This document shows positions 1-64,000 of a stretch of DNA of 64,000 nucleotides, one piece after another (within the stretch, counting starts at the first letter, position 1; each line of letters opens with the position of its first letter). The notes under the pieces were generated by a model. The model was not told the origin of the DNA, made no database searches, and saw nothing but the letters and a program-made list of their open reading frames with translations. The stretch is taken from contig NZ_NHOY01000071.1 in assembly GCF_002252755.1 (NCBI RefSeq), positions 1 to 64,000 on the forward strand, in the 5' to 3' direction. The position numbers were made by a program, and so were the translations under genes. Source of the stretch: Halorubrum sp. Hd13 (GTDB lineage: Archaea; Halobacteriota; Halobacteria; Halobacteriales; Haloferacaceae).

Positions 1-59
1 CCACCCGGTCCGTCCGACGCTCCGGTAGGTTTTAGCGCCCGCCGCTCGATGCGTCGGAC

Positions 60-155
60 ATGAGCAAGAAACTGAAGCTCGTTCTGGTCCTGTCGCTCGT
101 CACGCTCGCGTACTTCCTGTTCGCCGGCGACAAGGAGCCGGTGACCGTCGAATAG
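60..155 (+). CDS. 31-residue single-span membrane peptide
   Basis: A short frame from ATG to TAG encodes 31 residues. It has a basic start (MSKKLKL), one hydrophobic stretch of about 15 residues that could cross the membrane once, and a charged tail. A TATA-like box (GGTTTTAGC, around 27-35) sits about 26 bases before the ATG, the spacing of a leaderless haloarchaeal transcript. I do not recognise the family. The promoter, the K-to-E charge layout and the clean stop argue for a real small gene, but no homology search was possible. Confidence 0.6.
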   Translation: MSKKLKLVLVLSLVTLAYFLFAGDKEPVTVE

Positions 156-241
156 CGAGCGGCGCGACCGCGCACCGACTCCGACCGATCCCCGCGGGCG
201 GATGCCCGCCGTTTTTACCCCGCAATCGCGTAGCGACGGGT

Positions 242-1102
242 ATGTACGGGGTCGTCACGCGCAACGCCGACGAGGTCGAGATGGAGCCGTTCGACCTCGG
301 CTTCTACGAGGTGAAAGACGTCACGGGGCGGTCGGCCGCGCCGCTCCCGAACGCGGTGAACATGGTGTCGTGTTTCGGAGACAACGCCGCTGCCGGCGAG
401 AACCCGGACCTCGTCCCCGTCGACGAGCGCGGCGAGCCGGCGACCCGCGACCGCGACTACTTCGACTGGGCGTACATCTGCCCGACGCACCCGGAGTACC
501 GCGAGGGTCTGCTGGAGATAATCGAGGACTGCGCCGCCGAGAGCGACGACGTGCGCCTCGACGACGTGGGGTTCCCGCGCGAGGGGTTCTGTCGCTGCGA
601 CCGCTGCGAGCGGCTGTTCGCCGAGAGCGACCGCGAGCGCTGGAGCGACTGGCGCGCCGACGTCATCACCGGGTTCGTCGCCGACGCCGCCGAACTGGTC
701 CCCGGCCGCGTGCTGCTCACGCTGTACCCCGACCCGTATCCAGGCCACCTCAGAGCGCGCGCCGGCCTGGACCTCGATCGACTCGCCGACCACGTCGACG
801 AGTTCGTCGTCCCGCTGTACGACACCGAGTACGCGACGACCTACTGGCTGGAGGCGATCGCCCGCGGCTTCCGGACGCGGCTCGGCGGCGACTACGACGT
901 CCACGGCGCGCCGCCGGAGACGCCGTTCTCGCTGGAGCTGTACGCGGTCGACGTCGCCGTCGACGACCTGATCCACGCGACCGAGGTCGCCGAGACGTAC
1001 GCGAAGGACGTCTTCTTCGGGTACGACGCCAACAACGCGGCCGCCGCGCTCCGCCGGAAAGACGCGGACGGACGCGACGGCGAGGTCCACCGGCCGGACT
1101 GA
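242..1102 (+). CDS. glycoside-hydrolase-like TIM-barrel protein
   Basis: The 286-residue protein has no signal peptide. Residues about 75-125 carry WAYICPTHPEYREG, then RLDDVGFP, then CRCDRC. This order (a CP.HPEYRE helix, a strand ending in LDD, a Cys cluster after the strand) resembles uncharacterised TIM-barrel glycoside-hydrolase-like proteins, and I infer a barrel enzyme from it. The paired Asp residues at the strand end would be the likely catalytic or binding residues. TATA (GTTTTTACC, about 211-219) lies 25-30 bases before the ATG, so the mRNA is probably leaderless. The gene stands alone and converges on nuoCD. Substrate unknown. Confidence 0.75.
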   Translation: MYGVVTRNADEVEMEPFDLGFYEVKDVTGRSAAPLPNAVNMVSCFGDNAAAGENPDLVPVDERGEPATRDRDYFDWAYICPTHPEYREGLLEIIEDCAAESDDVRLDDVGFPREGFCRCDRCERLFAESDRERWSDWRADVITGFVADAAELVPGRVLLTLYPDPYPGHLRARAGLDLDRLADHVDEFVVPLYDTEYATTYWLEAIARGFRTRLGGDYDVHGAPPETPFSLELYAVDVAVDDLIHATEVAETYAKDVFFGYDANNAAAALRRKDADGRDGEVHRPD

Positions 1103-1323
1103 TCGCGACGGCGATTCGGGGGCGCCTCGCGAGCGCCTCGTCTCGGCGGCTCTGTGAAAGAGGGTTTATATACCGTCACGGCCGACCCCTACTCGACCGG
1201 CCGCCGGCGTGCGACACACCGGTCGTCTCGCGTTCGCGCGAGGCGGTCGCCTTTCAACGTCCGCGCCGTAGCGGCGGTCGCCCTACAGTCGTGAGCCGCC
1301 GGCTCGTCCGAGACAGCGGCGAC
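1103..1323. other. intergenic stretch with an orphan TATA box
   Basis: About 220 bases lie between two convergent genes. A strong TATA sequence (TTTATATA, 1165-1172) has no reading frame in reach on either strand. Downstream on plus there are short inverted repeats (GACCGG near 1195, CCGGTC near 1218) and a repeated GCGGTCGCC. No protein-coding gene is supported. A small untranslated transcript is possible but unproven. Confidence 0.4.
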
Positions 1324-2979
1324 TCACCGGTCGACTTCGCCCATGATCGTGTCTAAGCTCCCCAGCGACGCGATCAGGTCCGGAATCGCCTCGCCGTCGG
1401 CCATCTCGGGAAGCGCTTGGAGGTTCGAGAAGGAGGGCCCGCGGATCTTGAAGCGGGCGGGCTCGTCGGTGCCGTCCGCGCGAATGTAGATGCCGAGCTC
1501 GCCCTTGGCGGCCTCGACAGCGCGATAGATCTCCGTGTCGTCGTCCGGTCGGAGCGTGCGGGGCACGTTCGCCTGAACCGTCCGCTCGTCTTCTGGCCAG
1601 TCCTCGAGCAGGTCGACGCACTGCTCGACGATCTTCGCGGACTCCTCGACCTCGCGCATCCGGACGAGCAGGCGACTGTAGTTGTCGCAGCCGTCTTCGG
1701 TGACGACGTCCCAGTCGAGGTCGTCGTAGTAGCCGTACGGGTCGTCGCGGCGCAGGTCGTAGTCGACGCCCGACCCGCGGAGCACGGGCCCCGTGCAGCC
1801 GTACTCCTTCGCGACCTCCGGGGGGAGAACGCCGGTGTCGACCGTGCGCAACTGGAGGATCTCGTTGCGAGTGAGGAGGTCGTGGTACTCCTCCAGCCGA
1901 CGCGGGAGGCCGTCGAGGAACGTCCGCACCGTCGAGAAGAACTCCTCGCGGGGTTCGGGGAGGTCCCAGGCGACGCCGCCGAGCCGGAAGTAGTTGAACA
2001 TCAGCCGCTGGCCCGTCAGGTCCTCTAAGACGTCCTGGACCCGTTCGCGCTCCTGGATCGCGTACATGAACGTCGCGGTGAAGTCGCCGATCACGTCGAG
2101 CGCGTACGCGCCCATCGCCAGCATGTGCGAGAGGATCCGGCTGCACTCGGCGCCCATCGTCCGGATGACCTGCGCGTACTCCGGCACCTCGATGTCGGCG
2201 AGGTCCTCGGCCGCGCGGGCGTACGCCCACTCGTTCAGCAGGCCGCCACCGCCCCAGTCCCAGCGGTCGGGGTACGGCATGATCTGATGGCGGTACGTCC
2301 CGGACTCGGCCATCTGCTCCTCGCAGCGATGGATGTAGCCGATGTCCGGCTCCACGCCGACGACGTCCTCCCCGTCGAGCGTGACTTGCAGGTGGAGGAC
2401 GCCGTGGGTCGCCGGGTGGTGCGGTCCGATGTTAAGGAGCATCGTGTCGCTCCCGGTCGCCGCGGACGATCCGGGTTCGACGGGCTCGTTCTCGGACAGC
2501 GCCGCGATCTGCGGGCGGTCCTGGTCGTACCCCATCGAGAGGGGGTGGCCCTGCCACGTCTCGGGCAGGAGGATCCGCCGGTGGTCGGGGTGGTCGTCGT
2601 ACCGGATCCCGACGAGGTCGTACGCCTCCCGCTCGTGCCAGTCGGCGGTGCGGAACACGGGCTCGGCCGACTCAGAGACCGGGTCGTCCTTGTCTGCGGG
2701 GACGACGACGCCGACCTCCCGAGTCGGGTCATCGAACGATCGGAGGTGGTAGATCGACTCGTACCGGTTCTCGTACTCCTGCGCGGTGACGCAGGCGAGG
2801 TGGTCGAATCCGGCTTCCGATTTCAGCCTCGAGAGCGCCGCTTGAACCGCGTCCGGGCGAATCCGAGCGGCGGGCGCGTTCAGGTGCGTCTCGCGTGCCG
2901 TGACCAGTTCACGGATCGACGAGAACGGGTCACCCTCCGCGTCGGCGTCCTTCCGTTCGGTCAGCGCGTCGGTCGACAT
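1324..2979 (-). CDS. nuoCD: fused NADH-quinone oxidoreductase subunit C/D (orphan, altered quinone site)
   Basis: The 551-residue protein joins a NuoC domain (about 20-165, with AEPVFRTADWHEREAYDLVGI) to a NuoD domain (about 175-551, with GPHHPATHGVLHL and IGYIHRCEEQM). NuoD forms half of the quinone pocket in complex I and its archaeal relatives. His192, which matches the quinone-site histidine, is kept. The quinone-site tyrosine, normally in a DY-x-S type motif, is replaced by Trp242 in DRWDWGGGG, which puts a glycine run in the pocket loop. No other nuo gene is nearby, whereas nuoCD usually sits in the nuo operon. It may be a second, specialised or decaying copy. The family is clear; its function in respiration is not. 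Confidence 0.9.
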   Translation of the reverse strand: MSTDALTERKDADAEGDPFSSIRELVTARETHLNAPAARIRPDAVQAALSRLKSEAGFDHLACVTAQEYENRYESIYHLRSFDDPTREVGVVVPADKDDPVSESAEPVFRTADWHEREAYDLVGIRYDDHPDHRRILLPETWQGHPLSMGYDQDRPQIAALSENEPVEPGSSAATGSDTMLLNIGPHHPATHGVLHLQVTLDGEDVVGVEPDIGYIHRCEEQMAESGTYRHQIMPYPDRWDWGGGGLLNEWAYARAAEDLADIEVPEYAQVIRTMGAECSRILSHMLAMGAYALDVIGDFTATFMYAIQERERVQDVLEDLTGQRLMFNYFRLGGVAWDLPEPREEFFSTVRTFLDGLPRRLEEYHDLLTRNEILQLRTVDTGVLPPEVAKEYGCTGPVLRGSGVDYDLRRDDPYGYYDDLDWDVVTEDGCDNYSRLLVRMREVEESAKIVEQCVDLLEDWPEDERTVQANVPRTLRPDDDTEIYRAVEAAKGELGIYIRADGTDEPARFKIRGPSFSNLQALPEMADGEAIPDLIASLGSLDTIMGEVDR

Positions 2980-3063
2980 ACTCCAACGAACGCGGCCGGA
3001 GGACCCGACGCTTCTGCCGGCTCAGTGCGGGTTTTTATAACCTCACCGTCGCCATCGCCTGGC
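2980..3063. promoter_or_regulatory. divergent promoter region nuoCD / bat-type regulator
   Basis: 84 bases separate the two divergent starts. A TATA box on plus (TTTTTATAA, about 3032-3040) is about 26 bases before the GTG at 3064 and sets that start as leaderless. I cannot place a clear TATA box for nuoCD in the GC-rich remainder. Confidence 0.6.
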
Positions 3064-3732
3064 GTGAAGTATCTCCGGATCGAACTCAGATATCCGCCTG
3101 ACCTCATCCATCCGATACACCGGCTGATCGACGAGTCGGACGCGGTGGATCGGGACGTGCTCCTCCACGGAACGGTCCTCGACGAACCGGACGACACGTT
3201 CCTGTTCTACGTGGAGGGCGACATCGACGTGTACACCGACGCTCTTCGGTCAGTCGACCGGATCCGGGAGTTCGAGGTCACCCGGATCGACGAGACGGGC
3301 CACTACGTCTTTCTCACGCAGCGACGCGACGCGGTCGACGAGGCGATGTTCGGCCCGCTCCAGCGGACCGGCGTGGTCGTCGTCCCCCCGGTCGACTTCC
3401 GCCCGAACGGGGTCGCTCGGCTGACGCTCATCGGGACACAGGGGCCGCTAGGCGACGCGCTCGCGGATCTCCCCGACCGGATCGAGACCACGGTCCTCCG
3501 GATCGGCGAGTACGACTGGCGGCAGGACCTCTTCGACCCGGGACTGACCGACCGGCAGTTCGACGCCCTCGCGGCCGCCGTGGAGTGCGGCTACTACGAG
3601 TCCCCGCGGAGGGCGACCGTCGAGGCGGTCGCCGAGCGGATCGACGCCGCTCCGAGCACTGCGTCGGAACACCTCAGGAAGGCCGAATCGGCCGTGATGA
3701 CCGCGTTCATGGAGCTTCGCGACGTGCCGTGA
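3064..3732 (+). CDS. bat-type helix-turn-helix regulator
   Basis: The 222-residue protein begins at a GTG placed directly by the upstream TATA box. Longer in-frame starts would overlap nuoCD and are rejected. The N-terminal 150 residues form a haloarchaeal sensor-like domain of mixed strands. Residues about 163-218 (LTDRQFDALAAAVECGYYE then APSTASEHLRKAES) form the HTH_10 DNA-binding domain found at the C-terminus of bacterio-opsin activator-like proteins. It diverges from nuoCD and may control it, which is inference from position. The ligand is unknown. Confidence 0.85.
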   Translation: MKYLRIELRYPPDLIHPIHRLIDESDAVDRDVLLHGTVLDEPDDTFLFYVEGDIDVYTDALRSVDRIREFEVTRIDETGHYVFLTQRRDAVDEAMFGPLQRTGVVVVPPVDFRPNGVARLTLIGTQGPLGDALADLPDRIETTVLRIGEYDWRQDLFDPGLTDRQFDALAAAVECGYYESPRRATVEAVAERIDAAPSTASEHLRKAESAVMTAFMELRDVP

Positions 3733-3770
3733 GGCCGAGAGGCCGCGTGTGAGCGGCCCGCGTACCGCCG

Positions 3771-4514
3771 CTAGTGAACCGTCCGGTCGTCGCTCGTGTC
3801 GATCGCTTCGATCGGGTCGGCGTTGCCGAACTCCGGGTTCGGACCGTCGCCCGGTTCCGCCCAGTCGACCGCGTTCCGGAGCACCCGCCGGACGTCGTCG
3901 TTGTAGTAGACCGGGTACGTCTCGTGGCCCGGGCGGAAGTAGAACACCTTCCCGCTGCCGCGGCGGTAACAGCAGCCGGAGCGGAACGTCTCGCCGCCGG
4001 CGAACCAGGAGTTGAAGACGAGCGTGTCGGGCGCCGGGATATCGAACCGCTCGCCGTACATCTCCGCTTCCTCGACCTCGATGTACTCGCCGATCCCGTC
4101 GGCGATCGGATGGCCCGGCTCGATCGTCCAGAGCCGCTCCGTCTCGGCGGCCTCCCGCCACTTCAGCGAACAGCTGGTGCCCATGAGCCGCTTGAAAATC
4201 TTCGAGTAGTGCGCGGAGTGGAGCACGAGGAGTCCCATCCCGTCGAGCACGTGCTCGTGAACGCGGTCGACGACCTCGTCGCGCACCTCGTCGTGGGCGG
4301 CGTGGCCCCACCACGTGAGCACGTCGGTGTCGTTTAAGACCTCCTCGGTGAGGCCGTGGTCGGGGCCCTCGTCGAGGGTAGCGGTGCGGACGTCGTGGCC
4401 CGCCTCCTCGAAGACCTCCGCGAGAACCGCGTGGATCCCGTCGGGGTAGAGGTCGGCGACGACGTCGCTCTCGCGCTCGTGGCGATACTCGTTCCAGACC
4501 GTGACGCGTGCCAT
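3771..4514 (-). CDS. ThuA-like glutamine-amidotransferase-fold protein
   Basis: The 247-residue protein starts [13 protein letters not shown] and carries [29 protein letters not shown], then [10 protein letters not shown] near the end. These are hallmarks of the ThuA family (trehalose-utilisation type, class I glutamine amidotransferase-like fold), which is linked to sugar metabolism in bacteria. The true substrate here is not known. The family normally acts in the cytoplasm and no signal peptide is present. It converges with the bat-type regulator, 38 bases apart. A sugar-catabolic role is inference from family only. Confidence 0.85.
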
Positions 4515-4601
4515 ATCGTTCCTGCTCCCCGAATCGACTTGTAGGATCGTATCCGAACCGGTCGCACCTGCGGTCCGAGGGTGAGCATTCGTCGCCGGCC
4601 G

Positions 4602-4985
4602 TCACCCCGGAAAGAACAGCACGAACAGCGCCAGGGACAACACCGCGAACGCGACGGCGACCAGCACGCCGTACCACGCGGCGCCGCCCGCGAGGAGGAG
4701 TCGGCTCCCGTCCGGGAGGCGTACGTCGCGGACCGCCGGGAGGACGACCGCGACGGCCAGCCAGCCGCCGACCGCGACGAGAAGCGTCGATCCGAACGCC
4801 CACGCCGGCAACGTCGGACTGCCGGCGGGCAACCGAACGCCGACCGCGAGAAATCCCGCGGTATGGGTGCAGACGACGACCGCGACGAGGAACGGGTAGT
4901 TCAGGCCGACCCGACCGGTCGGCCACCGGCTACAGAGGTCGCGCAGGCGCTCGGACAGCAGCAGTGGTGCCCAACCCACCAGCAC
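4602..4985 (-). CDS. four-span membrane protein; 5' part interrupted by in-frame TGA
   Basis: From a GTG at 4985 this frame gives 127 residues with about four hydrophobic spans and no family I recognise. The same frame extends upstream to an ATG at 5033 (MASGNALVLVPIL), but codon 14 is TGA (4992-4994). A TATA box on minus (TTATAATTT, about 5056-5066) lies about 28 bases before that ATG, so the promoter was set for 5033. Either the gene carries a nonsense mutation that removes half of the first span, or translation restarts at the GTG seven bases after the stop. A base-call error is the plain alternative. Confidence 0.55.
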   Translation of the reverse strand: MLVGWAPLLLSERLRDLCSRWPTGRVGLNYPFLVAVVVCTHTAGFLAVGVRLPAGSPTLPAWAFGSTLLVAVGGWLAVAVVLPAVRDVRLPDGSRLLLAGGAAWYGVLVAVAFAVLSLALFVLFFPG

Positions 4986-5054
4986 GACGACTCACAGGAT
5001 CGGGACGAGGACCAGTGCGTTTCCGGAGGCCATCGATCGGCTAATTCTGATTAA

Positions 5055-5066
5055 CTAAATTATAAC
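5055..5066 (-). promoter_or_regulatory. TATA box for the interrupted membrane protein
   Basis: The minus-strand sequence GTTATAATTTAG lies about 28 bases upstream of ATG 5033, the normal distance for a leaderless haloarchaeal start. It sits in an unusually AT-rich patch (5041-5067). Confidence 0.6.
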
Positions 5067-5102
5067 TTCCGCCGGGCGAGGGGAGGGGGAAGTCGATTTC
5101 GG

Positions 5103-5555
5103 CTACCCCGAGAACTCGGACTCGCTCACCCGGACGACGACCGTCTCTTCCACGTCGCGGAGGTCGTACTCGGGCGTCTCGCCCTGTTTCCGGCGGACGT
5201 ACAGCGGCTCGACCGGCCGGCCGTCCACGAGTCCGAACACCTTCAGGCGCTGGTCGGTCTCCTCGGGCGGGACGGCGCCGTCGCGGACCTCGCGGGCGAG
5301 GCCGCGGGAGAGCCACTCGTCGGTCGAAATCGACGGCTCGCGGACGAGCGCCTCGTCGACGAAGCGCACGAGGTACCAGTTGAGGTCGTTCAACAGCGCG
5401 ACCGCGGCGCCGAGGCTCACGGTGTCGACGGCGAGGCTGTTCGCGAACGGCTCCTCGATGTCGTACGTCGCGAGCGCGTCCCTGGCGGTCTCGCGAGACA
5501 GCAGCTCGTAGGTGAGGTTGACGTCCGGATCGCCGAGGAGACACACCCGCGTCAC
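5103..5555 (-). CDS. conserved haloarchaeal protein (DUF5804-like)
   Basis: The soluble 150-residue protein starts [19 protein letters not shown] and contains [12 protein letters not shown]. It has no signal, membrane span or catalytic motif that I can name. I associate it with the haloarchaeal DUF5804 family from memory, with limited confidence in the number. It has its own short upstream gap before the methionine adenosyltransferase gene on the same strand (about 80 bases) and could be read from that promoter. Confidence 0.65.
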
Positions 5556-5634
5556 ACGCTATCGGTCTCGCCGGCTCCTCAAATCGGTTGCGGTCGTCGG
5601 GGGGCGAGGCGGAGCGACCCTCCGGTCCCGCCGC

Positions 5635-6837
5635 TCAGAACGTCGAGACGTCGCCGTCGATGACGCTCCGGGTCACGTCGGTGACGTCGGCCAGTTCTCG
5701 GTCGACGATCGTCAGGACCTCCGCCTCGATGTCGCCGAGCGCGACCCCCTCCTCGGTGACGAGCTGCGCGTCGGCGACGTGCGGCTCGTCGATCGGGCGG
5801 CCGATCTGCGAGAGCAGGCGCACCTGCAGGTCGCGGATCCCGTCGACCTCGTCGGTGACCGACTCGGCGATCCGCGTCGACAGGAGGTTGTATATCTTCC
5901 CGATGTGGTTGACGGGGTTCTTGCCGGAGGTCGCCTCCATCGACATCGGCCGGTTCGGAGTGATGAGCCCGTTCGCGCGGTTCCCGCGCCCGACTGACCC
6001 GTCGTCGCCCTGCTCGGCCGAGGTGCCGGTGACGGTGAGGTACACCGACCCCTCGTCGTAGTCGTCAGCGGTGTTCACGTCGACGTGGACCTCGCGGTCG
6101 GTGTGGTCCTGAGCGAGCCCGGTGACGAACTCGCGCACGTCGTTGACGGCGTCGTCGTACGCGTCCAGCCCGTCCACGTACCGGTCGACCATCGCGGCCG
6201 CGACCGTGATGTCGATCCGGTCGCCCTCGCGCTTGCCCATGATCTTCACGTCGGGGCCGAGCTCGGGGTGCTCGTCGTGATACCGGCCGTTGAGCGCTCG
6301 CTCGGCCTCGTGGACGATCGTCTCCGTCTCCGTGAGCGGGGCGTGACCGACGCCGAAGGAGGTGTCGTTCGCCATCGGCACCTGCTGGGTCTCCTCGCCG
6401 AAGACGTCCTGGAGGTCGCCCGAGCCCTCGCCGAGTTTGACGTCGACGACGACGTCCGTTCCGTACTCCAACTCCGGGATGGCCTCGGCGAGGTAGTCGC
6501 GGGCGGCCGCCAGCGCGGTCGAGTCGACGGGGAGCTGCTCGCCCTCGTACTCCTTCGTGGCGCGGCCGACGATGAGCAGGTAGATCGGCTCGACGACCTC
6601 GCCGCCGCCGTACGCGGGGGCGGCGCGGCCGGCGACGAGCTGCGTCTCGTCCGTGTTGTAGTGGAGCACCTTGCCGACGCGGTCCAAGTAGAGCTGCGAG
6701 AGCGCCCGCGACACCGACTCCGCGACGCCGTCGCAGATCGAGTCAGGGTGTCCGATACCCTTCCGCTCGACGATCTCGACCTCCTGGTCCTCGACGGCCC
6801 GCCGGTCGAGGCGGCTGACCTGAATGTTCCGGTCCAT
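5635..6837 (-). CDS. mat: archaeal S-adenosylmethionine synthase
   Basis: The 400-residue protein makes S-adenosylmethionine from methionine and ATP. It matches the archaeal type of the enzyme, which is far from bacterial Met[16 protein letters not shown] (residues about 23-37), [12 protein letters not shown], and [20 protein letters not shown] near residue 290. Length is as usual for the family. The start ATG at 6837 lies about 30 bases after a minus-strand TATA (GTTATACTG, about 6866-6874). S-adenosylmethionine is used by several methyltransferases and radical enzymes in this window (TrmI, TrmJ, RaSEA, Elp3). Confidence 0.97.
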
Positions 6838-6981
6838 TACCTCTCGGTACTCCGTGGGTCGCAGTATAACTTGCGGAAACCTCCCGCGCCCGGGTAATGC
6901 TTCGAGGTAATTGTTTGGCAGATGTTGACGCTACTTCGCCCCCGGCCGTCCGACCGAGCGACCGCGCTCTCTCGTCGGCGC

Positions 6982-8103
6982 TCAGCGGACCGCCTCGTAC
7001 GCCTCGCCCATCGCGTCCAGCGCCTCGCGGAGTTCGCTCTCGTCGGTCGCGTACGAGATCCGGGCGTGGCCGCGGCCGTGTTCGCCGAACGCCTCGCCCG
7101 GGACGACGATCACCCCGCGGTCGATGCACTCGTCGACGAACCCCTCGGGAACGCGTGGCATCGCGTAGAAGGCGCCCTGCGGGGTCGGGCAGTCGAGGCC
7201 GATCTCGTCGAACCCCTCCAGGAGCAGGTCGCGGCGGCGCTCGAAGGAGGCCGTCATCTCGTCGACTATCCCGCGGTCGCCGCGCAGGGCGCCCTCGGCC
7301 GCGTACTGGGCCGGGGCCGACGCGCAGGCCTGCGCGTACTGGTGGACGCGCAGCATGCGCTCCACGCGCTCGTCCGAGCCGTACACCCAGCCGAGCCGCC
7401 AGCCCGTCATCGAGAACAGCTTCGAGGCGGAGTTGACGACGACGACGCTGTCCGTCTCCGCGAACTCCATCGGCGAGTAGTGCTCGCCGTCGAAGACGGT
7501 GTACTCGTACACCTCGTCGGAGATACAGAGCACGTCGTGCTCGTCCGCGATCCGCGCGAACTCGCGCACGTCCGCCTCGGAGGATACCGCGCCGGTGGGG
7601 TTGCCGGGCGAGTTAACCACGAACGCGGCGGTGTCGTCGGTGATCGCCGCCTCGATCGCGGCCGGGTCGATCGTGAGGTCGTCGCGCAGCGGCGCGGGGA
7701 CGGGCTCGCCGCCCGCGAGCTTCGTGAGGGCGTCGTAGGAGACGAACCCCGGGTCCGGGATCACGACCTCGTCGCCAGCGCTCACGTGCGCCTCCATCGC
7801 GACGTGGAGCGCCTCGCTCCCGCCCGCGGTGGCGATCACGTTCGCGGGGTCTAAGTCGATCCCCTGGTCCCCCCGGTGCTTCTCCGCGATCGCCTCCCGG
7901 AGCGACCGGATCCCCTTGTTCTCTGTGTAGGCGTCCGCCTTCCCGTCCTCGATCGCGTCGATGGCCGCCCGACGCGCGTGCGCCGGCGTCGGGAAGTCGG
8001 GCTGTCCGAGCCCGAGGTTGATCGCGTCGTCGCCGGCCGCCTCGAACACCTCGCGGATCCCGCTGATGGAGATCCGCTCGACCCTGTCGGAGAAGTTCGG
8101 CAT
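6982..8103 (-). CDS. aspC: class I/II PLP-dependent aminotransferase (aspartate type)
   Basis: The 373-residue enzyme begins MPNFSDRVERISISGIRE. An in-frame start 13 codons earlier would add a basic stretch not typical of the family and is not used. INLGLGQPDFPTP near residue 30, NSPGNPTGAV in the middle, and Lys228 in NSASKLFSMTGWRLGW (the PLP Schiff-base lysine) are all present. It fits the archaeal aspartate/aromatic aminotransferase group. Exact amino-acid preference cannot be read from sequence. It stands just downstream of mat's promoter region and reads on the same strand as the TbsP-like gene after it. Confidence 0.93.
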   Translation of the reverse strand: MPNFSDRVERISISGIREVFEAAGDDAINLGLGQPDFPTPAHARRAAIDAIEDGKADAYTENKGIRSLREAIAEKHRGDQGIDLDPANVIATAGGSEALHVAMEAHVSAGDEVVIPDPGFVSYDALTKLAGGEPVPAPLRDDLTIDPAAIEAAITDDTAAFVVNSPGNPTGAVSSEADVREFARIADEHDVLCISDEVYEYTVFDGEHYSPMEFAETDSVVVVNSASKLFSMTGWRLGWVYGSDERVERMLRVHQYAQACASAPAQYAAEGALRGDRGIVDEMTASFERRRDLLLEGFDEIGLDCPTPQGAFYAMPRVPEGFVDECIDRGVIVVPGEAFGEHGRGHARISYATDESELREALDAMGEAYEAVR

Positions 8104-8176
8104 ATCCGTTCGGGGGCGCCGCCGGGAGTTAGTTCTTGTCACGTCCGCGCTCTCGACGGGGAGGCGCGGCCGGCGG

Positions 8177-9334
8177 TCACCGCCGCCGGTCCCACACCGG
8201 TCGACGGCTCTCCTCGCCGGGACCGCGGTAGAGCGTGCCGTCCTCGTCGAGCGGGAGCGCGAACCGCCCGCGGAGCACGCTGAGCACCTCGGTCGGCTCG
8301 GCCCGGAGGAGCGCCTCGTCGACCGCCCTGAGACGGAACTGGGGGCGCCCCGGCCCCATCGGCATCTTGATCGACTCGATCAGCTTCCGCTCCACGAGCG
8401 CCCGGCGGTCGTCCGTGAGCTCCTGACCGGGCGCGATCGCGACGCGGCCGCCGTCGGGACCGACCCCGTCGGCGCCGATCCCGGCGCTTCCGGGTTCGTT
8501 TCCGGCGCTTCCGGGTTCGTTTCCGGCGCTCCCGGATTCGTCGCCGGTGCTCCACTCGCCGGCGCTCCACTCGCCGGCGCTCCATCGGCGGAGGTCCCGG
8601 AACAGATGGTCGTGTCGGGCCGCCAGCGCGACGAACAGGGCCCGATCCGTGACGGTCCCGACTCGGCCGACCGCCCCATAATCGAGCGCGTCGAGGACCG
8701 CGGCGACGTCGTCCGCGAAGCGGTCGTCGAGGACTCCGCGCGCCGCGGCCAGCAGCCGGGTACGCGAGGGCATCCCGACGGGCGCGGGCGCCGCCGCCTC
8801 GAACCGAGCCGATGCGGCGCCGCGCGCGGCGGCGGTCGCGTCGCCCGTCTCGGAGACGAGCGTCCGGTCCGCGCGGGGGCCGGCGACGGCGTCGACGCGG
8901 TCCGGCGTCGCGAACACGAGCGAACGCGGTGCGGTCTCGGCCGCCGAGGCGTCGCCGGCGGAGACGGCCTCGCCGGTGAGCGTCCGCAACTCGATCGATC
9001 CCTCCGTGACCGACTCGGCCACGGCGGTGCCGAGGACGAACGCCCTCTCGAGCGCGTCGACCGCGCCGGGGCGACAGGCGACCCGCCACGGCTCGCCGTC
9101 GGCGGTTCGGCTCCGAGCCGCGAGGACAGACGGAAGGAGCCCGAGCGGGACGCCGACGGCGACGACGCCGGACCGCCCCGCGAGCGCCGACTCGATCGAG
9201 CCCGCGAGCGCGTCGCCGTACTCGTCGATCGCGACGGCGACCTCGGATGGCTCGGTCGGGGGGTCGCCGCCGGTGGCGGCGGCGGCGCTGTCGTCGCCGG
9301 CGGCGGCGCCGTCGCCGCCCGTCGAGGGAGCCAT
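8177..9334 (-). CDS. TbsP-like haloarchaeal transcriptional regulator (DUF5821)
   Basis: The 385-residue soluble protein has an Ala/Val-rich N-terminal part and a C-terminal part with ERKLIESIKMPMGPGRPQFR, which I associate with the DUF5821/TbsP family of haloarchaeal regulators linked to central carbon metabolism. The naming is from memory. A linker at residues about 250-285 is made of short repeats (a 7-residue GSAGNEP unit three times, a 5-residue GEWSA-like unit three times), encoded by tandem DNA repeats. The repeats probably vary in length between strains. DNA target unknown. Confidence 0.65.
   Translation of the reverse strand: MAPSTGGDGAAAGDDSAAAATGGDPPTEPSEVAVAIDEYGDALAGSIESALAGRSGVVAVGVPLGLLPSVLAARSRTADGEPWRVACRPGAVDALERAFVLGTAVAESVTEGSIELRTLTGEAVSAGDASAAETAPRSLVFATPDRVDAVAGPRADRTLVSETGDATAAARGAASARFEAAAPAPVGMPSRTRLLAAARGVLDDRFADDVAAVLDALDYGAVGRVGTVTDRALFVALAARHDHLFRDLRRWSAGEWSAGEWSTGDESGSAGNEPGSAGNEPGSAGIGADGVGPDGGRVAIAPGQELTDDRRALVERKLIESIKMPMGPGRPQFRLRAVDEALLRAEPTEVLSVLRGRFALPLDEDGTLYRGPGEESRRPVWDRRR
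8481..8587 (-). repeat. tandem repeats inside the TbsP-like gene
   Basis: Three 21-base units (8481-8501, 8502-8522, 8523-8543; the first two identical) are followed by two complete 15-base units and the start of a third (8544-8587). Both lengths are multiples of three, so the reading frame is kept and a flexible linker is encoded. Confidence 0.85.
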
Positions 9335-9375
9335 ACGGACCGGTGCGTCGGGACCGGAAAGAACGTTGCGCCGGC

Positions 9376-10116
9376 TCAGGGCGCTCGCGCGAAGACGAGG
9401 TAGCCGGTGTGGCCGACGCCCGCGGTGGAGGGGCGCGAGCCGCGCTCCGAGAAGTCCATCTCGCGCTGGATCGTCTCCAGCGTCTCGATACCGTCGAGAC
9501 CGACATCACGAGCGGCGAGGGCCGCCTCGCGGGTACCCTCGACGAACGGGGAGTAGACGGCGAGACAGCCGCCGGAGACGAGCAGTTCGTCGGCGCGCTC
9601 GACGACGGCCGGCGCGTCCCCGGTGTCGAGCGTGAGCGCGTCGAACGGCTCGCCCTCGGCGAGGTCGTCCAGCTCCTCGGTGAGGTCGCCGGTGCGGACA
9701 TCGACGCGGTCGGCGACCCCCGCGGTCGCCATGTTGGCGCGGGCGACGTCGGCGAACTCGGCGTCGATCTCGTAGGTGGTCACGTCGGCGCCGGCCCGGC
9801 CGAGGTAGGCGGCGAGGATCCCCGTCCCGGTGCCGGCGTCGAGGACGCGGTCGCCGCCAGACGCACCCGTGTGGCCCATCACGAGCCCCACGTCGCGGGG
9901 CATCATCGGGGCGCCGGTGCGTTCGAGGTGGTTGAACAGGTCCGGCCCGCGGAGCTCGCGGACCGCGAAGGCGGTGCCGAGGTGCGTCTCGACCGTGTCG
10001 CCGCCCTCGACGTCTTCGGGGACCTCGAGCACGCCGAGGTCGGTGCCGAACTCCTCGCCGGGCTCTAGCAGGTACTCCCGGTCCTCGTGAACGAGGAGGT
10101 ACGCGGCGTCGGTCAC
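9376..10116 (-). CDS. trmI: tRNA (adenine-N1)-methyltransferase TrmI
   Basis: The 246-residue enzyme methylates N1 of adenine in the T-loop region of tRNA using S-adenosylmethionine. An N-terminal beta domain (about 1-75) precedes a Rossmann methyltransferase core with VLDAGTGTGILAAYLG near residue 92, the acidic strand YEIDAEFADVARAN, and LTDTGD-like LTLDTGDAP. The short YLLVHEDREYLL start is typical of archaeal TrmI. It follows the NAC gene by 10 bases on the same strand, so the two probably form an operon joining tRNA maturation and nascent-chain handling. Confidence 0.95.
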   Translation of the reverse strand: MTDAAYLLVHEDREYLLEPGEEFGTDLGVLEVPEDVEGGDTVETHLGTAFAVRELRGPDLFNHLERTGAPMMPRDVGLVMGHTGASGGDRVLDAGTGTGILAAYLGRAGADVTTYEIDAEFADVARANMATAGVADRVDVRTGDLTEELDDLAEGEPFDALTLDTGDAPAVVERADELLVSGGCLAVYSPFVEGTREAALAARDVGLDGIETLETIQREMDFSERGSRPSTAGVGHTGYLVFARAP

Positions 10117-10126
10117 GCCGAACCGG

Positions 10127-10534
10127 TCACTCCAGCTCCGCGATGGCGGCGGCGAGGTCGCCGTCGTTGTCCTCGAGCGCCTCGCGGGCCGTCGACTGCG
10201 GGACGCCCGCGCGCTCGGCGACCAGCGCCACGTCCTCGTCGGGGATACCGACGTCGGCGGCCTCGTCGGTCTCGTCGGCCGCGCTGGCGGATCCGCCCTC
10301 GACCGCCGAGGGGCCGCCCGCGCCCGCGTCGGCGACCTCTTCCGGGGAGCCGACGATCTGGTAGGTCTCCTGGCCCTGCGCGTCCATCTTGGTGACTTGG
10401 GCGCCGTCGAAGACGAGGTCGCCGTCGGCCGTCTCGATGACGACCCGCTCGGCGTCGAGCTCCTCGACGTCGATCCCCATCTGTTTCATCATCTGTTTCA
10501 TCTTCCGCGGGTTCATGCCGCCTCCTCCGAACAT
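10127..10534 (-). CDS. nac: nascent polypeptide-associated complex protein
   Basis: The 135-residue protein starts [20 protein letters not shown], the usual archaeal NAC start; a longer start 14 codons upstream is rejected. The NAC domain (about 15-65, ETYQIVGSP) is followed by an acidic low-complexity linker and a C-terminal UBA domain (about 95-135, [21 protein letters not shown]). The protein binds emerging chains at the ribosome exit. TATA (CCTTTTTGTG on minus, about 10558-10567) fits a leaderless start at 10534. Probable first gene of a nac-trmI operon. Confidence 0.96.
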
Positions 10535-10712
10535 ACCAGCGAGTTCGGCCGGACGACACAAAAAGGGTGGCGACACGGGACGACCCCCTCGTCGACCGGC
10601 GGACCGCGGCCGTCGCGACGGGCGCCGAGCCGGCCGCCGCGGGGGCCGCGCACGAGACGGCGAACGGCGCCGGGACGACTGGGTTCATACGTCCCGAACA
10701 CCACCTGCGGGT

Positions 10713-11498
10713 ATGTATCTCGCCGACCGGACCTGGCCGGAGCTCGGGGCGAAGCTGTCGGACGAGTCCGTGGCGCTCGTTCCCCTCGGCTCCACCGAAC
10801 AGCACGGCCCGCACCTCCCGCTCGCGACCGACCACCTCATCGCCGAGGCGCTCGCGAGCGCGGCCGCCGAGGAGACCGGCGTCGTCCGCACGCCGACGGT
10901 CGACGTGGGCGTCAGCCCGCACCACCGGCAGTTCCCGGGGACGATGTGGGTCGACCCGCCGGAGTTCCGGGACTACGTCGAGGGGTTCACCCGCAACCTC
11001 GCGTACCACGGGATCGACCGGGTCGTCTACGTGAACGCCCACGGCGGCAACGTCCAGCACCTCCGCGAGGTCGCGCGCCGACTCCACGAGGACGGGACGA
11101 CGTACGCGCTGGAGTGGATGTGGGACGAGTCGATCCCGGAGCTCGTCGACGAGCTGTTCGAGCACAACGGCCCGCACGCGGGGCCGAAGGAGACCGCCAT
11201 GATCACCCACATCGCCCCCGAGCTCGTCCGCGAGGACCAGTTCGAGAACGCCCGCGACGACGGGCTCGTCCACCTCGAGGAGTCGGACGCGATGGTCCAC
11301 GGCGCCCGGACGTTCTTCGACTCGGTCGACAACTCCGCGAACGGCGCCTTCGGCGACCCGACCGACGTGACGCCCGAGAAGGCGGCGCGGCTGTTCGAGG
11401 CGGCGACCGACCAGCTCGTACGGCTCGTGGAGTGGCTGGAGGCGCGCGACCGCGAGGAGCTGCTGCCGAAGGACCGCGTCGAGTCATCGCCGTACTAG
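10713..11498 (+). CDS. arfB: creatininase-family amidohydrolase (ArfB-like)
   Basis: The 261-residue protein shows the creatininase metal-site motifs: LVPLGSTEQHGPHLPL and ATDHLIAE near the start, NAHGGNVQ in the middle, and NGPHAGPKETAMI later. Archaeal members include ArfB, the deformylase of the riboflavin and F420 pathway; others are of unknown substrate, so the symbol is tentative. It lies beside pterin/folate genes and its last four bases overlap the convergent mptE gene. An upstream in-frame extension is rejected because it overlaps the nac promoter. Confidence 0.8.
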   Translation: MYLADRTWPELGAKLSDESVALVPLGSTEQHGPHLPLATDHLIAEALASAAAEETGVVRTPTVDVGVSPHHRQFPGTMWVDPPEFRDYVEGFTRNLAYHGIDRVVYVNAHGGNVQHLREVARRLHEDGTTYALEWMWDESIPELVDELFEHNGPHAGPKETAMITHIAPELVREDQFENARDDGLVHLEESDAMVHGARTFFDSVDNSANGAFGDPTDVTPEKAARLFEAATDQLVRLVEWLEARDREELLPKDRVESSPY

Positions 11499-12199
11499 TC
11501 GCGGCCGGGCAGCACCGAGTCGAGCGCGGCGTCCGCCTCCTCCCGCCGTCCGTCGAGAACGTCGAACTGCTCGCCGCGACGACGTTCGAGCCACCGCAGC
11601 AGGCGAGCGGCCCAGTCCAGCTTCCGCGCCTTCATCGGGCCGACGTCCGGGTCGTCGAACTCCCACCCCGGAAAGACCAGACGGCCGGCACCGACGTGGT
11701 CGGCGAGGAAGGCGGCGCGGTCGCCGTCGGTGAATCCGCCGGTGTTGACGACGACTCCCGTCGGCGCCGCCTGCGTCGTCGCCAGCGTCCACTCGTCGTC
11801 GAACCGAGGGAGCCACTCCCGGACCGCGGGGAGGTTGTCGCCGTGGGCGTGGGCGGCGACCGGCACGCCCTCGCGCGTCAACGCGGCCGCCGTCTCCGGG
11901 TTCTTGTCGAGGTCGGTCACCATGCAGTCGACCGCGACGCCCCGCTCCCGGAGGACGTCGGCGGCGGTCGAGGCGGCGACGACGACGTCGGCGCCGCGGG
12001 CGAGGTCGACGTCGTCGGCGAGTCTCGGCGCCGCGCCGGCGACCGCGACCGTCGCGCCGCGCCAGTCGCCGAGGCGGTCGAGCGGGAAGGGGGTCGCCAG
12101 CCCGGCGGCGACGTCGCGGGCGCGCTCGTCGTCGGCCCGCTCGAAGCCGAAGTCCGCGAGGATCGCCTCGTAGACCGGCTCGAACGTCTCGAAGTTCAC
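11495..12199 (-). CDS. mptE: 6-hydroxymethyl-7,8-dihydropterin diphosphokinase MptE
   Basis: The 234-residue protein transfers diphosphate to 6-hydroxymethyldihydropterin before condensation with an aminobenzoate. It belongs to the archaeal DUF115 type, unrelated to bacterial FolK: VVVAASTAADVL, CMVTDLDKNPE and VPVAAHAHGDN are present. I choose the GTG at 12199 (VNFETFEPVYEAIL) because the region before it reads as low-complexity Pro/Arg sequence. FolP, the next enzyme of the pathway, lies upstream on the same strand, 174 bases away. Confidence 0.9.
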   Translation of the reverse strand: MNFETFEPVYEAILADFGFERADDERARDVAAGLATPFPLDRLGDWRGATVAVAGAAPRLADDVDLARGADVVVAASTAADVLRERGVAVDCMVTDLDKNPETAAALTREGVPVAAHAHGDNLPAVREWLPRFDDEWTLATTQAAPTGVVVNTGGFTDGDRAAFLADHVGAGRLVFPGWEFDDPDVGPMKARKLDWAARLLRWLERRRGEQFDVLDGRREEADAALDSVLPGRD

Positions 12200-12373
12200 G
12201 CTCGCTCCCCCGTGTTCGGGCGGGCGGATCGGTCGGCCCGCCCCGGCGCCGCGCAGCGCCGCCGCTGGCGGGGTGGAATATGGTATGGGCCGGAGTAGCA
12301 CAGAGTACCCCTACCCGCGTGCCCCTCCGGCGTCCGGTCGATTGGTTGTCTGCACGACGGCATAAACTTTCTC
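12200..12373 (-). other. gap between folP and mptE
   Basis: The stretch holds no gene. GC-rich inverted sequence (around 12240-12265) and an AT-richer patch (12355-12372, TATGCC/AAAGTTT) could be a folP terminator and a promoter for mptE, but neither is clear. Confidence 0.35.
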
Positions 12374-13654
12374 TTACTTCCAGCCGGCGTCTATCGTTTC
12401 GAGCGCGGTATCGAGCGCGACTGACACGCCGGAAACCGCGGCCGTGACCGCCGAGAGCGCGGTCGGCGTACAGATCAGAAGTCCCGTGGATCCGGTCCCG
12501 TCGGCGTCGGGTACGCCGCCGTCGGTCGCGGAGTGCGGGGCGGCGGCGGCGTCGGCCGCGGCCGGGAGCGCGAAGACCGCTCCGTCGACGCCCTCGGCTC
12601 CCGCGGTCGCGGCCCGGAGCGCCCCGACGGCCGGCTCCGGGAGGCCGTCGAGTTCGTACGTTCGAACGGCCGCGTCGCCCGCGGCGGCGGGGTCGGCGCC
12701 GAGCCGGTCGAGGTGGCGCTCCGCCTCCCGCGCGGTCGTCACGTCGAGTTCCTCGACGGCGACGTCGCCGGCGTCGCGTCCCGACCGGACTCGGTCCCGG
12801 GCGAACTCGGCGCCGACGAGCGCCGCGTCGCGGGTCTCCGCGACGTCGTGCGTGCGGATCACGTGCGCGCCGCGCTCGACCGCCATCGACGTGGCCGCCA
12901 GCGAGACGGGGAGCGCCTCCTCGGTGGTCCGGCCGGCGATCGTTTTCAAGAAGCTCTTGCGGTTGATCGAGACGAGCAGCGGCCGGCCGTACCCTCTGAA
13001 CTCCCGTAAGCGGCGGAGCGTCTCGCGGTCGTCGGCGTGGGTCTTCGCCTCGGACCATCCGCCGAAGGCGGGGTCGAGGATCGTCTTGTCGGTGAGGCCG
13101 TTCATCGAGAGCGCCTCGTAGATGTCGTCCGCGTAGCTCCGGCTACGCTCTGGACTGGCGGCGCTCCGCGCCGCCCAGTCGACGTCCTCGATGGCGCCCG
13201 GGCGTTCCAGGTCCGGCGGCGAGGCCATCTTCGAGACGGCGGCGTCGTGCTCGCGGCAGACGCGAGGCATCTCGGGGTCGGCGAACCCGCAGATGTCGTT
13301 GACCATGTCGAAGCCGCGCGAGAGCGCCTCGTCAGCGACCTCGTGATACCGGGTCTCGATCGACCAGACGGCGTCGCCGGAGGTCGACTCCATCGTCTCG
13401 ACCGCGGTGTCGAGCCGGTCAAGCTCCTGGTCGGCCGAGAGCACGTCGAGGTCCTTGTTGGCGGACTCCAGTCCTACGTCGACGATGTCTGCACCCTCCC
13501 CGATCAGCTCTTCGTCGACGTACTCGGCCGCCTCGCCCGGGTCGTCGTACACGCTCGGGTCGTACGGCGACTCCGAGGAGACGTTGAGCACGCCCATGAT
13601 CCGGGGCGGGTGATCGTCGCCGATTCCGAGTCCCGCGGCGTCCACAGTTCGCAT
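12374..13654 (-). CDS. folP: dihydropteroate synthase-like protein with extra C-terminal domain
   Basis: The 426-residue protein opens with PRIMGVLNVSSESPYDPS, a divergent form of the DHPS start motif, then DIVDVGLESANKDLD, NDICGFADPEMP, KTILDPAFGGW and LVSINRKSF, giving a pterin-binding barrel over about residues 1-285. DHPS joins the pterin to an aminobenzoate. About 140 further residues (Ala/Gly-rich) have no match I know. The ATG at 13654 sits about 27 bases after a minus TATA (CGTTTATGATG, 13676-13686). The gene pairs with mptE. Confidence 0.88.
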   Translation of the reverse strand: MRTVDAAGLGIGDDHPPRIMGVLNVSSESPYDPSVYDDPGEAAEYVDEELIGEGADIVDVGLESANKDLDVLSADQELDRLDTAVETMESTSGDAVWSIETRYHEVADEALSRGFDMVNDICGFADPEMPRVCREHDAAVSKMASPPDLERPGAIEDVDWAARSAASPERSRSYADDIYEALSMNGLTDKTILDPAFGGWSEAKTHADDRETLRRLREFRGYGRPLLVSINRKSFLKTIAGRTTEEALPVSLAATSMAVERGAHVIRTHDVAETRDAALVGAEFARDRVRSGRDAGDVAVEELDVTTAREAERHLDRLGADPAAAGDAAVRTYELDGLPEPAVGALRAATAGAEGVDGAVFALPAAADAAAAPHSATDGGVPDADGTGSTGLLICTPTALSAVTAAVSGVSVALDTALETIDAGWK

Positions 13655-13796
13655 AACAGTACCACGGGCGCGAGCATCATAAACGGGGCGAGTGAGGGAT
13701 GGCAACGGGTCGCAAGCGAGCGGAGACACGTGTCAGTGTGAGACATGGCGGCAGCCGTCGGACACGCGTTATTGCCCTTCGGCACGAAGCACGCGT

Positions 13797-14027
13797 ATGG
13801 ACACGAAATCCGAAGATCGACTGCTCGGACTCGCGATAGTCGCCCTCCTCGCGACGATGGGGGGCGAACTGCTCGGGAGCCAACTGGTCATGACGGTCGG
13901 GGTGACCGTCTTCGCCCTCTCGCTCGTGGCGCTGTTCGCCGTGATGAGTGTCGTGCTCGCGGTGAACGTCGCTCGAACGTCGGAACTGAAGTCGATCGAG
14001 CCGGCGATGAGCGAGCGGTCTCGCTGA
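13797..14027 (+). CDS. two-span membrane protein
   Basis: The 76-residue protein has a charged start (MDTKSEDRLLG), two hydrophobic helices (about 10-30 and 33-56) and a polar tail. No family is recognised. A TATA-like GCGTTATTG (about 13766-13774) fits the ATG. It ends seven bases from the convergent DUF192 gene. Confidence 0.7.
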   Translation: MDTKSEDRLLGLAIVALLATMGGELLGSQLVMTVGVTVFALSLVALFAVMSVVLAVNVARTSELKSIEPAMSERSR

Positions 14028-14033
14028 GCGGGG

Positions 14034-14636
14034 TCACAGCTCGAACGTCAAGACGTCCCCGACCGCGACGCCGTTTCGGTCGGTCCACTTATACGGGACT
14101 TCCAGCACGTACCGGCCGGACCCCGGATACGTCTGCTCGCTCCCGTCCTCGTTCGGTCCCGGTTCCGGCGCGTTGTGGATCTCGACGATCGTCCCCTCGG
14201 CGTCGGCGTAGACGATGTCGATCCCGAACGACATCTCGCGCATCACGAACGTCAGGTCCTCCCGCGGCGCCGGGAAGACGAACAGCATGCCGGCGTCCTC
14301 GGGGAGCGTCTCGGCGTCGCTGAGGCCGAGGAACCGCTGCTCGCCCGTCTCGGCGATCGCGGCGGTCACCCTCCCGAGGCGGTCGCCGTCGGGGGTGCGG
14401 GCCTCGACGAGAGTCACGTCGTAGTCGGCGTAGGCGCCGGACGGCCACTCGGCGGCCCGAGCCGCGCCGTCGCCGTCCCCGTCGCTGTCGTCGGCCTTCC
14501 CGTCGCTGTCGTCGGCGTTCCCGTCGCGCTCGCCGTCGGCTTCCCCGTCGCTCGCGGTCGGTCCGACGCCGGCACAGCCGGCGAATCCCCCGACCGAGCC
14601 GGCGCCCATCGCGGCCAGCAGGTCCCGGCGTCGCAT
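14034..14636 (-). CDS. DUF192 lipoprotein exported by Tat
   Basis: The 200-residue protein starts MRRRDLLAAMGAGSVGG and has a lipobox-like FAGCAG near residue 20, so it is probably exported by the Tat route and lipid-anchored. An acidic Asp/Gly-rich linker (about 28-58) leads to a DUF192 domain (about 70-200, with GLSDAETLPEDAGMLFVF and MSFGIDIVYAD). The family role is unknown. A minus TATA (GCATATACG, about 14660-14668) fits the ATG. Confidence 0.88.
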   Translation of the reverse strand: MRRRDLLAAMGAGSVGGFAGCAGVGPTASDGEADGERDGNADDSDGKADDSDGDGDGAARAAEWPSGAYADYDVTLVEARTPDGDRLGRVTAAIAETGEQRFLGLSDAETLPEDAGMLFVFPAPREDLTFVMREMSFGIDIVYADAEGTIVEIHNAPEPGPNEDGSEQTYPGSGRYVLEVPYKWTDRNGVAVGDVLTFEL

Positions 14637-14794
14637 CGGGCGGGGTACGAGTCGCTCGCGTATATGCCCCGCGGCGGGAACGGCGAGCGTTCGAGCGCGT
14701 CGTCGAGCGGTCCCGCGCCTGGGCGCCGAGGCCGGAACGACGCGCTCGTCCCGGGAAGGACGCGCTTTTATCCGCGCCTCGTCTAGGCGCTCGC

Positions 14795-15385
14795 ATGGCG
14801 AAAGTGAGCGTCGGCCTCCGCGGATGGCGGTTCGACGAGGAGGAGATATTCACCGACGACGGCGAGCTCAAGCCGCTCGACGAGATCCCCGAAGGGCCCC
14901 GAGAGCGGCTCTTCAGGCTCGTCTCGCTCGTCGAGGAGCCGTGCGACGTCTGTTACCTCGAACACGGCGAAAGCGAGATCCACCGCTGTAACCAGGCCGA
15001 GATCGTCTACGGGGAGCCCAACGGCGAGGTGCTGCTCTGCCCCGAACACGAGCCCGAACTGATCTACTGGTACCGCGAAGCGGGCGGGAGCGAGCACGCC
15101 GGCGGCCTGGAGTTCGGCGACCGCTTCCACGAGTGGGTCGCGGCCGGCAACGAGGCCCCGGACGGGTACGGCTCCGTCGAGCACGTCGAGGAGGACCCCG
15201 ACGGGCTCCCGGACCTGCCGGATCAAGAGGAGATCCAAGAACGCGTCGAGCAGGACTTCGAGGGCGACCGGATCGACATCCTCGAACTCGCCGGGAAAGA
15301 CGACGAGGGGGACGCCGACGACGAACTGGACGAAGACGAGTTCGAGGACGTCGACCTCTCGACCGACTACCCGTCGAACCGATGA
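14795..15385 (+). CDS. haloarchaeal protein with Cys/His metal site
   Basis: The 196-residue acidic soluble protein carries CDVCYLEHGESEIHRC (residues about 50-66) and LLCPEHEPE, a likely zinc site, followed by a very acidic tail. I do not recognise a named family. Its last four bases overlap the start of trmJ, so the two are translationally coupled and a role in RNA modification or binding is a fair guess. TATA (GCTTTTATCC, about 14762-14771) fits a leaderless start. Confidence 0.8.
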   Translation: MAKVSVGLRGWRFDEEEIFTDDGELKPLDEIPEGPRERLFRLVSLVEEPCDVCYLEHGESEIHRCNQAEIVYGEPNGEVLLCPEHEPELIYWYREAGGSEHAGGLEFGDRFHEWVAAGNEAPDGYGSVEHVEEDPDGLPDLPDQEEIQERVEQDFEGDRIDILELAGKDDEGDADDELDEDEFEDVDLSTDYPSNR

Positions 15386-16224
15386 GCGGCGCGGACGAGG
15401 ACGCGGTGGCCGAGGGCGACGCCGGTGCCGAGAGCGACGACCGCGCTCAATCCACCCGCCGCGAGCCGGTGGTCGTCGTCGTCGAGCCGGAGACGCCCGG
15501 CAACGTCGGCACCATCGCTCGGGCAATGAAGAACTTCGGCCTCTCGGACCTCAAGCTGGTCGACCCGCCGGAGCTGACGGAGGACGGCGAGGCGTACGGC
15601 TTCGCCGGCCACGCCCGCGAGGACGTGCTTCCGAACGCGGACACGGTCACGTTCGACGAGGTCGTGGCGAACTACCACACGGTCGGCACCACCGCGATCA
15701 CCGGCGAGGACGACCGGAGCCACGAGCGGTTCCCGTTCAAGACGCCGGCCGAGCTCCGGGAGTCGCTGCGGGCCGTCGACGCGCCGACCGCGATCGTGTT
15801 CGGTCGCGAGGGCCGCGGGCTCAACAACGAGGAGCTCTCGCGGCTCGACGAGGTGTGCTCGATCCCCGCGGACGACGACTACCCCGTGCTGAACCTCGGA
15901 CAGGCCGCGACCGTGCTGCTGTACGAGCTCCGCGAGCTCACCGTCGACGAGACGCAGCTCCCGGACACGGCGGTCACGCGGGCCCCCGAGGGCGACGTGG
16001 AGCGCTTCCACGAGTTCTTCGGCGACTTCCTCGCGGCGACCGGCCAGCGCGAGCACGTCCGCGAGAAGAACGCGCTGCTGATGCGCCGGCTACTCGGGCG
16101 CGCGCACCCGACCGAACGGGAGGTCCACTCGCTGCTCGGCACGTTCCGCAAGGCGAACGCGAAGCTGGAGCACACGGATCACCTCGCCGCGAAGTACGAC
16201 GAGCCGGTCTACCCCCGGGAGTGA
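15382..16224 (+). CDS. trmJ: SPOUT RNA methyltransferase, TrmJ type
   Basis: The 280-residue protein has the TrmH/TrmJ SPOUT motifs: NVGTIARAMKNFG (motif 1), IVFGREGRGLNNEEL (motif 2) and LNLGQAATVLLYE (motif 3, knot). The C-terminal 80 residues match the TrmJ extension. Archaeal TrmJ methylates the 2'-O of cytidine 32 in tRNA with S-adenosylmethionine. A polar N-terminal tail of about 28 residues is added. The ATG overlaps the upstream stop (ATGA), and the stop overlaps the azlC GTG, so four genes form a tight operon. Confidence 0.93.
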   Translation: MSGADEDAVAEGDAGAESDDRAQSTRREPVVVVVEPETPGNVGTIARAMKNFGLSDLKLVDPPELTEDGEAYGFAGHAREDVLPNADTVTFDEVVANYHTVGTTAITGEDDRSHERFPFKTPAELRESLRAVDAPTAIVFGREGRGLNNEELSRLDEVCSIPADDDYPVLNLGQAATVLLYELRELTVDETQLPDTAVTRAPEGDVERFHEFFGDFLAATGQREHVREKNALLMRRLLGRAHPTEREVHSLLGTFRKANAKLEHTDHLAAKYDEPVYPRE

Positions 16225-16997
16225 CCGTGGAGGGAGAGCTCACCGACGACGTCGAGGGCGACACCGTCGACGGCGACGCGGCCGGCGGCGACGCCACCGA
16301 GGACGACGCCGCCAGCGACGCCGCCACCGGCGACCTCTGGGCCGGCGTGCGCGACGTGTCGCCGCTCATGCTCGGTATCGTCCCGTTCGCGCTCGTCGCG
16401 GGCATCGCCGCCGTCGACGCCGGCCTCGGGCTGGCGGAGGCGGTCGGCATGTCCGTGATCGTGTTCGCCGGCGCCTCCCAGCTCGCCGCGCTGGACCTCC
16501 TCGGATCGAACGCCCCCCTCGCGGTCGTCGTCGGGACGGCGGTCGTGATCAACGTCCGGATGGTGATGTACTCGGCCTCAATCGCGCCGTACTTCGCCGA
16601 GTACGGGCGCCGGCTCCGGGCCGGCCTCGCGTACGTGCTCACCGACCAGGCGTACGCCATCTCGGTCGCGGAGTTCGAGGAGAACTCCGCCCGGAGCCGC
16701 TGGCGGTACTACCTCGGCGCGGCCGCGTCGCTGTGGGTCGTCTGGCAGATCGGCACGGTCGTCGGCGTCGTGGTCGGCGCCGGCGTCCCCGACGCGTGGG
16801 GGCTCACGTTCGCGGTGCCGCTCGTCTTCCTCGCGCTGCTCGTCCCCGCGATGAAGGACCGACCGACGACCGCCGCCGGCGTCGCGGCCGGCGCGGTCGC
16901 CGTCGTCGCGGCCGGCCTCCCGCTGAACCTCGGACTGCTCGTCGGCGCGGTCACGGGGATCGCCGTCGGCCTCGCGACGGAGGTGGTCGAGGCGTGA
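16221..16997 (+). CDS. azlC: AzlC-family branched-chain amino acid exporter subunit
   Basis: The 258-residue membrane protein starts at a GTG that overlaps the trmJ stop (GTGA). After about 40 acidic residues it has the AzlC fold with VSPLMLGIVPFALVAGIAAV, VFAGASQLAALDLL and NVRMVMYSAS. Pairs of AzlC and AzlD proteins export branched-chain amino acids or analogues in bacteria; substrate here is not shown. azlD follows with a four-base overlap. Confidence 0.92.
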   Translation: MTVEGELTDDVEGDTVDGDAAGGDATEDDAASDAATGDLWAGVRDVSPLMLGIVPFALVAGIAAVDAGLGLAEAVGMSVIVFAGASQLAALDLLGSNAPLAVVVGTAVVINVRMVMYSASIAPYFAEYGRRLRAGLAYVLTDQAYAISVAEFEENSARSRWRYYLGAAASLWVVWQIGTVVGVVVGAGVPDAWGLTFAVPLVFLALLVPAMKDRPTTAAGVAAGAVAVVAAGLPLNLGLLVGAVTGIAVGLATEVVEA

Positions 16998-17347
16998 CCG
17001 GCGCGCCCCTCGGCACGGGCTCCCCGCGCGTCTGGGTCGCCATCCTCCTCATCGGGATCGCCACCTACGGGTTCCGGCTCTCCTTCATCCACCTGTTCGG
17101 CCGGATCGACGAGGTGCCCGCCCGGGTAAAACGCCCACTGCGGTACGTCCCGCCCGCGGTGCTCGCCGCGCTCGTGCTCCCCGATCTGGTGACGCTGCGC
17201 CCCTCCGTCGCCGCGACCCTCCTCGACGAGCGGCTGATCGCGGGCGCCGTCGCGGGCGTCGTCGCGTGGCGGACGGAGAACGTGTTCGCGACGATCGCGG
17301 TCGGGATGGGCGTGCTGTGGCTGTTTCGGTTCGTCGTCTTCGCGTGA
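16994..17347 (+). CDS. azlD: AzlD-family membrane protein
   Basis: The 117-residue protein starts at a GTG overlapping the azlC stop and has about four spans. ATYGFRLSFIHLFGRI and LRYVPPAVLAALVLPDL are AzlD hallmarks. It is the small partner of AzlC in the exporter. It is the last gene of the plus-strand operon that starts at 14795. Confidence 0.92.
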   Translation: MTGAPLGTGSPRVWVAILLIGIATYGFRLSFIHLFGRIDEVPARVKRPLRYVPPAVLAALVLPDLVTLRPSVAATLLDERLIAGAVAGVVAWRTENVFATIAVGMGVLWLFRFVVFA

Positions 17348-17394
17348 GGCGCACGACCCGGCCCGCCCGTCGGCCCGGACGCCGCCCGGCGCTC

Positions 17395-17763
17395 TTATCG
17401 GATCCGCTCCGGATAACGCCGCGCGAGAAGGGCGGCCGCGACGGCGCAGACCGCGGCGAACGGGACCGCGGTCGCGACGCTCACGAGCCCGCGAGCGGGC
17501 GGCACGGCGTACGAGACGGCGGCGACGGCGAGGATCGCGTACCCGAAGGCGGCGATCCCGAGCAGAGCCGGTCGCGCCCGCGGCGAGCGCCAGAGCCGCG
17601 TCCGCTTCGCGGCTCCGGTGACGATCCCGGCCGCGATGCCGACCGGCAGCCCGACGATCGCCGAGAACGCGATCCGGGCGGCGAGCGCCTCGGTGATAAG
17701 GGCGGCGACGACGAGGAACGTAGTGATCGCGACGCCGAGCGCCGCGAGGGGACGGGCGTTCAT
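17395..17763 (-). CDS. four-span membrane protein
   Basis: The 122-residue protein has about four hydrophobic helices joined by short basic loops (KRTRLWRSPRARP near residue 55). No family is recognised. A minus TATA (CTTTTAAGTCC, about 17789-17799) lies about 30 bases before the ATG, supporting this start. Confidence 0.7.
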   Translation of the reverse strand: MNARPLAALGVAITTFLVVAALITEALAARIAFSAIVGLPVGIAAGIVTGAAKRTRLWRSPRARPALLGIAAFGYAILAVAAVSYAVPPARGLVSVATAVPFAAVCAVAAALLARRYPERIR

Positions 17764-17804
17764 GCCGGGCGGAATGGACGGCTTAGGACTTAAAAGGGCC
17801 GCCG

Positions 17805-18155
17805 CTACCGATCGCGATCGGTGAGTCGATCGGGCGAAGACGCCTCGCGGTCTCCGAGGCCGTCACCGGCCGACTCGTCGCGATCGGTCGCGCGGCCGAA
17901 GCGGGACCCCCGCTCGGCCTCGCGCTCCCTGACCGCGGCGAACCGCTGAGCGGCGTCGGCGACCGAGTCGAGGACGGCGAACGTGCGGTAACTGAGGTAC
18001 GCTCCGAACGTGAGTCCGAACGCGACGATGAGGCCGAGCAGGATCTGCCCGAGAATCAAGACAGAGTAGACGAACGTCAGGAGGGCCACGGTCGCGGCGG
18101 CCGTCCCGAGTCGGGTGCGGAGGGCCTCGGAGGGCGAGAGCGGGTCGTGCGCCAT
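17805..18155 (-). CDS. two-span membrane protein with charged tail
   Basis: The 116-residue protein has two close hydrophobic helices (residues about 17-52) and then a long charged cytoplasmic tail rich in Arg, Asp and Glu. The family is not recognised. A minus TATA (TTTTTTAGTG, about 18179-18188) fits the ATG at 18155. Confidence 0.7.
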   Translation of the reverse strand: MAHDPLSPSEALRTRLGTAAATVALLTFVYSVLILGQILLGLIVAFGLTFGAYLSYRTFAVLDSVADAAQRFAAVREREAERGSRFGRATDRDESAGDGLGDREASSPDRLTDRDR

Positions 18156-18221
18156 GCGCCCCGCTACCGGCCCGGGACACTAAAAAATGGCTGGCGGTCG
18201 GCAGGGACGGGGCGACCGTCC

Positions 18222-20144
18222 TCAGTCGTCGGCCGGAGCCGCGGAGTCGCCGGCGGAGACGCCGGTTCCGGGGCCGATGTCGATGCCGAGGTCGGCGAGC
18301 TTCTCGTCGGGGACGACGCCGTCGACCCAGCCGCGGGTCTCGTAGTACTCCGCCTTCATCTCGTCGAGCTCGCAGAGCTCGCCCTCGCTGGCGCCCGTGC
18401 CGGGGATCGCGTCTGGGTGCCCGTCGATGAAGCGGTTCGGCAGCGTGTCGTCCGCGCCGTCGAAGCCGGCGAGGTTGTTGAAGTAGCGTTCGAGGTTGTA
18501 CACCCGCTCGCCCGCCTCGAACAGCTCGTCCTCGGAGACGTCGCGGCCGGTCATACCGTTGTACTGGAGGACGTACTCCTCGATCCCCTCGGCGAACGCG
18601 CTGAACTTGCAGATGTCGAACGAGTCCGACACCGCGTGCAGGTCCTGGAAGGTGGCGGTCAGCTCGCCCTTGCCCTCCCACTCGTACGGGTCGACCTTCT
18701 CCGGGATCCCGAGGATCTCGGCGGCCGGCGTGTAGCCGCGCAGGTGGCACGCGCCGCGGTTGGAGGTCGCGTACGCGATCCCCATTCCCTTCATGCAGCG
18801 CGGGTCGTAGGCGGCCATCGTCTGGCCCTTGACCGAGAGCTTGTTGCCGTGGGCGTCCTTCGCGTCGGCGACGCGCTCGGGGCCCTCCGCGAGGAGGTCG
18901 CCGAGGTCCGAGGAGCGGTGGCCGATCTCGTCGAGGAGGTCGACCATCGTCTCGGAGTCGCCCCAGTCGAGGTGGCCGACGCCGTCGAGTTTGCCCTCTT
19001 CGCTCATCTCCATCGCCATCGCCATCATGTTGCCGGCCTCGATGGTGTCGATGCCGAGGTCGTTACAGCGCTGGAGCATCAGCGCGATCTCGTCGCGGTC
19101 GGTGTGTCCGGAGTTCGGGCCGAGCGCCCACGCGGACTCGTACTCGTACGACTCCGTGCGGACGTTCATGTCCTCGCCCTTGTGCTGGAACTGGACCTCG
19201 ACCTCCTTCTTGCAGGCGACCGGGCAGGAGTGACAGGTCGGCTCGTCGACGAGGATGTTCTCGCGGACGTTCTCGCCGGAGACGCGCTCGGCGTCGACGT
19301 CGATCCCCTCGGTGTCGTTGTACGCCTCGGTCGAGGTGTACTTCGCGTTCTTCGTCGGGAGACCGTCCATCTCCTCGGTCGCGTTCATCAGGACGTTCGT
19401 CCCGTACATCGAGAGCCCGCCCTCGTTGGGCGCGGTGACCTCCGACTCGCGGATGACCTCCATCGCCTGCTGGTACCCCTCCTGGAACGTCTCGGGGTCG
19501 GCCGGTTTCGGCATGTCGGTGCCGCTCTTCACGACGACCGCCTTCACGTTCTTCGCGCCCATCACGGCACCCGTGCCGCCGCGACCCGAGGCACGGTCGT
19601 CCTCGTTCATCACGCAGGCGTAGCGAACGCCGTTCTCGCCGCCCTGCCCGATAGCCATTACGGAGAGGTTCTTGCCGACCGACCCGTCGACCTCCTCGCC
19701 GAGAGCGTCGACCGTGTCGTGAACGCCTTTCCCCCACAGATGGGAGGCATCGCGCGTCTCGACCTCGCCGTCCTCGACGAACAGGTAGACGGGGTCCTCG
19801 CTCTCGCCGTCGAGGAGGATCCCGTCGAGTCCGGCCCACTTGAGTCGGGCACCGGACCAGCCGCCGTGGTGCGAATCGGTGACCGTTCCCGTCAGCGGGG
19901 ACTTCGTCACGAGCGCGATCCGACCGCTCATCACGGTCTGGGTCCCCGTGAGTGGCCCCGTCATGAAGGCCAACCGGTTGTCGGGCCCCATCGGATCCAC
20001 GTCCGGACCGGCGTCGAAGGCGTACTTGACGCCGAGCCCGCGCGCGCCGATGTACTTCTCCGCGTCTTCCTCGTCGATCCCGTGGTAGTTGACCGCTCCC
20101 TCGCCGAGATCGACCTGTGCAACTCTGTCTCTGTAGCCACCCAT
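18222..20144 (-). CDS. aor: tungsten-dependent aldehyde:ferredoxin oxidoreductase
   Basis: The protein oxidises aldehydes to acids with ferredoxin as acceptor, using a tungstopterin. From the ATG at 20144 (MGGYRDRVAQ) it has 640 residues; two longer in-frame starts (20153, 20168) exist, but the likely TATA (20167-20177) overlaps them. Cofactor motifs ASGRGGTGAVMGAKNVKAV and KGQTMAAYDPR are present, as are the four ligands of the 4Fe-4S cluster (Cys304, Cys307, Cys311 in CHSCPVAC, and Cys512 in DICKF). It stands alone. Confidence 0.93.
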   Translation of the reverse strand: MGGYRDRVAQVDLGEGAVNYHGIDEEDAEKYIGARGLGVKYAFDAGPDVDPMGPDNRLAFMTGPLTGTQTVMSGRIALVTKSPLTGTVTDSHHGGWSGARLKWAGLDGILLDGESEDPVYLFVEDGEVETRDASHLWGKGVHDTVDALGEEVDGSVGKNLSVMAIGQGGENGVRYACVMNEDDRASGRGGTGAVMGAKNVKAVVVKSGTDMPKPADPETFQEGYQQAMEVIRESEVTAPNEGGLSMYGTNVLMNATEEMDGLPTKNAKYTSTEAYNDTEGIDVDAERVSGENVRENILVDEPTCHSCPVACKKEVEVQFQHKGEDMNVRTESYEYESAWALGPNSGHTDRDEIALMLQRCNDLGIDTIEAGNMMAMAMEMSEEGKLDGVGHLDWGDSETMVDLLDEIGHRSSDLGDLLAEGPERVADAKDAHGNKLSVKGQTMAAYDPRCMKGMGIAYATSNRGACHLRGYTPAAEILGIPEKVDPYEWEGKGELTATFQDLHAVSDSFDICKFSAFAEGIEEYVLQYNGMTGRDVSEDELFEAGERVYNLERYFNNLAGFDGADDTLPNRFIDGHPDAIPGTGASEGELCELDEMKAEYYETRGWVDGVVPDEKLADLGIDIGPGTGVSAGDSAAPADD

Positions 20145-20166
20145 TTCAGTCATGTAATGCTCGTTC

Positions 20167-20258
20167 ATTATAGATGTACCACAGCGTGTTAGATGTTCAC
20201 CTCCGACCGAAACCGATATGCGTTACATCGGTCCCCGGCCACGAGCGTTGTGGTACAT
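20167..20258. promoter_or_regulatory. mirror-image motif beside divergent TATA boxes (aor promoter)
   Basis: A 13-base sequence at 20174-20186 (ATGTACCACAGCG) and its inverse at 20246-20258 (CGTTGTGGTACAT) match in 12 of 13 positions, 59 bases apart. On each strand the motif TGTGGTACAT runs straight into a TATA-like sequence (CTATAAT on minus, AAAC on plus). The minus one would give a start at the aor ATG 20144. A regulator or BRE-like element is likely. Confidence 0.5.
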
Positions 20259-20458
20259 AAACGCCGACGAGGCTGGAAATCCGGAGATCCGCAGACGACG
20301 AGGGGTTCGAAACGGGACCACACGCGCGTGCCAGCGGGAGTGCTATCGAGCGGTTTCGACGGGACCGTCGCGGAACCGCCGTTCGGGCGTCCCGATCCGG
20401 TCCCGTTCCGTCGCCGCCATTCCGCACGGCTAACTACGTTCGGCGAGAACGACGCCGC
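20259..20458. other. region upstream of the VanZ-like gene
   Basis: About 200 bases with no supported reading frame. The plus-strand half of the mirror-image motif just before it could drive a short untranslated transcript or a long leader for the VanZ-like gene. Nothing else is visible. Confidence 0.3.
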
Positions 20459-20881
20459 GTGGCCGATCCCGATCGGGACGGGGGTGCGTCGACTGTTCGC
20501 CGGCATATCGAGACCGGCGCGTTCGCGCTCGTGCTGTTCCTCTCGTCGGTCGTCCCGGTACCCGGCGGCTTGGCCGCGGGCAGAGACGGGAGCGGAGTCG
20601 TCTCGTCGCTCGCCGCGCTCGGGATCGGGCCCACGGATCCGCTCCACTTCGTCGGCTACGCGGTCCTCGCCGCGCTCCTGGCTCGAACGACCGGAGCGAC
20701 CCGTCGTGGACTGGTCGTCTCCGTCGGCACGGCGGTCGCGTTCGGGTTCGGGGTCGAACTCGTGCAGTCGACGATCCCGTGGCGATCGTTCGCCCGGAGA
20801 GACGTCGCCGTCAACGCGCTCGGCGCGATCGCCGGCGTGGGAGGGTACGCGCTCCGGCAACGATGGTCCGGCCGTAACTAG
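20459..20881 (+). CDS. VanZ-like membrane protein
   Basis: The 140-residue protein starts at a GTG and has about four spans. DPLHFVGYAVLAALLAR, FGFGVELVQSTIPWRSF and RRDVAVNALGAIAGV match the VanZ-like family, whose exact job is unknown outside glycopeptide resistance. No neighbour suggests a role. Confidence 0.8.
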   Translation: MADPDRDGGASTVRRHIETGAFALVLFLSSVVPVPGGLAAGRDGSGVVSSLAALGIGPTDPLHFVGYAVLAALLARTTGATRRGLVVSVGTAVAFGFGVELVQSTIPWRSFARRDVAVNALGAIAGVGGYALRQRWSGRN

Positions 20882-20958
20882 GGTTCCGTCGCTGCGGGGA
20901 GGACTCCACGTTCCTCGATGACGACACGGCTTTACGCGCTCGCCCGCTTCCTCCGGTA

Positions 20959-22053
20959 ATGAGCAAGCCGAGCCCCGACGCGTACGAGCAGGGGCGCGGG
21001 ATGGACGCGCACAACGCCGTGATGCGCGACATCCGCGCCGAGCGCTCGGAGACGTACGACCCGACGCAGCCGACCCGCGTGTGGATCGACGAGGACAACA
21101 CGCCCGACGGCGTCGTCAACTCCCTCACGATCATCCTGAACACCGGCGGCTGTCGGTGGGCCCGCGCCGGCGGCTGTACGATGTGCGGCTACGTCGCCGA
21201 GTCCGTGGAGGGCGGGAGCGTGGCCCACGAGTCCCTGATGAACCAGATCGAGGTGTGTCTCGACCACGAGCGCGAGGAGGCGGACGCGCCGGCCGAGCTG
21301 ATCAAGATCTACACGTCGGGCTCGTTCCTCGACGAGCGCGAGGTGCCCGCGGAGACCCGCCGGGCCATCGCCGAGACGTTCGCGGACCGGGACCGTATCG
21401 TGGTCGAGTCGCTGCCGGACTTCGTGAGCCGGGAGAAGATCGGCGACTTCGCCGACCACGGCATCGCGACCGACGTGGCCGTCGGGCTGGAGACGGCCAC
21501 CGACCGCGTCCGCCACGACTGCGTGAACAAGTACTTCGACTTCGCCGACTTCGAGGACGCCTGCGCAGAGGCCGCCGACGCCGACGGCGAGTTCGACGCG
21601 GACGTGGGGATCAAGGCGTACCTCCTCATGAAGCCGCCCTTCCTCGCCGAGCCGGAGGCCGCCGCCGACATGATCGACTCGATCCGTCGCTGCGCCGACG
21701 TCGACGGGTGTCACACCGTCTCGATGAACCCGACGAACGTCCAGCGCTACACGATGGTCGACGAGCTGTTCTTCGAGGGCGGCTACCGACCGCCGTGGCT
21801 CTGGTCGGTCGCGCACGTCCTCGAGGAGACCGCCGACGTCGACGCCATCGTCGTCTCCGATCCGGTCGGACACGGCTCCGACCGCGGCGCGCACAACTGC
21901 GGCGAGTGCGACGACCGCGTCCAGACCGCGGTCAAGGACTTCGACAAGCGCCAGGACCCGAGCGTCTTCGACCAGGTCTCCTGCGAGTGCGAGGCGACGT
22001 GGGAGCACGTGATGGCGGCGGAAACGAGCTACAACATGCCGCTGGCGCGGTAG
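20959..22053 (+). CDS. raSEA: archaeosine biosynthesis radical SAM protein RaSEA
   Basis: The 364-residue enzyme acts with the ArcS lysine transferase to turn a lysine adduct on tRNA position 15 into archaeosine. The radical SAM cysteines are Cys65, Cys73 and Cys76 in GGCRWARAGGCTMCGY, a spacing (C-x7-C-x2-C) that marks RaSEA. Other family motifs include IYTSGSFLD, VVESLPDFV, GLETATDRVR and KAYLLMKPPFL. A late Cys-rich part (NCGECD, CECEATW) may bind more metal. No arcS gene is in the window. A TATA-like GGCTTTACG (about 20928-20936) fits the start. Confidence 0.93.
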   Translation: MSKPSPDAYEQGRGMDAHNAVMRDIRAERSETYDPTQPTRVWIDEDNTPDGVVNSLTIILNTGGCRWARAGGCTMCGYVAESVEGGSVAHESLMNQIEVCLDHEREEADAPAELIKIYTSGSFLDEREVPAETRRAIAETFADRDRIVVESLPDFVSREKIGDFADHGIATDVAVGLETATDRVRHDCVNKYFDFADFEDACAEAADADGEFDADVGIKAYLLMKPPFLAEPEAAADMIDSIRRCADVDGCHTVSMNPTNVQRYTMVDELFFEGGYRPPWLWSVAHVLEETADVDAIVVSDPVGHGSDRGAHNCGECDDRVQTAVKDFDKRQDPSVFDQVSCECEATWEHVMAAETSYNMPLAR

Positions 22054-22224
22054 GGGCCGATCGACCGGAAACGACGGCGACCGGCGTCGGTCGTTTTATT
22101 CAACTTCTCGAAACGATCGTAGCGGTTTGAATCGAATAGCGTCGTGTTTTTGATTCACAGATCGGAACATACCGAACGATCAGGTCGAACAAGACCCATA
22201 TACGTCCGGATACTACGGAAGAAC
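22054..22224 (+). promoter_or_regulatory. terminator-like T run and promoter before the zinc-ribbon gene
   Basis: The 171-base gap is AT-richer than its surroundings. TCGTTTTATTC just after raSEA could end that transcript, and CCATATACG (about 22196-22204) is a TATA box about 25 bases before ATG 22225. Confidence 0.5.
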
Positions 22225-22428
22225 ATGAACGCAGTCGCCAGCGGTCCCCGGTCGTCCCGCCGGAAGTCGGTCCTCTTCTGTGCGGAGTGCAGCTTCCAGA
22301 ACCCCGTCTCGGAGGGGTGGCTCGTCGTCAGCGACGGCGACGAGCGCACCATCGTCTGTCCCGAGTGCGGTCACGTCGCCGACCACCGCACGGAGCGGTC
22401 CGCGCCGTCGCCGAAGCACGCGGACTGA
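22225..22428 (+). CDS. small zinc-ribbon protein
   Basis: The 67-residue protein has two CxxC knuckles (FCAECSFQNPV at residues about 18-28 and VCPECGHVADH at about 44-54), a classic zinc ribbon. Such mini-proteins are frequent in haloarchaea and mostly uncharacterised. The start follows the TATA box at about 22200. Confidence 0.8.
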   Translation: MNAVASGPRSSRRKSVLFCAECSFQNPVSEGWLVVSDGDERTIVCPECGHVADHRTERSAPSPKHAD

Positions 22429-22472
22429 GGAATCCGAACTGAGCGGTCCGCGGTCGGCCGACCGAGTCCCTC

Positions 22473-23276
22473 CTATTTTCGCTCCGGTGCCCGCTCGGCG
22501 AGCACCGGGATCTCGTCCAGTCGCTCCGAGTCGAGCTCGTCCCAGTCGATCCCCGACGGGCGCTCGTAGGGCGTCTCGGTTCGGACCGTCCGTTCGGGGG
22601 TGACGATCAGGTCGAGCGGGACGTCGTGCGCGTCCGGAGCCGGGAGCGATGGTGACGGGGCGGCGCCGCGCTCGTCGCCGAGGTCGCCGGCGAGCGCCGA
22701 CTCCGGCCCGTCGATCACGGACAGCTCGTGGACCGTGGTCGCGACGGTCGTCTGGTCGGTGACCGCGTCGAGCTCGCGGAGCACGCCCCACTCCAAGTCG
22801 CTGTACCCCTCGCCCTTGCCGATCCGCGCGCCGTCGGTCGTCACCGCGACCGAGCCGGCGACCACGAGGTCGACGTGCGGGACGTCCTCGGGCGCGACCG
22901 GCGTGCCGTGCGTCGAGATGCCAGAGACGGTGGTGGCGTCGTCGACCGTCGGCCGGTCGGTGGCGTCGTGGTCGGACCCCGCGAGTTCGTCGGGGTCGAG
23001 CCGGAGGAACGGGTTCGGATCGCGCAGGCGGGGCTGCGCGACGTACACCGTCTTGCCGGCGCGGAGCGCCGCGCGCCTGACCGGTAACTGCGGCGCGTCG
23101 GGGTTGCACTTGAGCGCCGCGGCGTCGGCCCACTCGGCGGTCTCGGTCAGTCGCTCGCACGCCGCGTCCGCCCCGGCGAAGTTCGGGATCCGGTCGTGGG
23201 GCGGGAACGGGAACCGCGCCTGGTCGCCCGCCTCGAACGCGTCCCAGACGGCCTCGCGGACGGCCTGTTTGTCCAT
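22473..23276 (-). CDS. 5-formyltetrahydrofolate cyclo-ligase family protein
   Basis: The 267-residue protein starts [15 protein letters not shown] and carries [23 protein letters not shown] and, near residue 155, [19 protein letters not shown], the family signature. Bacterial members convert 5-formyl-THF to methenyl-THF with ATP. In archaea the same fold may serve thiamine or folate metabolism, so substrate is not certain. A variable Ser/Pro-rich insert lies at about 200-215. Confidence 0.88.
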
Positions 23277-23432
23277 GCGAGAGGGAGCGCGCCCGGCGAC
23301 AAGTAACCCCCGAACGCGGACCCGAGGCGAGAGGCGTCGCCGGTCGCGATTCGGTCCGGTCCGCCGGTCGATCGGTCGATCGGCCGATACTCACCGTCGG
23401 TCTTATATATCAGATCGGTGTTGATTCGGCGT

Positions 23433-24143
23433 ATGTTAGAAGACGGGCTCTCGTATCCGATACGGGGCGACTGGGTCGGGCGAATCGTCATCGGCGGCGT
23501 GCTGGGGTTCCTCTCGGTCCTCGTCGTCCCGGCGTTCATCATCGTCGGCTACCTCGTTCGGGTTCTGGAGAAGACGATCGGCGGCGACGAGGTGCCGCCG
23601 GAGTTCACGGGCTGGGGCGACCTGCTGATGAAGGGTCTGATCGGGACGATCATCACGATCGCGTACACGGTGATCCCGGTGGTCGTGTACGCGGTCGTCG
23701 TCGGGGTCGTGTCCGGAGCGGGCGGCGCCATCGGCGGCGACACCGGCGCGCTCGTCGGCGTCGTCGGGCTGCTGTTGACGCTGGCGTTCATCCCGGTGTT
23801 GTTCCTCGTCTACTACGCCGTTCCCGCCGCGCTGTCGGCGTACGCGGCCCGCGGGGAGTTGGGGGCCGCGTTCGACGCGGACCTCCTGAAGCCGGCCCTG
23901 TTCAGTACCGAGTACCTCGTCGCGGTGCTCATGCCCATCGTCGTGGCGGTCGTCGTCTGGATCGCGACCGCCGTGCTGGCCGTCACCGTCGTCGGCCTCC
24001 TGCTCGTCCCGTTCGTCCAGTTCTACGGGCAGGTCGCCGTCTTCCGGATGTTCGGCTCGGCGTTCGCGACCGTGAACGATCGCATCGAAAGCGGGCCGGC
24101 CGGGGGCGCGGCGAGCGCGGTCGACGACGACACGGCCCGCTGA
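23433..24143 (+). CDS. DUF4013 membrane protein
   Basis: The 236-residue protein has a polar start ([21 protein letters not shown]) and then about five spans. The start motif, [14 protein letters not shown] and [11 protein letters not shown] mark the DUF4013 family, common in haloarchaea and of unknown role. An earlier in-frame GTG (23418) is rejected because the TATA box TTATATAT (23403-23410) places transcription start at about 23430, which gives a leaderless ATG at 23433. An 8-base tandem palindrome (GTCGATCG twice, 23367-23382) lies just upstream. Confidence 0.88.
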
Positions 24144-24217
24144 GGACGCCGCGGTCGGCGTTGCGGGCCGAGGCCGACGACGCGCCTTTTAAACCGCTCA
24201 GTCGCCCACGTACGCGT

Positions 24218-24838
24218 ATGTTCGAAGACCGGCCGGACCGCGACGCCGAGGTCGTCCTCGTGGGGCGCTCGAACGTCGGCAAGTCCACGCTGATGCGCGA
24301 GCTCACGGGTCACGACTTCTCGACGGGCGGCAAGCCGGGCGTCACCCGGCAGCCGAACCACTTCGACTGGGCCAGCGAGAGCTTCATGTTCACGGACCTG
24401 CCCGGGTTCGGCTTCATGTCCGGCGTCGAGGAGGAGCACCGCGAGGCGATCAAGACGAACATCGTTCGCTACCTGGAGGAGAACGCCGACTCCATCCTCG
24501 CGGGCGTCGTCGTGATGGACGGGAAGGCCGCCGTCGACATCATCGACCGCCACGCCGAGCGCGGGAACATCCCCCACGACGTGGAGATGTACGGCTTCCT
24601 GGAGGACGTCGGCGTCGAGCCCATCGTCGCCGTCAACAAGACCGACAAGATCGACGACCTCGACGAGCGGCTCGACGAGATCTGTGACCGCCTCGGGCTC
24701 TACCCGCCGTGGCAGCAGTGGTCCGATCGGATCGCGCCGATGTGCGCGAAGCGCGGCGACATCGAGGCGCTGGAGGAGTGCCTCCGGACGCGCTTCCACG
24801 AGCACAACCGCGACGACCTGCTGAAGTTCGTCTCCTGA
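24218..24838 (+). CDS. engB: ribosome-biogenesis type GTPase EngB
   Basis: The 206-residue GTPase has G1 GRSNVGKST near residue 15, a G2 threonine in [10 protein letters not shown]3 DLPGFG and G4 NKTD. It belongs to the TrmE-Era-EngB class; bacterial EngB helps assemble the large ribosomal subunit. The ATG at 24218 follows TATA (CTTTTAAACC, about 24186-24195). An upstream GTG at 24161 would overlap that promoter and is rejected. Confidence 0.93.
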
Positions 24839-24919
24839 TCGGTCGTTTCGGACGGGACCGTGAGTTCGGTTCTGAAGGTCGCACGCGTTCGTTTATAAGT
24901 CGATGCTGGCGACTCGGCA
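24839..24919. other. gap with TATA at the far end of repeat copy A
   Basis: After engB there is no gene for 430 bases. A near-palindromic TATA (TTTATAA, 24892-24898) lies at the distal border of repeat copy A and faces both ways. Confidence 0.4.
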
Positions 24920-25236
24920 GTGAACGCCCTCAAAGCCCCAGCCGCTCGGCTATAGGTGAGTGCCTCTGGATCGGTAGCGAACAGCTTCAAAGCCCCAGCC
25001 GCGACGACTCGCGCGGCTCGGTGCGCTCCTCGCTCGTTCGTTCCGCTCACTCGCTGCGGTGCTTCCGTCGCCGTGCTTCGCCCTCGCGGCTGCCCCTTTG
25101 AATCCACCCCGCACCGCACGCCTCCCCAGCCTCGTCGCTGGCGCCGGCGGCGCCAGCGACTCCCTCGCGCGTGCTCCTCGCACCCTGCGGGCGCTCGGAG
25201 GCACGCGCCACCGCAATTCCACTTCTATTTATAAAT
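24920..25236 (-). repeat. structured repeat element (putative ncRNA family), copy A
   Basis: Read on minus: TATA ATTTATAAAT (25227-25236); stem P1 GCGCGTGC (25201-25208) with GCACGCGC (25167-25174), enclosing a hairpin with CTCC/GGAG and CGCCC/GGGTG pairs; hairpin P2 with nine pairs (25137-25157, GCTGGCGCC arm); linker GAGGCTGGGGAGGCG (25119-25133); CAAAGGGGCAG (25090-25100); P3 closed by CCGCGA/TCGCGG (25084-25089 and 24999-25004) with a 79-base interior; then GGCTGGGGCTTTGAA (24986-25000). A second GGCTGGGGCTTTGAG module ends at 24920. One pair in the first hairpin is G-U only on minus. The same layout recurs in copy B with altered stems. No protein frame is supported. Confidence 0.7.
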
Positions 25237-25271
25237 GGTCGAGACCGACATTCGGCCGAGATAGTACCGCC

Positions 25272-26318
25272 TCAGAACTCGAACCCGACCGCGTCGCGGT
25301 GGGGCCGGAGCGGGCTCATCGGGTACGGCGGCGACGACTCGGGGTCGTTGAACTCGCGGGGAGCGACGTCGTTCGGGGTGTCGGGGTAGAACAGCGCGGC
25401 GAGCGTCTGTATTGCGGTCCGCCCGCTGGCCAGTTCGAACTGACCGCCGCCGTAGCAGTCGATGCCGCGCTCCTCGCAGTACGCGATCGTCTCGAACAGG
25501 GATTCGAGGGTGCCGAACCGCGAGGGTTTGATGTTACACCAGCCGGGCTCAACCGGGAGCGATTCGAGGCTCTCGACGCCGTCGATCGGGTAGTCGAAGG
25601 AGAGCCGGTCGGCCTGCGGCTCGACGAGCGGACTGGTCTGCGGCGTGAACGCCGGGTCCTCGACGATCGCGGCGGGGAACGCGGCGAACACGTCGCGGTA
25701 CAGCTCCGGGTCGGCCTCGACGTCCACGTCGGTGTCCTCGTACCAGCCCTTCAGGTCGAGGATCCGAACCGCGTCGGTCTCCCTGAGCGCGACGAACGCC
25801 TCCTCGGGCCAGTCCGGAGTCGGGTCGAGCTTGAACTCCAAGTCGTCGTCGAGCGCGAGTAACTCCTCGACGCGGTCGGTCGTCGGCGGCTCGCCGAGGC
25901 GGGTGGAGACGACGAACCGGACCGGGTCCGGTTCGATCCCGAGGTACTCGCCGAGCGACTCGTCACGCTGTCGGAGCGCTAGGTCGAGCGCGGCGCTCTC
26001 TACGGCCCACCGGCGGTAGTTCCGGAAGTACTCGCGCGTGGGCGGCTCGTGGGCGAAGAGGTCCTCGTCGTCGAGCCGAGCGGAGAGCTCCTCGATCGTC
26101 CACTCGCCCTCGATGTCGATGGGGTCGGTCCCGACGAGGGCCGCGTGGTCCTCGGCCTCGTAGGTCACGTCCTCGCCGCGGCCGACGACGCCGTCGCCGG
26201 TGAGCCGGAACTCGGTCGTGGTGCGCTCGAACCCGCTGGTCGTGGCCCCGGTGTATCGGCGCCGGTCCACCGACTCGATCGTCACGGACAGCTCCGCGAT
26301 CCGCTCGTAGGCGCTCAT
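25272..26318 (-). CDS. enolase-superfamily enzyme (muconate-lactonising/MenC-like)
   Basis: The 348-residue protein has the enolase-superfamily layout: an N-terminal alpha/beta cap (about 1-120), then barrel strands with LEFKLD, ILDLKGWY, AIVEDPAF, LSFDYP and CNIKPSRFG, and GGGQFELASGR before the C-terminal cap. The metal-binding Asp, Glu and Asp are in place and the strand-6 Lys is kept. The second Lys of the usual KxK on strand 2 is Asp (KLD). Haloarchaeal menaquinone synthesis uses an o-succinylbenzoate synthase of this superfamily, but this departure makes the substrate uncertain. Confidence 0.85.
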   Translation of the reverse strand: MSAYERIAELSVTIESVDRRRYTGATTSGFERTTTEFRLTGDGVVGRGEDVTYEAEDHAALVGTDPIDIEGEWTIEELSARLDDEDLFAHEPPTREYFRNYRRWAVESAALDLALRQRDESLGEYLGIEPDPVRFVVSTRLGEPPTTDRVEELLALDDDLEFKLDPTPDWPEEAFVALRETDAVRILDLKGWYEDTDVDVEADPELYRDVFAAFPAAIVEDPAFTPQTSPLVEPQADRLSFDYPIDGVESLESLPVEPGWCNIKPSRFGTLESLFETIAYCEERGIDCYGGGQFELASGRTAIQTLAALFYPDTPNDVAPREFNDPESSPPYPMSPLRPHRDAVGFEF

Positions 26319-26370
26319 GCGTCGTCAGACGCCCCCGGAGAACTTAAATCAGGGACGCGGACGGCCGCCG

Positions 26371-27090
26371 TCAGGGCCGCGCGCCGTCGCCGTCGCGTTC
26401 GTACCGCGCCCGGAGCGTCTCGACGTGCGTGCCCAGCGTCCAGAACAGCGGGATCACGGTGAGCGCGACCGCGCCGGCGGCCGCGACCTGTAGCACGGTG
26501 GTGGTGAACCACGGCGTCGCGTCGGCGTACGGAAGCGAGGTGTGCGTCACGCCGCCGGTGACGGGGACGAAGTAGTCCATCAGGAGGTCGACGGTGTACC
26601 ACGCGGTCGCGACGGCGACCGCCTTCGGCGGGAAGTCCGTGATCCGGTAGAGGACGAACGCCTGCACCACCATTCCGAGGTGACTCACGAGGAGGAACGC
26701 GTACAGCGGGACCCCCGACGTCTCGACGAACCGCGGCGCGAAGACGACGAGCACGTACGGGGTCCACAGCCCGAGTTTGACGTTGCCGAAGAACGCGAGC
26801 GTCGAGAGGGTGTCGCTCGACCGGCCGACGGCCCACGCCGCGAGCGCGAGGGCGATGAGCAGCGTCGCCCCGGGGCTGTCCGGGACGAACGCCCACATCT
26901 CGGCCGGGATCTCCCGGAACTGGAACCGGTAGTACCAGAAGCCGAACGCGGTGCCGACGAGGTTGATCGCGACGATGACCCACGCGAACCGGAAGGCGAC
27001 GTCCTCCAGCGCCTCCGGCAGCGGCGCGACCCACCGCGGCAGCGACTCGCGCTCCGGGGGCTCGCGTCCGAGCGCGCCGACGATGTCCAT
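26371..27090 (-). CDS. DUF1405 membrane protein
   Basis: The 239-residue protein has about six spans. INLVGTAFGFWYYRFQF, AFVPDSPGATLLIALAL and FGNVKLGLWTPYV identify the DUF1405 (YpjA-like) family; role unknown. It is read alone on minus, 52 bases after the enolase-like gene start. Confidence 0.9.
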   Translation of the reverse strand: MDIVGALGREPPERESLPRWVAPLPEALEDVAFRFAWVIVAINLVGTAFGFWYYRFQFREIPAEMWAFVPDSPGATLLIALALAAWAVGRSSDTLSTLAFFGNVKLGLWTPYVLVVFAPRFVETSGVPLYAFLLVSHLGMVVQAFVLYRITDFPPKAVAVATAWYTVDLLMDYFVPVTGGVTHTSLPYADATPWFTTTVLQVAAAGAVALTVIPLFWTLGTHVETLRARYERDGDGARP

Positions 27091-27210
27091 ACGCTCGGGT
27101 CGGACCCGCCTGTCAAAGCCGTGGCGGTCGCGGATCGCGAGCCCGGGCGACGCCGTCGGCCGTCGACCGGACGAAAAGGGCTATGAGTCCCCGGCCGGAA
27201 CGCTCGTGGT

Positions 27211-27867
27211 ATGCGCCCGCGCACGCTGCTCGCGCTGCTGCTCGTCGTCCCCCTCGTGGACGCGCTGTTCCTGATCGTGGTCGCGACGCGGCTGGGGTGG
27301 GCGGTCACGGTCGCGCTGGTCGTGCTGACCGCCGTCCTCGGCATGCTCCTCTTGCGCGCCGAGGGGCGGGCGACGCTCGCGCGCGTCCAGCGCAAGTTGG
27401 CTCGCGGCGAGCCCCCGACCGACGAACTGCTCGACGGCGGCCTGCTGATCGCCGCCGGCGCGTTCCTGCTCACGCCCGGACTCGTGACGGACGCGGTCGG
27501 CTTCCTGCTCGCGCTCCCGCTCTCCCGAGTCCCGATTCGGATGGCGCTCAAGAAGTACGTCGTGGTGCCGTACCTCGACAGCGAGACCGGCGGCTTCGCC
27601 TCCGGGAACGTGTACATCGGGGGATTCCCCGGCGACGGCGGCAGCGGCGGTAGCGGTGGCTTCACCATGGGCGGTGGCGGCGGATTCGGCGGTAACGGAT
27701 TCGACGGCGACGCCACCGGCGACGACCCCGACGACTTCCCCGGCGCGAGCGGCGCCGGCGGAGCGGGAGGCGACGGCGGTGACCGCTTCGACGATCCGGA
27801 TCACGCCGACGACGTGGTCGATGTCGATTTCACGGTCGAAGACGAGAAGTCCGACCGAACCGACTGA
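27211..27867 (+). CDS. FxsA-family membrane protein with glycine-rich tail
   Basis: The 218-residue protein has an FxsA domain (about 1-115) with two to three spans: PLVDALFLIVVATRLGW, LLLRAEGRATL and GAFLLTPGLVTDAVGF. After residue 125 there is a Gly/Ser/Asp-rich tail and an acidic end. Bacterial FxsA relieves phage exclusion when overproduced; the archaeal role is unknown. Confidence 0.9.
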   Translation: MRPRTLLALLLVVPLVDALFLIVVATRLGWAVTVALVVLTAVLGMLLLRAEGRATLARVQRKLARGEPPTDELLDGGLLIAAGAFLLTPGLVTDAVGFLLALPLSRVPIRMALKKYVVVPYLDSETGGFASGNVYIGGFPGDGGSGGSGGFTMGGGGGFGGNGFDGDATGDDPDDFPGASGAGGAGGDGGDRFDDPDHADDVVDVDFTVEDEKSDRTD

Positions 27868-27931
27868 CCGCGAGACGGTCGCGGCTCGGGACGCCGAAAC
27901 CGCGAGACGGCGGAGGAGTGGTGAAAGGAAA

Positions 27932-27942
27932 CCCTTAAAATC
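27932..27942 (+). promoter_or_regulatory. TATA box of tRNA-Ile
   Basis: CCTTAAAATCC lies about 35 bases before the mature 5' end of tRNA-Ile, a spacing that leaves a short 5' leader. Confidence 0.55.
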
Positions 27943-27973
27943 CTACCCGCGCAACGCTTGAATGCGCTCACCT

Positions 27974-28047
27974 GGGCCAATAGCTCAGTCAGGTTGAGCG
28001 CTCGGCTGATAACCGGGAGGTCCACGGTTCAAATCCGTGTTGGCCCA
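27974..28047 (+). tRNA. tRNA-Ile (GAT)
   Basis: A full cloverleaf of 74 bases: acceptor GGGCCAA/TTGGCCC, D-arm with AGCTCAGTCAGGTTGAGC, anticodon stem CTCGG/CCGGG with loop CTGATAA (anticodon GAT at 28008-28010), T-arm with GGTTCAAATCC. Discriminator A; CCA is not encoded. No intron. Confidence 0.97.
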
Positions 28048-28300
28048 CCTACAGCGTCCACGGTCTCTGGCCGTGGCGTGTTAGGGGCTGTACGCCTCCC
28101 CAGCCACCTAACTTCGTTCCTGTTCTCGATACTGACATGTTTTTCGAGGATTGATAGATAAACGATCCCCGACAAGTCACGCAATGACTGATACTCAATG
28201 GGCAGGTCCTCAGTCTAGTACTTTCCAGCGATTCACACGGTTCTATCTCGCGGTCGTGGATCCAGACGACTCTCTCACGAGCGCTCCGTCTGGAATACGC
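28048..28300. other. intergenic region with two overlapping hairpins after tRNA-Ile
   Basis: Hairpin 1 pairs TACAGC (28050-28055) with GCTGTA (28087-28092) around CCACGG/CCGTGG (28058-28063, 28071-28076). Hairpin 2 pairs GTTAGGGGCTG (28080-28090) with CAGCCACCTAAC (28101-28112), with one bulge. They share bases 28087-28090 and cannot form together. The loop of hairpin 2 carries ACGCCTCCCCAGCC (28092-28105), a 14-base core of the structured repeat. From 28113 to 28300 base composition is less GC-rich and no gene is supported. Confidence 0.55.
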
Positions 28301-29485
28301 TCACGACTCAGTCGCACTCGCGACGCGGTCGGCCGCGGGGAGCCGATCGGTCCAGTAGAGCGCCGCTGCCAGCCCGAGGATGACGGCGAGGCCGGCGGCG
28401 AAGCCGCGGAAGACCGCGGCGAACGGGTAGCCGGCCTCGACGAGCGCCCCGACGACCCCGCTTCCCGACGCCTCCACGGCGATAGAGAGTCCGCTGAACG
28501 CCGCGAAGGTTCCGGCGCGGGTGTCGGCCGGAAGCGCCGAGAGGACGTAGGTGTCGAGCGCGGGGAACAGCCCGTGAATCGTGTAGCCGAGGAGGACCGA
28601 TATCGCGCCGAGCGCGAGCGCCCCGCGGAAGACCGTCAGTCCGAACACGCCGGCCGTGAACGCCCCGACCAATCCGAGGATGTAGGGGACCGTCGGGAGG
28701 CGGTCGACGAGGGTTCCGCTGGCCCAAAAGGCCGGTATCCCCGCCGCGAACGCGACCGTCAACAGCGCGTTCGCGGTCCCCGGGGCGAGCCCCCGAGCGA
28801 GCATCACGGAGACGTAGAAGTTGAACAGTCCCTGCCAGACGAAGCCGGCGGCGCTGATGAACAGCATTCCGGCGAGGACCACCCGCCAGTTGCCGAGCAC
28901 GCCGCGGAAGTTCCGCGCCGGCGGCTCCTCCGGGACCCGGTCGGCCCGCCGGAGGCCGACGGCGAACGCGAGGGTGGTGACGAGGGCCGCGGCCGCAAGG
29001 AGCCAGAACACCGCCCGCCACGTCGCGATCGCGACGACCGACACGACCACCGTCGGGGCGGCCACCGCCGCGAGCTGCGCCGCCGTCCCGTGGATGCCGA
29101 TGCGCTTGCCGACCCGGTCGGGGTACAGCTCTCCGATGAGCGGCACCGCGGAGACGAAGTAGGTGCCGGAGGCCACGCCGACGGCGAACACCCCGACCCG
29201 GAGCGTGCGGAGGTCCGGCGACGAGGCCGTGAGGGCGGCCGCCGCGGTGAGGATGACCCCGGAGACGACGACGATTCGTCGCCTGGAGACCCGCGTGAGA
29301 ACGTAGCTCAGCGGCAGTCGGGGGAGCGCCGTGCCGAACCAGACGAGCGACACGACCGCGCCGACGGTCGCCGGTCCGACGTCGAACGCCGCCTGTAGCG
29401 GTTCGACGAGCGGGGCGAAGACGACGCGCCCGAAGTTGACGACGAAGACCATCCCGAGGAGGCCCCCGTACAGGCGGCGAGTCAT
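28301..29485 (-). CDS. MFS transporter
   Basis: The 394-residue protein has about twelve spans. SLVWFGTALPRLPLSYVLTR and the following basic loop VSRRR match the MFS loop 2-3 signature region, and a repeat-like second half begins after a central loop with RRADRVPEEPPAR (about 195-210). I choose ATG 29485 (MTRRLYGGLLGMV) over a start 26 codons earlier, which adds a hydrophilic Arg-rich stretch. Substrate not predictable. Confidence 0.85.
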   Translation of the reverse strand: MTRRLYGGLLGMVFVVNFGRVVFAPLVEPLQAAFDVGPATVGAVVSLVWFGTALPRLPLSYVLTRVSRRRIVVVSGVILTAAAALTASSPDLRTLRVGVFAVGVASGTYFVSAVPLIGELYPDRVGKRIGIHGTAAQLAAVAAPTVVVSVVAIATWRAVFWLLAAAALVTTLAFAVGLRRADRVPEEPPARNFRGVLGNWRVVLAGMLFISAAGFVWQGLFNFYVSVMLARGLAPGTANALLTVAFAAGIPAFWASGTLVDRLPTVPYILGLVGAFTAGVFGLTVFRGALALGAISVLLGYTIHGLFPALDTYVLSALPADTRAGTFAAFSGLSIAVEASGSGVVGALVEAGYPFAAVFRGFAAGLAVILGLAAALYWTDRLPAADRVASATES

Positions 29486-29759
29486 GGCCCGGTGTTCGCC
29501 GCGGGGAGGTGTAATCTGTTGTGATCGGACCGCTCGCGCCGACGGCCGGCCGATCGGATACACAGATCGGATCCGGAGGTCGGATACGAGGGCCGTTCGC
29601 GTCGCTCCCCGACTGGCTTCGACACCACCGACGTTCAGCCGGCGTCACCGAGGCCGACGGCCGCGAGGTCGCCGAGGCGGTCGTCGGCGCTATCGAACCG
29701 CTCGGAGTCGTATAAAACCGCGTCCGGCGCGGCGCCGACGAGGCCGGCGCGACGCGGGG
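29486..29759. other. intergenic region before the amphi-Trp gene
   Basis: No supported gene in 274 bases. A GTG-started frame at 29521-29715 has no promoter and no recognisable motif. A TATA-like CGTATAAAACC (about 29708-29718) has no gene in reach on either strand. Confidence 0.3.
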
Positions 29760-30002
29760 TTACTCGGTCCACCTGATCTCGTATTCCAGTTCGAGCCGTT
29801 GGGCTCCGGTCTCCGAGTCCGTGAGCCGTTCGAGTTCGACTTCGAACCGGGCCCGTTCCGGGATCGACGCGGTCTGCTCTTCCGCGCCGCTCGCTAACGT
29901 GACGTCCCCGGACTCGATCTGATCCGCGGCGTCACGCAGTGCTTCCGCGATCTCTCGTCTCTCGATCCCCTCCTCGTTTTTGAATAGCTCTTCTTCGGGC
30001 AT
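29760..30002 (-). CDS. amphi-Trp domain protein
   Basis: The 80-residue protein begins MPEEELFKNEEGIERREIAE and ends LEYEIRWTE, both typical of the amphi-Trp domain family found mainly in haloarchaea. The function is unknown; it is an acidic amphipathic small protein. It starts six bases after the CBS gene on the same strand, so the two are co-transcribed. Confidence 0.88.
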   Translation of the reverse strand: MPEEELFKNEEGIERREIAEALRDAADQIESGDVTLASGAEEQTASIPERARFEVELERLTDSETGAQRLELEYEIRWTE

Positions 30003-30008
30003 TGTTGG

Positions 30009-30428
30009 TCAGTATTCGGGCCGCTGGGCTCGGATGACATCGCCGAGCTGTTGCTGTTCGTCGGCGAGCAGCTCGGCCACGTCGTCCGCCGTGATGATTC
30101 CGACGAGCGTGTCTCCCTCACAGATGGGGAGGCGTCGGATTCCGTGCTCGGCCATCAGGTTCATCGCCTCGTAGAACCCGGTGCCGGGTTCGGCCGTGCA
30201 GAGCCCGTCGGTCATCACGTCTTCGGCCGTCTGCTCGGTCGGGTCGAGCGCCGCTCCGAGGACGCGAACGGTCAGGTCCCGGTCCGTGACGATCCCGACG
30301 GGCGTCTCGCCGTCCGTGATCACGACGCTACCGACGTTCTCCCCGTCCATTGTCGCGGCGAGCTCGGCCACGGAGGTTTCGGGGGGAGCCGTGACGGCGT
30401 CGCTGCGAGCGAGGTCTTCGATTGGCAT
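30009..30428 (-). CDS. tandem CBS-domain protein
   Basis: The 139-residue protein is two CBS domains (about 5-60 and 70-130): VGSVVITDGETPVGIVTDRDL and IRRLPICEGDTLVGIITADDV. Such pairs bind adenine nucleotides and act as energy or redox sensors. A partner is not fused. A minus TATA (CATATTTCC, about 30445-30453) precedes the ATG. First gene of the pair with the amphi-Trp protein. Confidence 0.9.
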   Translation of the reverse strand: MPIEDLARSDAVTAPPETSVAELAATMDGENVGSVVITDGETPVGIVTDRDLTVRVLGAALDPTEQTAEDVMTDGLCTAEPGTGFYEAMNLMAEHGIRRLPICEGDTLVGIITADDVAELLADEQQQLGDVIRAQRPEY

Positions 30429-30708
30429 GTGGTTTCACCCACTTGGAAATATGAGCTAGACAACATAATTGAATATCATGATTGTTGATTCGTGGGAACG
30501 ACTGCGCGATGTCTCGCGCCACACGTCGACCCGCGTGAGCGGCCCCGGTGAGTTTCGGGCGACGGGTCCCAGCGAGTTTCGGCTGCCGGAGAGAGGCGCG
30601 AGCGCCCCGTTCACCCCGGTATCGAGCGCGATCACTCTGGCTGCGCCCGGCGAGGAGCGTGAACTCCCACTATCTTTAACAGATCTCGGAGTGTCATACA
30701 CGTTGATT
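30429..30708. promoter_or_regulatory. divergent control region CBS gene / dhaKLM
   Basis: 280 bases separate the divergent starts. A TATA-like CTATCTTTAACAG (about 30670-30682) is placed about 30 bases before dhaK. Two GAGTTTCGG repeats (near 30551 and 30574) lie in the middle and could bind a regulator. An in-frame extension of dhaK back to 30469 is not supported. Confidence 0.45.
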
Positions 30709-31710
30709 ATGAAAAAGCTGATCAACGACCCCGACGACGTCGTCGACGAGATGCTGGACGGGATGACCGCGGCGTACCCGGACCGGTTCCGCAGGCTCCC
30801 GGATACGCAGGTCGTCGTCCGGGACGACGCGCCGGTCGAGGGGAAGGTGGCGCTGGTGACGGGCGGCGGGAGCGGCCACGAACCGACGCACGCGGGGTAC
30901 GTCGGCGACGGGATGCTCGACGGAGCGGCCGCGGGCGACGTGTTCTCCTCGCCGACCGCCGACGAGTTCGAGGCGCTCATCGACGCCTGCGACGCCGGCG
31001 ACGGCGTCCTCGCGATCATCAAGAACTACGAGGGCGACGTGATGAACTTCGAGACCGCCATCGAGCTCGCCGAGATGGAGGGCGTCGAGGTGGAGAGCGT
31101 CGTGGTGAACGACGACGTCGCCGTCGAGGACTCGCTGTACACCTCCGGGCGACGCGGCGTCTGCGGGACGATCCTCGTCCACAAGGCGGCCGGCGCGAAG
31201 GCCGCCGAGGGCGCCGACCTGTCCGAGGTCAAGCGCGTCGCCGAGAAGGTTATCGACAACGTGGGCACGATGGGCACCGCGCTCACCTCCTGCGTCACCC
31301 CGGAGAAGGGCGAGCCAACCTTCGATCTCGGCGACGACGAGATCGAGCTGGGGATCGGGATCCACGGGGAACCGGGCACCGAGCGCACCGAACTGATGAA
31401 CGCCGACGAGATCACCGACGCGCTGACCGAGGCGGTCCTCGACGACCTCGACCTCGACGAGGGACAGGAGGTGCTCACGATCGTCAACGGGATGGGCGGC
31501 ACCCCGCAGATGGAGCTGTTCGTCGTCAACCGCCGGCTGCAGGAGCTGCTCGGCGAGCGGGACCTCGAGACGTGGGACGCCTGGGTCGGCGACTACATGA
31601 CCTCGCTCGACATGGCGGGCGCGTCGATCACCGTCTGCGCCGTCGACGAGGAGCTGAAGGAGCTGCTCGCCGCGCCGGCCGACACCCCCGCTCTCACTCG
31701 GACCCAATGA
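30709..31710 (+). CDS. dhaK: PTS-dependent dihydroxyacetone kinase subunit DhaK
   Basis: The 333-residue subunit binds dihydroxyacetone. GGGSGHEPTHAGYVGDGMLDG near residue 60 is given here in part: the family motif GHEPTHAG is exact. His219 in IGIHGEPG is the histidine that holds the substrate as a hemiaminal. INDPDDVVDEMLDG at the start is also typical. The ATG at 30709 follows the TATA-like box. dhaL overlaps its stop by four bases. The subunit works with DhaL, which carries ADP, and DhaM. Confidence 0.97.
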   Translation: MKKLINDPDDVVDEMLDGMTAAYPDRFRRLPDTQVVVRDDAPVEGKVALVTGGGSGHEPTHAGYVGDGMLDGAAAGDVFSSPTADEFEALIDACDAGDGVLAIIKNYEGDVMNFETAIELAEMEGVEVESVVVNDDVAVEDSLYTSGRRGVCGTILVHKAAGAKAAEGADLSEVKRVAEKVIDNVGTMGTALTSCVTPEKGEPTFDLGDDEIELGIGIHGEPGTERTELMNADEITDALTEAVLDDLDLDEGQEVLTIVNGMGGTPQMELFVVNRRLQELLGERDLETWDAWVGDYMTSLDMAGASITVCAVDEELKELLAAPADTPALTRTQ

Positions 31711-32489
31711 GCCGGGAGGGCCGAACCGACGGGGGAACGGCGGACGAGGCGACCGAGGGGGCCGCCGTCGTCGCGGCGGTCGAGGCGGTCGCCGACCGCA
31801 TCGAGGACGAGCGCGACCACCTCACGGAGCTCGACTCCGCCATCGGCGACGCCGACCACGGCGGGAACATGGCCCGCGGGTGGGCGGCCGCCGCCGACGC
31901 CGCCCGCGACCTCGACGACCCCGACCCGCAGTCCGTCTGCAGGACGGTCGGGAAGACGCTCATGGCCGAGGTCGGCGGGGCCTCGGGCCCGCTGTTCGGG
32001 GGCTCGTTCGTGTTCGCGAGCGCCGAGCTCGACGACGGGGTCACCGCCGAGAGCGCCGTGGCGTTCGCCGAGACCTACTTGCAGAAGGTCGAGGACCGCG
32101 GCGACGCCCGGGTGGGCGACCAGACGGTGGTCGACGCGCTCACCCCCGCGGTCCACACGTTCAAGAAGTCGATCGAGACGGACGAGCTCCCGCCGCTCGA
32201 GGCGCTCGCGAAGGCGGTCGACGCGGCCGAGCGCGGCGTCGCGTTCACGGTCCCGATCCGGGCGAAGAAGGGGCGCGCCTCCTACCTCGGGTGGCGCTCC
32301 GTCGGCCATCAGGACCCCGGCGCGACGAGCGCGCTGTACATCCTCGAAGAGCTGCTCGCGACCGCCGCCGACGCGCTCGACAGCGAGGTGCCCGACGCGG
32401 ACGCGACCTCGCCGACGATCCCCGACGAGGAGCCCGACGACGCGGCGGGCGACGGAGAGGGCGACGCGCCACCGGAGGACGGGGACTGA
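31707..32489 (+). CDS. dhaL: dihydroxyacetone kinase ADP-binding subunit DhaL
   Basis: The 260-residue protein holds ADP as a fixed coenzyme that is re-phosphorylated by DhaM. LDSAIGDADHGGNMARG (residues about 48-64) carries the Asp and His residues that bind magnesium, and GGASGPLFGG and GRASYLGWRSVGHQDPGA complete the site. An N-terminal tail of about 20 residues and an acidic C-terminal tail of about 35 residues are extra to bacterial DhaL. Coupled to dhaK and to dhaM by overlaps. Confidence 0.96.
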   Translation: MSREGRTDGGTADEATEGAAVVAAVEAVADRIEDERDHLTELDSAIGDADHGGNMARGWAAAADAARDLDDPDPQSVCRTVGKTLMAEVGGASGPLFGGSFVFASAELDDGVTAESAVAFAETYLQKVEDRGDARVGDQTVVDALTPAVHTFKKSIETDELPPLEALAKAVDAAERGVAFTVPIRAKKGRASYLGWRSVGHQDPGATSALYILEELLATAADALDSEVPDADATSPTIPDEEPDDAAGDGEGDAPPEDGD

Positions 32490-32869
32490 TGGTCGGGCTC
32501 GTCGTCGTCTCGCACAGCGGACGCGCGGCCGAAGGGATCGTCGAGGTGGCCGCCGAGATGGCCGGTGACACCCGGATCGAGCCGGTGGGCGGCGACGGGC
32601 AGGGCGGGATCGGCACCGTCCCGGACGCGATCGAGGCCGCGGTCGACGCCGCGGACGACGGGGACGGGGTCGTGGTCCTCGTCGATCTCGGTAGCGCCGT
32701 CATGAACGCCGACGTCGCCGTCGAGATGAGCGACGCGGAGGCCGTCATCGCCGACGCGCCGGTGCTGGAGGGCGCGGTCAACGCCGCCGTCGCCGCCACC
32801 GACCCGTCCGCCACGCTCGACTCGGTCCGGGAGCAGGCCGAGGCGGCCCGCGGCGTGGAGAAGCTGTAG
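32489..32869 (+). CDS. dhaM: phosphocarrier subunit DhaM (EIIA-Man type)
   Basis: The 126-residue protein is a lone EIIA domain. His9 in GLVVVSHSGRAAEGI is the phosphorylated residue, and VVLVDLGSAVMNADVA follows. Unlike E. coli DhaM it is not fused to HPr or enzyme I; these are separate genes on the opposite strand. The ATG overlaps the dhaL stop by one base. Stops of dhaM and ptsI face each other three bases apart. Confidence 0.95.
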   Translation: MVGLVVVSHSGRAAEGIVEVAAEMAGDTRIEPVGGDGQGGIGTVPDAIEAAVDAADDGDGVVVLVDLGSAVMNADVAVEMSDAEAVIADAPVLEGAVNAAVAATDPSATLDSVREQAEAARGVEKL

Positions 32870-32872
32870 CGC

Positions 32873-34591
32873 TCACGCCCCGTCGATGCCGAGCAGGTCC
32901 CGGACCTCGCTCCGGGCGTCGCAGGCGAGCGCCTCCTCGGCGAGCGCCCTCGCCTCCGCCGAGTCGACCGCACGGACCCGCTCTTTCACCGCCGGGACGG
33001 TCACAGCGCTCATGCTGAGCTCGTCGAGCCCGAGCCCGACGAGCAGCTCCGTGAGCGCCGGGTCGCCGGCCATCTCCCCGCACATCCCGACCCACGCGTC
33101 GGCGCCGGCCGCGGCCGAGGTCGTCCGGTCGATCGCCCGCAACACCGCCGGGTGGAGCGGGTCGTGGTAGTCGGCGACCCCGTCGTTCTCCCGGTCGGCC
33201 GCCATCACGTACTGGGCGAGGTCGTTCGTCCCGACGCTGAGGAAGTCGAGCCGCTCGGCGAGCCGGTCCGCGAGGAACGCCGCGGCCGGCGTCTCGATCA
33301 TCGCGCCAAGTTCGGGAATCGCGTGGTCGACCCCCTCGGCGTCGAGGTCGGCGGCGACCGATTCGACCGCCGCCACGGCCGCCTCGACCTCCTCGACCCG
33401 CGACACGAGCGGGAACATCACGGCCAGCCCCTCGCCGCCCGTGCTGTCCGCGCCGCCCCCGCTCGCGGCCGCCCGCAACACCGCCCGGATCTGCGTCTCG
33501 AAGAGGTCGCGATGCTCGTCGAGCGAGAGGCGGATCCCGCGTCGCCCGAGGAACGGGTTCGTCTCGTCCGGGAGGTCGAGGTACGGCACCCGCTTGTCGC
33601 CGCCGACGTCGAGCGTCCGGACGACCACGCGATCGTCGGGAAACGTCGACAGCGCCGCCGCCACGGCCTCGTACTGCTCGTCCTCGCTCGGCGGCGAGTC
33701 GCGGTCGATGAAGAGGAACTCCGTCCGGAACAGCCCGATCCCGTCGGCGCCGCGGTCGGCGGCGGCGGGGAGCTCCGCCTCGCTCCCGACGTTCGCCGCC
33801 ACCTCGACCGGCCGGCCGTCGGCGGTCGCGACGCGCTCGGTGACCGCCGTCGCCTCGGTTCCGGCGGCCGCCGCGCAGGCCTCCGGGTCGGGATCGACGA
33901 CGACCCGGCCGGCCGCCCCGTCGACGAGCAGGTCGTCCCCGTCTTCGACCTCGCGGAGCGGCTCGCCGACGCCGACGACAGCCGGGATCGACAGCGACCG
34001 CGCGATGATCGCCGCGTGCGCGGTCCGACCGCCGGAGACGGTGGCGATCCCGGCGACCGCGTCCGGGTCCAGCTCCGCGGTGTCGCTCGGCGTGAGCCGC
34101 TCGGCGAGCAGCACGGTCCCGTCGGGGAGGTCGCCGAGGCCGACGACGGAGTCGACCTCCAGGAGGGCGCGGAGCAGGCGGTCCCGGACGTCGCGCAGGT
34201 CGTCGGCGCGCTCGGCCATCGGACCGTCGAGCCCCTCGAACCGCTCGATCGCGGCCGCGAACCGGTCGTTCACGGCGTGGCCGGCCGGCGTCCCGTCGCC
34301 GATCGCGTCCTCGACGTCCCCGACGAGCTCCGGGTCGTCGAGGAACTGCTCGTGGGCGTCGAACACCGCCGCCTCCTCCTCGCCGACGCGCTCCGCGGCC
34401 CGGTCGCGGGCGTCCCGGATCGCCTCGCGCGCCTCGTCGCGGGCGCTCTCGAACCGCGCCAGCTCGGCGTCGGCGTCGACCGCGGACGGGTCGGGGCGGT
34501 CGGGGAGCGTCAGGTCCGCCTCGGGCCGGTACCAGCGCGCCGCGCCGACGCCCGACAGCGGCGTGCTCCCGACGCCGGTGAGCGTCCTCAC
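32873..34591 (-). CDS. ptsI: PTS enzyme I
   Basis: The 572-residue enzyme takes phosphate from phosphoenolpyruvate and passes it to HPr. An N-terminal HPr-binding and phosphohistidine domain holds His192 in GGRTAHAAIIARS. The PEP-binding barrel follows with DVGGDKRVPYLD, GRRGIRLSL, SVGTNDLAQYVMAADR and MCGEMAGDP. Length is as in bacteria. ptsH overlaps its start by four bases. With dhaKLM it makes a full PEP-to-dihydroxyacetone chain. Confidence 0.96.
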   Translation of the reverse strand: MRTLTGVGSTPLSGVGAARWYRPEADLTLPDRPDPSAVDADAELARFESARDEAREAIRDARDRAAERVGEEEAAVFDAHEQFLDDPELVGDVEDAIGDGTPAGHAVNDRFAAAIERFEGLDGPMAERADDLRDVRDRLLRALLEVDSVVGLGDLPDGTVLLAERLTPSDTAELDPDAVAGIATVSGGRTAHAAIIARSLSIPAVVGVGEPLREVEDGDDLLVDGAAGRVVVDPDPEACAAAAGTEATAVTERVATADGRPVEVAANVGSEAELPAAADRGADGIGLFRTEFLFIDRDSPPSEDEQYEAVAAALSTFPDDRVVVRTLDVGGDKRVPYLDLPDETNPFLGRRGIRLSLDEHRDLFETQIRAVLRAAASGGGADSTGGEGLAVMFPLVSRVEEVEAAVAAVESVAADLDAEGVDHAIPELGAMIETPAAAFLADRLAERLDFLSVGTNDLAQYVMAADRENDGVADYHDPLHPAVLRAIDRTTSAAAGADAWVGMCGEMAGDPALTELLVGLGLDELSMSAVTVPAVKERVRAVDSAEARALAEEALACDARSEVRDLLGIDGA

Positions 34592-34935
34592 GTCGGGTCA
34601 CCGCCGTCGGCGTCGGTCTCGTCCCCGTCGGCCTCGCCGTCCGCCTCCCCGGTCTCACCGTCCGCCCCCTCGACCTCGCTCGTGAGGAGGTCGCAGATCG
34701 CGTCGAGCGCGTCGGCCGCCTCCGCGCCCTCGGCGACGACGCGCACCGACTCGCCGCGGGCGGCGTTCAGCCCGCTCACCGAGAGCATGCTGTCGGCGCG
34801 GACGAGCCCGTCGTCGCCGTCCTCGGGGCGGCCGATCGACACGTCGGCGTCGAATCGGCTCGCGGTCTGCACAAGCTTCGAGGCGGGCCGCGCGTGGAGG
34901 CCCGCCTCCGGCACCACGGTCACCGTGCGTTCCAT
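34588..34935 (-). CDS. ptsH: PTS phosphocarrier HPr with acidic tail
   Basis: The 115-residue protein has an HPr fold over about 1-88. His14 in GLHARPAS is the phosphorylation site, and a Ser in RADSMLSVSG falls at the place of the regulatory serine in Gram-positive HPr; whether it is used here is unknown. The last 27 residues are an acidic Glu/Asp/Gly tail not found in bacterial HPr. It is the first gene of ptsH-ptsI. Confidence 0.95.
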   Translation of the reverse strand: MERTVTVVPEAGLHARPASKLVQTASRFDADVSIGRPEDGDDGLVRADSMLSVSGLNAARGESVRVVAEGAEAADALDAICDLLTSEVEGADGETGEADGEADGDETDADGGDPT

Positions 34936-35012
34936 GGAGCCGGATACGCGAGGCTCGGCCTTATAAGTGCGTTCGGCCGAGCGCCTCGCGCCGCGAGGTC
35001 GACTGGCTCACG

Positions 35013-35056
35013 CGTCAGAACCGACCGGGTCACACGTCAGAACCGACCGGGTCACG
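35013..35056. repeat. two tandem 22-base repeats upstream of ptsH
   Basis: CGTCAGAACCGACCGGGTCAC plus one variable base occurs twice back to back (35013-35034, 35035-35056) in the gap between yqeC's end and ptsH's start. No function is evident; it may be an operator or a chance duplication. Confidence 0.7.
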
Positions 35057-35075
35057 CGGGCGAGGCCGACCGACG

Positions 35076-35966
35076 TCACTCGACGACGTCCACGACCTCG
35101 CCCGCGATCATCCGCGCGAGGACGACGCGCGGCACGGCCGCGCGCTCCCGGACGACGCCGGCGATCTCCCGCGCGACGGCCTCGTCGGCGTCGTCGTCGA
35201 CCGCGTTTATAAGCGGGATCGCCGTCGCGTCCGGCGGCACGTCCTTCAGCCCGCCGGCGTCGTGCGCGAGCACCCGCCCGACCAGTTCGGGGGTGATCTC
35301 GTCGCCGACCTCGGCGTCGGTGATCGCGGCCACGCGCTCGGGCCGGTGGACCGTCTCCTCGGTCAGCGGCTCGCCGACCGCGCCGACGCTCGCCACCGGC
35401 ACCACGCGGTCGGCGCCGGGGGGTATCTGCGGCTCGCGATCGTTCGGGGCCTTGAGAAGCCGCGTCCGGGCGCCGTCCGCCTTCACGAGCACCGGCCCGT
35501 CGTGCGCGGCCGCTATCTCGTCGACGACGGCGGGGTCGTACCCCCGGTAGCGGTCGCCGCGATCGCGCTCCGGAACGAGTCCGAGGGGGAACGCGGCCTC
35601 GGCCGCTCCGCCCGTCTCGTTGGCCCCGCCCGTCTCGTTCGCCTCGTCCGTCCCGTTCGCCTCGTCCGTCCCGTTCGCCTCGTCCGTCCCGTTCGCCTCG
35701 TCCGTCCCGTTCGCCTCGTCCGTCCCGTTCGCTCCGTCTGTTCCGTCTGCTTCGTTCACCCCGACCGCGTCGAGCGCGGCGACCGGATCGGCCGTCACGC
35801 GGACGTCGGCGACCTCCCGGTCGAAGATGGGGATCCGCACCGTCGCCGTGAGCACCGCTCGGTCGAGCCGGTCGGCGAGGGCGTAGAGGGTGGTCTTCTT
35901 CCCGCCGGCGCCGACGAGACAGGTCGTTCCCGCGGCCGCGTCCAGCGCGTCGACGACGTCGTCCAT
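35076..35966 (-). CDS. yqeC: YqeC-like molybdenum/selenium hydroxylase accessory protein
   Basis: The 296-residue protein (from ATG 35966) has a P-loop-like CLVGAGGKKTTLYALADRL near the start and LVKADGARTRLLKAPNDREP in the second half, as in YqeC, linked in bacteria to molybdenum hydroxylases. The longer frame to 36059 is not used because it reaches into the divergent promoter. Residues about 79-125 are a low-complexity insert built from five NGTDEA units. It diverges from an AOR-family gene, in keeping with a role in tungsto- or molybdopterin enzymes. Confidence 0.85.
   Translation of the reverse strand: MDDVVDALDAAAGTTCLVGAGGKKTTLYALADRLDRAVLTATVRIPIFDREVADVRVTADPVAALDAVGVNEADGTDGANGTDEANGTDEANGTDEANGTDEANGTDEANETGGANETGGAAEAAFPLGLVPERDRGDRYRGYDPAVVDEIAAAHDGPVLVKADGARTRLLKAPNDREPQIPPGADRVVPVASVGAVGEPLTEETVHRPERVAAITDAEVGDEITPELVGRVLAHDAGGLKDVPPDATAIPLINAVDDDADEAVAREIAGVVRERAAVPRVVLARMIAGEVVDVVE
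35641..35730 (-). repeat. five perfect 18-base tandem repeats inside yqeC
   Basis: The unit GCCTCGTCCGTCCCGTTC (plus strand) repeats five times without a mismatch and has degenerate copies on both sides (about 35613-35757). It encodes NGTDEA. Perfect identity points to recent slippage or unequal exchange. Confidence 0.92.
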
Positions 35967-36121
35967 AGTCGTCGGTACGGGGGGCCAGGGGCGAAAACGC
36001 ACCGGTCGGGGAGCGGTCGTGCCCCCGACCGCCCCGGCCGCCGGGTCCCGTGTCGGCACCGAGACGCGCTCTCGCGCGTCGGCGTGTGGTTTAATCCCGT
36101 CCGAGTGCGACCGTGGTCACG

Positions 36122-38017
36122 ATGACCGTCCCCGACCGGATCCTCCGCGTCGACCTCTCCGCCGGCCGCGTGCGCAGCGAACGCGTCCCGACGGCGTGGC
36201 GCGAGCGGTACGTGGGCGGGAAGGGACTCGGCGCGCGCTACCTCTACGACATGGCGGCCGGCGTCGACCCGGAGGCGCCGGCGAACCGCCTCGCGTTCCT
36301 CGTCGGCCCGCTGACCGGCCACCTCCCCGGCGAGCCGCGCTACGCCGCCGTCACGAAGTCGCCGCTCACCGGCGCGTTCCTCGACTCCTACGGCGGCGGG
36401 TCGTTCGCGAGCCGGCTCGCGGGCTCGCTCGGGGACCACCTCGGCGTCGTGATCGAGGGCGCCGCGGACGACCCCGTCGCGCTCTCGATCGCCGGCGGGG
36501 AGGCGACGATCGAGCCCGCGGGCGACCTCGACGGGCTCGACGCGGCCGAGACCGACGCGAGATACCCGGACGCCGCCGTCGCCTGCATCGGCCCCGCGGG
36601 CGAGGCCGGCGTGCGCTACGCGACGATCGCCTCCGACGGCGGCGACCACCACGCCGGCCGCGGGGGCGCGGGCGCCGTGATGGGGTCGAAGGACCTGAAG
36701 GCGGTCGTCGCCCGCGACCCGCCGCCCGAGACGTCGCCGGCGCTTGAGGCGCTCCGCGACCGCGACGCGGAGCGGTTCGCCGAGAGCGACGCGGGCCGGT
36801 GGCTCGCCGCGGGCGACACCCTCGAAACGGTGTCGTTCGCCGACGAGACCGGCGTGCTCCCGACCCGAGGGTGGCAGGCGCGACGGTTCGAAGGGGCCGA
36901 CGACCTCGGCGTCGAGCGCGCGGCGGAGCGCGCCGCGGGCCGCGAGCGCCCGGACGAACCGGTCCCTGGCGGATTCCGTATCAGCCCGGGTGACGGGGAG
37001 AGCCCCGCGGAGGACGCCGACCCGGACGAGACCGTCCCGCGCGGCGGCACCCCCATCGCGCTCGGCGCGGGACTCGGGATCGACGACTTCGACGCCGCCG
37101 CGGCGCTCGGCGGCGTCTGCGACCGGCTCGGGATCGACGTGATCTCCGCGGGGAACGCGGTCGCGTGGGCGGTTCGCGCGAGCGAGGCCGGGCTGATCGA
37201 CCCCGCCGACCACGGCGTCGATCGAGGCCTCTCCTTCGGCGACGAGGGGGCGGCGCGAGCGCTGATCGAGGAGATCGCGTCGCGGGCGACCCCGCTCGGA
37301 GACGCCCTCGCCGACGGTGTCGAAGCCGCGGCCGACCGGTTCGGCGGCGCGGACCTCGTTCCGACGGTGAAGGGGATGGAGCTCGCCTCCTACGACCCGC
37401 GGGGCGCCGAGACGATGGCGCTCGCGTTCGCGACGAGCGACCGCGGCGGGTGTCACCGGCGCGCCCGCCCGGTCGAGACCGAGGCGGTGGCGGCGCCCGG
37501 GTGGACTCCGACGGAGCGCGCCGCGGTCGTCGCCGAGGAACAGGACCGGCGCGCCGCCCTGTGGTGTCTCGTCGCCGACGACTTCCTCGCGGACGCCTTC
37601 GGTCCGGAGACCGCGGCCGAGTGGTTCGCGGCGCTCGGCGACGAGCGCGACCCCGAGGACCTCCGGCCCCTCGGCGAGCGCGTGTGGACGCTCGCGCGGC
37701 TGTTCAACCTCCGCGAGGGGTTCACCCGGGCCGACGACGCGCTCCCCGAGGCGCTGACGAGGGACACCGAGGGCGGGCCGGGTCGCGGGGGAGACGAGGG
37801 GACCGGCCCCGAGCGCGACGGCCTCGACCCCGATGCGTTCGAATCCCTCCTCGACCGGTACTACGCGTGCCGAGAGTGGGACCGCGAGGGGCGGCCGACC
37901 GCGCGGCTGCTCGACCGACTCGGGCTCTCGGACCTGCCCGACGCGTCGACCCCGGTCGGGTCGGCAGCGGACGTGCCGGATCCCGACGGGGACGGCGACT
38001 GCGGCGGCGACCGATAA
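36122..38017 (+). CDS. AOR-family protein lacking three cluster cysteines
   Basis: The 631-residue protein is an aldehyde ferredoxin oxidoreductase homologue: GGKGLGARYLYDM near residue 33, HAGRGGAGAVMGSKDLKAV near 180, DRLGIDVISAGNAVAW and VKGMELASYDPR. The CxxCxxxC that binds the 4Fe-4S cluster is absent: no Cys occurs between about residue 162 and the GGVCDRLG segment, and the span instead reads RPDEPVPGGFRISPGDGES. The fourth ligand may remain as Cys482. It may bind the pterin without the cluster. It diverges from yqeC. Confidence 0.88.
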   Translation: MTVPDRILRVDLSAGRVRSERVPTAWRERYVGGKGLGARYLYDMAAGVDPEAPANRLAFLVGPLTGHLPGEPRYAAVTKSPLTGAFLDSYGGGSFASRLAGSLGDHLGVVIEGAADDPVALSIAGGEATIEPAGDLDGLDAAETDARYPDAAVACIGPAGEAGVRYATIASDGGDHHAGRGGAGAVMGSKDLKAVVARDPPPETSPALEALRDRDAERFAESDAGRWLAAGDTLETVSFADETGVLPTRGWQARRFEGADDLGVERAAERAAGRERPDEPVPGGFRISPGDGESPAEDADPDETVPRGGTPIALGAGLGIDDFDAAAALGGVCDRLGIDVISAGNAVAWAVRASEAGLIDPADHGVDRGLSFGDEGAARALIEEIASRATPLGDALADGVEAAADRFGGADLVPTVKGMELASYDPRGAETMALAFATSDRGGCHRRARPVETEAVAAPGWTPTERAAVVAEEQDRRAALWCLVADDFLADAFGPETAAEWFAALGDERDPEDLRPLGERVWTLARLFNLREGFTRADDALPEALTRDTEGGPGRGGDEGTGPERDGLDPDAFESLLDRYYACREWDREGRPTARLLDRLGLSDLPDASTPVGSAADVPDPDGDGDCGGDR

Positions 38018-38034
38018 AAGGCGGCGTTCGTCGA

Positions 38035-39237
38035 CTACGGCGCGGCCTGCTTCGTCGACACCAGCTCGATCACGTCGCGGTGGGAGAGCTCGTGGCCGGT
38101 CCCGACCTGACGCCCGCTCCGGCAGTCGGTGCCGTGGAGGAGGCCCTCCCCGATGTCCGAGTGGATGTGGAAGGCGAAGTCCTCGGTCGTCGACCCCTCG
38201 GGGAGGAGGAAGCAGTCGCGGAAGACGCCCTTCTCGTCTTTGCTCCCGTTCGCGGAGCCGGGGAAGACGGCGATACAGCCGAGCACGTCGAAGACGGCCG
38301 CCTCCAGCGCGCCCTGCACGCCGGTCCCGTCGTAGTCGGCGACGAACTCGCCGATCCGGTCGAGGCCGGCCTCCTGCTCGCCGGAGACGTCGCCGACGAC
38401 GTCGAAATCGCTCTCGCCGGGCGTGTAGTCGACGACGCCGGCGTCGTTGGCGTTCTTGAGGGCCTTCTCGGCGTGGGCGCTCGCGGGGACGAACGAGAGG
38501 TGGTCGTAGTCGGGGTCCGACGTGATCGCCTCCCAGTTCGACTGCGCCTCGGGCGTGTCCATCTTGTTCGCGGCGACGACCATCGGCTTCGTGCGCTTGC
38601 GGATCTCGCGGGCGAGCGACGCCTCGTCGGCGTCGTCCCACGTCTCGGGGTCGAGCTCCAGTCCCTCGGCGAGGATGACGCGTTTCATCCGGTCCTTGTC
38701 GATGCCGAACGCGGACATCTGCTCGGCGAGCTCCCGCTCGATGGCGGCCTCGGAGCCGTGGTAGCGCGTCTCGAACTTCTCGATCCCCTTGCGGAGCACG
38801 TCGAGGTACCACTCGTCGAGCTCCTCCTCTAAGAAGTCGATGTCCTCGCGCGGGTCGTGGCCCTCGGTGGCCTCGCCCTCGATGTCGGTCTTGCCCGAGA
38901 AGTCGACGACGTGGATCAGCACGTCCGTCTCGTTGAGGTCGGTGAGGAACTGGTTGCCGAGGCCGCGCCCCTCGTGGGCGCCGGGGACGAGCCCGGCGAC
39001 GTCGACGAGCTTCACGGGGACGTAGCGGGTCCCGTCTCGGCAGACGCCGACGTTCGGCGTGCAGCGCTCGTCGAACTCCGGGGCGGCGCAGTCGACGCGG
39101 ACGTACGCCTCGCCGACGGTCGGGTCGATCGTCGTGAACGGGTACGCGCCCTCGGGCACGTCGTTCATGGTCGCGGCGTTGAAAAACGTCGACTTTCCCA
39201 CGGAGGGCTTGCCGACGAGGCCGATCCGATAACTCAT
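38035..39237 (-). CDS. ychF: YchF/OLA1-type GTPase (Obg family)
   Basis: The 400-residue P-loop protein has [15 protein letters not shown] (G1), [10 protein letters not shown] (G2 region), [16 protein letters not shown] (G3) and ANKMDTPE (G4), followed by a coiled helical insert and a C-terminal TGS domain ([21 protein letters not shown]). Members bind ATP or GTP and associate with ribosomes. Single gene with the end 17 bases after the AOR-like gene in convergent order. Confidence 0.95.
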
Positions 39238-39360
39238 TACCGTCAGTGCGCGACCCGCGGTAAAAAGCGATGCGAGACGCGACGTGGCGTGAGAGAGGCT
39301 GTCGCGGACGTGCGGAGGGTCGTCTCGGGACCCGCGTCGCTCGGTTCGGAGCGCGCCGAA

Positions 39361-39618
39361 TCAGGCGTCGCCGTCGGACTGGCCCGGCTCGCCGACCGCT
39401 TCGATCGGCAGGACGTTCTGAAGCGCCGTGTAGGCGTCTTGGGGGCTCTCGAACCGCTCTTGCTCGATTTCTGTGAGGAGGTCGCCGAGGTCGGCCTCGC
39501 CGTCGGCGAACAGCACGGTGGTCCCGGCGCACGCCTCGGCGAGGTCGCTCCGAGCCGCCGGGAAGGAGTGGTCAGCCAATTCGCCCTCGACTCTCGACAG
39601 GTGGATCTCGGTCGTCAT
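39361..39618 (-). CDS. DUF5789-like small acidic protein
   Basis: The 85-residue protein reads MTTEIHLSRVEGELADHSFP and ends LQNVLPIEAVGEPGQSDGDA, which I associate with the haloarchaeal DUF5789 family; function unknown. A minus TATA (GTTTAAGCGCC, about 39638-39648) fits the start. It diverges from uspA. Confidence 0.8.
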   Translation of the reverse strand: MTTEIHLSRVEGELADHSFPAARSDLAEACAGTTVLFADGEADLGDLLTEIEQERFESPQDAYTALQNVLPIEAVGEPGQSDGDA

Positions 39619-39669
39619 GGCCGTACGTCGCGTCGAGGGCGCTTAAACACGCGCCTCGGACGGTCGGCC

Positions 39670-39695
39670 GCAAAGAACCGGCAAAGCCTGCAAAG
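39670..39695 (+). promoter_or_regulatory. three GCAAAG repeats upstream of uspA TATA
   Basis: GCAAAG occurs at 39670-39675, 39681-39686 and 39690-39695, about one helix turn apart, directly before a TATA-like AGTTATGCG. This is the layout of a regulator site next to the BRE/TATA of uspA. Confidence 0.45.
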
Positions 39696-39732
39696 AGTTA
39701 TGCGGTCGCAGTTTCTTGGTGCATGTGAACAG

Positions 39733-40218
39733 ATGACATTATACGACCGGATCCTGGTCCCGACCGACGGCTCGACTGAGGGGGAACGGGCGGTCGCGCA
39801 CGCGCTGGACCTCGCCGCGGTCCACGACGCCGCCGTCCACGCGGTCCACGTAGTAGACACGGCGAGCTACGCGGGGATGCCGATGGAGGCCTCCTGGGAG
39901 GGAGTCGGCGAACTCCTGCGGGGCGACGCCGAGGAGGCCGTGGCGGCGGTCGAGGAGCTGGCCGAGGAGACCGTCGTCGACGTGGAAACGGCCGTCGTCG
40001 AGGGGTCGCCCAGCCGCGAGATCATCCGGTACGCCGAGGGGAACGGCTGTGACCTCGTCGTGATGGGCACCCACGGCCGCGGCGGGATAGACCGGCTCCT
40101 GCTCGGGAGCGTGGCCGAGAAAGTCGTTCGCGGCGCCGCCGTCCCGGTCCTGACGGTCCGGATCGACGGCGACGTCCCGACGGAGCCGAGCCTGTCGGAG
40201 GCCACCGGACGGACGTGA
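39733..40218 (+). CDS. universal stress protein, UspA family
   Basis: The 161-residue protein begins MTLYDRILVPTDGSTEGERA and has GTHGRGGIDRLLLGSVAEKV near residue 116, the ATP-binding type of G-2x-G-9x-G(S/T) motif. It is a single-domain, cytoplasmic stress protein. Haloarchaea carry many copies, so no specific stress can be assigned. Upstream GCAAAG repeats may regulate it. Confidence 0.93.
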   Translation: MTLYDRILVPTDGSTEGERAVAHALDLAAVHDAAVHAVHVVDTASYAGMPMEASWEGVGELLRGDAEEAVAAVEELAEETVVDVETAVVEGSPSREIIRYAEGNGCDLVVMGTHGRGGIDRLLLGSVAEKVVRGAAVPVLTVRIDGDVPTEPSLSEATGRT

Positions 40219-40260
40219 GAGCGGCCGGACCGCACGGTCTCTGCCGACCCGACCCCGCGG

Positions 40261-41247
40261 TCAGCCGTCGGCGTCGCGGAGGTGCTCGCAGTCCCCGGCG
40301 TGGACGCGTCGCGTCCCGTCTCCCGTGTCGATCACGAGCGCGCCCGGCGACTCGACGTCGACCGCGGTCCCCGTGACGACCCCCATCGGCGTTTCCACCC
40401 GAACCCGTCGCCCGAGCGTGCTCGCCCGCTCGCGCCACGCCGCGAGGATCCGGTCGGATCGGTCCGCCGTCTGCGCGAGCGCCGCGACCCGTTCGAGGAG
40501 CGTCGCCGCGAAGCGCCGCCTGTCGACGTCGCCGCCGGTCTCGGCGCGCAGCGAGGTCGCGTCGGCCGGGAGCGCGTCCGGATCGACGTTCGCGTTGACG
40601 CCGACGCCGACGACGAGCCACGAGACGCGGTCGGCCTCGCCCTCCATCTCGGTGAGGATCCCGGCGAGCTTGCGGCCGCCGCGTCCCGAGCGGTCGGCGT
40701 CGCCCGCGGCGCCTCCCGCTCCGTCGCCCCCGACGAGCACGTCGTTCGGCCACTTGATGTGCGCGTCGACGCCGACCTCGCGGCAGGCGTCGACCGTCGC
40801 GACCGCCGCGGCGAGGGTGAACAGCGGGGCGCGGGCGGGCGAGACCGTCGGCCGCGTGACGACCGACAGCCAGACGCCGCCGCTCGGCGCGACCCACTCG
40901 CGGTCCAGCCGGCCTCGACCGCCGGTCTGCTCGTCGGCGACGACCGCGACGTCGGCGGCGCCGTCGGCCGCCAACTCGCGGGCGCGGTCGTTCGTCGACG
41001 GGACGGCGTCGTGGTACTCCACCTCGTACGGCGCGTCGAGTCCGAACTCGATCCCGGCCGCGCAGTAGGCGGGCTCCGCGGGCGCGGCGTAGCCCGCGCC
41101 CGTCGACTCGACGGCGAACCCCTCCTCGCGGAGCGCCTCGACCGCCTTCCACACCGCCGCCCGCGAGACGTCGAGCTCCGCGGCGAGCGCCGGTCCCGAG
41201 ACCGGGCCGTCCTCCAAGGCGTCGAGCAGCGCGCGACGCGTGTCCAT
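40261..41247 (-). CDS. birA: biotin--protein ligase with DNA-binding domain (BirA)
   Basis: The 328-residue protein has an N-terminal winged helix (about 1-60, SGPALAAELDVSRAAVWKAV), the ligase core with VPSTNDRARELA, TGGRGRLDREWVAPSGG and IKWPNDVLVGG, and a C-terminal SH3-like domain. It attaches biotin to carboxylase carrier domains and may repress biotin genes. No biotin gene is near. A small Gly/Asp insert follows the WPNDV motif. Confidence 0.95.
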   Translation of the reverse strand: MDTRRALLDALEDGPVSGPALAAELDVSRAAVWKAVEALREEGFAVESTGAGYAAPAEPAYCAAGIEFGLDAPYEVEYHDAVPSTNDRARELAADGAADVAVVADEQTGGRGRLDREWVAPSGGVWLSVVTRPTVSPARAPLFTLAAAVATVDACREVGVDAHIKWPNDVLVGGDGAGGAAGDADRSGRGGRKLAGILTEMEGEADRVSWLVVGVGVNANVDPDALPADATSLRAETGGDVDRRRFAATLLERVAALAQTADRSDRILAAWRERASTLGRRVRVETPMGVVTGTAVDVESPGALVIDTGDGTRRVHAGDCEHLRDADG

Positions 41248-41341
41248 GTCGACGCGGTCGGCGCGGGCGTGGAAAGCCGTTCCGGGTCGCCAGCGGGGAC
41301 CCGCTCACCTATGGGTCCGCGGGCGTAACGTCGGGTGTCGC

Positions 41342-41683
41342 ATGACCGACGCCGAGACCGTTCCCGTGACCGTCGTCGATGGCGAGGAACGCACAAAGCT
41401 GGCTGTCGAGCCGGGACGGAACCTGCGGCGCGTCCTCCTCGACGCCGACCTGTCGCCGTACGCGGCCGCGACGCGCCGACTGAACTGCGGCGGGCGCGGG
41501 ATCTGCGCCACCTGCGGCGTTCGGATCCGCGAGGGACCGCCGCCGGACCACTGGCACGACCGGCTCGCGGCCCGTTTCGGCTACCCGCGGCTGTCGTGTC
41601 AGGTCACCGTCGACGGGCCGATGACGGTCGAGCTCGTCGACAAGCGCGTCTGGGGATCGCGCGAGTCGGGCGGCGGCGACTAG
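41342..41683 (+). CDS. 2Fe-2S ferredoxin-like protein
   Basis: The 113-residue protein has CGGRGICATC (C-x5-C-x2-C, residues about 49-57) and a later LSC, giving four ligands of a plant-type 2Fe-2S cluster. It differs from the large halophilic ferredoxin, which has an acidic N-terminal insert. An electron carrier of unknown partner; it diverges from birA. Confidence 0.88.
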   Translation: MTDAETVPVTVVDGEERTKLAVEPGRNLRRVLLDADLSPYAAATRRLNCGGRGICATCGVRIREGPPPDHWHDRLAARFGYPRLSCQVTVDGPMTVELVDKRVWGSRESGGGD

Positions 41684-41874
41684 CGGGGAGCGACCGTGCC
41701 GCGCGTCGCGGCGCTCGCCTCCGAGACACCTCGTTTCCGGTGAAACGCGGCCGTGAGACGCGACGCGACCGCGTCGACGAGGAGACCCGACGCGACCGCG
41801 GCGGCCGCCGCTCGCCGACGAGGCGAGTCGACTGTGGGCACAAGACCCAAGGTCTCACGGGCGAACGCTCCGGT
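41684..41874. other. gap before the membrane protein at 41.9 kb
   Basis: The 191-base stretch holds no supported gene or clear TATA box. It is somewhat Arg-codon rich in all frames, a base-composition effect. Confidence 0.3.
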
Positions 41875-42447
41875 ATGCAACCCTCCAAGGAGCGGGAGGC
41901 GTCCGACGGCGACCCGATGGACGACCTCGACGACCTCCTCGACGACGACCTCGCCGAGGGCGGGGACCCCTCGACGTCGGACGAGGCCGATTCGCGCGCC
42001 GAGAGGAACGAGTCGGCTGGCCGGGCGGCCGAGACCGGCGGCGACGGCGGGCGCGTCGGGACGAGCGGTCGCTGGTTCTCCGCGAAGGCGTTCGCGCTCG
42101 CGCTCGCCGCGGTCGCGATCGGCGTCTTCGTCGGCGGCGCGATCCCCCTCATCGGCGGGACGATCGGTTCGGCCGGGGGCGTGTTCCTCGCCGCGTTCCT
42201 GATCGGGCTGGCGCTCTCCGCCCGGCGGTACGTCGAGACCGGGCTCGCCGGCGCCGCGGCGGGAGCCCTCGTCGCGGTCACGAACGTCCTCGGCGTCGGC
42301 TTCCTCCCGATCGGGTTCGACTACCTCCAGCAGTGGGGGCTTCCCCTGCTCGCGGTCGGCGGCGGGGTCGGGCTCGTCGCGGCCCTGCTCGGCCACTACT
42401 TCGGCCGCGATCTCCGCGCGGGCCTGACCGCGGACGTCGAGGGCTGA
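41875..42447 (+). CDS. membrane protein with acidic N-terminal tail
   Basis: The 190-residue protein has an acidic, disordered cytoplasmic tail (1-70, DDLDDLLDDDLAEGG) and about four spans with Gly-rich helices (GGAIPLIGGTIGSAGG). The Gly patterns resemble DUF456-like proteins, but I am not sure. The frame is open further upstream with Arg-rich sequence, which I reject as coding. Confidence 0.7.
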   Translation: MQPSKEREASDGDPMDDLDDLLDDDLAEGGDPSTSDEADSRAERNESAGRAAETGGDGGRVGTSGRWFSAKAFALALAAVAIGVFVGGAIPLIGGTIGSAGGVFLAAFLIGLALSARRYVETGLAGAAAGALVAVTNVLGVGFLPIGFDYLQQWGLPLLAVGGGVGLVAALLGHYFGRDLRAGLTADVEG

Positions 42448-42451
42448 GCGC

Positions 42452-42466
42452 CCCGAAAAAAAAACC
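42452..42466 (-). terminator. T-tract terminator of the EamA gene
   Basis: Immediately after the minus-strand stop the transcript would read GGTTTTTTTTTCGG. A run of nine T is the usual archaeal termination signal. The A run on plus has no such meaning for the convergent gene. Confidence 0.75.
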
Positions 42467-43423
42467 TTACTTCCGCCCGATCAGCGCGGGCCAGTGATAC
42501 GCGTCGAACCCGACGTACGCCGCGATCTCCCGGCGTTCGAGCGCGAGGAAGCCCGCGAGTATCGCGACGAACCCGACGATCGCTTCCGCCTCGACGAGGG
42601 TGCCGAGCAGGACCCAGCTCCCGGCCGCGGCGACCACGGGCTCGGCGTACCCCACGAGGTGGAGCTGCGCCGGGCCGACCTCGTCGAGCAGCGCGAAGTA
42701 GATCAGGAACGCGAGGACGCCCGACAGCAGCGTGAGGTAGGCCAGCGACCCGATCGCGGTTCGGTTCCACTCGATCGCCGCCGGCGACTCCCCGAGCGCG
42801 GCGGCGCCGACGAAGAGGAGCCCGGCGCCGAGCACCATCGCCCACCCCTGCAGGGCGGCGATCGGGAGGTCCGTCCGGAGCGGTCGGAGCAGGACCGCGC
42901 CCAGCGAGAAGGCGACGGCGCCGGCGAACGCGAGCCCGACGCCGAGGAGGGCCGAGTCACCGACCCCGGCCGCGGTCGGGTCGGCGATCACGACCACGCC
43001 GAGGATACCGAGAGCGAACCCGCCGATCTCGACGGATCCGAGCCGCTCGTTCGGGAGGAGGACCGCGGCGAACACCGCGGTCAACACCGGCGCGAGGCTC
43101 ACGACCACCGCGGCGACCGCCCCGGAGATGTGGAGCTCGCCGACGTACAACAGCCCGTGGTACGCGGCGATAACGAAGGTCGCCGCGACGGCGACGCCGA
43201 GCCACTCGTCGCGTCCGCTGGGCGTCGTCCGTCCGGACATGACCGCGGCGACGCCCAGCACGATCGCTCCGGCGATCGCGTACCTGACGCCGGCGAACAG
43301 CAGCGGCGGGAAATGGTGTAACCCGGCCTCGATCGCGACGAAGGAGGTGCCCCACAGGGTCGCGAGGAGGACGAAGGCGGCGACGACTGATTCCGGAGTA
43401 GAGAGGAGGTTCCGTAGCTTCAT
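42467..43423 (-). CDS. EamA/DMT-family transporter
   Basis: The 318-residue protein has ten predicted spans in two EamA repeats (about 10-140 and 155-295): LWGTSFVAIEAGLHHFPPLL opens the first, typical of RhaT/YdcZ-like exporters. Substrate is unknown, often amino acids or metabolites. It diverges from an Lrp-type regulator, which suggests control by an amino acid. Confidence 0.92.
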   Translation of the reverse strand: MKLRNLLSTPESVVAAFVLLATLWGTSFVAIEAGLHHFPPLLFAGVRYAIAGAIVLGVAAVMSGRTTPSGRDEWLGVAVAATFVIAAYHGLLYVGELHISGAVAAVVVSLAPVLTAVFAAVLLPNERLGSVEIGGFALGILGVVVIADPTAAGVGDSALLGVGLAFAGAVAFSLGAVLLRPLRTDLPIAALQGWAMVLGAGLLFVGAAALGESPAAIEWNRTAIGSLAYLTLLSGVLAFLIYFALLDEVGPAQLHLVGYAEPVVAAAGSWVLLGTLVEAEAIVGFVAILAGFLALERREIAAYVGFDAYHWPALIGRK

Positions 43424-43605
43424 TGAGTGTTAGATCGAAGTTTCTTGAGACAGTTAAACTATTCTCTCACAATCGGCCGAATTCAGAATGAACAATCACG
43501 CATACGAACGAACTGCAATACGCTTCCGAAACGAGGGTCGTTCTTGGATTCGAGTGCAAGTGTGTCGGTCGGAATATACAACAGTCCCTCACTCGAAGGG
43601 GGCGT
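43424..43605. promoter_or_regulatory. AT-rich divergent promoter eamA / lrp
   Basis: The 182-base gap has a much lower GC content than its flanks. TATA on plus is GAATATACAAC (about 43571-43581) before ATG 43606; on minus, AGTTTAACT (about 43453-43461) lies upstream of 43423. CGAACGAAC (near 43506) and GTCGTTCTT (near 43540) form an imperfect inverted pair. Confidence 0.5.
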
Positions 43606-44088
43606 ATGGACGAGCGCGACGTGCGGCTGTTGAAGGCGATATCTGACCTCGGAACCGGGAGCCCCGAGCGGCTCCACGAGGAGACCGGGATTCCGGTGTC
43701 GACGATCCACTACCGGCTGAACAACCTCCGCGAGGACGGCGTGATCGAGAACGATCTGTACGACCTCGACCACGAGGCGCTCGGGCTCGGCGTCACCGTC
43801 ATCGTCGAGGTGCTCGCGGGCTACGAGGGCCCGTACGAGGAGTTCGCCGACGAGCTACTGGCGGTCGAGGGGGTCACGGAGGCGTTCTTCACGATGGGCG
43901 AAACCGACTTCGTCGTCCTCGCGCGGCTCTCGTCGTCCGACACCGTCGAGCGGCTCATCAGCGACTTCGAGGCGATTCCCGAGGTCGAACGCACGAACTC
44001 GACGTTCACGATCGCCACACTCCGCGACGAGCCGCGAGCGCCGGCGACGTACGACCTCGACACGCTGCTCGCGGAGCTGACCGAGTAG
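43606..44088 (+). CDS. Lrp/AsnC-family regulator
   Basis: The 160-residue protein has an N-terminal winged HTH (about 1-55, ETGIPVSTIHYRLNNLREDGVI) and a C-terminal RAM ligand domain (about 65-145). Such proteins form octamers and respond to amino acids. The divergent EamA transporter is the likely target, inferred from position. Confidence 0.92.
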   Translation: MDERDVRLLKAISDLGTGSPERLHEETGIPVSTIHYRLNNLREDGVIENDLYDLDHEALGLGVTVIVEVLAGYEGPYEEFADELLAVEGVTEAFFTMGETDFVVLARLSSSDTVERLISDFEAIPEVERTNSTFTIATLRDEPRAPATYDLDTLLAELTE

Positions 44089-44096
44089 CGCCGACC

Positions 44097-44618
44097 TCAC
44101 TCCGGCGACAGGGAGGACCCGACCGACCGCTCGACGAACAGTAGCGCTACCAGTCCGAGTATCACCAGCGTGTACGCGAACGCGGCGAAGAGCGCGTCCT
44201 GCGTCGATGGGTACTCGGTGGTCCGGAAGATGATCACTTTCCGGACCATCGCGATGACGCCAGTGTAGATCACCAGCCTGACGATCCGACGGGTGTCGCT
44301 CTGTTCGATGTAGGCGACGACCGTCTCGTACACCTCGACGATGATGAGCAGCAGCAGTCCGGTCTCGATGAATCCGATGACCGTGTTCGGGTCGGTGATC
44401 TCGCCGGTGGGAACTGACTCGGCGATCTGTATCGCGAGGTCGACCACGCCGATCCCGAACAGGAGGGCGAACAGCGCCGCCGCGGCGAGTTCGACGCCGT
44501 GGATGAACCGGTTCGTCGCGTCGGAGACCCGGTCGCCGCGCGTCTTCGCGACGGCCGGCTCGGGCGTGCGGTCTGTCGCTGGCGGGTCGTCCGAGGGACC
44601 CGGTGGCGGATCGTCCAT
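44097..44618 (-). CDS. PsiE-family membrane protein
   Basis: The 173-residue protein has a proline-rich polar start (1-35) and four spans. FIETGLLLLIIVEVYETVVAYIEQ and VIAMVRKVIIF are typical of the phosphate-starvation-inducible PsiE family. Its job is unknown. It ends nine bases after the Lrp stop in convergent order. Confidence 0.9.
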   Translation of the reverse strand: MDDPPPGPSDDPPATDRTPEPAVAKTRGDRVSDATNRFIHGVELAAAALFALLFGIGVVDLAIQIAESVPTGEITDPNTVIGFIETGLLLLIIVEVYETVVAYIEQSDTRRIVRLVIYTGVIAMVRKVIIFRTTEYPSTQDALFAAFAYTLVILGLVALLFVERSVGSSLSPE

Positions 44619-44719
44619 CTGGTGTTCCCTCTAGGTACGAATCAAGGCCCCGCGACACGTAAAGAACAGGGGCGACAACGTGTGAATCGGGGGCGGAACG
44701 GGAGGGATTCCGAGGACCG

Positions 44720-46603
44720 TTACGACCGCTTGCCGATCTCCTCGCGGAGCACGTCGGAGACGACCTCCCCGTCGGCCTTGCCGCGGAGCGCGCCCATGGC
44801 CTCGCCCATCAGCCCCGAGAACGCCCCCATCCCCTCCGCCTCGATCTGATCGGCGTTGCGCTCGACGACGTCGACGACCGCCTCGCGGACCGCATCCTCG
44901 CTCACCCCAGAGAGTCCGGCCTCCTCGACCGCCTCCGCGGCCGTGAGGTCCGGGTTCTCGGCGAGCGTCGTCAGCACCTCCGGCACGCCCTCTTTCGCGA
45001 GGTCGCCGCCCTCGACGAGGGCGAATAAGTCGAGGAAGTGGTCGTCGGTCAGGTTCTCGACCGGGGCCCCCTCGCGGCGGATCTCCGTCGTCGTCGACTC
45101 CAGCGTCGACGCCGCGAAGGTGGGGTCGACGCCGCGCTCGACCGCGGTCTCGAACAGCGGGAAGCGCCGCCCGAAGGCGACCTGCTCGGCGAGCCCGCGA
45201 TCGAGTCCGAACTCCTCGGCGTAGCGGTCGGTCTTCTCGTCGAGGAGCTCGGGTCGGTCGACGTCGGACGGGTCCGGCTCGACCGGCGGCACGTCCGTCT
45301 CGGGGTACATCCGAGCCGCGCCGGGAAGCGGACGGAGGTAGCGGGTCGTCCCGTCCTCGTTGGCGCCGCGGGTCTCCTCGGGGACGCCCTCGATCGCCAC
45401 GGCGGCCCGGTCGGCGGCGGCCTCGATCGCGAGGTCGGCGGTCTCCGGGTCGGCGGCGACGATGGCGACCGCGTCCTCCGGCCCGGCGCCGACCGCCTCG
45501 CGGAGGGACTCGACCTCGGCCTCGGTCACGCCGTACGCCGGCAGCTCGTCGGTGTGGAAGATCCCGCCCGCCCCGTGTCGCTTCGCGTGGTCGGAGAGCT
45601 CGGTCCCGAGCCGGCGGTCCGGCTGGATTTCCCACCCTACGAGCCCGTCGAAGCCGAACAGCGGAACCGCGGTCACCTTCCCGCCCGAGTCGAGCGCGCC
45701 CCGGATGACCCCGGAGTCGGTCTCGGCGAAGACGTCGGTCGCGTCCGAGACGTCGCCGACGCTCGCGTCGCGGTCGCGGAGCTCGTCGCGGATCGCGAGC
45801 AGCTCCGCCTGCCGGCCGACCTCGCCGCGGACGATGTCCTCGATCCCCTGGAGGTCCTGGACGCCTTTCACCTCGACGCGGGCGCCCTCGGCGATGGAGA
45901 CGTTGACGTCCTGCCGAATCGTGCCGAGCCCGCGCTTGACCGCGCCGGTCGACCGGAGCAGCATGCCGATGCGCTCGGCGGCCTCGCGGGCGCCCTCGGG
46001 GCTCCGGATGTCCGGACCGGTACCGATCTCGACGAGCGGGACGCCGAGGCGGTCCAGCGAGTAGACGACGCCGTCGTCAGTCTCCTCGACGCGCTTTGCC
46101 GACTCCTCCTCCAGCATGAGGTCGACGATCGACACCGCCCCCTCGCTCGTCTCGATCTCCCCGCTCTGGCCGAGCAGGATCGAGCGCTGGAAGCCCGAGG
46201 TGTTCGACCCGTCGATGACGAGCTTCCGCATCACGTGCGCTTGGTCGACGACCGAGACGTCGAGCAGGTCGGCGATCTGGAGCGCGACCGAGAGCGCCTC
46301 GCCGTCGACGCGCCGGGGCGGCTCGTCGTCCTCCTCGACGAGGCAGGTGGTGTCGTACGCGAGGTAGGTGAACTCGCGGTCGACGCGGCTCTCCTCCATC
46401 GCGGCGTCGTCGAGCTCGCCGAGCTCGCTCTTCGTCGGGTGGAGCCGGCGGGCGATCTCGCGGTCGGCCTCGTCGGGGTCGCGCTCGACGGTCGGGGAGT
46501 CGCAGAACAGCTTCGTCTCCGTGTCGAGCTGCTGGTGGATCTCCAGCCCGGCGACGAGCCCCAGCTCCTCGTGGTCGTACTCGGGGGTCGCGTCCTCGCT
46601 CAT
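44720..46603 (-). CDS. gatE: Glu-tRNA(Gln) amidotransferase subunit E
   Basis: The 627-residue protein is the archaeal GatB-like subunit that activates Glu on tRNA-Gln before amidation with GatD. The catalytic N-terminal domain shows GLEIHQQLDTETKLFCDSP and HVMRKLVIDGSNTSGFQRS; an AspRS-like insert (about 290-410) follows; the C-terminal part is YqeY-like (about 500-627, LMGEAMGALRGKADG). Start ATG 46603 is chosen over one 23 codons earlier. gatD is not in the window. Confidence 0.97.
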   Translation of the reverse strand: MSEDATPEYDHEELGLVAGLEIHQQLDTETKLFCDSPTVERDPDEADREIARRLHPTKSELGELDDAAMEESRVDREFTYLAYDTTCLVEEDDEPPRRVDGEALSVALQIADLLDVSVVDQAHVMRKLVIDGSNTSGFQRSILLGQSGEIETSEGAVSIVDLMLEEESAKRVEETDDGVVYSLDRLGVPLVEIGTGPDIRSPEGAREAAERIGMLLRSTGAVKRGLGTIRQDVNVSIAEGARVEVKGVQDLQGIEDIVRGEVGRQAELLAIRDELRDRDASVGDVSDATDVFAETDSGVIRGALDSGGKVTAVPLFGFDGLVGWEIQPDRRLGTELSDHAKRHGAGGIFHTDELPAYGVTEAEVESLREAVGAGPEDAVAIVAADPETADLAIEAAADRAAVAIEGVPEETRGANEDGTTRYLRPLPGAARMYPETDVPPVEPDPSDVDRPELLDEKTDRYAEEFGLDRGLAEQVAFGRRFPLFETAVERGVDPTFAASTLESTTTEIRREGAPVENLTDDHFLDLFALVEGGDLAKEGVPEVLTTLAENPDLTAAEAVEEAGLSGVSEDAVREAVVDVVERNADQIEAEGMGAFSGLMGEAMGALRGKADGEVVSDVLREEIGKRS

Positions 46604-46681
46604 TACGCCGTACTCCGGCAGGCCGGAACAAAAAGGGTGGCAGTTCGCGCGGGCGATGCGGATCGAGGCCACCGAGGTTCC
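46604..46681 (-). promoter_or_regulatory. gatE promoter region
   Basis: A T-rich CCTTTTTGTTCC on minus (about 46625-46636) lies about 27 bases before ATG 46603 and is the likely TATA box. The region abuts repeat copy B, which is read the other way. Confidence 0.5.
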
Positions 46682-46881
46682 TTATAAATGACTGGGCGGT
46701 GGCGCGTGCCTGTGAGCGGCCGCCCTCGGCGGCCGCGAGTCAGCACGCGCGAGGGAGCCCGCGGCCGCCGGCGGCGGCCGCGGCGAGGCTGGGGAGGCGC
46801 GAGGGGCTGTGCGGCTGCGGTCGGGTGGGACTCAAAGGGGCAGTCGCGAGTCCTCGCGGCTGGGGCTTCGGCGGTGTTCAC
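46682..46881 (+). repeat. structured repeat element (putative ncRNA family), copy B
   Basis: Read on plus: TATA TTATAAAT (46682-46689); stem P1 GCGCGTGC (46702-46709) with GCACGCGC (46743-46750) around a nine-pair hairpin (46716-46724 with 46728-46736); P2 nine-pair hairpin (46761-46769 with 46773-46781, GCGGCCGCC arm); linker GAGGCTGGGGAGGCG (46785-46799); CAAAGGGGCAG (46833-46843); P3 CGCGA/TCGCG (46845-46849, 46854-46858); tail GGCTGGGGCTT...GTTCAC (46858-46881). Linkers match copy A exactly or nearly so, while stems differ with pairing kept. No protein is supported. Confidence 0.7.
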
Positions 46882-46999
46882 GATCACAGCGTTCCGATCA
46901 CAGCTGTCGCTCGTCGCGTAACGTTCGAAAGGAATTGTGCGTGGATGCTGTCGTAGAGACAACACCGTGCATCGGTGCGGCGGGTGTGCCGCCGAGCGA
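46882..46999. other. gap between repeat copy B and tRNA-Leu
   Basis: No gene is seen. Short similar strings (GATCACAGC near 46882 and GATCACAGC near 46896) form a direct repeat of about 14 bases period just past the end of copy B. Confidence 0.4.
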
Positions 47000-47084
47000 T
47001 GCGTGGGACCGGATTTGAACCGGCGGACCTCTACAGGACAGCGCCCTCAACGCTGCGCCGTTGGCCTGGCTTGGCTACCCACGC
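47000..47084 (-). tRNA. tRNA-Leu (GAG)
   Basis: An 85-base class II tRNA. Acceptor GCGTGGG/CCCACGC, anticodon stem CAGCG/CGCTG with loop TTGAGGG (anticodon GAG), a long variable arm, and T-arm with GGTTCAAATCC. Discriminator A, no encoded CCA, no intron. A minus TATA (CTTTTAATTGG, 47124-47134) lies upstream. Confidence 0.97.
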
Positions 47085-47265
47085 TCGCGGTGTTCAATCG
47101 CGTCCTCACGTACCCTTCCCCCAATTAAAAGCCCTTCCATTCGGCAGTGCCGTGTCGAAGAGTGACACCGGGCGGCGGGGCCGAGCGTATTCCGGGTCGG
47201 ACACGCCCCCGGTCGGACGCGCCGGAACCGGCACGGGTTTGAGAGTGGCGGCCCTCGGATCCGAC

Positions 47266-47826
47266 ATGTCCGAGTGGGCCCGCGAGAACGTCCCGCTTTT
47301 GACCGCACTCAGCTCCGTCGCGGCGCTGGCCGTGGTGTTCGGCGCCGTCGGCGGCGCGATACCGAGCGTCCTCCTGCCCCGCGCGAGCGACGCCGTCCTC
47401 GCCGCGATCCCGCACTTCAACGCCGCCGTCTCGGCGACGGCCATCGGCACCATCGTCCTCGGCTGGCGCGCCATCTCCCGCGGCGAGGTGCGCCGACACC
47501 GCGCGTTCATGCTGACGTCGTTCGGCCTCTTCACCGCCTTCCTCGGCGCGTACCTCTACCGGCTGATCCACGTCGGCACGACCGAGTTCCCCGGCCCCGA
47601 CGTCGTCTACACCTACCTCTACCTCCCGTTCCTCGGGATACACATTCTGCTCGCGATCGCCTGTATCCCGTTCGTCTTCTACGCGCTCCTGCTCGCCGCG
47701 ACCCGCCCGTACGAGGAACTGTACCACACGCGTCACGCGCAGGTCGGCTTCGTCGCCGCCGTCCTCTGGCTGATCTCCTTCGCGATGGGGATCGGCGTGT
47801 ACGTCATGCTGTACCACGCGTTCTGA
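47266..47826 (+). CDS. DUF420 membrane protein
   Basis: The 186-residue protein starts MSEWARENVPLLTALSS and has five spans. FNAAVSATAIGTIVLGW, RRHRAFMLTSFGLF and a late HILLAIACIP are DUF420 motifs (CtaM-like, linked to cytochrome oxidase assembly in bacteria). Conserved His residues in the spans could bind heme or copper, which is inference. The in-frame region before 47266 crosses the tRNA and is rejected. Confidence 0.92.
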   Translation: MSEWARENVPLLTALSSVAALAVVFGAVGGAIPSVLLPRASDAVLAAIPHFNAAVSATAIGTIVLGWRAISRGEVRRHRAFMLTSFGLFTAFLGAYLYRLIHVGTTEFPGPDVVYTYLYLPFLGIHILLAIACIPFVFYALLLAATRPYEELYHTRHAQVGFVAAVLWLISFAMGIGVYVMLYHAF

Positions 47827-47937
47827 GGCGGGCGCGGGGCCGACCGGCGAAGCCGGGCGCTCCGACCGTACCGGCCGCACCGATCGCCCCGACCGCTCCG
47901 ACGAAGCTTGATATCGCCGTCAACCGTACGAACCGTC

Positions 47938-48453
47938 GTGCTGTTCGCGACTCACCTCCTCGTCGCCGCCGGCCTCGGGTGGCTGTCGGGACACCCGCGC
48001 CTCCGGCGGTACCTCGGCGGTTCGCCGCCGCTCTCCGTGTGGTGGCTCGTCGCCGGCGCCGCGCTCCCGGACGTCGTCGACAAGCCGCTCGGCGCGCTCG
48101 GCGTCTTCGACGTCTACCAGTCGGTCGGCCACTCCGCGCTGCTCGTGCCGCTCGCCGCGCTCGTCGCCGTCGCCGCGAGGCGCCGCGGCCTCGCGGTCGC
48201 GGTCGGCTGGGGCTCTCACCTCGCGCTCGACGCGCTCCACATGGTCGTGAACGGGCGGCCGGGCGACGCGGCGTTCCTCGGGTGGCCGCTCCTCACGCGG
48301 TCCGACCCGCTCGCGATCCCGCCGGGCGAGTTCGCGCTGTTCTACGTCGGAACCCCCTCCTTCTTCCTCGAAGCGGCGCTGTGGCTGGCGGCCGTCTCAC
48401 TGGTGTTGCGGTCGCGGGTCGCCGTCGGCACCGACCGGGAAAGCGGTCGGTGA
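47938..48453 (+). CDS. membrane-bound metal-dependent hydrolase-like protein
   Basis: The 171-residue protein has about four spans with ALPDVVDKPLG near residue 40, SVGHSALL near 60 and HLALDALHMVVNG near 100, the His/Asp pattern of the YdjM/DUF457 membrane hydrolase family. GTG 47938 follows a TATA-like GCTTGATATC (about 47906-47915) and is preferred to an in-frame TTG at 47908. Confidence 0.8.
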   Translation: MLFATHLLVAAGLGWLSGHPRLRRYLGGSPPLSVWWLVAGAALPDVVDKPLGALGVFDVYQSVGHSALLVPLAALVAVAARRRGLAVAVGWGSHLALDALHMVVNGRPGDAAFLGWPLLTRSDPLAIPPGEFALFYVGTPSFFLEAALWLAAVSLVLRSRVAVGTDRESGR

Positions 48454-48468
48454 GACCGGTCCGGCCGC

Positions 48469-49218
48469 CTACCCGTCGTCGTTCGCCATCCGGTGGGCCG
48501 CGTAGAAGAGCGGGACGAGCAGCGCACCGGCGAACCCGAAGCCGAGCGCGAGCGCGCCGATGTCGCCCGCGCTGAGGACGCGGCCGGCGCTCCCGCCGTC
48601 GTCGCCGTCGCCTCCGTCGCCACCGCCTCCGCCGTCGCCTCCGTCGCCACCGCTTCCGCCGTCGCCTCCGTCGCCTCCGTCGCCACCGCTTCCCCCGCCT
48701 CCGCCGTCACCGCTCCCACCGTCGCCGCCGGCGTCGGGCTGGACGAGGTCGTCGTCGACGGAGCCGACCGCGACGGAGCCCTTCATGCCGACCGCCTCGT
48801 GCGGTACGCAGAGGTAGTTGAACGTGTCGCCGTCGGACGCGTCGTCGAACGTGTACTCGAAGGTGGTCCCCGCCTCGCTGACGGTCTCGCCGCTGTCGAA
48901 CGTCCCGTCCTCGGCGACGACGTTGTGCGCGCCGCCCTCGCCGGTCCACTCCCAGACGACGGTCGTTCCGGGGTCGATCAGGATCGCGGCCGGACCGAAC
49001 CTGAGCCCGTTGACCGCGCCGACGTCGACGGTGACCTCGTCCTGTCCGGTGTAGTCGTGCGTCCCGTCGTAGTTGTCCACGTCGTCGAGCCAGCCGCCGT
49101 ACTGGGCGGCGGCGGTCCCGGAACCGGCGGCGAGGCCGGTCGCGGCGGCGGCGCCTGCGGCGCCGACCCTGAACAGCCCGCGGCGGCTCATCGTCGCGTC
49201 GTCGGCGTCGGATGTCAT
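48469..49218 (-). CDS. halocyanin (blue copper protein), Tat-exported, C-terminal anchor
   Basis: The 249-residue protein has a twin-arginine signal (SRRGLFRVGAAGAAAATG, about 11-35), a plastocyanin-like domain (about 45-155) with copper ligands in GGAHNVV and CVPHEAVGM, a 60-residue Gly/Asp linker, and a C-terminal span (about 222-243). It carries electrons outside the membrane. TATA TTTAAATAC on minus (49241-49249) places the start at 49218. Confidence 0.93.
   Translation of the reverse strand: MTSDADDATMSRRGLFRVGAAGAAAATGLAAGSGTAAAQYGGWLDDVDNYDGTHDYTGQDEVTVDVGAVNGLRFGPAAILIDPGTTVVWEWTGEGGAHNVVAEDGTFDSGETVSEAGTTFEYTFDDASDGDTFNYLCVPHEAVGMKGSVAVGSVDDDLVQPDAGGDGGSGDGGGGGSGGDGGDGGDGGSGGDGGDGGGGGDGGDGDDGGSAGRVLSAGDIGALALGFGFAGALLVPLFYAAHRMANDDG
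48585..48722 (-). repeat. low-complexity Gly/Asp-coding repeats in halocyanin
   Basis: Units such as CCTCCGTCGCCACCG repeat with small changes over about 135 bases and encode a GGDGG-type linker between the copper domain and the membrane anchor. Confidence 0.85.
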
Positions 49219-49327
49219 ACCTGTACCTCCCAGCGTGGGCGTATTTAAATTCCCGATTCCCGACTCGCGACGTGAGAACGGGAGGCGGCGACGGGGCGAG
49301 TCGTCGGGAACCGAGGTCGGAGCCCGA

Positions 49328-50827
49328 TCAGTCGTCCGCCGGCGTCGGGTCGGGCGTGACGGGGTCGAGGTCGCGGTCGCTCTCCTCGCCCTCGACGTCG
49401 AAGGGGTACTCGCCGGTGACGCAGCCGAGACAGAGGTCCGCGCGGCTCTCGCCGAGCGCCTCGGAGACGGCGTCGATCGAGAGGTACGAGAGGGAGTCGG
49501 CGCCGACCTCCTGTCGAATCTCCTCGGTGGAGGCGTCGGCGGCGATCAGCTCCTCGCGGGTCGCCATATCGATCCCGAAGTAACAGGGCGCGACGATCGC
49601 CGGCGCGCCGATCCGGAGGTGGACCTCCTCGGCGCCGGCTTCGCGGACGAGCTCGACCAGCTGCGTCGAGGTCGTCCCCCGGACGATGGAGTCGTCGATG
49701 ATGGTGACCGACTTCCCCTCCACGGTCGATTTGATCGGGTTGAGCTTCAGCCGGACCGCGCGCTCGCGCTCGTCCTGCGTCGGCATGATGAACGTGCGCC
49801 CGACGTACCGGTTCTTCATCAGCCCCTCGGCGAACTCGATACCGGCGTCGTTCTCCGGACGGGCCTCGCCGTCGGCGGTCGTCTCGCCGGCCGCGTCGGC
49901 GTAGCCGGAGGCGAACGCCCGGCCGGAGTCGGGGACCGGCATCACGACGTCGGCCTCGACGCCGGACTCCTCCCAGAGCTTCCGCCCGAGCTTGCGGCGG
50001 ACCTCGTACACGAGGTTCTCGTCGATGACCGAGTCGGGGCGCGCGAAGTAGACGTGTTCGAAGAAGCAGTGCGCGGTCGACTCGCGCTCGACCAGCTGGT
50101 AGGTGTCGTACCCCGCGCCGTCGGGGTCGAGGACGACGAGTTCGCCCGGGCGCACGTCCCGGATCAGCTCCCCGTCGAGGGTGTCGATGGCGGCCGACTC
50201 GCTGGCGAGCACGTATCCGCCGTCCACTTTCCCCAGACACAGGGGACGGTTCCCGAGGGGGTCGCGCACGCCGAGGACGGTGTCGTCGTGGGTGATCGCC
50301 AGCGAGTAGGAGCCGTGGATGCGGTTCATCGTGTGTTTGACGGCGCGCACGAGGTCCTCCTCCAAGAGGTTGCGCGCGAGGTCGTGGGCGATCACCTCGG
50401 TGTCGCCGTCGGAGGTGAACGCGTGGCCGGCCGCCGCGAGCTCCTCGCGCACCTCGTCGGCGTTCACGAGGTTCCCGTTGTGCGAGAGCCCGAGCGAGCC
50501 GGACTTGAAGGAGACGGAGAACGGCTGTGCGCAGCTCTTGTCGAGGCTCCCGGCGGTCGGGTACCGGACGTGACCGATGCCGGTGCCGCCCGACAGCGAC
50601 GCCAGGTCCCCCTCCTCGAACGCGTCCCCGACGAGCCCGCGCTCGACGTGGCTGTGCTGTTGGAACCCGTCGTGCGTGACGATCCCAGCGGACTCCTGCC
50701 CGCGATGTTGGAGCGCGTACAGCGCGTAGTACAGCGGCCGCGCGGCCTCGCGGTCAGCGAGCGAGATGCCGACGACGCCGCACTTCTCTCGCGGCTCGTC
50801 AGCGGTGTGGTCCCCACCGGCGTTCAT
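49328..50827 (-). CDS. purF: amidophosphoribosyltransferase
   Basis: The 499-residue enzyme makes phosphoribosylamine from PRPP and glutamine, the first step of purine synthesis. Cys16 in EKCGVVGIS is the glutaminase nucleophile after a 15-residue propeptide that should be removed. YALQHRGQESAGI, GHVRYPTAGS and LSHNGNLVN belong to the Ntn domain; VTIIDDSIVRGTTS is the PRPP loop. A minus TATA (TTTTTATCG, about 50853-50861) fits ATG 50827, rejecting a longer frame to 50956. Confidence 0.97.
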   Translation of the reverse strand: MNAGGDHTADEPREKCGVVGISLADREAARPLYYALYALQHRGQESAGIVTHDGFQQHSHVERGLVGDAFEEGDLASLSGGTGIGHVRYPTAGSLDKSCAQPFSVSFKSGSLGLSHNGNLVNADEVREELAAAGHAFTSDGDTEVIAHDLARNLLEEDLVRAVKHTMNRIHGSYSLAITHDDTVLGVRDPLGNRPLCLGKVDGGYVLASESAAIDTLDGELIRDVRPGELVVLDPDGAGYDTYQLVERESTAHCFFEHVYFARPDSVIDENLVYEVRRKLGRKLWEESGVEADVVMPVPDSGRAFASGYADAAGETTADGEARPENDAGIEFAEGLMKNRYVGRTFIMPTQDERERAVRLKLNPIKSTVEGKSVTIIDDSIVRGTTSTQLVELVREAGAEEVHLRIGAPAIVAPCYFGIDMATREELIAADASTEEIRQEVGADSLSYLSIDAVSEALGESRADLCLGCVTGEYPFDVEGEESDRDLDPVTPDPTPADD

Positions 50828-50974
50828 GTACGCGACGGTGGGGCGTGAGGCGATAAAAATCCTCGTGTTCGTGGTGCTATCGAGGTTTACGACGGGGTAT
50901 ATATGCACAAACGCGGATCGGGTCCGCCGAAGTCGCCGACCGGCCGGTCGGCTCACCTCCCGTCGACGTCGCGC

Positions 50975-51358
50975 TCACTCCCCCTCGATCAGCTCGTCTA
51001 ATCGCTCGAAGTACGCCTCCCGCGGCACCTGGTAAGCGGCGCGGTAGTCGACGTCGCCGGCGGCGAACCGCTCCGCGACCGCGACGGCCGCGGCCGCGCC
51101 CGACTCGCGGTCGTCGCGGGTCTCCGAGACCGCCTCGACCTCGGGCTCCAAGAAGAGCACGACGTGCCACTCGTCGGTCGCGTACTGGCCGGATCCGGGG
51201 CGGGCCGTCCGCGCGCCGTTCGTGAGGTAGATGGTCGGCATGCACTCCGCGGGGAGGTCGTCGCCGTCGAACACGTCGGGCCGGTAGACGAGGATCGCCC
51301 GTCCGCTCGGCTCCTCGTTCCACACCCGCCAGCCGTCCGGCAGCGCCTCGAAGCTCAT
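50975..51358 (-). CDS. DUF5820-like haloarchaeal protein
   Basis: The 127-residue soluble protein starts MSFEALPDGWRVWNEEPSG and has TIYLTNGARTARPGSGQYA and EWHVVLFLEPEVEA. I associate it with the haloarchaeal DUF5820 family; no function is known. It is read downstream of rqcH on the same strand with 47 bases between. Confidence 0.75.
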   Translation of the reverse strand: MSFEALPDGWRVWNEEPSGRAILVYRPDVFDGDDLPAECMPTIYLTNGARTARPGSGQYATDEWHVVLFLEPEVEAVSETRDDRESGAAAAVAVAERFAAGDVDYRAAYQVPREAYFERLDELIEGE

Positions 51359-51405
51359 GGGCGGAGTCGGAGGCGGAGGCTTGAAAGGATCGCGCTCCGG
51401 TCCGC

Positions 51406-53598
51406 CTAGTCGACGATGTCGGAGCCGCCCGGCGGGAGGAACTCCTGAAGCTGGTCCGCGCTCGCCACCTTGCGGACGAACGACTGGTCCGCGAACCGCC
51501 CCTTCAGCTCGCGGTACACCATCATCGCGGCGTCGTTCTGGGCGTACATCCCCGGCTCCAGCGTGACGCTCGTCGCCGCGCGGTCGACGATCGCCGACGG
51601 CGGCCCGCCGATGGCCTGCGTGACGGGTTCGCACTGAACGCCGACGGCGATCCGGCAGGGGACGTCCTCGAAGTAGGTCCGGTCGCCGCGGATCACGAAG
51701 CTCCCCTTCTCGATGTACTCGCCGCTCTCTGGGGTCTTCGATACCTGATCCGGCTCGACCATGTACGCGTCGCCCGCGCCGCGACCGTCCTTCCAGTCCG
51801 AGGAGTACGAGACGGCGAACTGCGCGACCTCCCGCAGCGTCTCCTCGGAGAAGTCGACCGGGTCCGCGGACTCGGAGGGCCCCGCGGCCTTCAGCAGGGT
51901 CACGGGCCCGCCGTGCGCCTGCGTGTGGAAGAACCGGTCGTGTTTGCCCATGTACTTCTTGACGAGCTCCTCGTTCTGGTCGGCGTTGCGCCCGCCGATG
52001 ACGAGGTAGCCGGTCGAGGTGTGGAACCACCGGAAGCGGTCGTACCAGTCGTCGGGGCTCCGGATCGGGATAGAGGCGCGCGAGAGCCAGTCGGTCTCGT
52101 ACGCCTCGTCGTCGTCTCCCTCGTCGCCGTCGCTTCCGCCGTCCCCGTCGTCCGCCGCCTGCTCCGCCTCCCACTCCGCCTTGCGCTCCTTGACGGCCTC
52201 CAGCTCGCGGCGCGTCGACTCGATCGCCTCCATCGCGCCCTCCTTCTTCCCCTCGATCCGCTTCGCCTCCTGGTAGAGCCGGTCGGCGTTGACCTCGACG
52301 CCGGCGCTCGCGTCGAGTTCGACGCGGACCGCGTCGACGCCCTCGCCGTCGTCGCTCCCGGCCTCGAGCTCGACCGTCACGGTCCCCTCGCCGCCGTCGA
52401 CGTCGACCACGGCCTCGGCCGCCGGGATCCCGCGCTCCGCGCCCGCGTCGAGCGTCTCGGCGATCTCGTCCCACGGGACCTCGCTCTCGCGGGCCTCCTG
52501 AACCGTCGAGAGCACCTCGTCGACGAGGTCGTAGTTCGCGTACAGGAGTTCGGCGCGCTCGCGCTCCGCCTCGGCCTGTTCCTCGAACCCCTCGATCGCC
52601 CCCTCCTGCTGTTCGATGATCCGCTCCTGTTTGGCGATCTCCTCCTCGAAGTCCGGCCGGGAGGCCTTCGCGTCCGCCGGGGCCTCGCCCTCGCCGGTGT
52701 CGTCGCGGTCGAGCCGGTAGAAGTACTCGTCGACGGCGGCGTTGAACGAGTCGAAGCCGACGCTCGGGAGCCCCTCGTGCTCCGAGAGGGGGAACGGCGT
52801 GACGTCGACGACGCGGGGGTCGCGGTCGTCCGCCTCGCTTTCGGACAGCTCCTCCTCGTACACGCGCGGGTCGACGTCGCCGGAGCGGAGCCGGTCGCCG
52901 ATCCGTTCGAGCGCCTCGTGGAGCGCGCGGAGCTGGTCGTCGGTCGCCTCGTCGATGGGCGTCTCCTTCTCGACGCCCGCGCGCGTGCACACCTCCTCGG
53001 CGTATAGCCCGCCGAGGTTGAGCTGCGTGGCGAGGGTCCGCACCACGTCGCTGTCGGACTCGCGCATGTTCCTTTTAAACCCGCCGAGGCTCACGTCGAG
53101 GGGGTTGAGCCGCGACGCGGGGTACTCGTACTGCGAGCCGGGCGCGACCGTCCGGGACTTGAGCCGGACCGTCGACAGCGAGCCGACGACCTCGCCGGTC
53201 TCGTCGAGGGCGGCGACGTTGCCCTGGCCGAACAGCTCTGCGACGAGCGTCGTGTTCTCGTCCTCGCGCTCGAACTCGAAGGTGAGGATCCGGTCGAACT
53301 CGTACTGCTCGACGCCCGCGAAATCGGCGCCCGACATGCGGTTACGCAGCATCTTCGCGAAGTTCGGCGGGCGGCCGGGGGCGTCGGCGACGTGCTCCGC
53401 GTCGGCGACGTGGGCCCGCTTCACGTCGCCCACCTCGATCATGAGTTCGACGCGGCCGCGGTCGAAGTCGCGCAGCTTCAGCCGGAGCAGGTCGTCGTCG
53501 TAGAGGTACGCCTTGTCGACCTTCGCGCCCTCGTACCGATTGAGCTCGGTGACGAGGGCCGCGAGGTCGATGCTCGACAGCTCCCGCTTCTGGTCCAT
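51406..53598 (-). CDS. rqcH: ribosome rescue factor RqcH (NFACT protein)
   Basis: The 730-residue protein is the archaeal homologue of Rqc2/NEMF, which binds split large ribosomal subunits and extends stalled chains. NFACT-N domain (start MDQKRELSSIDLAALVTELN, with PPNFAKMLRNRM), a long coiled coil (about 310-360 and 440-490), then an NFACT-R domain (about 510-620) with GGRNADQNEELVKKYMG and FFHTQAHGGP. An acidic insert lies between coil and NFACT-R. Neighbouring elp3 also serves translation. Confidence 0.95.
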   Translation of the reverse strand: MDQKRELSSIDLAALVTELNRYEGAKVDKAYLYDDDLLRLKLRDFDRGRVELMIEVGDVKRAHVADAEHVADAPGRPPNFAKMLRNRMSGADFAGVEQYEFDRILTFEFEREDENTTLVAELFGQGNVAALDETGEVVGSLSTVRLKSRTVAPGSQYEYPASRLNPLDVSLGGFKRNMRESDSDVVRTLATQLNLGGLYAEEVCTRAGVEKETPIDEATDDQLRALHEALERIGDRLRSGDVDPRVYEEELSESEADDRDPRVVDVTPFPLSEHEGLPSVGFDSFNAAVDEYFYRLDRDDTGEGEAPADAKASRPDFEEEIAKQERIIEQQEGAIEGFEEQAEAERERAELLYANYDLVDEVLSTVQEARESEVPWDEIAETLDAGAERGIPAAEAVVDVDGGEGTVTVELEAGSDDGEGVDAVRVELDASAGVEVNADRLYQEAKRIEGKKEGAMEAIESTRRELEAVKERKAEWEAEQAADDGDGGSDGDEGDDDEAYETDWLSRASIPIRSPDDWYDRFRWFHTSTGYLVIGGRNADQNEELVKKYMGKHDRFFHTQAHGGPVTLLKAAGPSESADPVDFSEETLREVAQFAVSYSSDWKDGRGAGDAYMVEPDQVSKTPESGEYIEKGSFVIRGDRTYFEDVPCRIAVGVQCEPVTQAIGGPPSAIVDRAATSVTLEPGMYAQNDAAMMVYRELKGRFADQSFVRKVASADQLQEFLPPGGSDIVD

Positions 53599-53677
53599 AC
53601 ACGACAGAGACTCGCGGGCCGGAAAAAGGCGTGTCGTTGTGGGTGCGGTCGGGCGAGCGAGTCCGACCGAGTCGGCC

Positions 53678-55426
53678 TCACAGCCGCTTCGACACGTACG
53701 GCCCGTCCTGGTGGTAGCCGAGCTTGTCCCGGTAGTACTCCCGGGCGCCGATTCCGGAGATGACGGCCATCTTGCGGTAGCCGGCGTCGCGGGCGAGCTC
53801 CTCGGCGCGTTCGAGGAGCCTGGTGCCGTACCCCTTGTGTTGCCAGTCGCCGTCGCCGCCGATGGCGACCTCGGTGCCGTACACGTGGAGCTCGCGGATC
53901 AGCGCCGCGTCCTCCAGCTCCCGGCGGATCGCGTCGTCCTCGGTGCCGGGCGCGCCGGGCTGGTCGGGCGCGAACGAGGGGAACCGCAGGCGGCAGAACC
54001 CGACGAGCAGGTCGCGGACGGGGTCCTCGAAGGAGATGAAGTGTTCCGTCCCGCCGCCGGCCTCGTACGTCATCACGTCGAGTTCGACGTCGTCGGGGTC
54101 CGGGTCGGCGTCGTTGTGACCGACCTCGCGGGCGCGGATGTCGCGCTGGACGATCCCCTTCTCCTCGGCGCGCTGATCGGCCAGCTGTCGGAGGTTCGAC
54201 TTCCAGACGCCGCCCTCGATGAAGTCGGCGGGGATGTCGCGCTGGACGCGCTGGAGCCGGGTGTACTTCGGGACGTGGTCCATCGCCTCGGCGACGACGT
54301 CGGCCGCCTCCTCGTTCGTGAGGGGGTCGAACTCCTCGCGGCGCCACCGGTCGTACACCCGAGTCCCCTCGACGACGAGCGTCGGGTAGATCTTCAGGTA
54401 GTCGGGGCGCCAGTCCGGGTTCTCGAAGATCTGTCGGAAGTCCTCGATACACATCTCCCGCGTCATCCCCGGCTGTCCGGGCATCATGTGGAACCCCACC
54501 TTGAACGCCGCGTCGCGCAGGCGACGGTTCGCGTTGCGGGAGGCCTCGTTTCCGTGCCCGCGGTGCATCTCGCGGTTGATCCGCTCGTAGGTGGTCTGGA
54601 CGCCGACCTCGACTTTGGTGCCGCCCAGGTCGAGCATCCGGTCGATCTGCTCGGGGTCGCACCAGTCGGGCTTCGTCTCGAACGTCGTCCCGATGTTGCG
54701 GATCGCGTTCGTCTCGTTCTCCGCGATCACGTCTTCGAGGTACTCGAACTCGGTCTCCTCGGGAGCGGGCGCGAACGACTCGCCCTCGGCCGGCTCCGGC
54801 TCCTCGTCCAGGTCGTAGTCGTTCATCGCCTGCAGGGCGCGCTTCACGAACCACTCCTGGTAGTCGTGCGAGCGCGCGGTCATCGTCCCGCCCATCAGGA
54901 TGAGCTCCACCTTGTCGACCGGGTGACCGATCTTCCGGAGCTGTTCGAGCCGGAGCGTGACCTGCCCGTACGGGTCGTAATCGTTCTGCTCTCCGCGGGC
55001 CGCGGCGGGCTCGTGACCCGTGTACGACTGCGCCGAGGAGAACTCCGAGGCCGGTCCGCCGGGGCAGTAGAGGCACTTCCCGTGCGGGCAAAGCTTCGGC
55101 GAGGTCATGATGGCGACCGGCGAGACGCCGGACGCGGTCCGGACCGGCTTCCGCTGGACCACCTCGATCACGTCGTCGCGCGCCTCGAAGGGCGCGTGGT
55201 CCAATATGTCGGTGTTCTTCGGGACCTTCGGGGACGAGAACTTCGAGCAGGCGTCGAGCTTGGCGGACTCGAGGTCGTCGCGGTCGATCTCGCCCGCGAG
55301 GATCCGGTCGACGAGGTGTTCGCAGGTGCGGACGAACGCCTCTGGCTCGTCGCCGTCGGAGTTCCCGCCTCCGTCGTCACCCCCCTCGCCGCCGGCGTCC
55401 GCGTCACTCGCCGCGTCGGTACTCAT
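53678..55426 (-). CDS. elp3: Elp3-type tRNA uridine-34 modification enzyme
   Basis: The 582-residue enzyme joins a radical SAM domain to a C-terminal GNAT acetyltransferase. Cysteines 113, 118 and 121 (CPHGKCLYC) hold the 4Fe-4S cluster; LILMGGTMTARSHDYQEWF and EVGVQTTYERINREMHRGH follow. The GNAT part (about 450-582) has WQHKGYGTRLLERAEE for acetyl-CoA. It makes the carboxymethyl group on wobble uridine. About 28 acidic residues precede the core. Confidence 0.96.
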   Translation of the reverse strand: MSTDAASDADAGGEGGDDGGGNSDGDEPEAFVRTCEHLVDRILAGEIDRDDLESAKLDACSKFSSPKVPKNTDILDHAPFEARDDVIEVVQRKPVRTASGVSPVAIMTSPKLCPHGKCLYCPGGPASEFSSAQSYTGHEPAAARGEQNDYDPYGQVTLRLEQLRKIGHPVDKVELILMGGTMTARSHDYQEWFVKRALQAMNDYDLDEEPEPAEGESFAPAPEETEFEYLEDVIAENETNAIRNIGTTFETKPDWCDPEQIDRMLDLGGTKVEVGVQTTYERINREMHRGHGNEASRNANRRLRDAAFKVGFHMMPGQPGMTREMCIEDFRQIFENPDWRPDYLKIYPTLVVEGTRVYDRWRREEFDPLTNEEAADVVAEAMDHVPKYTRLQRVQRDIPADFIEGGVWKSNLRQLADQRAEEKGIVQRDIRAREVGHNDADPDPDDVELDVMTYEAGGGTEHFISFEDPVRDLLVGFCRLRFPSFAPDQPGAPGTEDDAIRRELEDAALIRELHVYGTEVAIGGDGDWQHKGYGTRLLERAEELARDAGYRKMAVISGIGAREYYRDKLGYHQDGPYVSKRL

Positions 55427-55513
55427 TACGCTCCGATCGACGGGTTTCGGAGTTAAGCGTGTCGCACCGCGGGAACCGGCCGGTTTTAGGCCGACCCGGG
55501 CGTAGCCGCCGCC

Positions 55514-57028
55514 GTGTTACGCAAGGACCTCCTGCGCGTCTCGCGGGCCGGCGGTGGATACCGCCCGCGCTTTACGGGTCGCGAGCACCGCCCGCTCGCG
55601 GCCCGGGTGCTCGGGACGTTCGAGTCCCACGTCGGGGAGCGCCGCGGCGACCTCGACGACGCGCTGGCGGCGCTGGAGGCCGACGCCGGCGACTCCGGCG
55701 GCGACTTCAAGCTCGTCCGCGGGCTCGCGGCCCTGATCGAGCGCGAGTGCGACTTCGAGACGCGGGCGCCGGTCCCGCCGCGCCGCGTCCGGCGGGCCGC
55801 GTTCGAGGCGGCGGAGGCGGTCGGCGTCGCGAGCGAGGCGGAGCGGGAGACCGCGGTCGACCGAGCCGCCGACGCGCTGGGGATCGAGCCGGGCGACGTG
55901 GAGGCGTCGCTCTACGCCGACCGCGACGTCAACGAGGTCCTCGTCGACGCCGACGTGCGGTGGGGGCCGGACTCCCTGTTGGAGCAGTACGACCTCTCGC
56001 TGGCGCAGACCGCCCTCTTCGACGCGACCGAGGTCCGGATCCGGTCGAACGACCCGAAGCGGCTCGTCTCGGCGGTGAAGCGGCTCCGGCTGATGTACGA
56101 GCTGGAGAAGACGCCCGAGGGGCGGGAGCTCGTCGTCACCGGCCCCGACACCCTCTTTTCGCGCACCCGGCGATACGGGACCGCCTTCGCGCGGCTCCTC
56201 CGGACCGTCGCGGAGTCCGCGGAGTGGTCGCTGGAGGCGACGATCGACGACCGCGGCCGCGAGCGCACCATGCGCCTCTCCGACGGCGACGTGACGGTGC
56301 CGGGCGTCGAGCCGGTCGCGGAGCCGTCGTTCGACAGCGGGGTCGAGGCCGACTTCGCCGGGCGGTTCCGCGGGCTCGACCTCGACTGGTCGCTCGTGCG
56401 GGAGCCGGAACCGCTCGAAACGGGGACGCGCGTGATGATCCCCGACTTCGCGTTCGACTACGATCACGCCGACTTCCGGCTGTTCTTCGAGGTGATGGGC
56501 TTCTGGACCCCCGAGTACGTCGAGAAGAAGCTCGGCCAGCTCGCAGACGTCGAGGACGTGGACCTGCTGGTCGCGGTCGACGAGAGCCTCGGCGTCGGCG
56601 AGGCGGTCGCGGCGCGCGACCACCGCGTCGTGACCTACTCCGGCACCGTCCGCGTGAAGGAGGTCGTCGACGTGCTCCGCGAGTACGAGGCCGAGTTCGT
56701 CGCGGACGCGGCGGCCGATCTCCCGGACTCGTTCGAGCCCGAGGACGACGTGCTCACGCTGACCGACCTCGCCGACCGCTACGGGGTGAGCGTGGCGGCG
56801 GTGGAGGACGGCCCGTTCCCGGAGCACGAGCTCGTGGGGCGGACGCTGGTCAGGCCGGCGGTCTTAGAGCGGATCGGCGACGAGGTGGCGGACGGGGCCC
56901 CGCTGACGGAGGCGGAGGCGGTGTTCGACGGGTACGGTATCGACGACGCGAGCGCGACCCTCTCCGCGCTCGGGTACCGAGTCGAGTGGGAGGGACTCGG
57001 CGGTGGAACGGTCCGGAGAAGGAAGTAA
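55514..57028 (+). CDS. DUF790 family protein, Bax1-like nuclease
   Basis: The 504-residue protein starts MLRKDLLRVSRAGGGYRPRF and matches DUF790. A late nuclease-like part has IPDFAFDYDHADFRLFFEVMGFWTPEY (only its IPDF, FEVMGFW and following EKKL are needed for a PD-(D/E)xK type site). Archaeal members (Bax1) pair with the XPB helicase in repair and usually lie beside its gene; no XPB is here. TATA (GGTTTTAGG, about 55492-55500) fits the start. Confidence 0.9.
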   Translation: MLRKDLLRVSRAGGGYRPRFTGREHRPLAARVLGTFESHVGERRGDLDDALAALEADAGDSGGDFKLVRGLAALIERECDFETRAPVPPRRVRRAAFEAAEAVGVASEAERETAVDRAADALGIEPGDVEASLYADRDVNEVLVDADVRWGPDSLLEQYDLSLAQTALFDATEVRIRSNDPKRLVSAVKRLRLMYELEKTPEGRELVVTGPDTLFSRTRRYGTAFARLLRTVAESAEWSLEATIDDRGRERTMRLSDGDVTVPGVEPVAEPSFDSGVEADFAGRFRGLDLDWSLVREPEPLETGTRVMIPDFAFDYDHADFRLFFEVMGFWTPEYVEKKLGQLADVEDVDLLVAVDESLGVGEAVAARDHRVVTYSGTVRVKEVVDVLREYEAEFVADAAADLPDSFEPEDDVLTLTDLADRYGVSVAAVEDGPFPEHELVGRTLVRPAVLERIGDEVADGAPLTEAEAVFDGYGIDDASATLSALGYRVEWEGLGGGTVRRRK

Positions 57029-57112
57029 AGCGCCGATCGCGGATTACTCTGGGCTGAAAATGAGACTGATTTTATATATTTCGGTAAGGTAATTGTCCGG
57101 TTGGAGCACGCT

Positions 57113-57646
57113 ATGGTCACCAACATCCAGACGCGGCTGCTCGGTAGAGACGTATCGTTCCCGGTCGAGGAGTCACGGTTCGCCTACTGGCTCGTCGTGA
57201 TGCGGCTGATCGTCGGCTGGTGGTTCCTCCACGCGGGGCTCGACAAGTTCTTAGCCTGGCCGTTCGACGCGAGTTGGTTCGTGGGCGGCGCCGCGGCGGG
57301 GACCAGCCTCGCTCCGATTGTCACGCTGTTCTCCGACGGAATCATGCTGTCGTTCGTCAACGTCATGGTCCCGCTCGGGCAGACGCTGATCGGGCTCGGC
57401 TTAATCGTCGGCGCGCTGACGCGGCTGGCCGCGTTCTTCGGCGCGTTCCTGATGACGTTCTTCTACTTCATCAACGGCGAGACCGGCGGCTGGGCCCACG
57501 GCGTGATCACCGGCGACCTCCTGGGGCTGCTGATCTTCGCGATGATCGCCACGCTCGGCGCCGGCCGCGTGCTCGGCGTCGACGCGTACCTCGCGAAGAC
57601 GGAGTTCGTCAGGAACCACCCGCGGATGCGGTACTTGATCGGCTAA
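57113..57646 (+). CDS. DoxX-family membrane protein
   Basis: The 177-residue protein has four spans: MRLIVGWWFLHAGLDKFL opens the first and GQTLIGLGLIVGALTRLAAF lies in the third. DoxX proteins include the small subunit of thiosulfate:quinone oxidoreductase and many uncharacterised ones. TATA TTTATATATT (57071-57080) is about 38 bases before ATG 57113, and GGAG (57103-57106) is a ribosome site, so this is a leadered gene. A TTG at 57101 is rejected. Confidence 0.9.
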   Translation: MVTNIQTRLLGRDVSFPVEESRFAYWLVVMRLIVGWWFLHAGLDKFLAWPFDASWFVGGAAAGTSLAPIVTLFSDGIMLSFVNVMVPLGQTLIGLGLIVGALTRLAAFFGAFLMTFFYFINGETGGWAHGVITGDLLGLLIFAMIATLGAGRVLGVDAYLAKTEFVRNHPRMRYLIG

Positions 57647-57659
57647 CACGGAGACAACA

Positions 57660-57917
57660 ATGAGCGAACTCACCACAGTGGAACGAGTCGGACTGTACGG
57701 CGGCGCAGCGCTGCTCCTGATCGGGACGGTCGGGATGGGGCTGCTCGAGATAATCGCGGGAGCCCCGCACCCGGTGTCGGGGGAAGGGCAGGTCGTCCAC
57801 GAGACGCTGATCAGTCTCAGCGTGCGGTCGTACACGATCCTGCTCGGCCTGATCCTGATGGCCACGTACGGGATCACCAACCTCGCCACCAAGCCGCCGA
57901 AGGACACGTCGATCTGA
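57660..57917 (+). CDS. two-span membrane partner of the DoxX protein
   Basis: The 85-residue protein has two spans (about 10-32 and 55-75) and starts 13 bases after the DoxX stop, with GGAGA just before the ATG. It is probably the second subunit or partner of DoxX. No named family is recognised. Confidence 0.8.
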   Translation: MSELTTVERVGLYGGAALLLIGTVGMGLLEIIAGAPHPVSGEGQVVHETLISLSVRSYTILLGLILMATYGITNLATKPPKDTSI

Positions 57918-58014
57918 GGCGTTCGACGCGGTGGAGCGCCGTCAGCGGGCCGCGCTCCGACGGGCGGTTTTTATCGAATCCGACGGGGGCCCCTCGCTCC
58001 GCGACGGGGACCCC

Positions 58015-58575
58015 TCACTCCACGACGGGCAGGTCCGCGCGGCTCCCCTTGGGTACCACGGAGCGCAGCTCGTCGTAGAGGTACAGTCCAACCCCGATCG
58101 GCGCCGACCCGCCGGCTATCTCGTGGGTCGCGATCAGATACCCCCAGTCGCCGTCCCACTCCGGGAGGTCCTGATCGTCGCCGGCGGCGAACCGGGCGGC
58201 CTGCTCGGGGCCCAGTTCGACGACGTTCCGCGTCGCGTGGCGGCCGAACCGGGTGGCCGCGCGCCCGGTGGGCTTCCAGTGCTCCTGTCGCGTCCGGAGG
58301 AAGGTCATCCCGATCGCCTCCACCTCGCTGGGGTCGGTCGCCTCGCCGTTGAAGATCCAGACCTTCCCCGCGCCCTTCTCCCAGAAGCTGTACCCCTCGA
58401 AGACGCTCGGGTCGACCCCGAACCGCTCGTCCCACCAGTCGAGCACCTCACGCCGGCTCGCGCGCCCGTCGACCTCGCGGTCGTCGGGGGTCTCCGGGAG
58501 GCGGTCGAAGCGCTGGCCGTCGTTAGTCGGGGCGTCTCCGTCCGCGTCGTCGACGGATCCGGGGCCGTCGCTCAC
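58015..58575 (-). CDS. PUA-like RNA-binding protein (NOP2/RsmF C-terminal type)
   Basis: The 186-residue protein has a polar start and then DWWDERFGVDPSVFEGYSFWE, KVWIFNG and RNVVELGPEQAARF, resembling the PUA-like domain that follows the methyltransferase in NOP2/RsmF proteins. Its ATG overlaps the methyltransferase stop by four bases, so both are made together and may work as one enzyme split in two. Confidence 0.78.
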   Translation of the reverse strand: MSDGPGSVDDADGDAPTNDGQRFDRLPETPDDREVDGRASRREVLDWWDERFGVDPSVFEGYSFWEKGAGKVWIFNGEATDPSEVEAIGMTFLRTRQEHWKPTGRAATRFGRHATRNVVELGPEQAARFAAGDDQDLPEWDGDWGYLIATHEIAGGSAPIGVGLYLYDELRSVVPKGSRADLPVVE

Positions 58576-59519
58576 GCCGCCACCTCCCCGTCGCCCGCGC
58601 CCGCCTCGTCATCCCCGCCCACACGAAGCTTCGCGCAGAAGAACCCGCCCGTGTCGTTGTGATGGGGGTAGACGCGGTGCGCGCGCGTCACCGACTCGTC
58701 GAACGTCTCGCCCTCCCACTCGGTGACGCCGGGGACCGCGTCGAGCGGGAGGTCGAACTCGACGACCTCGCAGTCCTCGTTCGAGATGACGTGGTCGAGC
58801 ACCGCCTCGTTCTCCTCGGGCGCGAACGTGCAGGTGGAGTAGACGACGGTCCCGCCGGGGCGGGTCGCCTGCACGGCCCGGGCCAAGACCCCCTTCTGGA
58901 TCCCCGCGACGGCGTGGACGTGGTCGAGCGTCCACTGGTCGACGACGTCCGGGTTCTTGCGGCAGGTGCCCTCGCAGGAGCAGGGGGCGTCGACGAGGGC
59001 CCGATCGAACTCGTCGAACGCGAGCGGCTTCGTCGAGAAGTTCCGGGCGTCTTGATTCGTGACGATCGCGTTCGTGATCCCGAGGCGCTCCGCGTTGTGC
59101 CGGAGCGCGGAGAGCCGCCCGAGGTTGTTGTCGTTGGCGACGAGCGTGCCCTCGTCGTCCATCGCGTCGGCGATCTGCGTCGTCTTGCTACCGGGGGCCG
59201 CGCAGGCGTCCCAGACGCGCTCGCCCGGCCGCGGGTCGAGCGCGAGCCCCGGGAGCACCGACACCTCCTCTTGCCCGTGGGTCCAGCCGTGGACGTACGG
59301 CCAGTTCCCGCCGGGGTTCCCGTCCGGAAGCCGGAGCAGGCCGTCGTGCCACGCCACGGGCTCGTACGCGACGCCCGCTTCGTCGAACGCCTCGCGGACC
59401 CGATCGGGCGAGGCCGCCATCTCGTTCACGCGGACGACGGAGGGCAGCGGCCGGTCGCAGGCCGCGCGGAACGCCGACGCGTCGTCGACGAGCGGCTCGT
59501 ACCGCTCTAACGGATTCAT
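58572..59519 (-). CDS. NOP2/RsmB-family RNA cytosine-C5 methyltransferase
   Basis: The 315-residue enzyme has DACAAPGSKTTQIAD for S-adenosylmethionine, DAPCSCEGTCRKNP with the release cysteine, and VVYSTCTFAPEENEAV with the catalytic cysteine. The start MNPLERYEPLVDDASAFRAA is as in archaeal NOP2-like proteins; the in-frame part back to 59738 is rejected. Target RNA is not known. The RNA-binding PUA-like part is a separate, overlapping gene. Confidence 0.93.
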   Translation of the reverse strand: MNPLERYEPLVDDASAFRAACDRPLPSVVRVNEMAASPDRVREAFDEAGVAYEPVAWHDGLLRLPDGNPGGNWPYVHGWTHGQEEVSVLPGLALDPRPGERVWDACAAPGSKTTQIADAMDDEGTLVANDNNLGRLSALRHNAERLGITNAIVTNQDARNFSTKPLAFDEFDRALVDAPCSCEGTCRKNPDVVDQWTLDHVHAVAGIQKGVLARAVQATRPGGTVVYSTCTFAPEENEAVLDHVISNEDCEVVEFDLPLDAVPGVTEWEGETFDESVTRAHRVYPHHNDTGGFFCAKLRVGGDDEAGAGDGEVAA

Positions 59520-59631
59520 GCCACCCCTTTCGCGGCGGCCCGTTAGTCGGTTTCGGGACGCGCGCGAGGCCACGCAGTCGCACGCCCCGCGCGCCCTACG
59601 TTTTAGGTCCCTGCCCGGAGTAGGCGAACGC

Positions 59632-60372
59632 ATGGCACGCATCTCCGTCCTCGACGAGGACGTCTCGCTGGACGAGCCGACGCTGGTGGAGGGGTTCCCG
59701 GGCGTCGGACTCGTCGGAAAGATCGCGACGGACCACATGATCGAAGAACACGAGATGGTCCACTACGCGAACGTCCACTGCGACGGGCTCCCGCGGGTGG
59801 CCGTCTACCGCGAGGACGAACGGGCGCTGACGACTCCCGTGCGGCTGTACGCCGACCCGGAGAGCAACCTCGTCGCGCTCCGGAGCGACGTGCCCGTGAA
59901 TCCCGGCGCCGCGACCGAGGTCGCCGGCTGCCTGGAGAACTGGTTCGCGGAGACGGTGACGTTCCCGATCTTCCTCTCCGGACGCGGCCGCGAGAAGGGG
60001 GAGGCGCCGCCGTCGATCTACGGCGTGGCGACCGGCGACGGCGGCGATCGGCTCGAGCGCGCCGACGTCGAGGACCCGCCGGAGGCCGGGCTGATCTCCG
60101 GGCCGACGGGCGCGATGCTCGCGGAGGCGCTGGAGCGCGACCGCGACGCCGTCGGGCTCGTCGTCGAGTCGGACCCGCAGTTTCCCGACCCCGAGGCCGC
60201 GCGGATCCTCATCCGGAACGGCATCGACCCGATCGCGGAGACGGAGACGCCCACCGAGGGGCTCGTCGACCAGGCGACCGAGATCCGCGAGGCGAAGCGG
60301 GCGTTCGCCGAGCGGATGCAGCAGGCCACCGAGGAGAGCTCGCAGGCCGAGCCGCTGAAGATGTTCCAGTAG
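59632..60372 (+). CDS. PAC2-family protein (proteasome assembly chaperone-like)
   Basis: The 246-residue protein has LVEGFPGVGLVGKIATDHMI at the start, the PAC2 signature, and ends in a helical tail (FAERMQQATEESSQ). Archaeal members are thought to aid proteasome assembly. TATA-like CGTTTTAGG (about 59599-59607) fits ATG 59632. It stands alone. Confidence 0.92.
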   Translation: MARISVLDEDVSLDEPTLVEGFPGVGLVGKIATDHMIEEHEMVHYANVHCDGLPRVAVYREDERALTTPVRLYADPESNLVALRSDVPVNPGAATEVAGCLENWFAETVTFPIFLSGRGREKGEAPPSIYGVATGDGGDRLERADVEDPPEAGLISGPTGAMLAEALERDRDAVGLVVESDPQFPDPEAARILIRNGIDPIAETETPTEGLVDQATEIREAKRAFAERMQQATEESSQAEPLKMFQ

Positions 60373-60467
60373 GCGGCGCGCGCGGTTCTCGACCGGGACG
60401 CCGGCGGCTCCGGTCGGGCGGTCTCTCGATTTCGTCGACGCCCGCGCCGAGCGGGGCGCCCCTCGAC

Positions 60468-61829
60468 TCAGTCGTCGTCCGCGCCGGGCGACCCGTCTCC
60501 CGCCTCCAACTCGTCGAGGATCGGGCGGTACTTGAGCTGGATCTCGTCCCACTCGCGGTCGGGATCGGAGTCGGCGACGAGGCCGACCCCGGCGAAGAGG
60601 GTGGCCCGCCGGGGCGCCGCGACCGCCGAGCGGATCGCGACCGCGAAGGCGCCGTTGCCGGCGGCGTCGATCCAGCCCACCGGCGCCGCGTACCAGCCGC
60701 GGTCGAACGGCTCCGTCTCGTGGATCGTCTCCAGGGCGCGGTCGGGCGGGAGCCCGCCGACGGCGGGGGTCGGGTGGAGCGCCTCCACGAGGTCGAGCAC
60801 GTGGCGGTCGTCGCTGAGTTCGGCCGTGATCGGCGTGTGGAGGTGCTGGACCGTCGCGAGCCGGCGGACGCGACGCTCGCCGGCGGAGACCGACGCCGCG
60901 AACGGCTCCAGCTGCTCGCGGACTGTGTCCGCGACGAGTTCGTGCTCGTGGACGTTTTTGTCGTCATCGAGCAGCTCCCGCGCGAGCCACTCGTCCTCCG
61001 CCGGCGTCTCGCCTCGCCCCGTCGTCCCCGCGAGCGCGTCGGTCTCGACGGTCCGCCCGCGAAGCGAGACCAGCCGCTCCGGAGTTGCGCCGAAGAAGGC
61101 GCTCTCCTCCTCGTCCGGCTCGAAGTAGTACCGGTGACAGTCGGGGTACTTCTCCGCGAGCCGTTTCAGCGTCGCCGCTCGCGGGAATTCGGCCGCCAAG
61201 TCCGCCTCCAGCGCCTGCGCCAGGACGACCTTCCGTAAGTCGCCGCCGCGGATGCGGTCGACCGCGGCGTCGACGCTCTCGCGCCACGCCTCGCGGCTCG
61301 TGGTCCGACGGGTCTCCGCGATACCTGGGCGCGGCGGATCGGCCGCGTCGCCGTCGACCGCGGCGAGGCGTTCGACCTCGTCCGCCAGCCGGTGCTCGAC
61401 GGCGTCAACGTCGGTCTCCGGGCCGACAGCGTTCACCGTGAGCCAAGTGCCGTTGTCCGCGAACGTGAGCTGGACGCGCGGGAGCGCAAAGCGCGCCTCC
61501 GGGAACGGCCCCCACGTGTCGCCGCCGCAGGCTCCCTCGTGGAAGGCGAATCCGCCGAAGATCCGGGGACGAGCGGCCTCGGTCCCGGCGTGGACGTCGC
61601 CGGAGTCGAACAGGTCGGCGGCGGCGCTCCGGATCTCGGCGAACCGCTCCGGGCCGCTCGCGGTGAGGGTCGCGGCTGCCCCGCTCCCGAGGACGAGGGC
61701 GTCGTCCGGCGCGCTCCACGTCGTCCGCGGCGTCGAGAGGGCGTCGAAGGCGGCCGCGAACGGGGGCGCGTCGACCGCGGTCGTGCGGCTGACGAGGGGC
61801 GGAGCCGAGGTCGAACGCGCCCGTTCCAT
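60468..61829 (-). CDS. menF: isochorismate synthase (menaquinone pathway)
   Basis: The 453-residue enzyme converts chorismate to isochorismate, the first committed step to menaquinone. The chorismate-binding core covers about 190-445: LRKVVLAQALEADL, FFGATPERLVSLRG, LAGTTGRGE, ATVQHLHTPI and ALHPTPAVGGLPP. The N-terminal part includes FGGFAFHEG. Other men genes are not adjacent. Confidence 0.94.
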   Translation of the reverse strand: MERARSTSAPPLVSRTTAVDAPPFAAAFDALSTPRTTWSAPDDALVLGSGAAATLTASGPERFAEIRSAAADLFDSGDVHAGTEAARPRIFGGFAFHEGACGGDTWGPFPEARFALPRVQLTFADNGTWLTVNAVGPETDVDAVEHRLADEVERLAAVDGDAADPPRPGIAETRRTTSREAWRESVDAAVDRIRGGDLRKVVLAQALEADLAAEFPRAATLKRLAEKYPDCHRYYFEPDEEESAFFGATPERLVSLRGRTVETDALAGTTGRGETPAEDEWLARELLDDDKNVHEHELVADTVREQLEPFAASVSAGERRVRRLATVQHLHTPITAELSDDRHVLDLVEALHPTPAVGGLPPDRALETIHETEPFDRGWYAAPVGWIDAAGNGAFAVAIRSAVAAPRRATLFAGVGLVADSDPDREWDEIQLKYRPILDELEAGDGSPGADDD

Positions 61830-61943
61830 TAAGTAACGGTCGGCACTGCGGGCCCTTTATCCTGACTATCCCGGGGGTCGGCGCGGGCGACGGGCGCGCG
61901 GTCGCTCGCTCTAACGCCTACGGCGCGAAAGCGCTCGCCGCCG

Positions 61944-62582
61944 TCAGCTGTACCGCTCTTCGTTCCACGGGTCGGCGGTGTCGCTGTAGCCGCGCTTCTC
62001 CCAGTAGCCGAGCTCCTTCTCCGTGAGGAACTCCACTCCCGAGACCCATTTGGCGCCCTTGTACGCGTACTTGTGGGGGGTGACGACCCTGATCGGTCCC
62101 CCGTGGTCGGCCGGGAGGTCGTCGCCGTCGTAGCCGTACGCGAACAGGACGCCGTCTCGAGCGCACTCGTCGAGCGAGAGGTTCGTGGTGTAGCCGTCGA
62201 GCGCGTGGAAGAGGACGTGTTCGACGTCGTCGCGGACCCCGGCGTGGTCGACGATTTCGGCGAACTCGACGCCGGTGAACGCGCAGTCGAACTTACTCCA
62301 CCCCGTCACGCAGTGGAAGTCCTGTCGCTGGGTGACGGCCGGGAGGTCGCGGAACTCGGACAGCGAGAGATCGAGGGGGTCGTCGACGGCGCCCCACACC
62401 TCGAAGGCGAACGTCTCGGGGTCCCACGAGGGCGTTCCGCTCTTCGAGAGCACCGGGAAGCGGTCGGTCTCGCGCTGGCCCGGAGGGAGTCGGTCGTCGC
62501 CGTACTCGCGGTAGAGCCCCGTGAGGTCCTGAACGTCGCCGTCGGCCTCGGTCGCGGCGTCCGTGCCGCCGGATCCACTCAT
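61944..62582 (-). CDS. sulfite-oxidase-fold molybdopterin protein
   Basis: The 212-residue protein has the SUOX pterin-binding fold. Cys91 in DFHCVTGWSKFD is the molybdenum ligand, and GGPIRVVTPHKYAYKGAKWV follows. It lacks the heme and dimer domains of full sulfite oxidase and has no Tat signal, so it should act in the cytoplasm. Such short forms are common in haloarchaea; substrate unknown. Confidence 0.92.
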   Translation of the reverse strand: MSGSGGTDAATEADGDVQDLTGLYREYGDDRLPPGQRETDRFPVLSKSGTPSWDPETFAFEVWGAVDDPLDLSLSEFRDLPAVTQRQDFHCVTGWSKFDCAFTGVEFAEIVDHAGVRDDVEHVLFHALDGYTTNLSLDECARDGVLFAYGYDGDDLPADHGGPIRVVTPHKYAYKGAKWVSGVEFLTEKELGYWEKRGYSDTADPWNEERYS

Positions 62583-62925
62583 ACGCCGGCGTAGGCGTCG
62601 CGCCCACCTATGCGTATCGCTCCGCGTCGGTTGCAGAACCCGGGTCGACCCCAGTCACACCCCGGAAAACGACGCCGACGGCGGGGGGCGTCGCCCTGAC
62701 TCGCGGGCTCAAACGGCTGTCGTTCGCGAGGCCGGCAGACCGCCGATCGGACGGCGAGGACGCAGGCGCGTCGAACGTGTCGCCCATCGATTAGAAGTTT
62801 CGTATAACAGATCTAGAATTTAGATATTTCGAACTGAAGTTTCGAGAATGCCGTCGTGAGATTTCTCATACCCGTACCGTCGACGCCACATTTATATACC
62901 CATTCCCATTACTCCCGGGCAGGAA
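62583..62925. promoter_or_regulatory. long upstream region of the RHH gene
   Basis: 343 bases without a supported gene. The last 140 bases are markedly AT-rich. GAAGTTTCG occurs at 62794-62802 and 62836-62844, 42 bases apart, with TATTTCGAA between and the palindrome GAGATTTCTC near 62859. TATA TTTATATACC (about 62890-62899) precedes ATG 62926. Confidence 0.5.
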
Positions 62926-63141
62926 ATGCCACGAGTAGAGATAACCGTGCCGGAGCATCTGGAGATGCAGATCGCCCAGATGGTCGAGCAGGGGGAGTTC
63001 CTCAACCGAGAGGAGGCGGTGGAAGAGCTCCTGTCGACGGGGATAAAGGCGTACAAGACGAGCGGACCGAGAGACGAGGACGACTCCGGCGGGTTCGAGG
63101 ACGAGGGCATGATGGGCCACGAAGACGAGTACGTGTTCTGA
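62926..63141 (+). CDS. ribbon-helix-helix regulator
   Basis: The 71-residue protein starts MPRVEITVPEHLEMQIAQMV and continues GEFLNREEAVEELLSTGIKAY, a CopG/ParD-type RHH fold over residues 3-45, followed by an acidic tail. RHH proteins bind repeated operators as dimers and often control their own gene; the repeats upstream are candidates. No toxin gene is adjacent, so it is not an obvious antitoxin. Confidence 0.85.
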   Translation: MPRVEITVPEHLEMQIAQMVEQGEFLNREEAVEELLSTGIKAYKTSGPRDEDDSGGFEDEGMMGHEDEYVF

Positions 63142-63257
63142 AGCGGGACCGTCCCCGCGATCTCTCCCCGGCTGTACGTTCGCGTCCGGTACCCCCCCGC
63201 GAGCCGTGCGTATTCCCCTCAACAACGCTTAAATTGTCTACGACTCGTATCTCTGGT

Positions 63258-63536
63258 ATGCACAAAGACGAGCTCCTCGAACTCCACGAACAGATGGTGA
63301 CGATCATGGAGCACTTCCGCGCGAACGAGACCGTCGACGGCTCGCTGTTCGACCCGTACGACGAGCTGGAGGTCGACCCCTCGCACGTCCACAAATCGAA
63401 GAGCGAGCACAAACACGCCGTGTTCGTGCTCGGCAACGCCCTGGCGAACGCGATGAGCGAGGACGAGTTCTCCCCCGCCGGCCGCGTCGGCAAGCGGATG
63501 AAGGAGCTGGCGGACGACGCCGAGAACAAGATCTGA
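63258..63536 (+). CDS. UPF0058 family protein
   Basis: The 92-residue protein starts MHKDELLELHEQMVTIMEHF and has HVHKSKSEHKHAVFVLGNAL, the UPF0058 pattern. It is a helical, cytoplasmic protein found mainly in archaea; function unknown. A TATA-like CTTAAATTG (about 63229-63237) fits the ATG. Confidence 0.92.
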   Translation: MHKDELLELHEQMVTIMEHFRANETVDGSLFDPYDELEVDPSHVHKSKSEHKHAVFVLGNALANAMSEDEFSPAGRVGKRMKELADDAENKI

Positions 63537-63604
63537 CCGCCCGGTGCCACCTCCCGGTCGACCGACCCGCGGATTCATAAGCGGTCGACCGCTCCCTTTC
63601 CCAC

Positions 63605-64000
63605 ATGGTCGCGGAGGCGCTGACGTCCGACGCCGCCCACCTCGCTGTCGGCGGCGGGCTCGTCGCCGTGGCGGTCGCGGTCGTTTATACGACCGACCGG
63701 CCGGCCGGATCGTGGACCCGCGCGCTCCGCTCGCGCTTCCTGCTCGGCGTGCCGTGGGGGACGCTGGTCGCCGTCGCCGGCGTGATCGGGGTGTACCTCT
63801 TCGTCCAGAGCGGGCTGGAGAACCCCGACCGCCCGGTCGTGATCCCGTTCCGCTCGTGGTCGTACTTCTACCCGGAGGGGCTCCTCTGGTCGAGCTTCGC
63901 GCACGCCAACCGCGGGCACATCACGGGGAACCTCCTGTCGGCGCTGGTCGCCGGCGGAATCGCCGAGTACGCCTACGGGCACTTTCCGGGCGGACGCGAG
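63605..64000 (+). CDS. rhomboid-family intramembrane protease (cut by window end)
   Basis: The frame is open to the last base (132 residues so far). Two spans at about 13-30 and 47-67, then FAHANRGHITGN near residue 109, the rhomboid His-x3-Asn-type motif at the start of the second core helix. The catalytic Ser (GxSG) and His lie beyond the window. TATA-like GATTCATAAGC (about 63572-63582) fits ATG 63605. Confidence 0.88.
   Translation, partial: MVAEALTSDAAHLAVGGGLVAVAVAVVYTTDRPAGSWTRALRSRFLLGVPWGTLVAVAGVIGVYLFVQSGLENPDRPVVIPFRSWSYFYPEGLLWSSFAHANRGHITGNLLSALVAGGIAEYAYGHFPGGRE

What the first reader, a model, noticed from the sequence alone, without database searches (positions are those of the whole stretch)
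24920..25236. Undescribed structured repeat family with compensatory changes: copy A against copy B
Copies at 24920-25236 (minus) and 46682-46881 (plus) share the linkers GCGCGTGC, GCACGCGCGAGGGAG, GAGGCTGGGGAGGCG, CAAAGGGGCAG and GGCTGGGGCTT, but the hairpins between differ. P2 is GCTGGCGCC paired in A and GCGGCCGCC paired in B: two positions changed on both arms with all nine pairs kept. The hairpin inside P1 is rewritten but still folds. P3 keeps its closing pairs while its interior goes from about 4 to 79 bases. A G-U pair in copy A exists only on the proposed RNA strand. Both copies begin with a TATA box. This pattern suggests selection on RNA (or single-strand) structure. As far as I know it matches no named family; that part cannot be checked here.
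Basis: partly seen in the sequence, partly recalled or inferred. Interest (0 to 1): 0.88.

Follow-up and report, generated by a model that had tools for sequence, protein, structure and literature searches.

The report
Haloarchaeal fold-conserved dispersed repeat family
The two repeats in this Halorubrum window belong to a large, apparently undescribed family of non-coding elements spread through many salt-loving archaea (1 to about 180 copies per genome), in which the folded shape is kept while the hairpin sequences are rewritten, even at one fixed chromosomal site.

Summary
Copies A and B are two of at least 80 in this Halorubrum genome. All 52 Halorubrum genomes searched carry 7-177 exact cores. 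A covariance model finds relatives in 120 of 243 haloarchaeal genomes and 37 of 77 genera; 123 comparable genomes give none. All 26 modelled pairs in P1 and P2 change on both sides. P3 is closed by C-G in Halorubrum and by G-C elsewhere, around an invariant GGG/GGG loop. At one orthologous site 21 of 25 species carry the element; the 15 P2 hairpins parsed there all differ, and 14 fold as the standard hairpin. Rfam has no match. Constraint on the fold of one strand is strongly supported; that the folding molecule is RNA is not. The TATA box is confined to Halorubrum, apical loops are DNA-type GNA/TNC triloops, and GNRA/UNCG are not enriched. Best reading: a vertically inherited, once-mobile, REPIN-like repeat recognised through its single-strand fold. 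It is not IS605/TnpB-linked. Expression, partner protein and function are unknown.

The parts
46682..46689 (+). Copy B: TATA-like box (TTATAAAT) before the element
   Evidence: TATA-like in 96/190 Halorubrum copies against 10 in a control window, 2/62 in other genera
46702..46750 (+). Copy B: P1 hairpin, outer stem GCGCGTG/CACGCGC, GA/GA internal motif, inner stem
   Evidence: P1 pairs change on both sides across copies
46751..46756 (+). Copy B: conserved joining segment GAGGGA
   Evidence: invariant columns; kept in other haloarchaeal families
46757..46784 (+). Copy B: P2 hairpin, GC-CGCGGCCGCC / GGCGGCCGCG-GC type
   Evidence: differs from P2 of all other species parsed at the same site
46785..46799 (+). 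Copy B: core GAGGCTGGGGAGGCG
46833..46870 (+). Copy B: P3, CAAAG-GGG-CAG / CTG-GGG-CTTCG closing, interior of about 4 nt
25227..25235 (-). Copy A: TATA-like box (TTTATAAAT)
25167..25208 (-). Copy A: P1 hairpin
25161..25166 (-). Copy A: joining segment GAGGGA
25134..25160 (-). Copy A: P2 hairpin GTCGCTGGCGCC / GGCGCCAGCGAC
25119..25133 (-). Copy A: core GAGGCTGGGGAGGCG
24988..25100 (-). Copy A: P3, CAAAG-GGG-CAGCC / GGCTG-GGG-CTTTG closing, long interior with GA-rich hairpin
24931..24987 (-). Copy A: tail unit ending in a second GGCTGGGGCTTTG; tails of one or more such units are seen in Halorubrum copies

Best explanation
A haloarchaea-wide family of dispersed, non-coding, fold-conserved repeats, comparable to REPINs or PATEs in how it lives in the genome. 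SHOWN: one strand has a conserved architecture (P1 - GAGGGA - P2 - TGGGGAGG core - G-rich joint - P3 closed around GGG/GGG). It sits between genes, often at the same site in different species. Stem sequences are replaced very fast while pairing and purine-rich joints stay. INFERRED: the element spread by copying through single strands and persists because a trans-acting factor recognises the fold and joints, not the stem sequence. Stem turnover comes from DNA-level processes (exchange between copies through the identical joints, fold-back copying, inversion of hairpin tips), filtered by selection for the fold. I think the recognised form is more likely single-stranded DNA than RNA, with the four conserved G-tracts perhaps forming a quadruplex in multimolar K+. 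The partner protein and the mobiliser are unknown.
For: Copy number, genus-wide presence and breadth. Covariation: 25/26 pairs and 442 double-change cells against 131 shuffled; 26/26 and 363 against 112 across genera; also in the unfitted MAFFT alignment. P3 closure: CAAAGGGGC..GGGGCTTTG in 108 Halorubrum copies against GAAAGGGGC..GGGGCTTTC in 27/27 others, with all four G-tracts present wherever P3 was matched at both ends. Strand specificity. No copy inside a gene in 85. gatE site occupied in 21/25 species with 15 distinct P2; sites shared with a relative about 90% identical and with named Halorubrum species. No association of P1 and P2 types within the genome (p = 0.57). GNA triloops 89 against 5.4 expected, TNC 32 against 1.9, GNRA 2 against 4.5, UNCG 0 against 2.2.
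Against: No new insertion was caught: in the part of the close relative examined, matched sites were occupied in both, and the 4 empty gatE sites are too diverged to show exact ends or a target sequence. No mobiliser was found. A mild bias to lie downstream of same-strand genes (47:23) would also suit an RNA element. G.T over A.C and GA pairs do not separate RNA from DNA. The quadruplex is not tested. P1-P2 shuffling was tested on only 37 copies.
Confidence: 0.5

Rival explanations
1. A multicopy structured non-coding RNA: each copy is transcribed, alone or as the 3' untranslated part of the gene before it, and the RNA fold is what is selected, for example as a protein-binding RNA.
For: Covariation and strand specificity. 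TATA-like box in about half of Halorubrum copies. Same-strand upstream gene 47:23. Single-step G.T intermediates are visible at the gatE site, such as GTTAG/CTGAC.
Against: No TATA box outside Halorubrum, and in Halorubrum it lies too close to P1. No enrichment of GNRA or UNCG loops; triloops of GNA type and of its reverse complement are equally enriched. G.T pairs are only about 3-5% of pairs. In the single-copy genus the element runs antisense within the cobalamin operon.
Confidence: 0.33
2. No selection on the fold: inverted repeats are kept perfect by template-switch (quasipalindrome) correction and by conversion between copies, so paired changes arise as single mutation events.
For: Perfect stems with 3-base loops far above chance, GNA and TNC equally enriched. 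Inverted hairpin tips in L047 and L184. Very fast turnover at fixed sites.
Against: Correction would erase tandem GA/GA and GGA/GGA mismatches, yet they recur at the same places and on one strand (98:16). Joints and the GGG/GGG loop are kept between families. Isolated G.T exceeds A.C. Fold kept across at least nine families.
Confidence: 0.12
3. A PATE or other non-autonomous derivative of IS200/IS605, or an omegaRNA of TnpB elements.
For: Haloquadratum PATEs are palindromic, short, variable and targeted by small SMR-A inserts in their palindromes (PMC3119063); here too small two-hairpin modules sit inside the elements.
Against: 10 of 50 Halorubrum genomes have no Y1 transposase match, and several of these carry many copies (G105 114, G119 107, G123 99, G133 99). 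None of the 12 TnpB and 12 Y1 loci checked bears the element, apart from one neighbour.
Confidence: 0.05

Closest known systems
REPINs / REP-RAYT populations of bacteria (PMC3116915, PMC2817692)
   Same: Tens to hundreds of extragenic copies per genome, hairpin-based, persistent, rarely linked to a transposase; inverted pairs occur in other haloarchaeal genera.
   Different: About 150-330 bases with three different hairpins and conserved joints, not one 20-40 base palindrome; stem sequence not conserved; no dependence on a Y1 transposase.
PATEs and SMR-A elements of Haloquadratum (PMC3119063)
   Same: Non-coding, palindrome-bearing, variable haloarchaeal repeats without terminal inverted repeats; small hairpin modules insert into them.
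   Different: PATEs have IS605-like near-terminal palindromes and recent insertions; here no IS605 link, no recent insertion seen, and a different, haloarchaea-wide architecture.
Structured non-coding RNA families as collected in Rfam
   Same: Covarying helices joined by conserved single-stranded segments.
   Different: No Rfam model matches, at gathering score or at E up to 1; no RNA-type tetraloops; no conserved promoter; up to about 180 copies per genome.
Integron attC sites (compared from general knowledge)
   Same: Fold of one DNA strand matters, stem sequence largely free.
   Different: Single recombination site next to gene cassettes and read by IntI; no such gene or cassette context was looked for or seen here.

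Membership tests
REPIN / REP-RAYT | Short repeat of a conserved palindrome, usually as an inverted pair | tested here: not met
   Stem sequences differ between copies while the fold is kept; mostly single copies in Halorubrum, inverted pairs in some other genera
REPIN / REP-RAYT | Dependence on a Y1 (RAYT) transposase in the genome | tested here: not met
   G105, G119, G133, G123, G111, G113 and G148 have many copies and no PF01797 match
REPIN / REP-RAYT | Many extragenic copies, vertically kept | tested here: met
   0 of 85 copies inside genes; same sites in related species
PATE / IS605 derivative | Near-terminal palindromes shared with IS605-type elements of the genome | tested here: not met
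   Model R1 finds no element at TnpB or Y1 loci, one chance neighbour
PATE / IS605 derivative | Strain-specific insertions without target duplication | tested here: inconclusive
   4 empty gatE sites found, flanks too diverged to read the junction; matched sites in the close relative occupied in both
Structured ncRNA | Covariation beyond chance on one strand | tested here: met
   shuffles and slid structures, not a tree-aware test
Structured ncRNA | Match to a known RNA family | tested here: not met
Structured ncRNA | Transcript with defined start and end | not testable with these tools
   no RNA-seq available; TATA box only in Halorubrum
Structured ncRNA | RNA-type hairpin tips (GNRA, UNCG) enriched | tested here: not met
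   GNRA 2 against 4.5 expected, UNCG 0 against 2.2 expected
TnpB omegaRNA | Lies at the 3' end of a tnpB gene | tested here: not met
   12 tnpB genes against at least 80 copies; one neighbour, on the other strand
Cobalamin or other riboswitch | Sense orientation in the leader of the regulated gene | tested here: not met
   In the single-copy genus it lies antisense between cbiF and cbiG; copies elsewhere sit in many different gene contexts

The most novel reading that the evidence does not exclude
A lineage-wide class of selfish or domesticated genetic element whose hereditary identity is a single-strand fold (three hairpins plus a four-tract G motif) and not a sequence, kept at fixed sites across haloarchaea while its stems are continually rewritten, and mobilised and recognised by an unknown haloarchaeal protein.
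Probability: 0.35. Interest if true: 0.92.

Novelty: new variant of a known kind. Interest (0 to 1): 0.82.

Why it matters
It gives haloarchaea, including the much-sequenced genus Halorubrum, an abundant repeat family that appears to have no name, with hundreds of natural experiments per genus on which bases of a fold are free and which are fixed. If the fold is read as single-stranded DNA, it points to an unknown archaeal mobiliser or binding protein. If as RNA, it is one of the most numerous structured RNAs in archaea. It also explains assembly breaks: about 10 of the 67 cores in this draft genome lie within 60 bases of a contig end.

Tried and rejected
(1) A seeming strand bias along chromosomes was a listing artefact; the full list for G105 shows mixed strands. 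(2) IS605/TnpB origin: rejected. (3) Rfam families at gathering and at E up to 1: none. (4) Cobalamin riboswitch, suggested by the single-copy loci L351, L352 and L358: rejected because the element is antisense to the operon. (5) Haloviruses: pattern hits in viral contigs were chance, in unrelated genomes. (7) Literature searches for the motifs and for haloarchaeal intergenic repeats found no description; most subscription papers and preprints are not held, so absence is not proof. (8) A first count of TATA boxes with a narrow window gave 40/102 and was replaced.

Full report
OBSERVATION. The core GAGGCTGGGGAGG occurs 67 times in this genome, against 2 for the reversed control. A covariance model from 30 copies finds 80. 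All 52 genomes of the genus carry 7 to 177 exact cores. Named records identify the genus as Halorubrum. Rfam has no match.

ANATOMY. Reading 5' to 3' on the element strand: P1, outer stem GGCGCGYGC / GYGCGC with a GA/GA internal motif and a variable inner hairpin; GAGGGA; P2, one of about ten hairpin types; GAGGCTGGGGAGGYGTGAGG; a G-rich stretch of variable length ending GGGnGGGACTC; P3, closed as CAAAG-GGG-CAGCC / GGCTG-GGG-CTTTG with an interior of a few to over 100 bases; then in Halorubrum a tail with further GGCTGGGGCTTTGG units and TATA-like boxes. Small two-hairpin modules of about 50 bases are nested at several places in the elements; 10 of 12 exact matches to one module motif in the genome lie in or beside an element.

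IS THE COVARIATION REAL? In 98 distinct copies fitted to the model, 25 of 26 pairs change on both sides and 442 cells do so, against 131 in shuffles; 92% of cells pair, against 19-59% when the structure is slid. In an ordinary MAFFT alignment of 30 copies, which was not fitted to the structure, the covariation score is 0.361 against 0.129. With other genera added, 26 of 26 pairs and 363 cells change on both sides, against 112. These controls do not model relatedness. P3, not in the model, gives an independent sign: 108 Halorubrum copies have CAAAGGGGC..GGGGCTTTG and 27 of 27 scored copies from other genera have GAAAGGGGC..GGGGCTTTC, a C-G to G-C swap in an otherwise constant frame.

BREADTH. 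A second model finds the family in 120 of 243 genomes of the order and 37 of 77 genera, in at least nine families; 123 haloarchaeal genomes give nothing, which serves as an internal control. Two genomes of one genus in family f17 have 123 and 115 copies, and three genomes of genus g46 have one or two. Reading the hits by eye confirms the frame TGGCGCGYGC-P1-GYGCGAGGGA-P2-GGYTGGGGAGG, in most of them followed by GGGTGGGACTGAAAGGGGC-P3-GGGGCTTTC. Plasmids of Halobaculum, Haloarcula and Halorussus also match, with no gene listed under the match in the annotated records.

PLACES ARE STABLE, STEMS ARE NOT. None of 85 copies lies inside a gene; the gene upstream is on the same strand in 47 and on the other in 23; convergent gaps (21) are commoner than divergent ones (9). 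At the copy B site, between gatE (named gatB in my notes; the family search names it gatE) and tRNA-Leu, 21 of 25 species have an element and 4 do not. Several share the same right-hand flank, yet all 15 P2 hairpins that could be parsed there are different; 14 fold as one standard hairpin and one (L176) as a disordered variant. In a relative about 90% identical, the matched sites with both flanks read are occupied in both, often with exchanged P1 or P2. Further shared sites occur in named Halorubrum species and in the more distant G105. P1 and P2 types are not associated within the genome (p = 0.57, n = 37), as expected if hairpins are exchanged through the identical joints.

RNA OR DNA? Three-base loops in P1 and P2 number 290 against 74 expected. 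GNA loops number 89 against 5.4 and TNC loops 32 against 1.9, so both are about 17-fold enriched, while GNRA (2 against 4.5) and UNCG (0 against 2.2) are not. From general knowledge, GNA triloops such as GCGAAGC are unusually stable in DNA, and structured RNAs favour GNRA and UNCG. Some hairpin tips are present inverted (L047 and L184). The TATA-like box is present in 96 of 190 Halorubrum copies but in 2 of 62 others, and is centred about 18 bases before P1, so that a start 26 bases on would lie inside the 5' arm. These points favour a DNA-level fold, but the same-strand bias and the G.T pairs would suit RNA, and no transcript data could be examined.

WHAT IT IS NOT. Y1 transposase genes are missing from 10 of 50 Halorubrum genomes, including ones with about 100 copies. 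TnpB and Y1 loci do not carry the element. Viral contig hits were chance. In the single-copy genus the element lies antisense between cbiF and cbiG, so it is not a riboswitch of that operon.

VERDICT. A real, large, apparently undescribed family with a conserved fold. The best reading is a vertically inherited, once-mobile repeat recognised by its single-strand fold. The four G-tracts, present in all 147 copies where P3 was matched at both ends, make a quadruplex plausible in the high-potassium cytoplasm, which is inference. The step from structure to function remains open.

Noticed in passing
L002, L007, L013, L026, L032, L036, L038, L040, L048, L055, L058, L066 (also L302, L348 in other genera): Two-hairpin modules of about 50 bases (perfect stems, GNA or TNC loops) nested at several points inside the elements, such as GTCGCCGGCG..CGCCGGCTGCCAGAG..CTCGCTG; they resemble SMR-A inserts into Haloquadratum PATEs.
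   Followed up: partly
L309, L302, L317, L073, L308, L289, L290: In several other haloarchaeal genera the elements come as inverted pairs, mostly head to head and some overlapping by about 10 bases.
   Followed up: partly
L333, L334, L340, L342, L344, L346, L356, L359, L360 (family f17): A variant without P3 that ends in a conserved TCGG..AGCTAGC-like motif; L333 shows two copies tail to tail around it.
   Followed up: no
L351, L352, L358 (genus g46): In genomes with one or two copies, a copy lies at the same place, antisense between cbiF and cbiG of the cobalamin operon.
   Followed up: partly
contigs C8, C17, C21, C40, C43, C62, C63, C90, C103, C116 of G000: Many contigs of this draft assembly end within about 60 bases of a core, so the true copy number is probably higher.
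   Followed up: partly
window 28093-28107 (-): GTGGCTGGGGAGGCG, one mismatch to the core, beside the tRNA at 27974-28047, without P1, P2 or P3: a remnant or chance.
   Followed up: partly
L184 (gatE site of G123) and L047: The tip of P2 is inverted (TCCGCTTCGCTCC for GGAGCGAAGCGGA in L184) while the outer stem is kept, as if the hairpin tip had been flipped at DNA level.
   Followed up: partly
L176 (gatE site of G122): Four to five tandem repeats of the core unit GAGGCTGGGGAGGTGT directly after P2.
   Followed up: no
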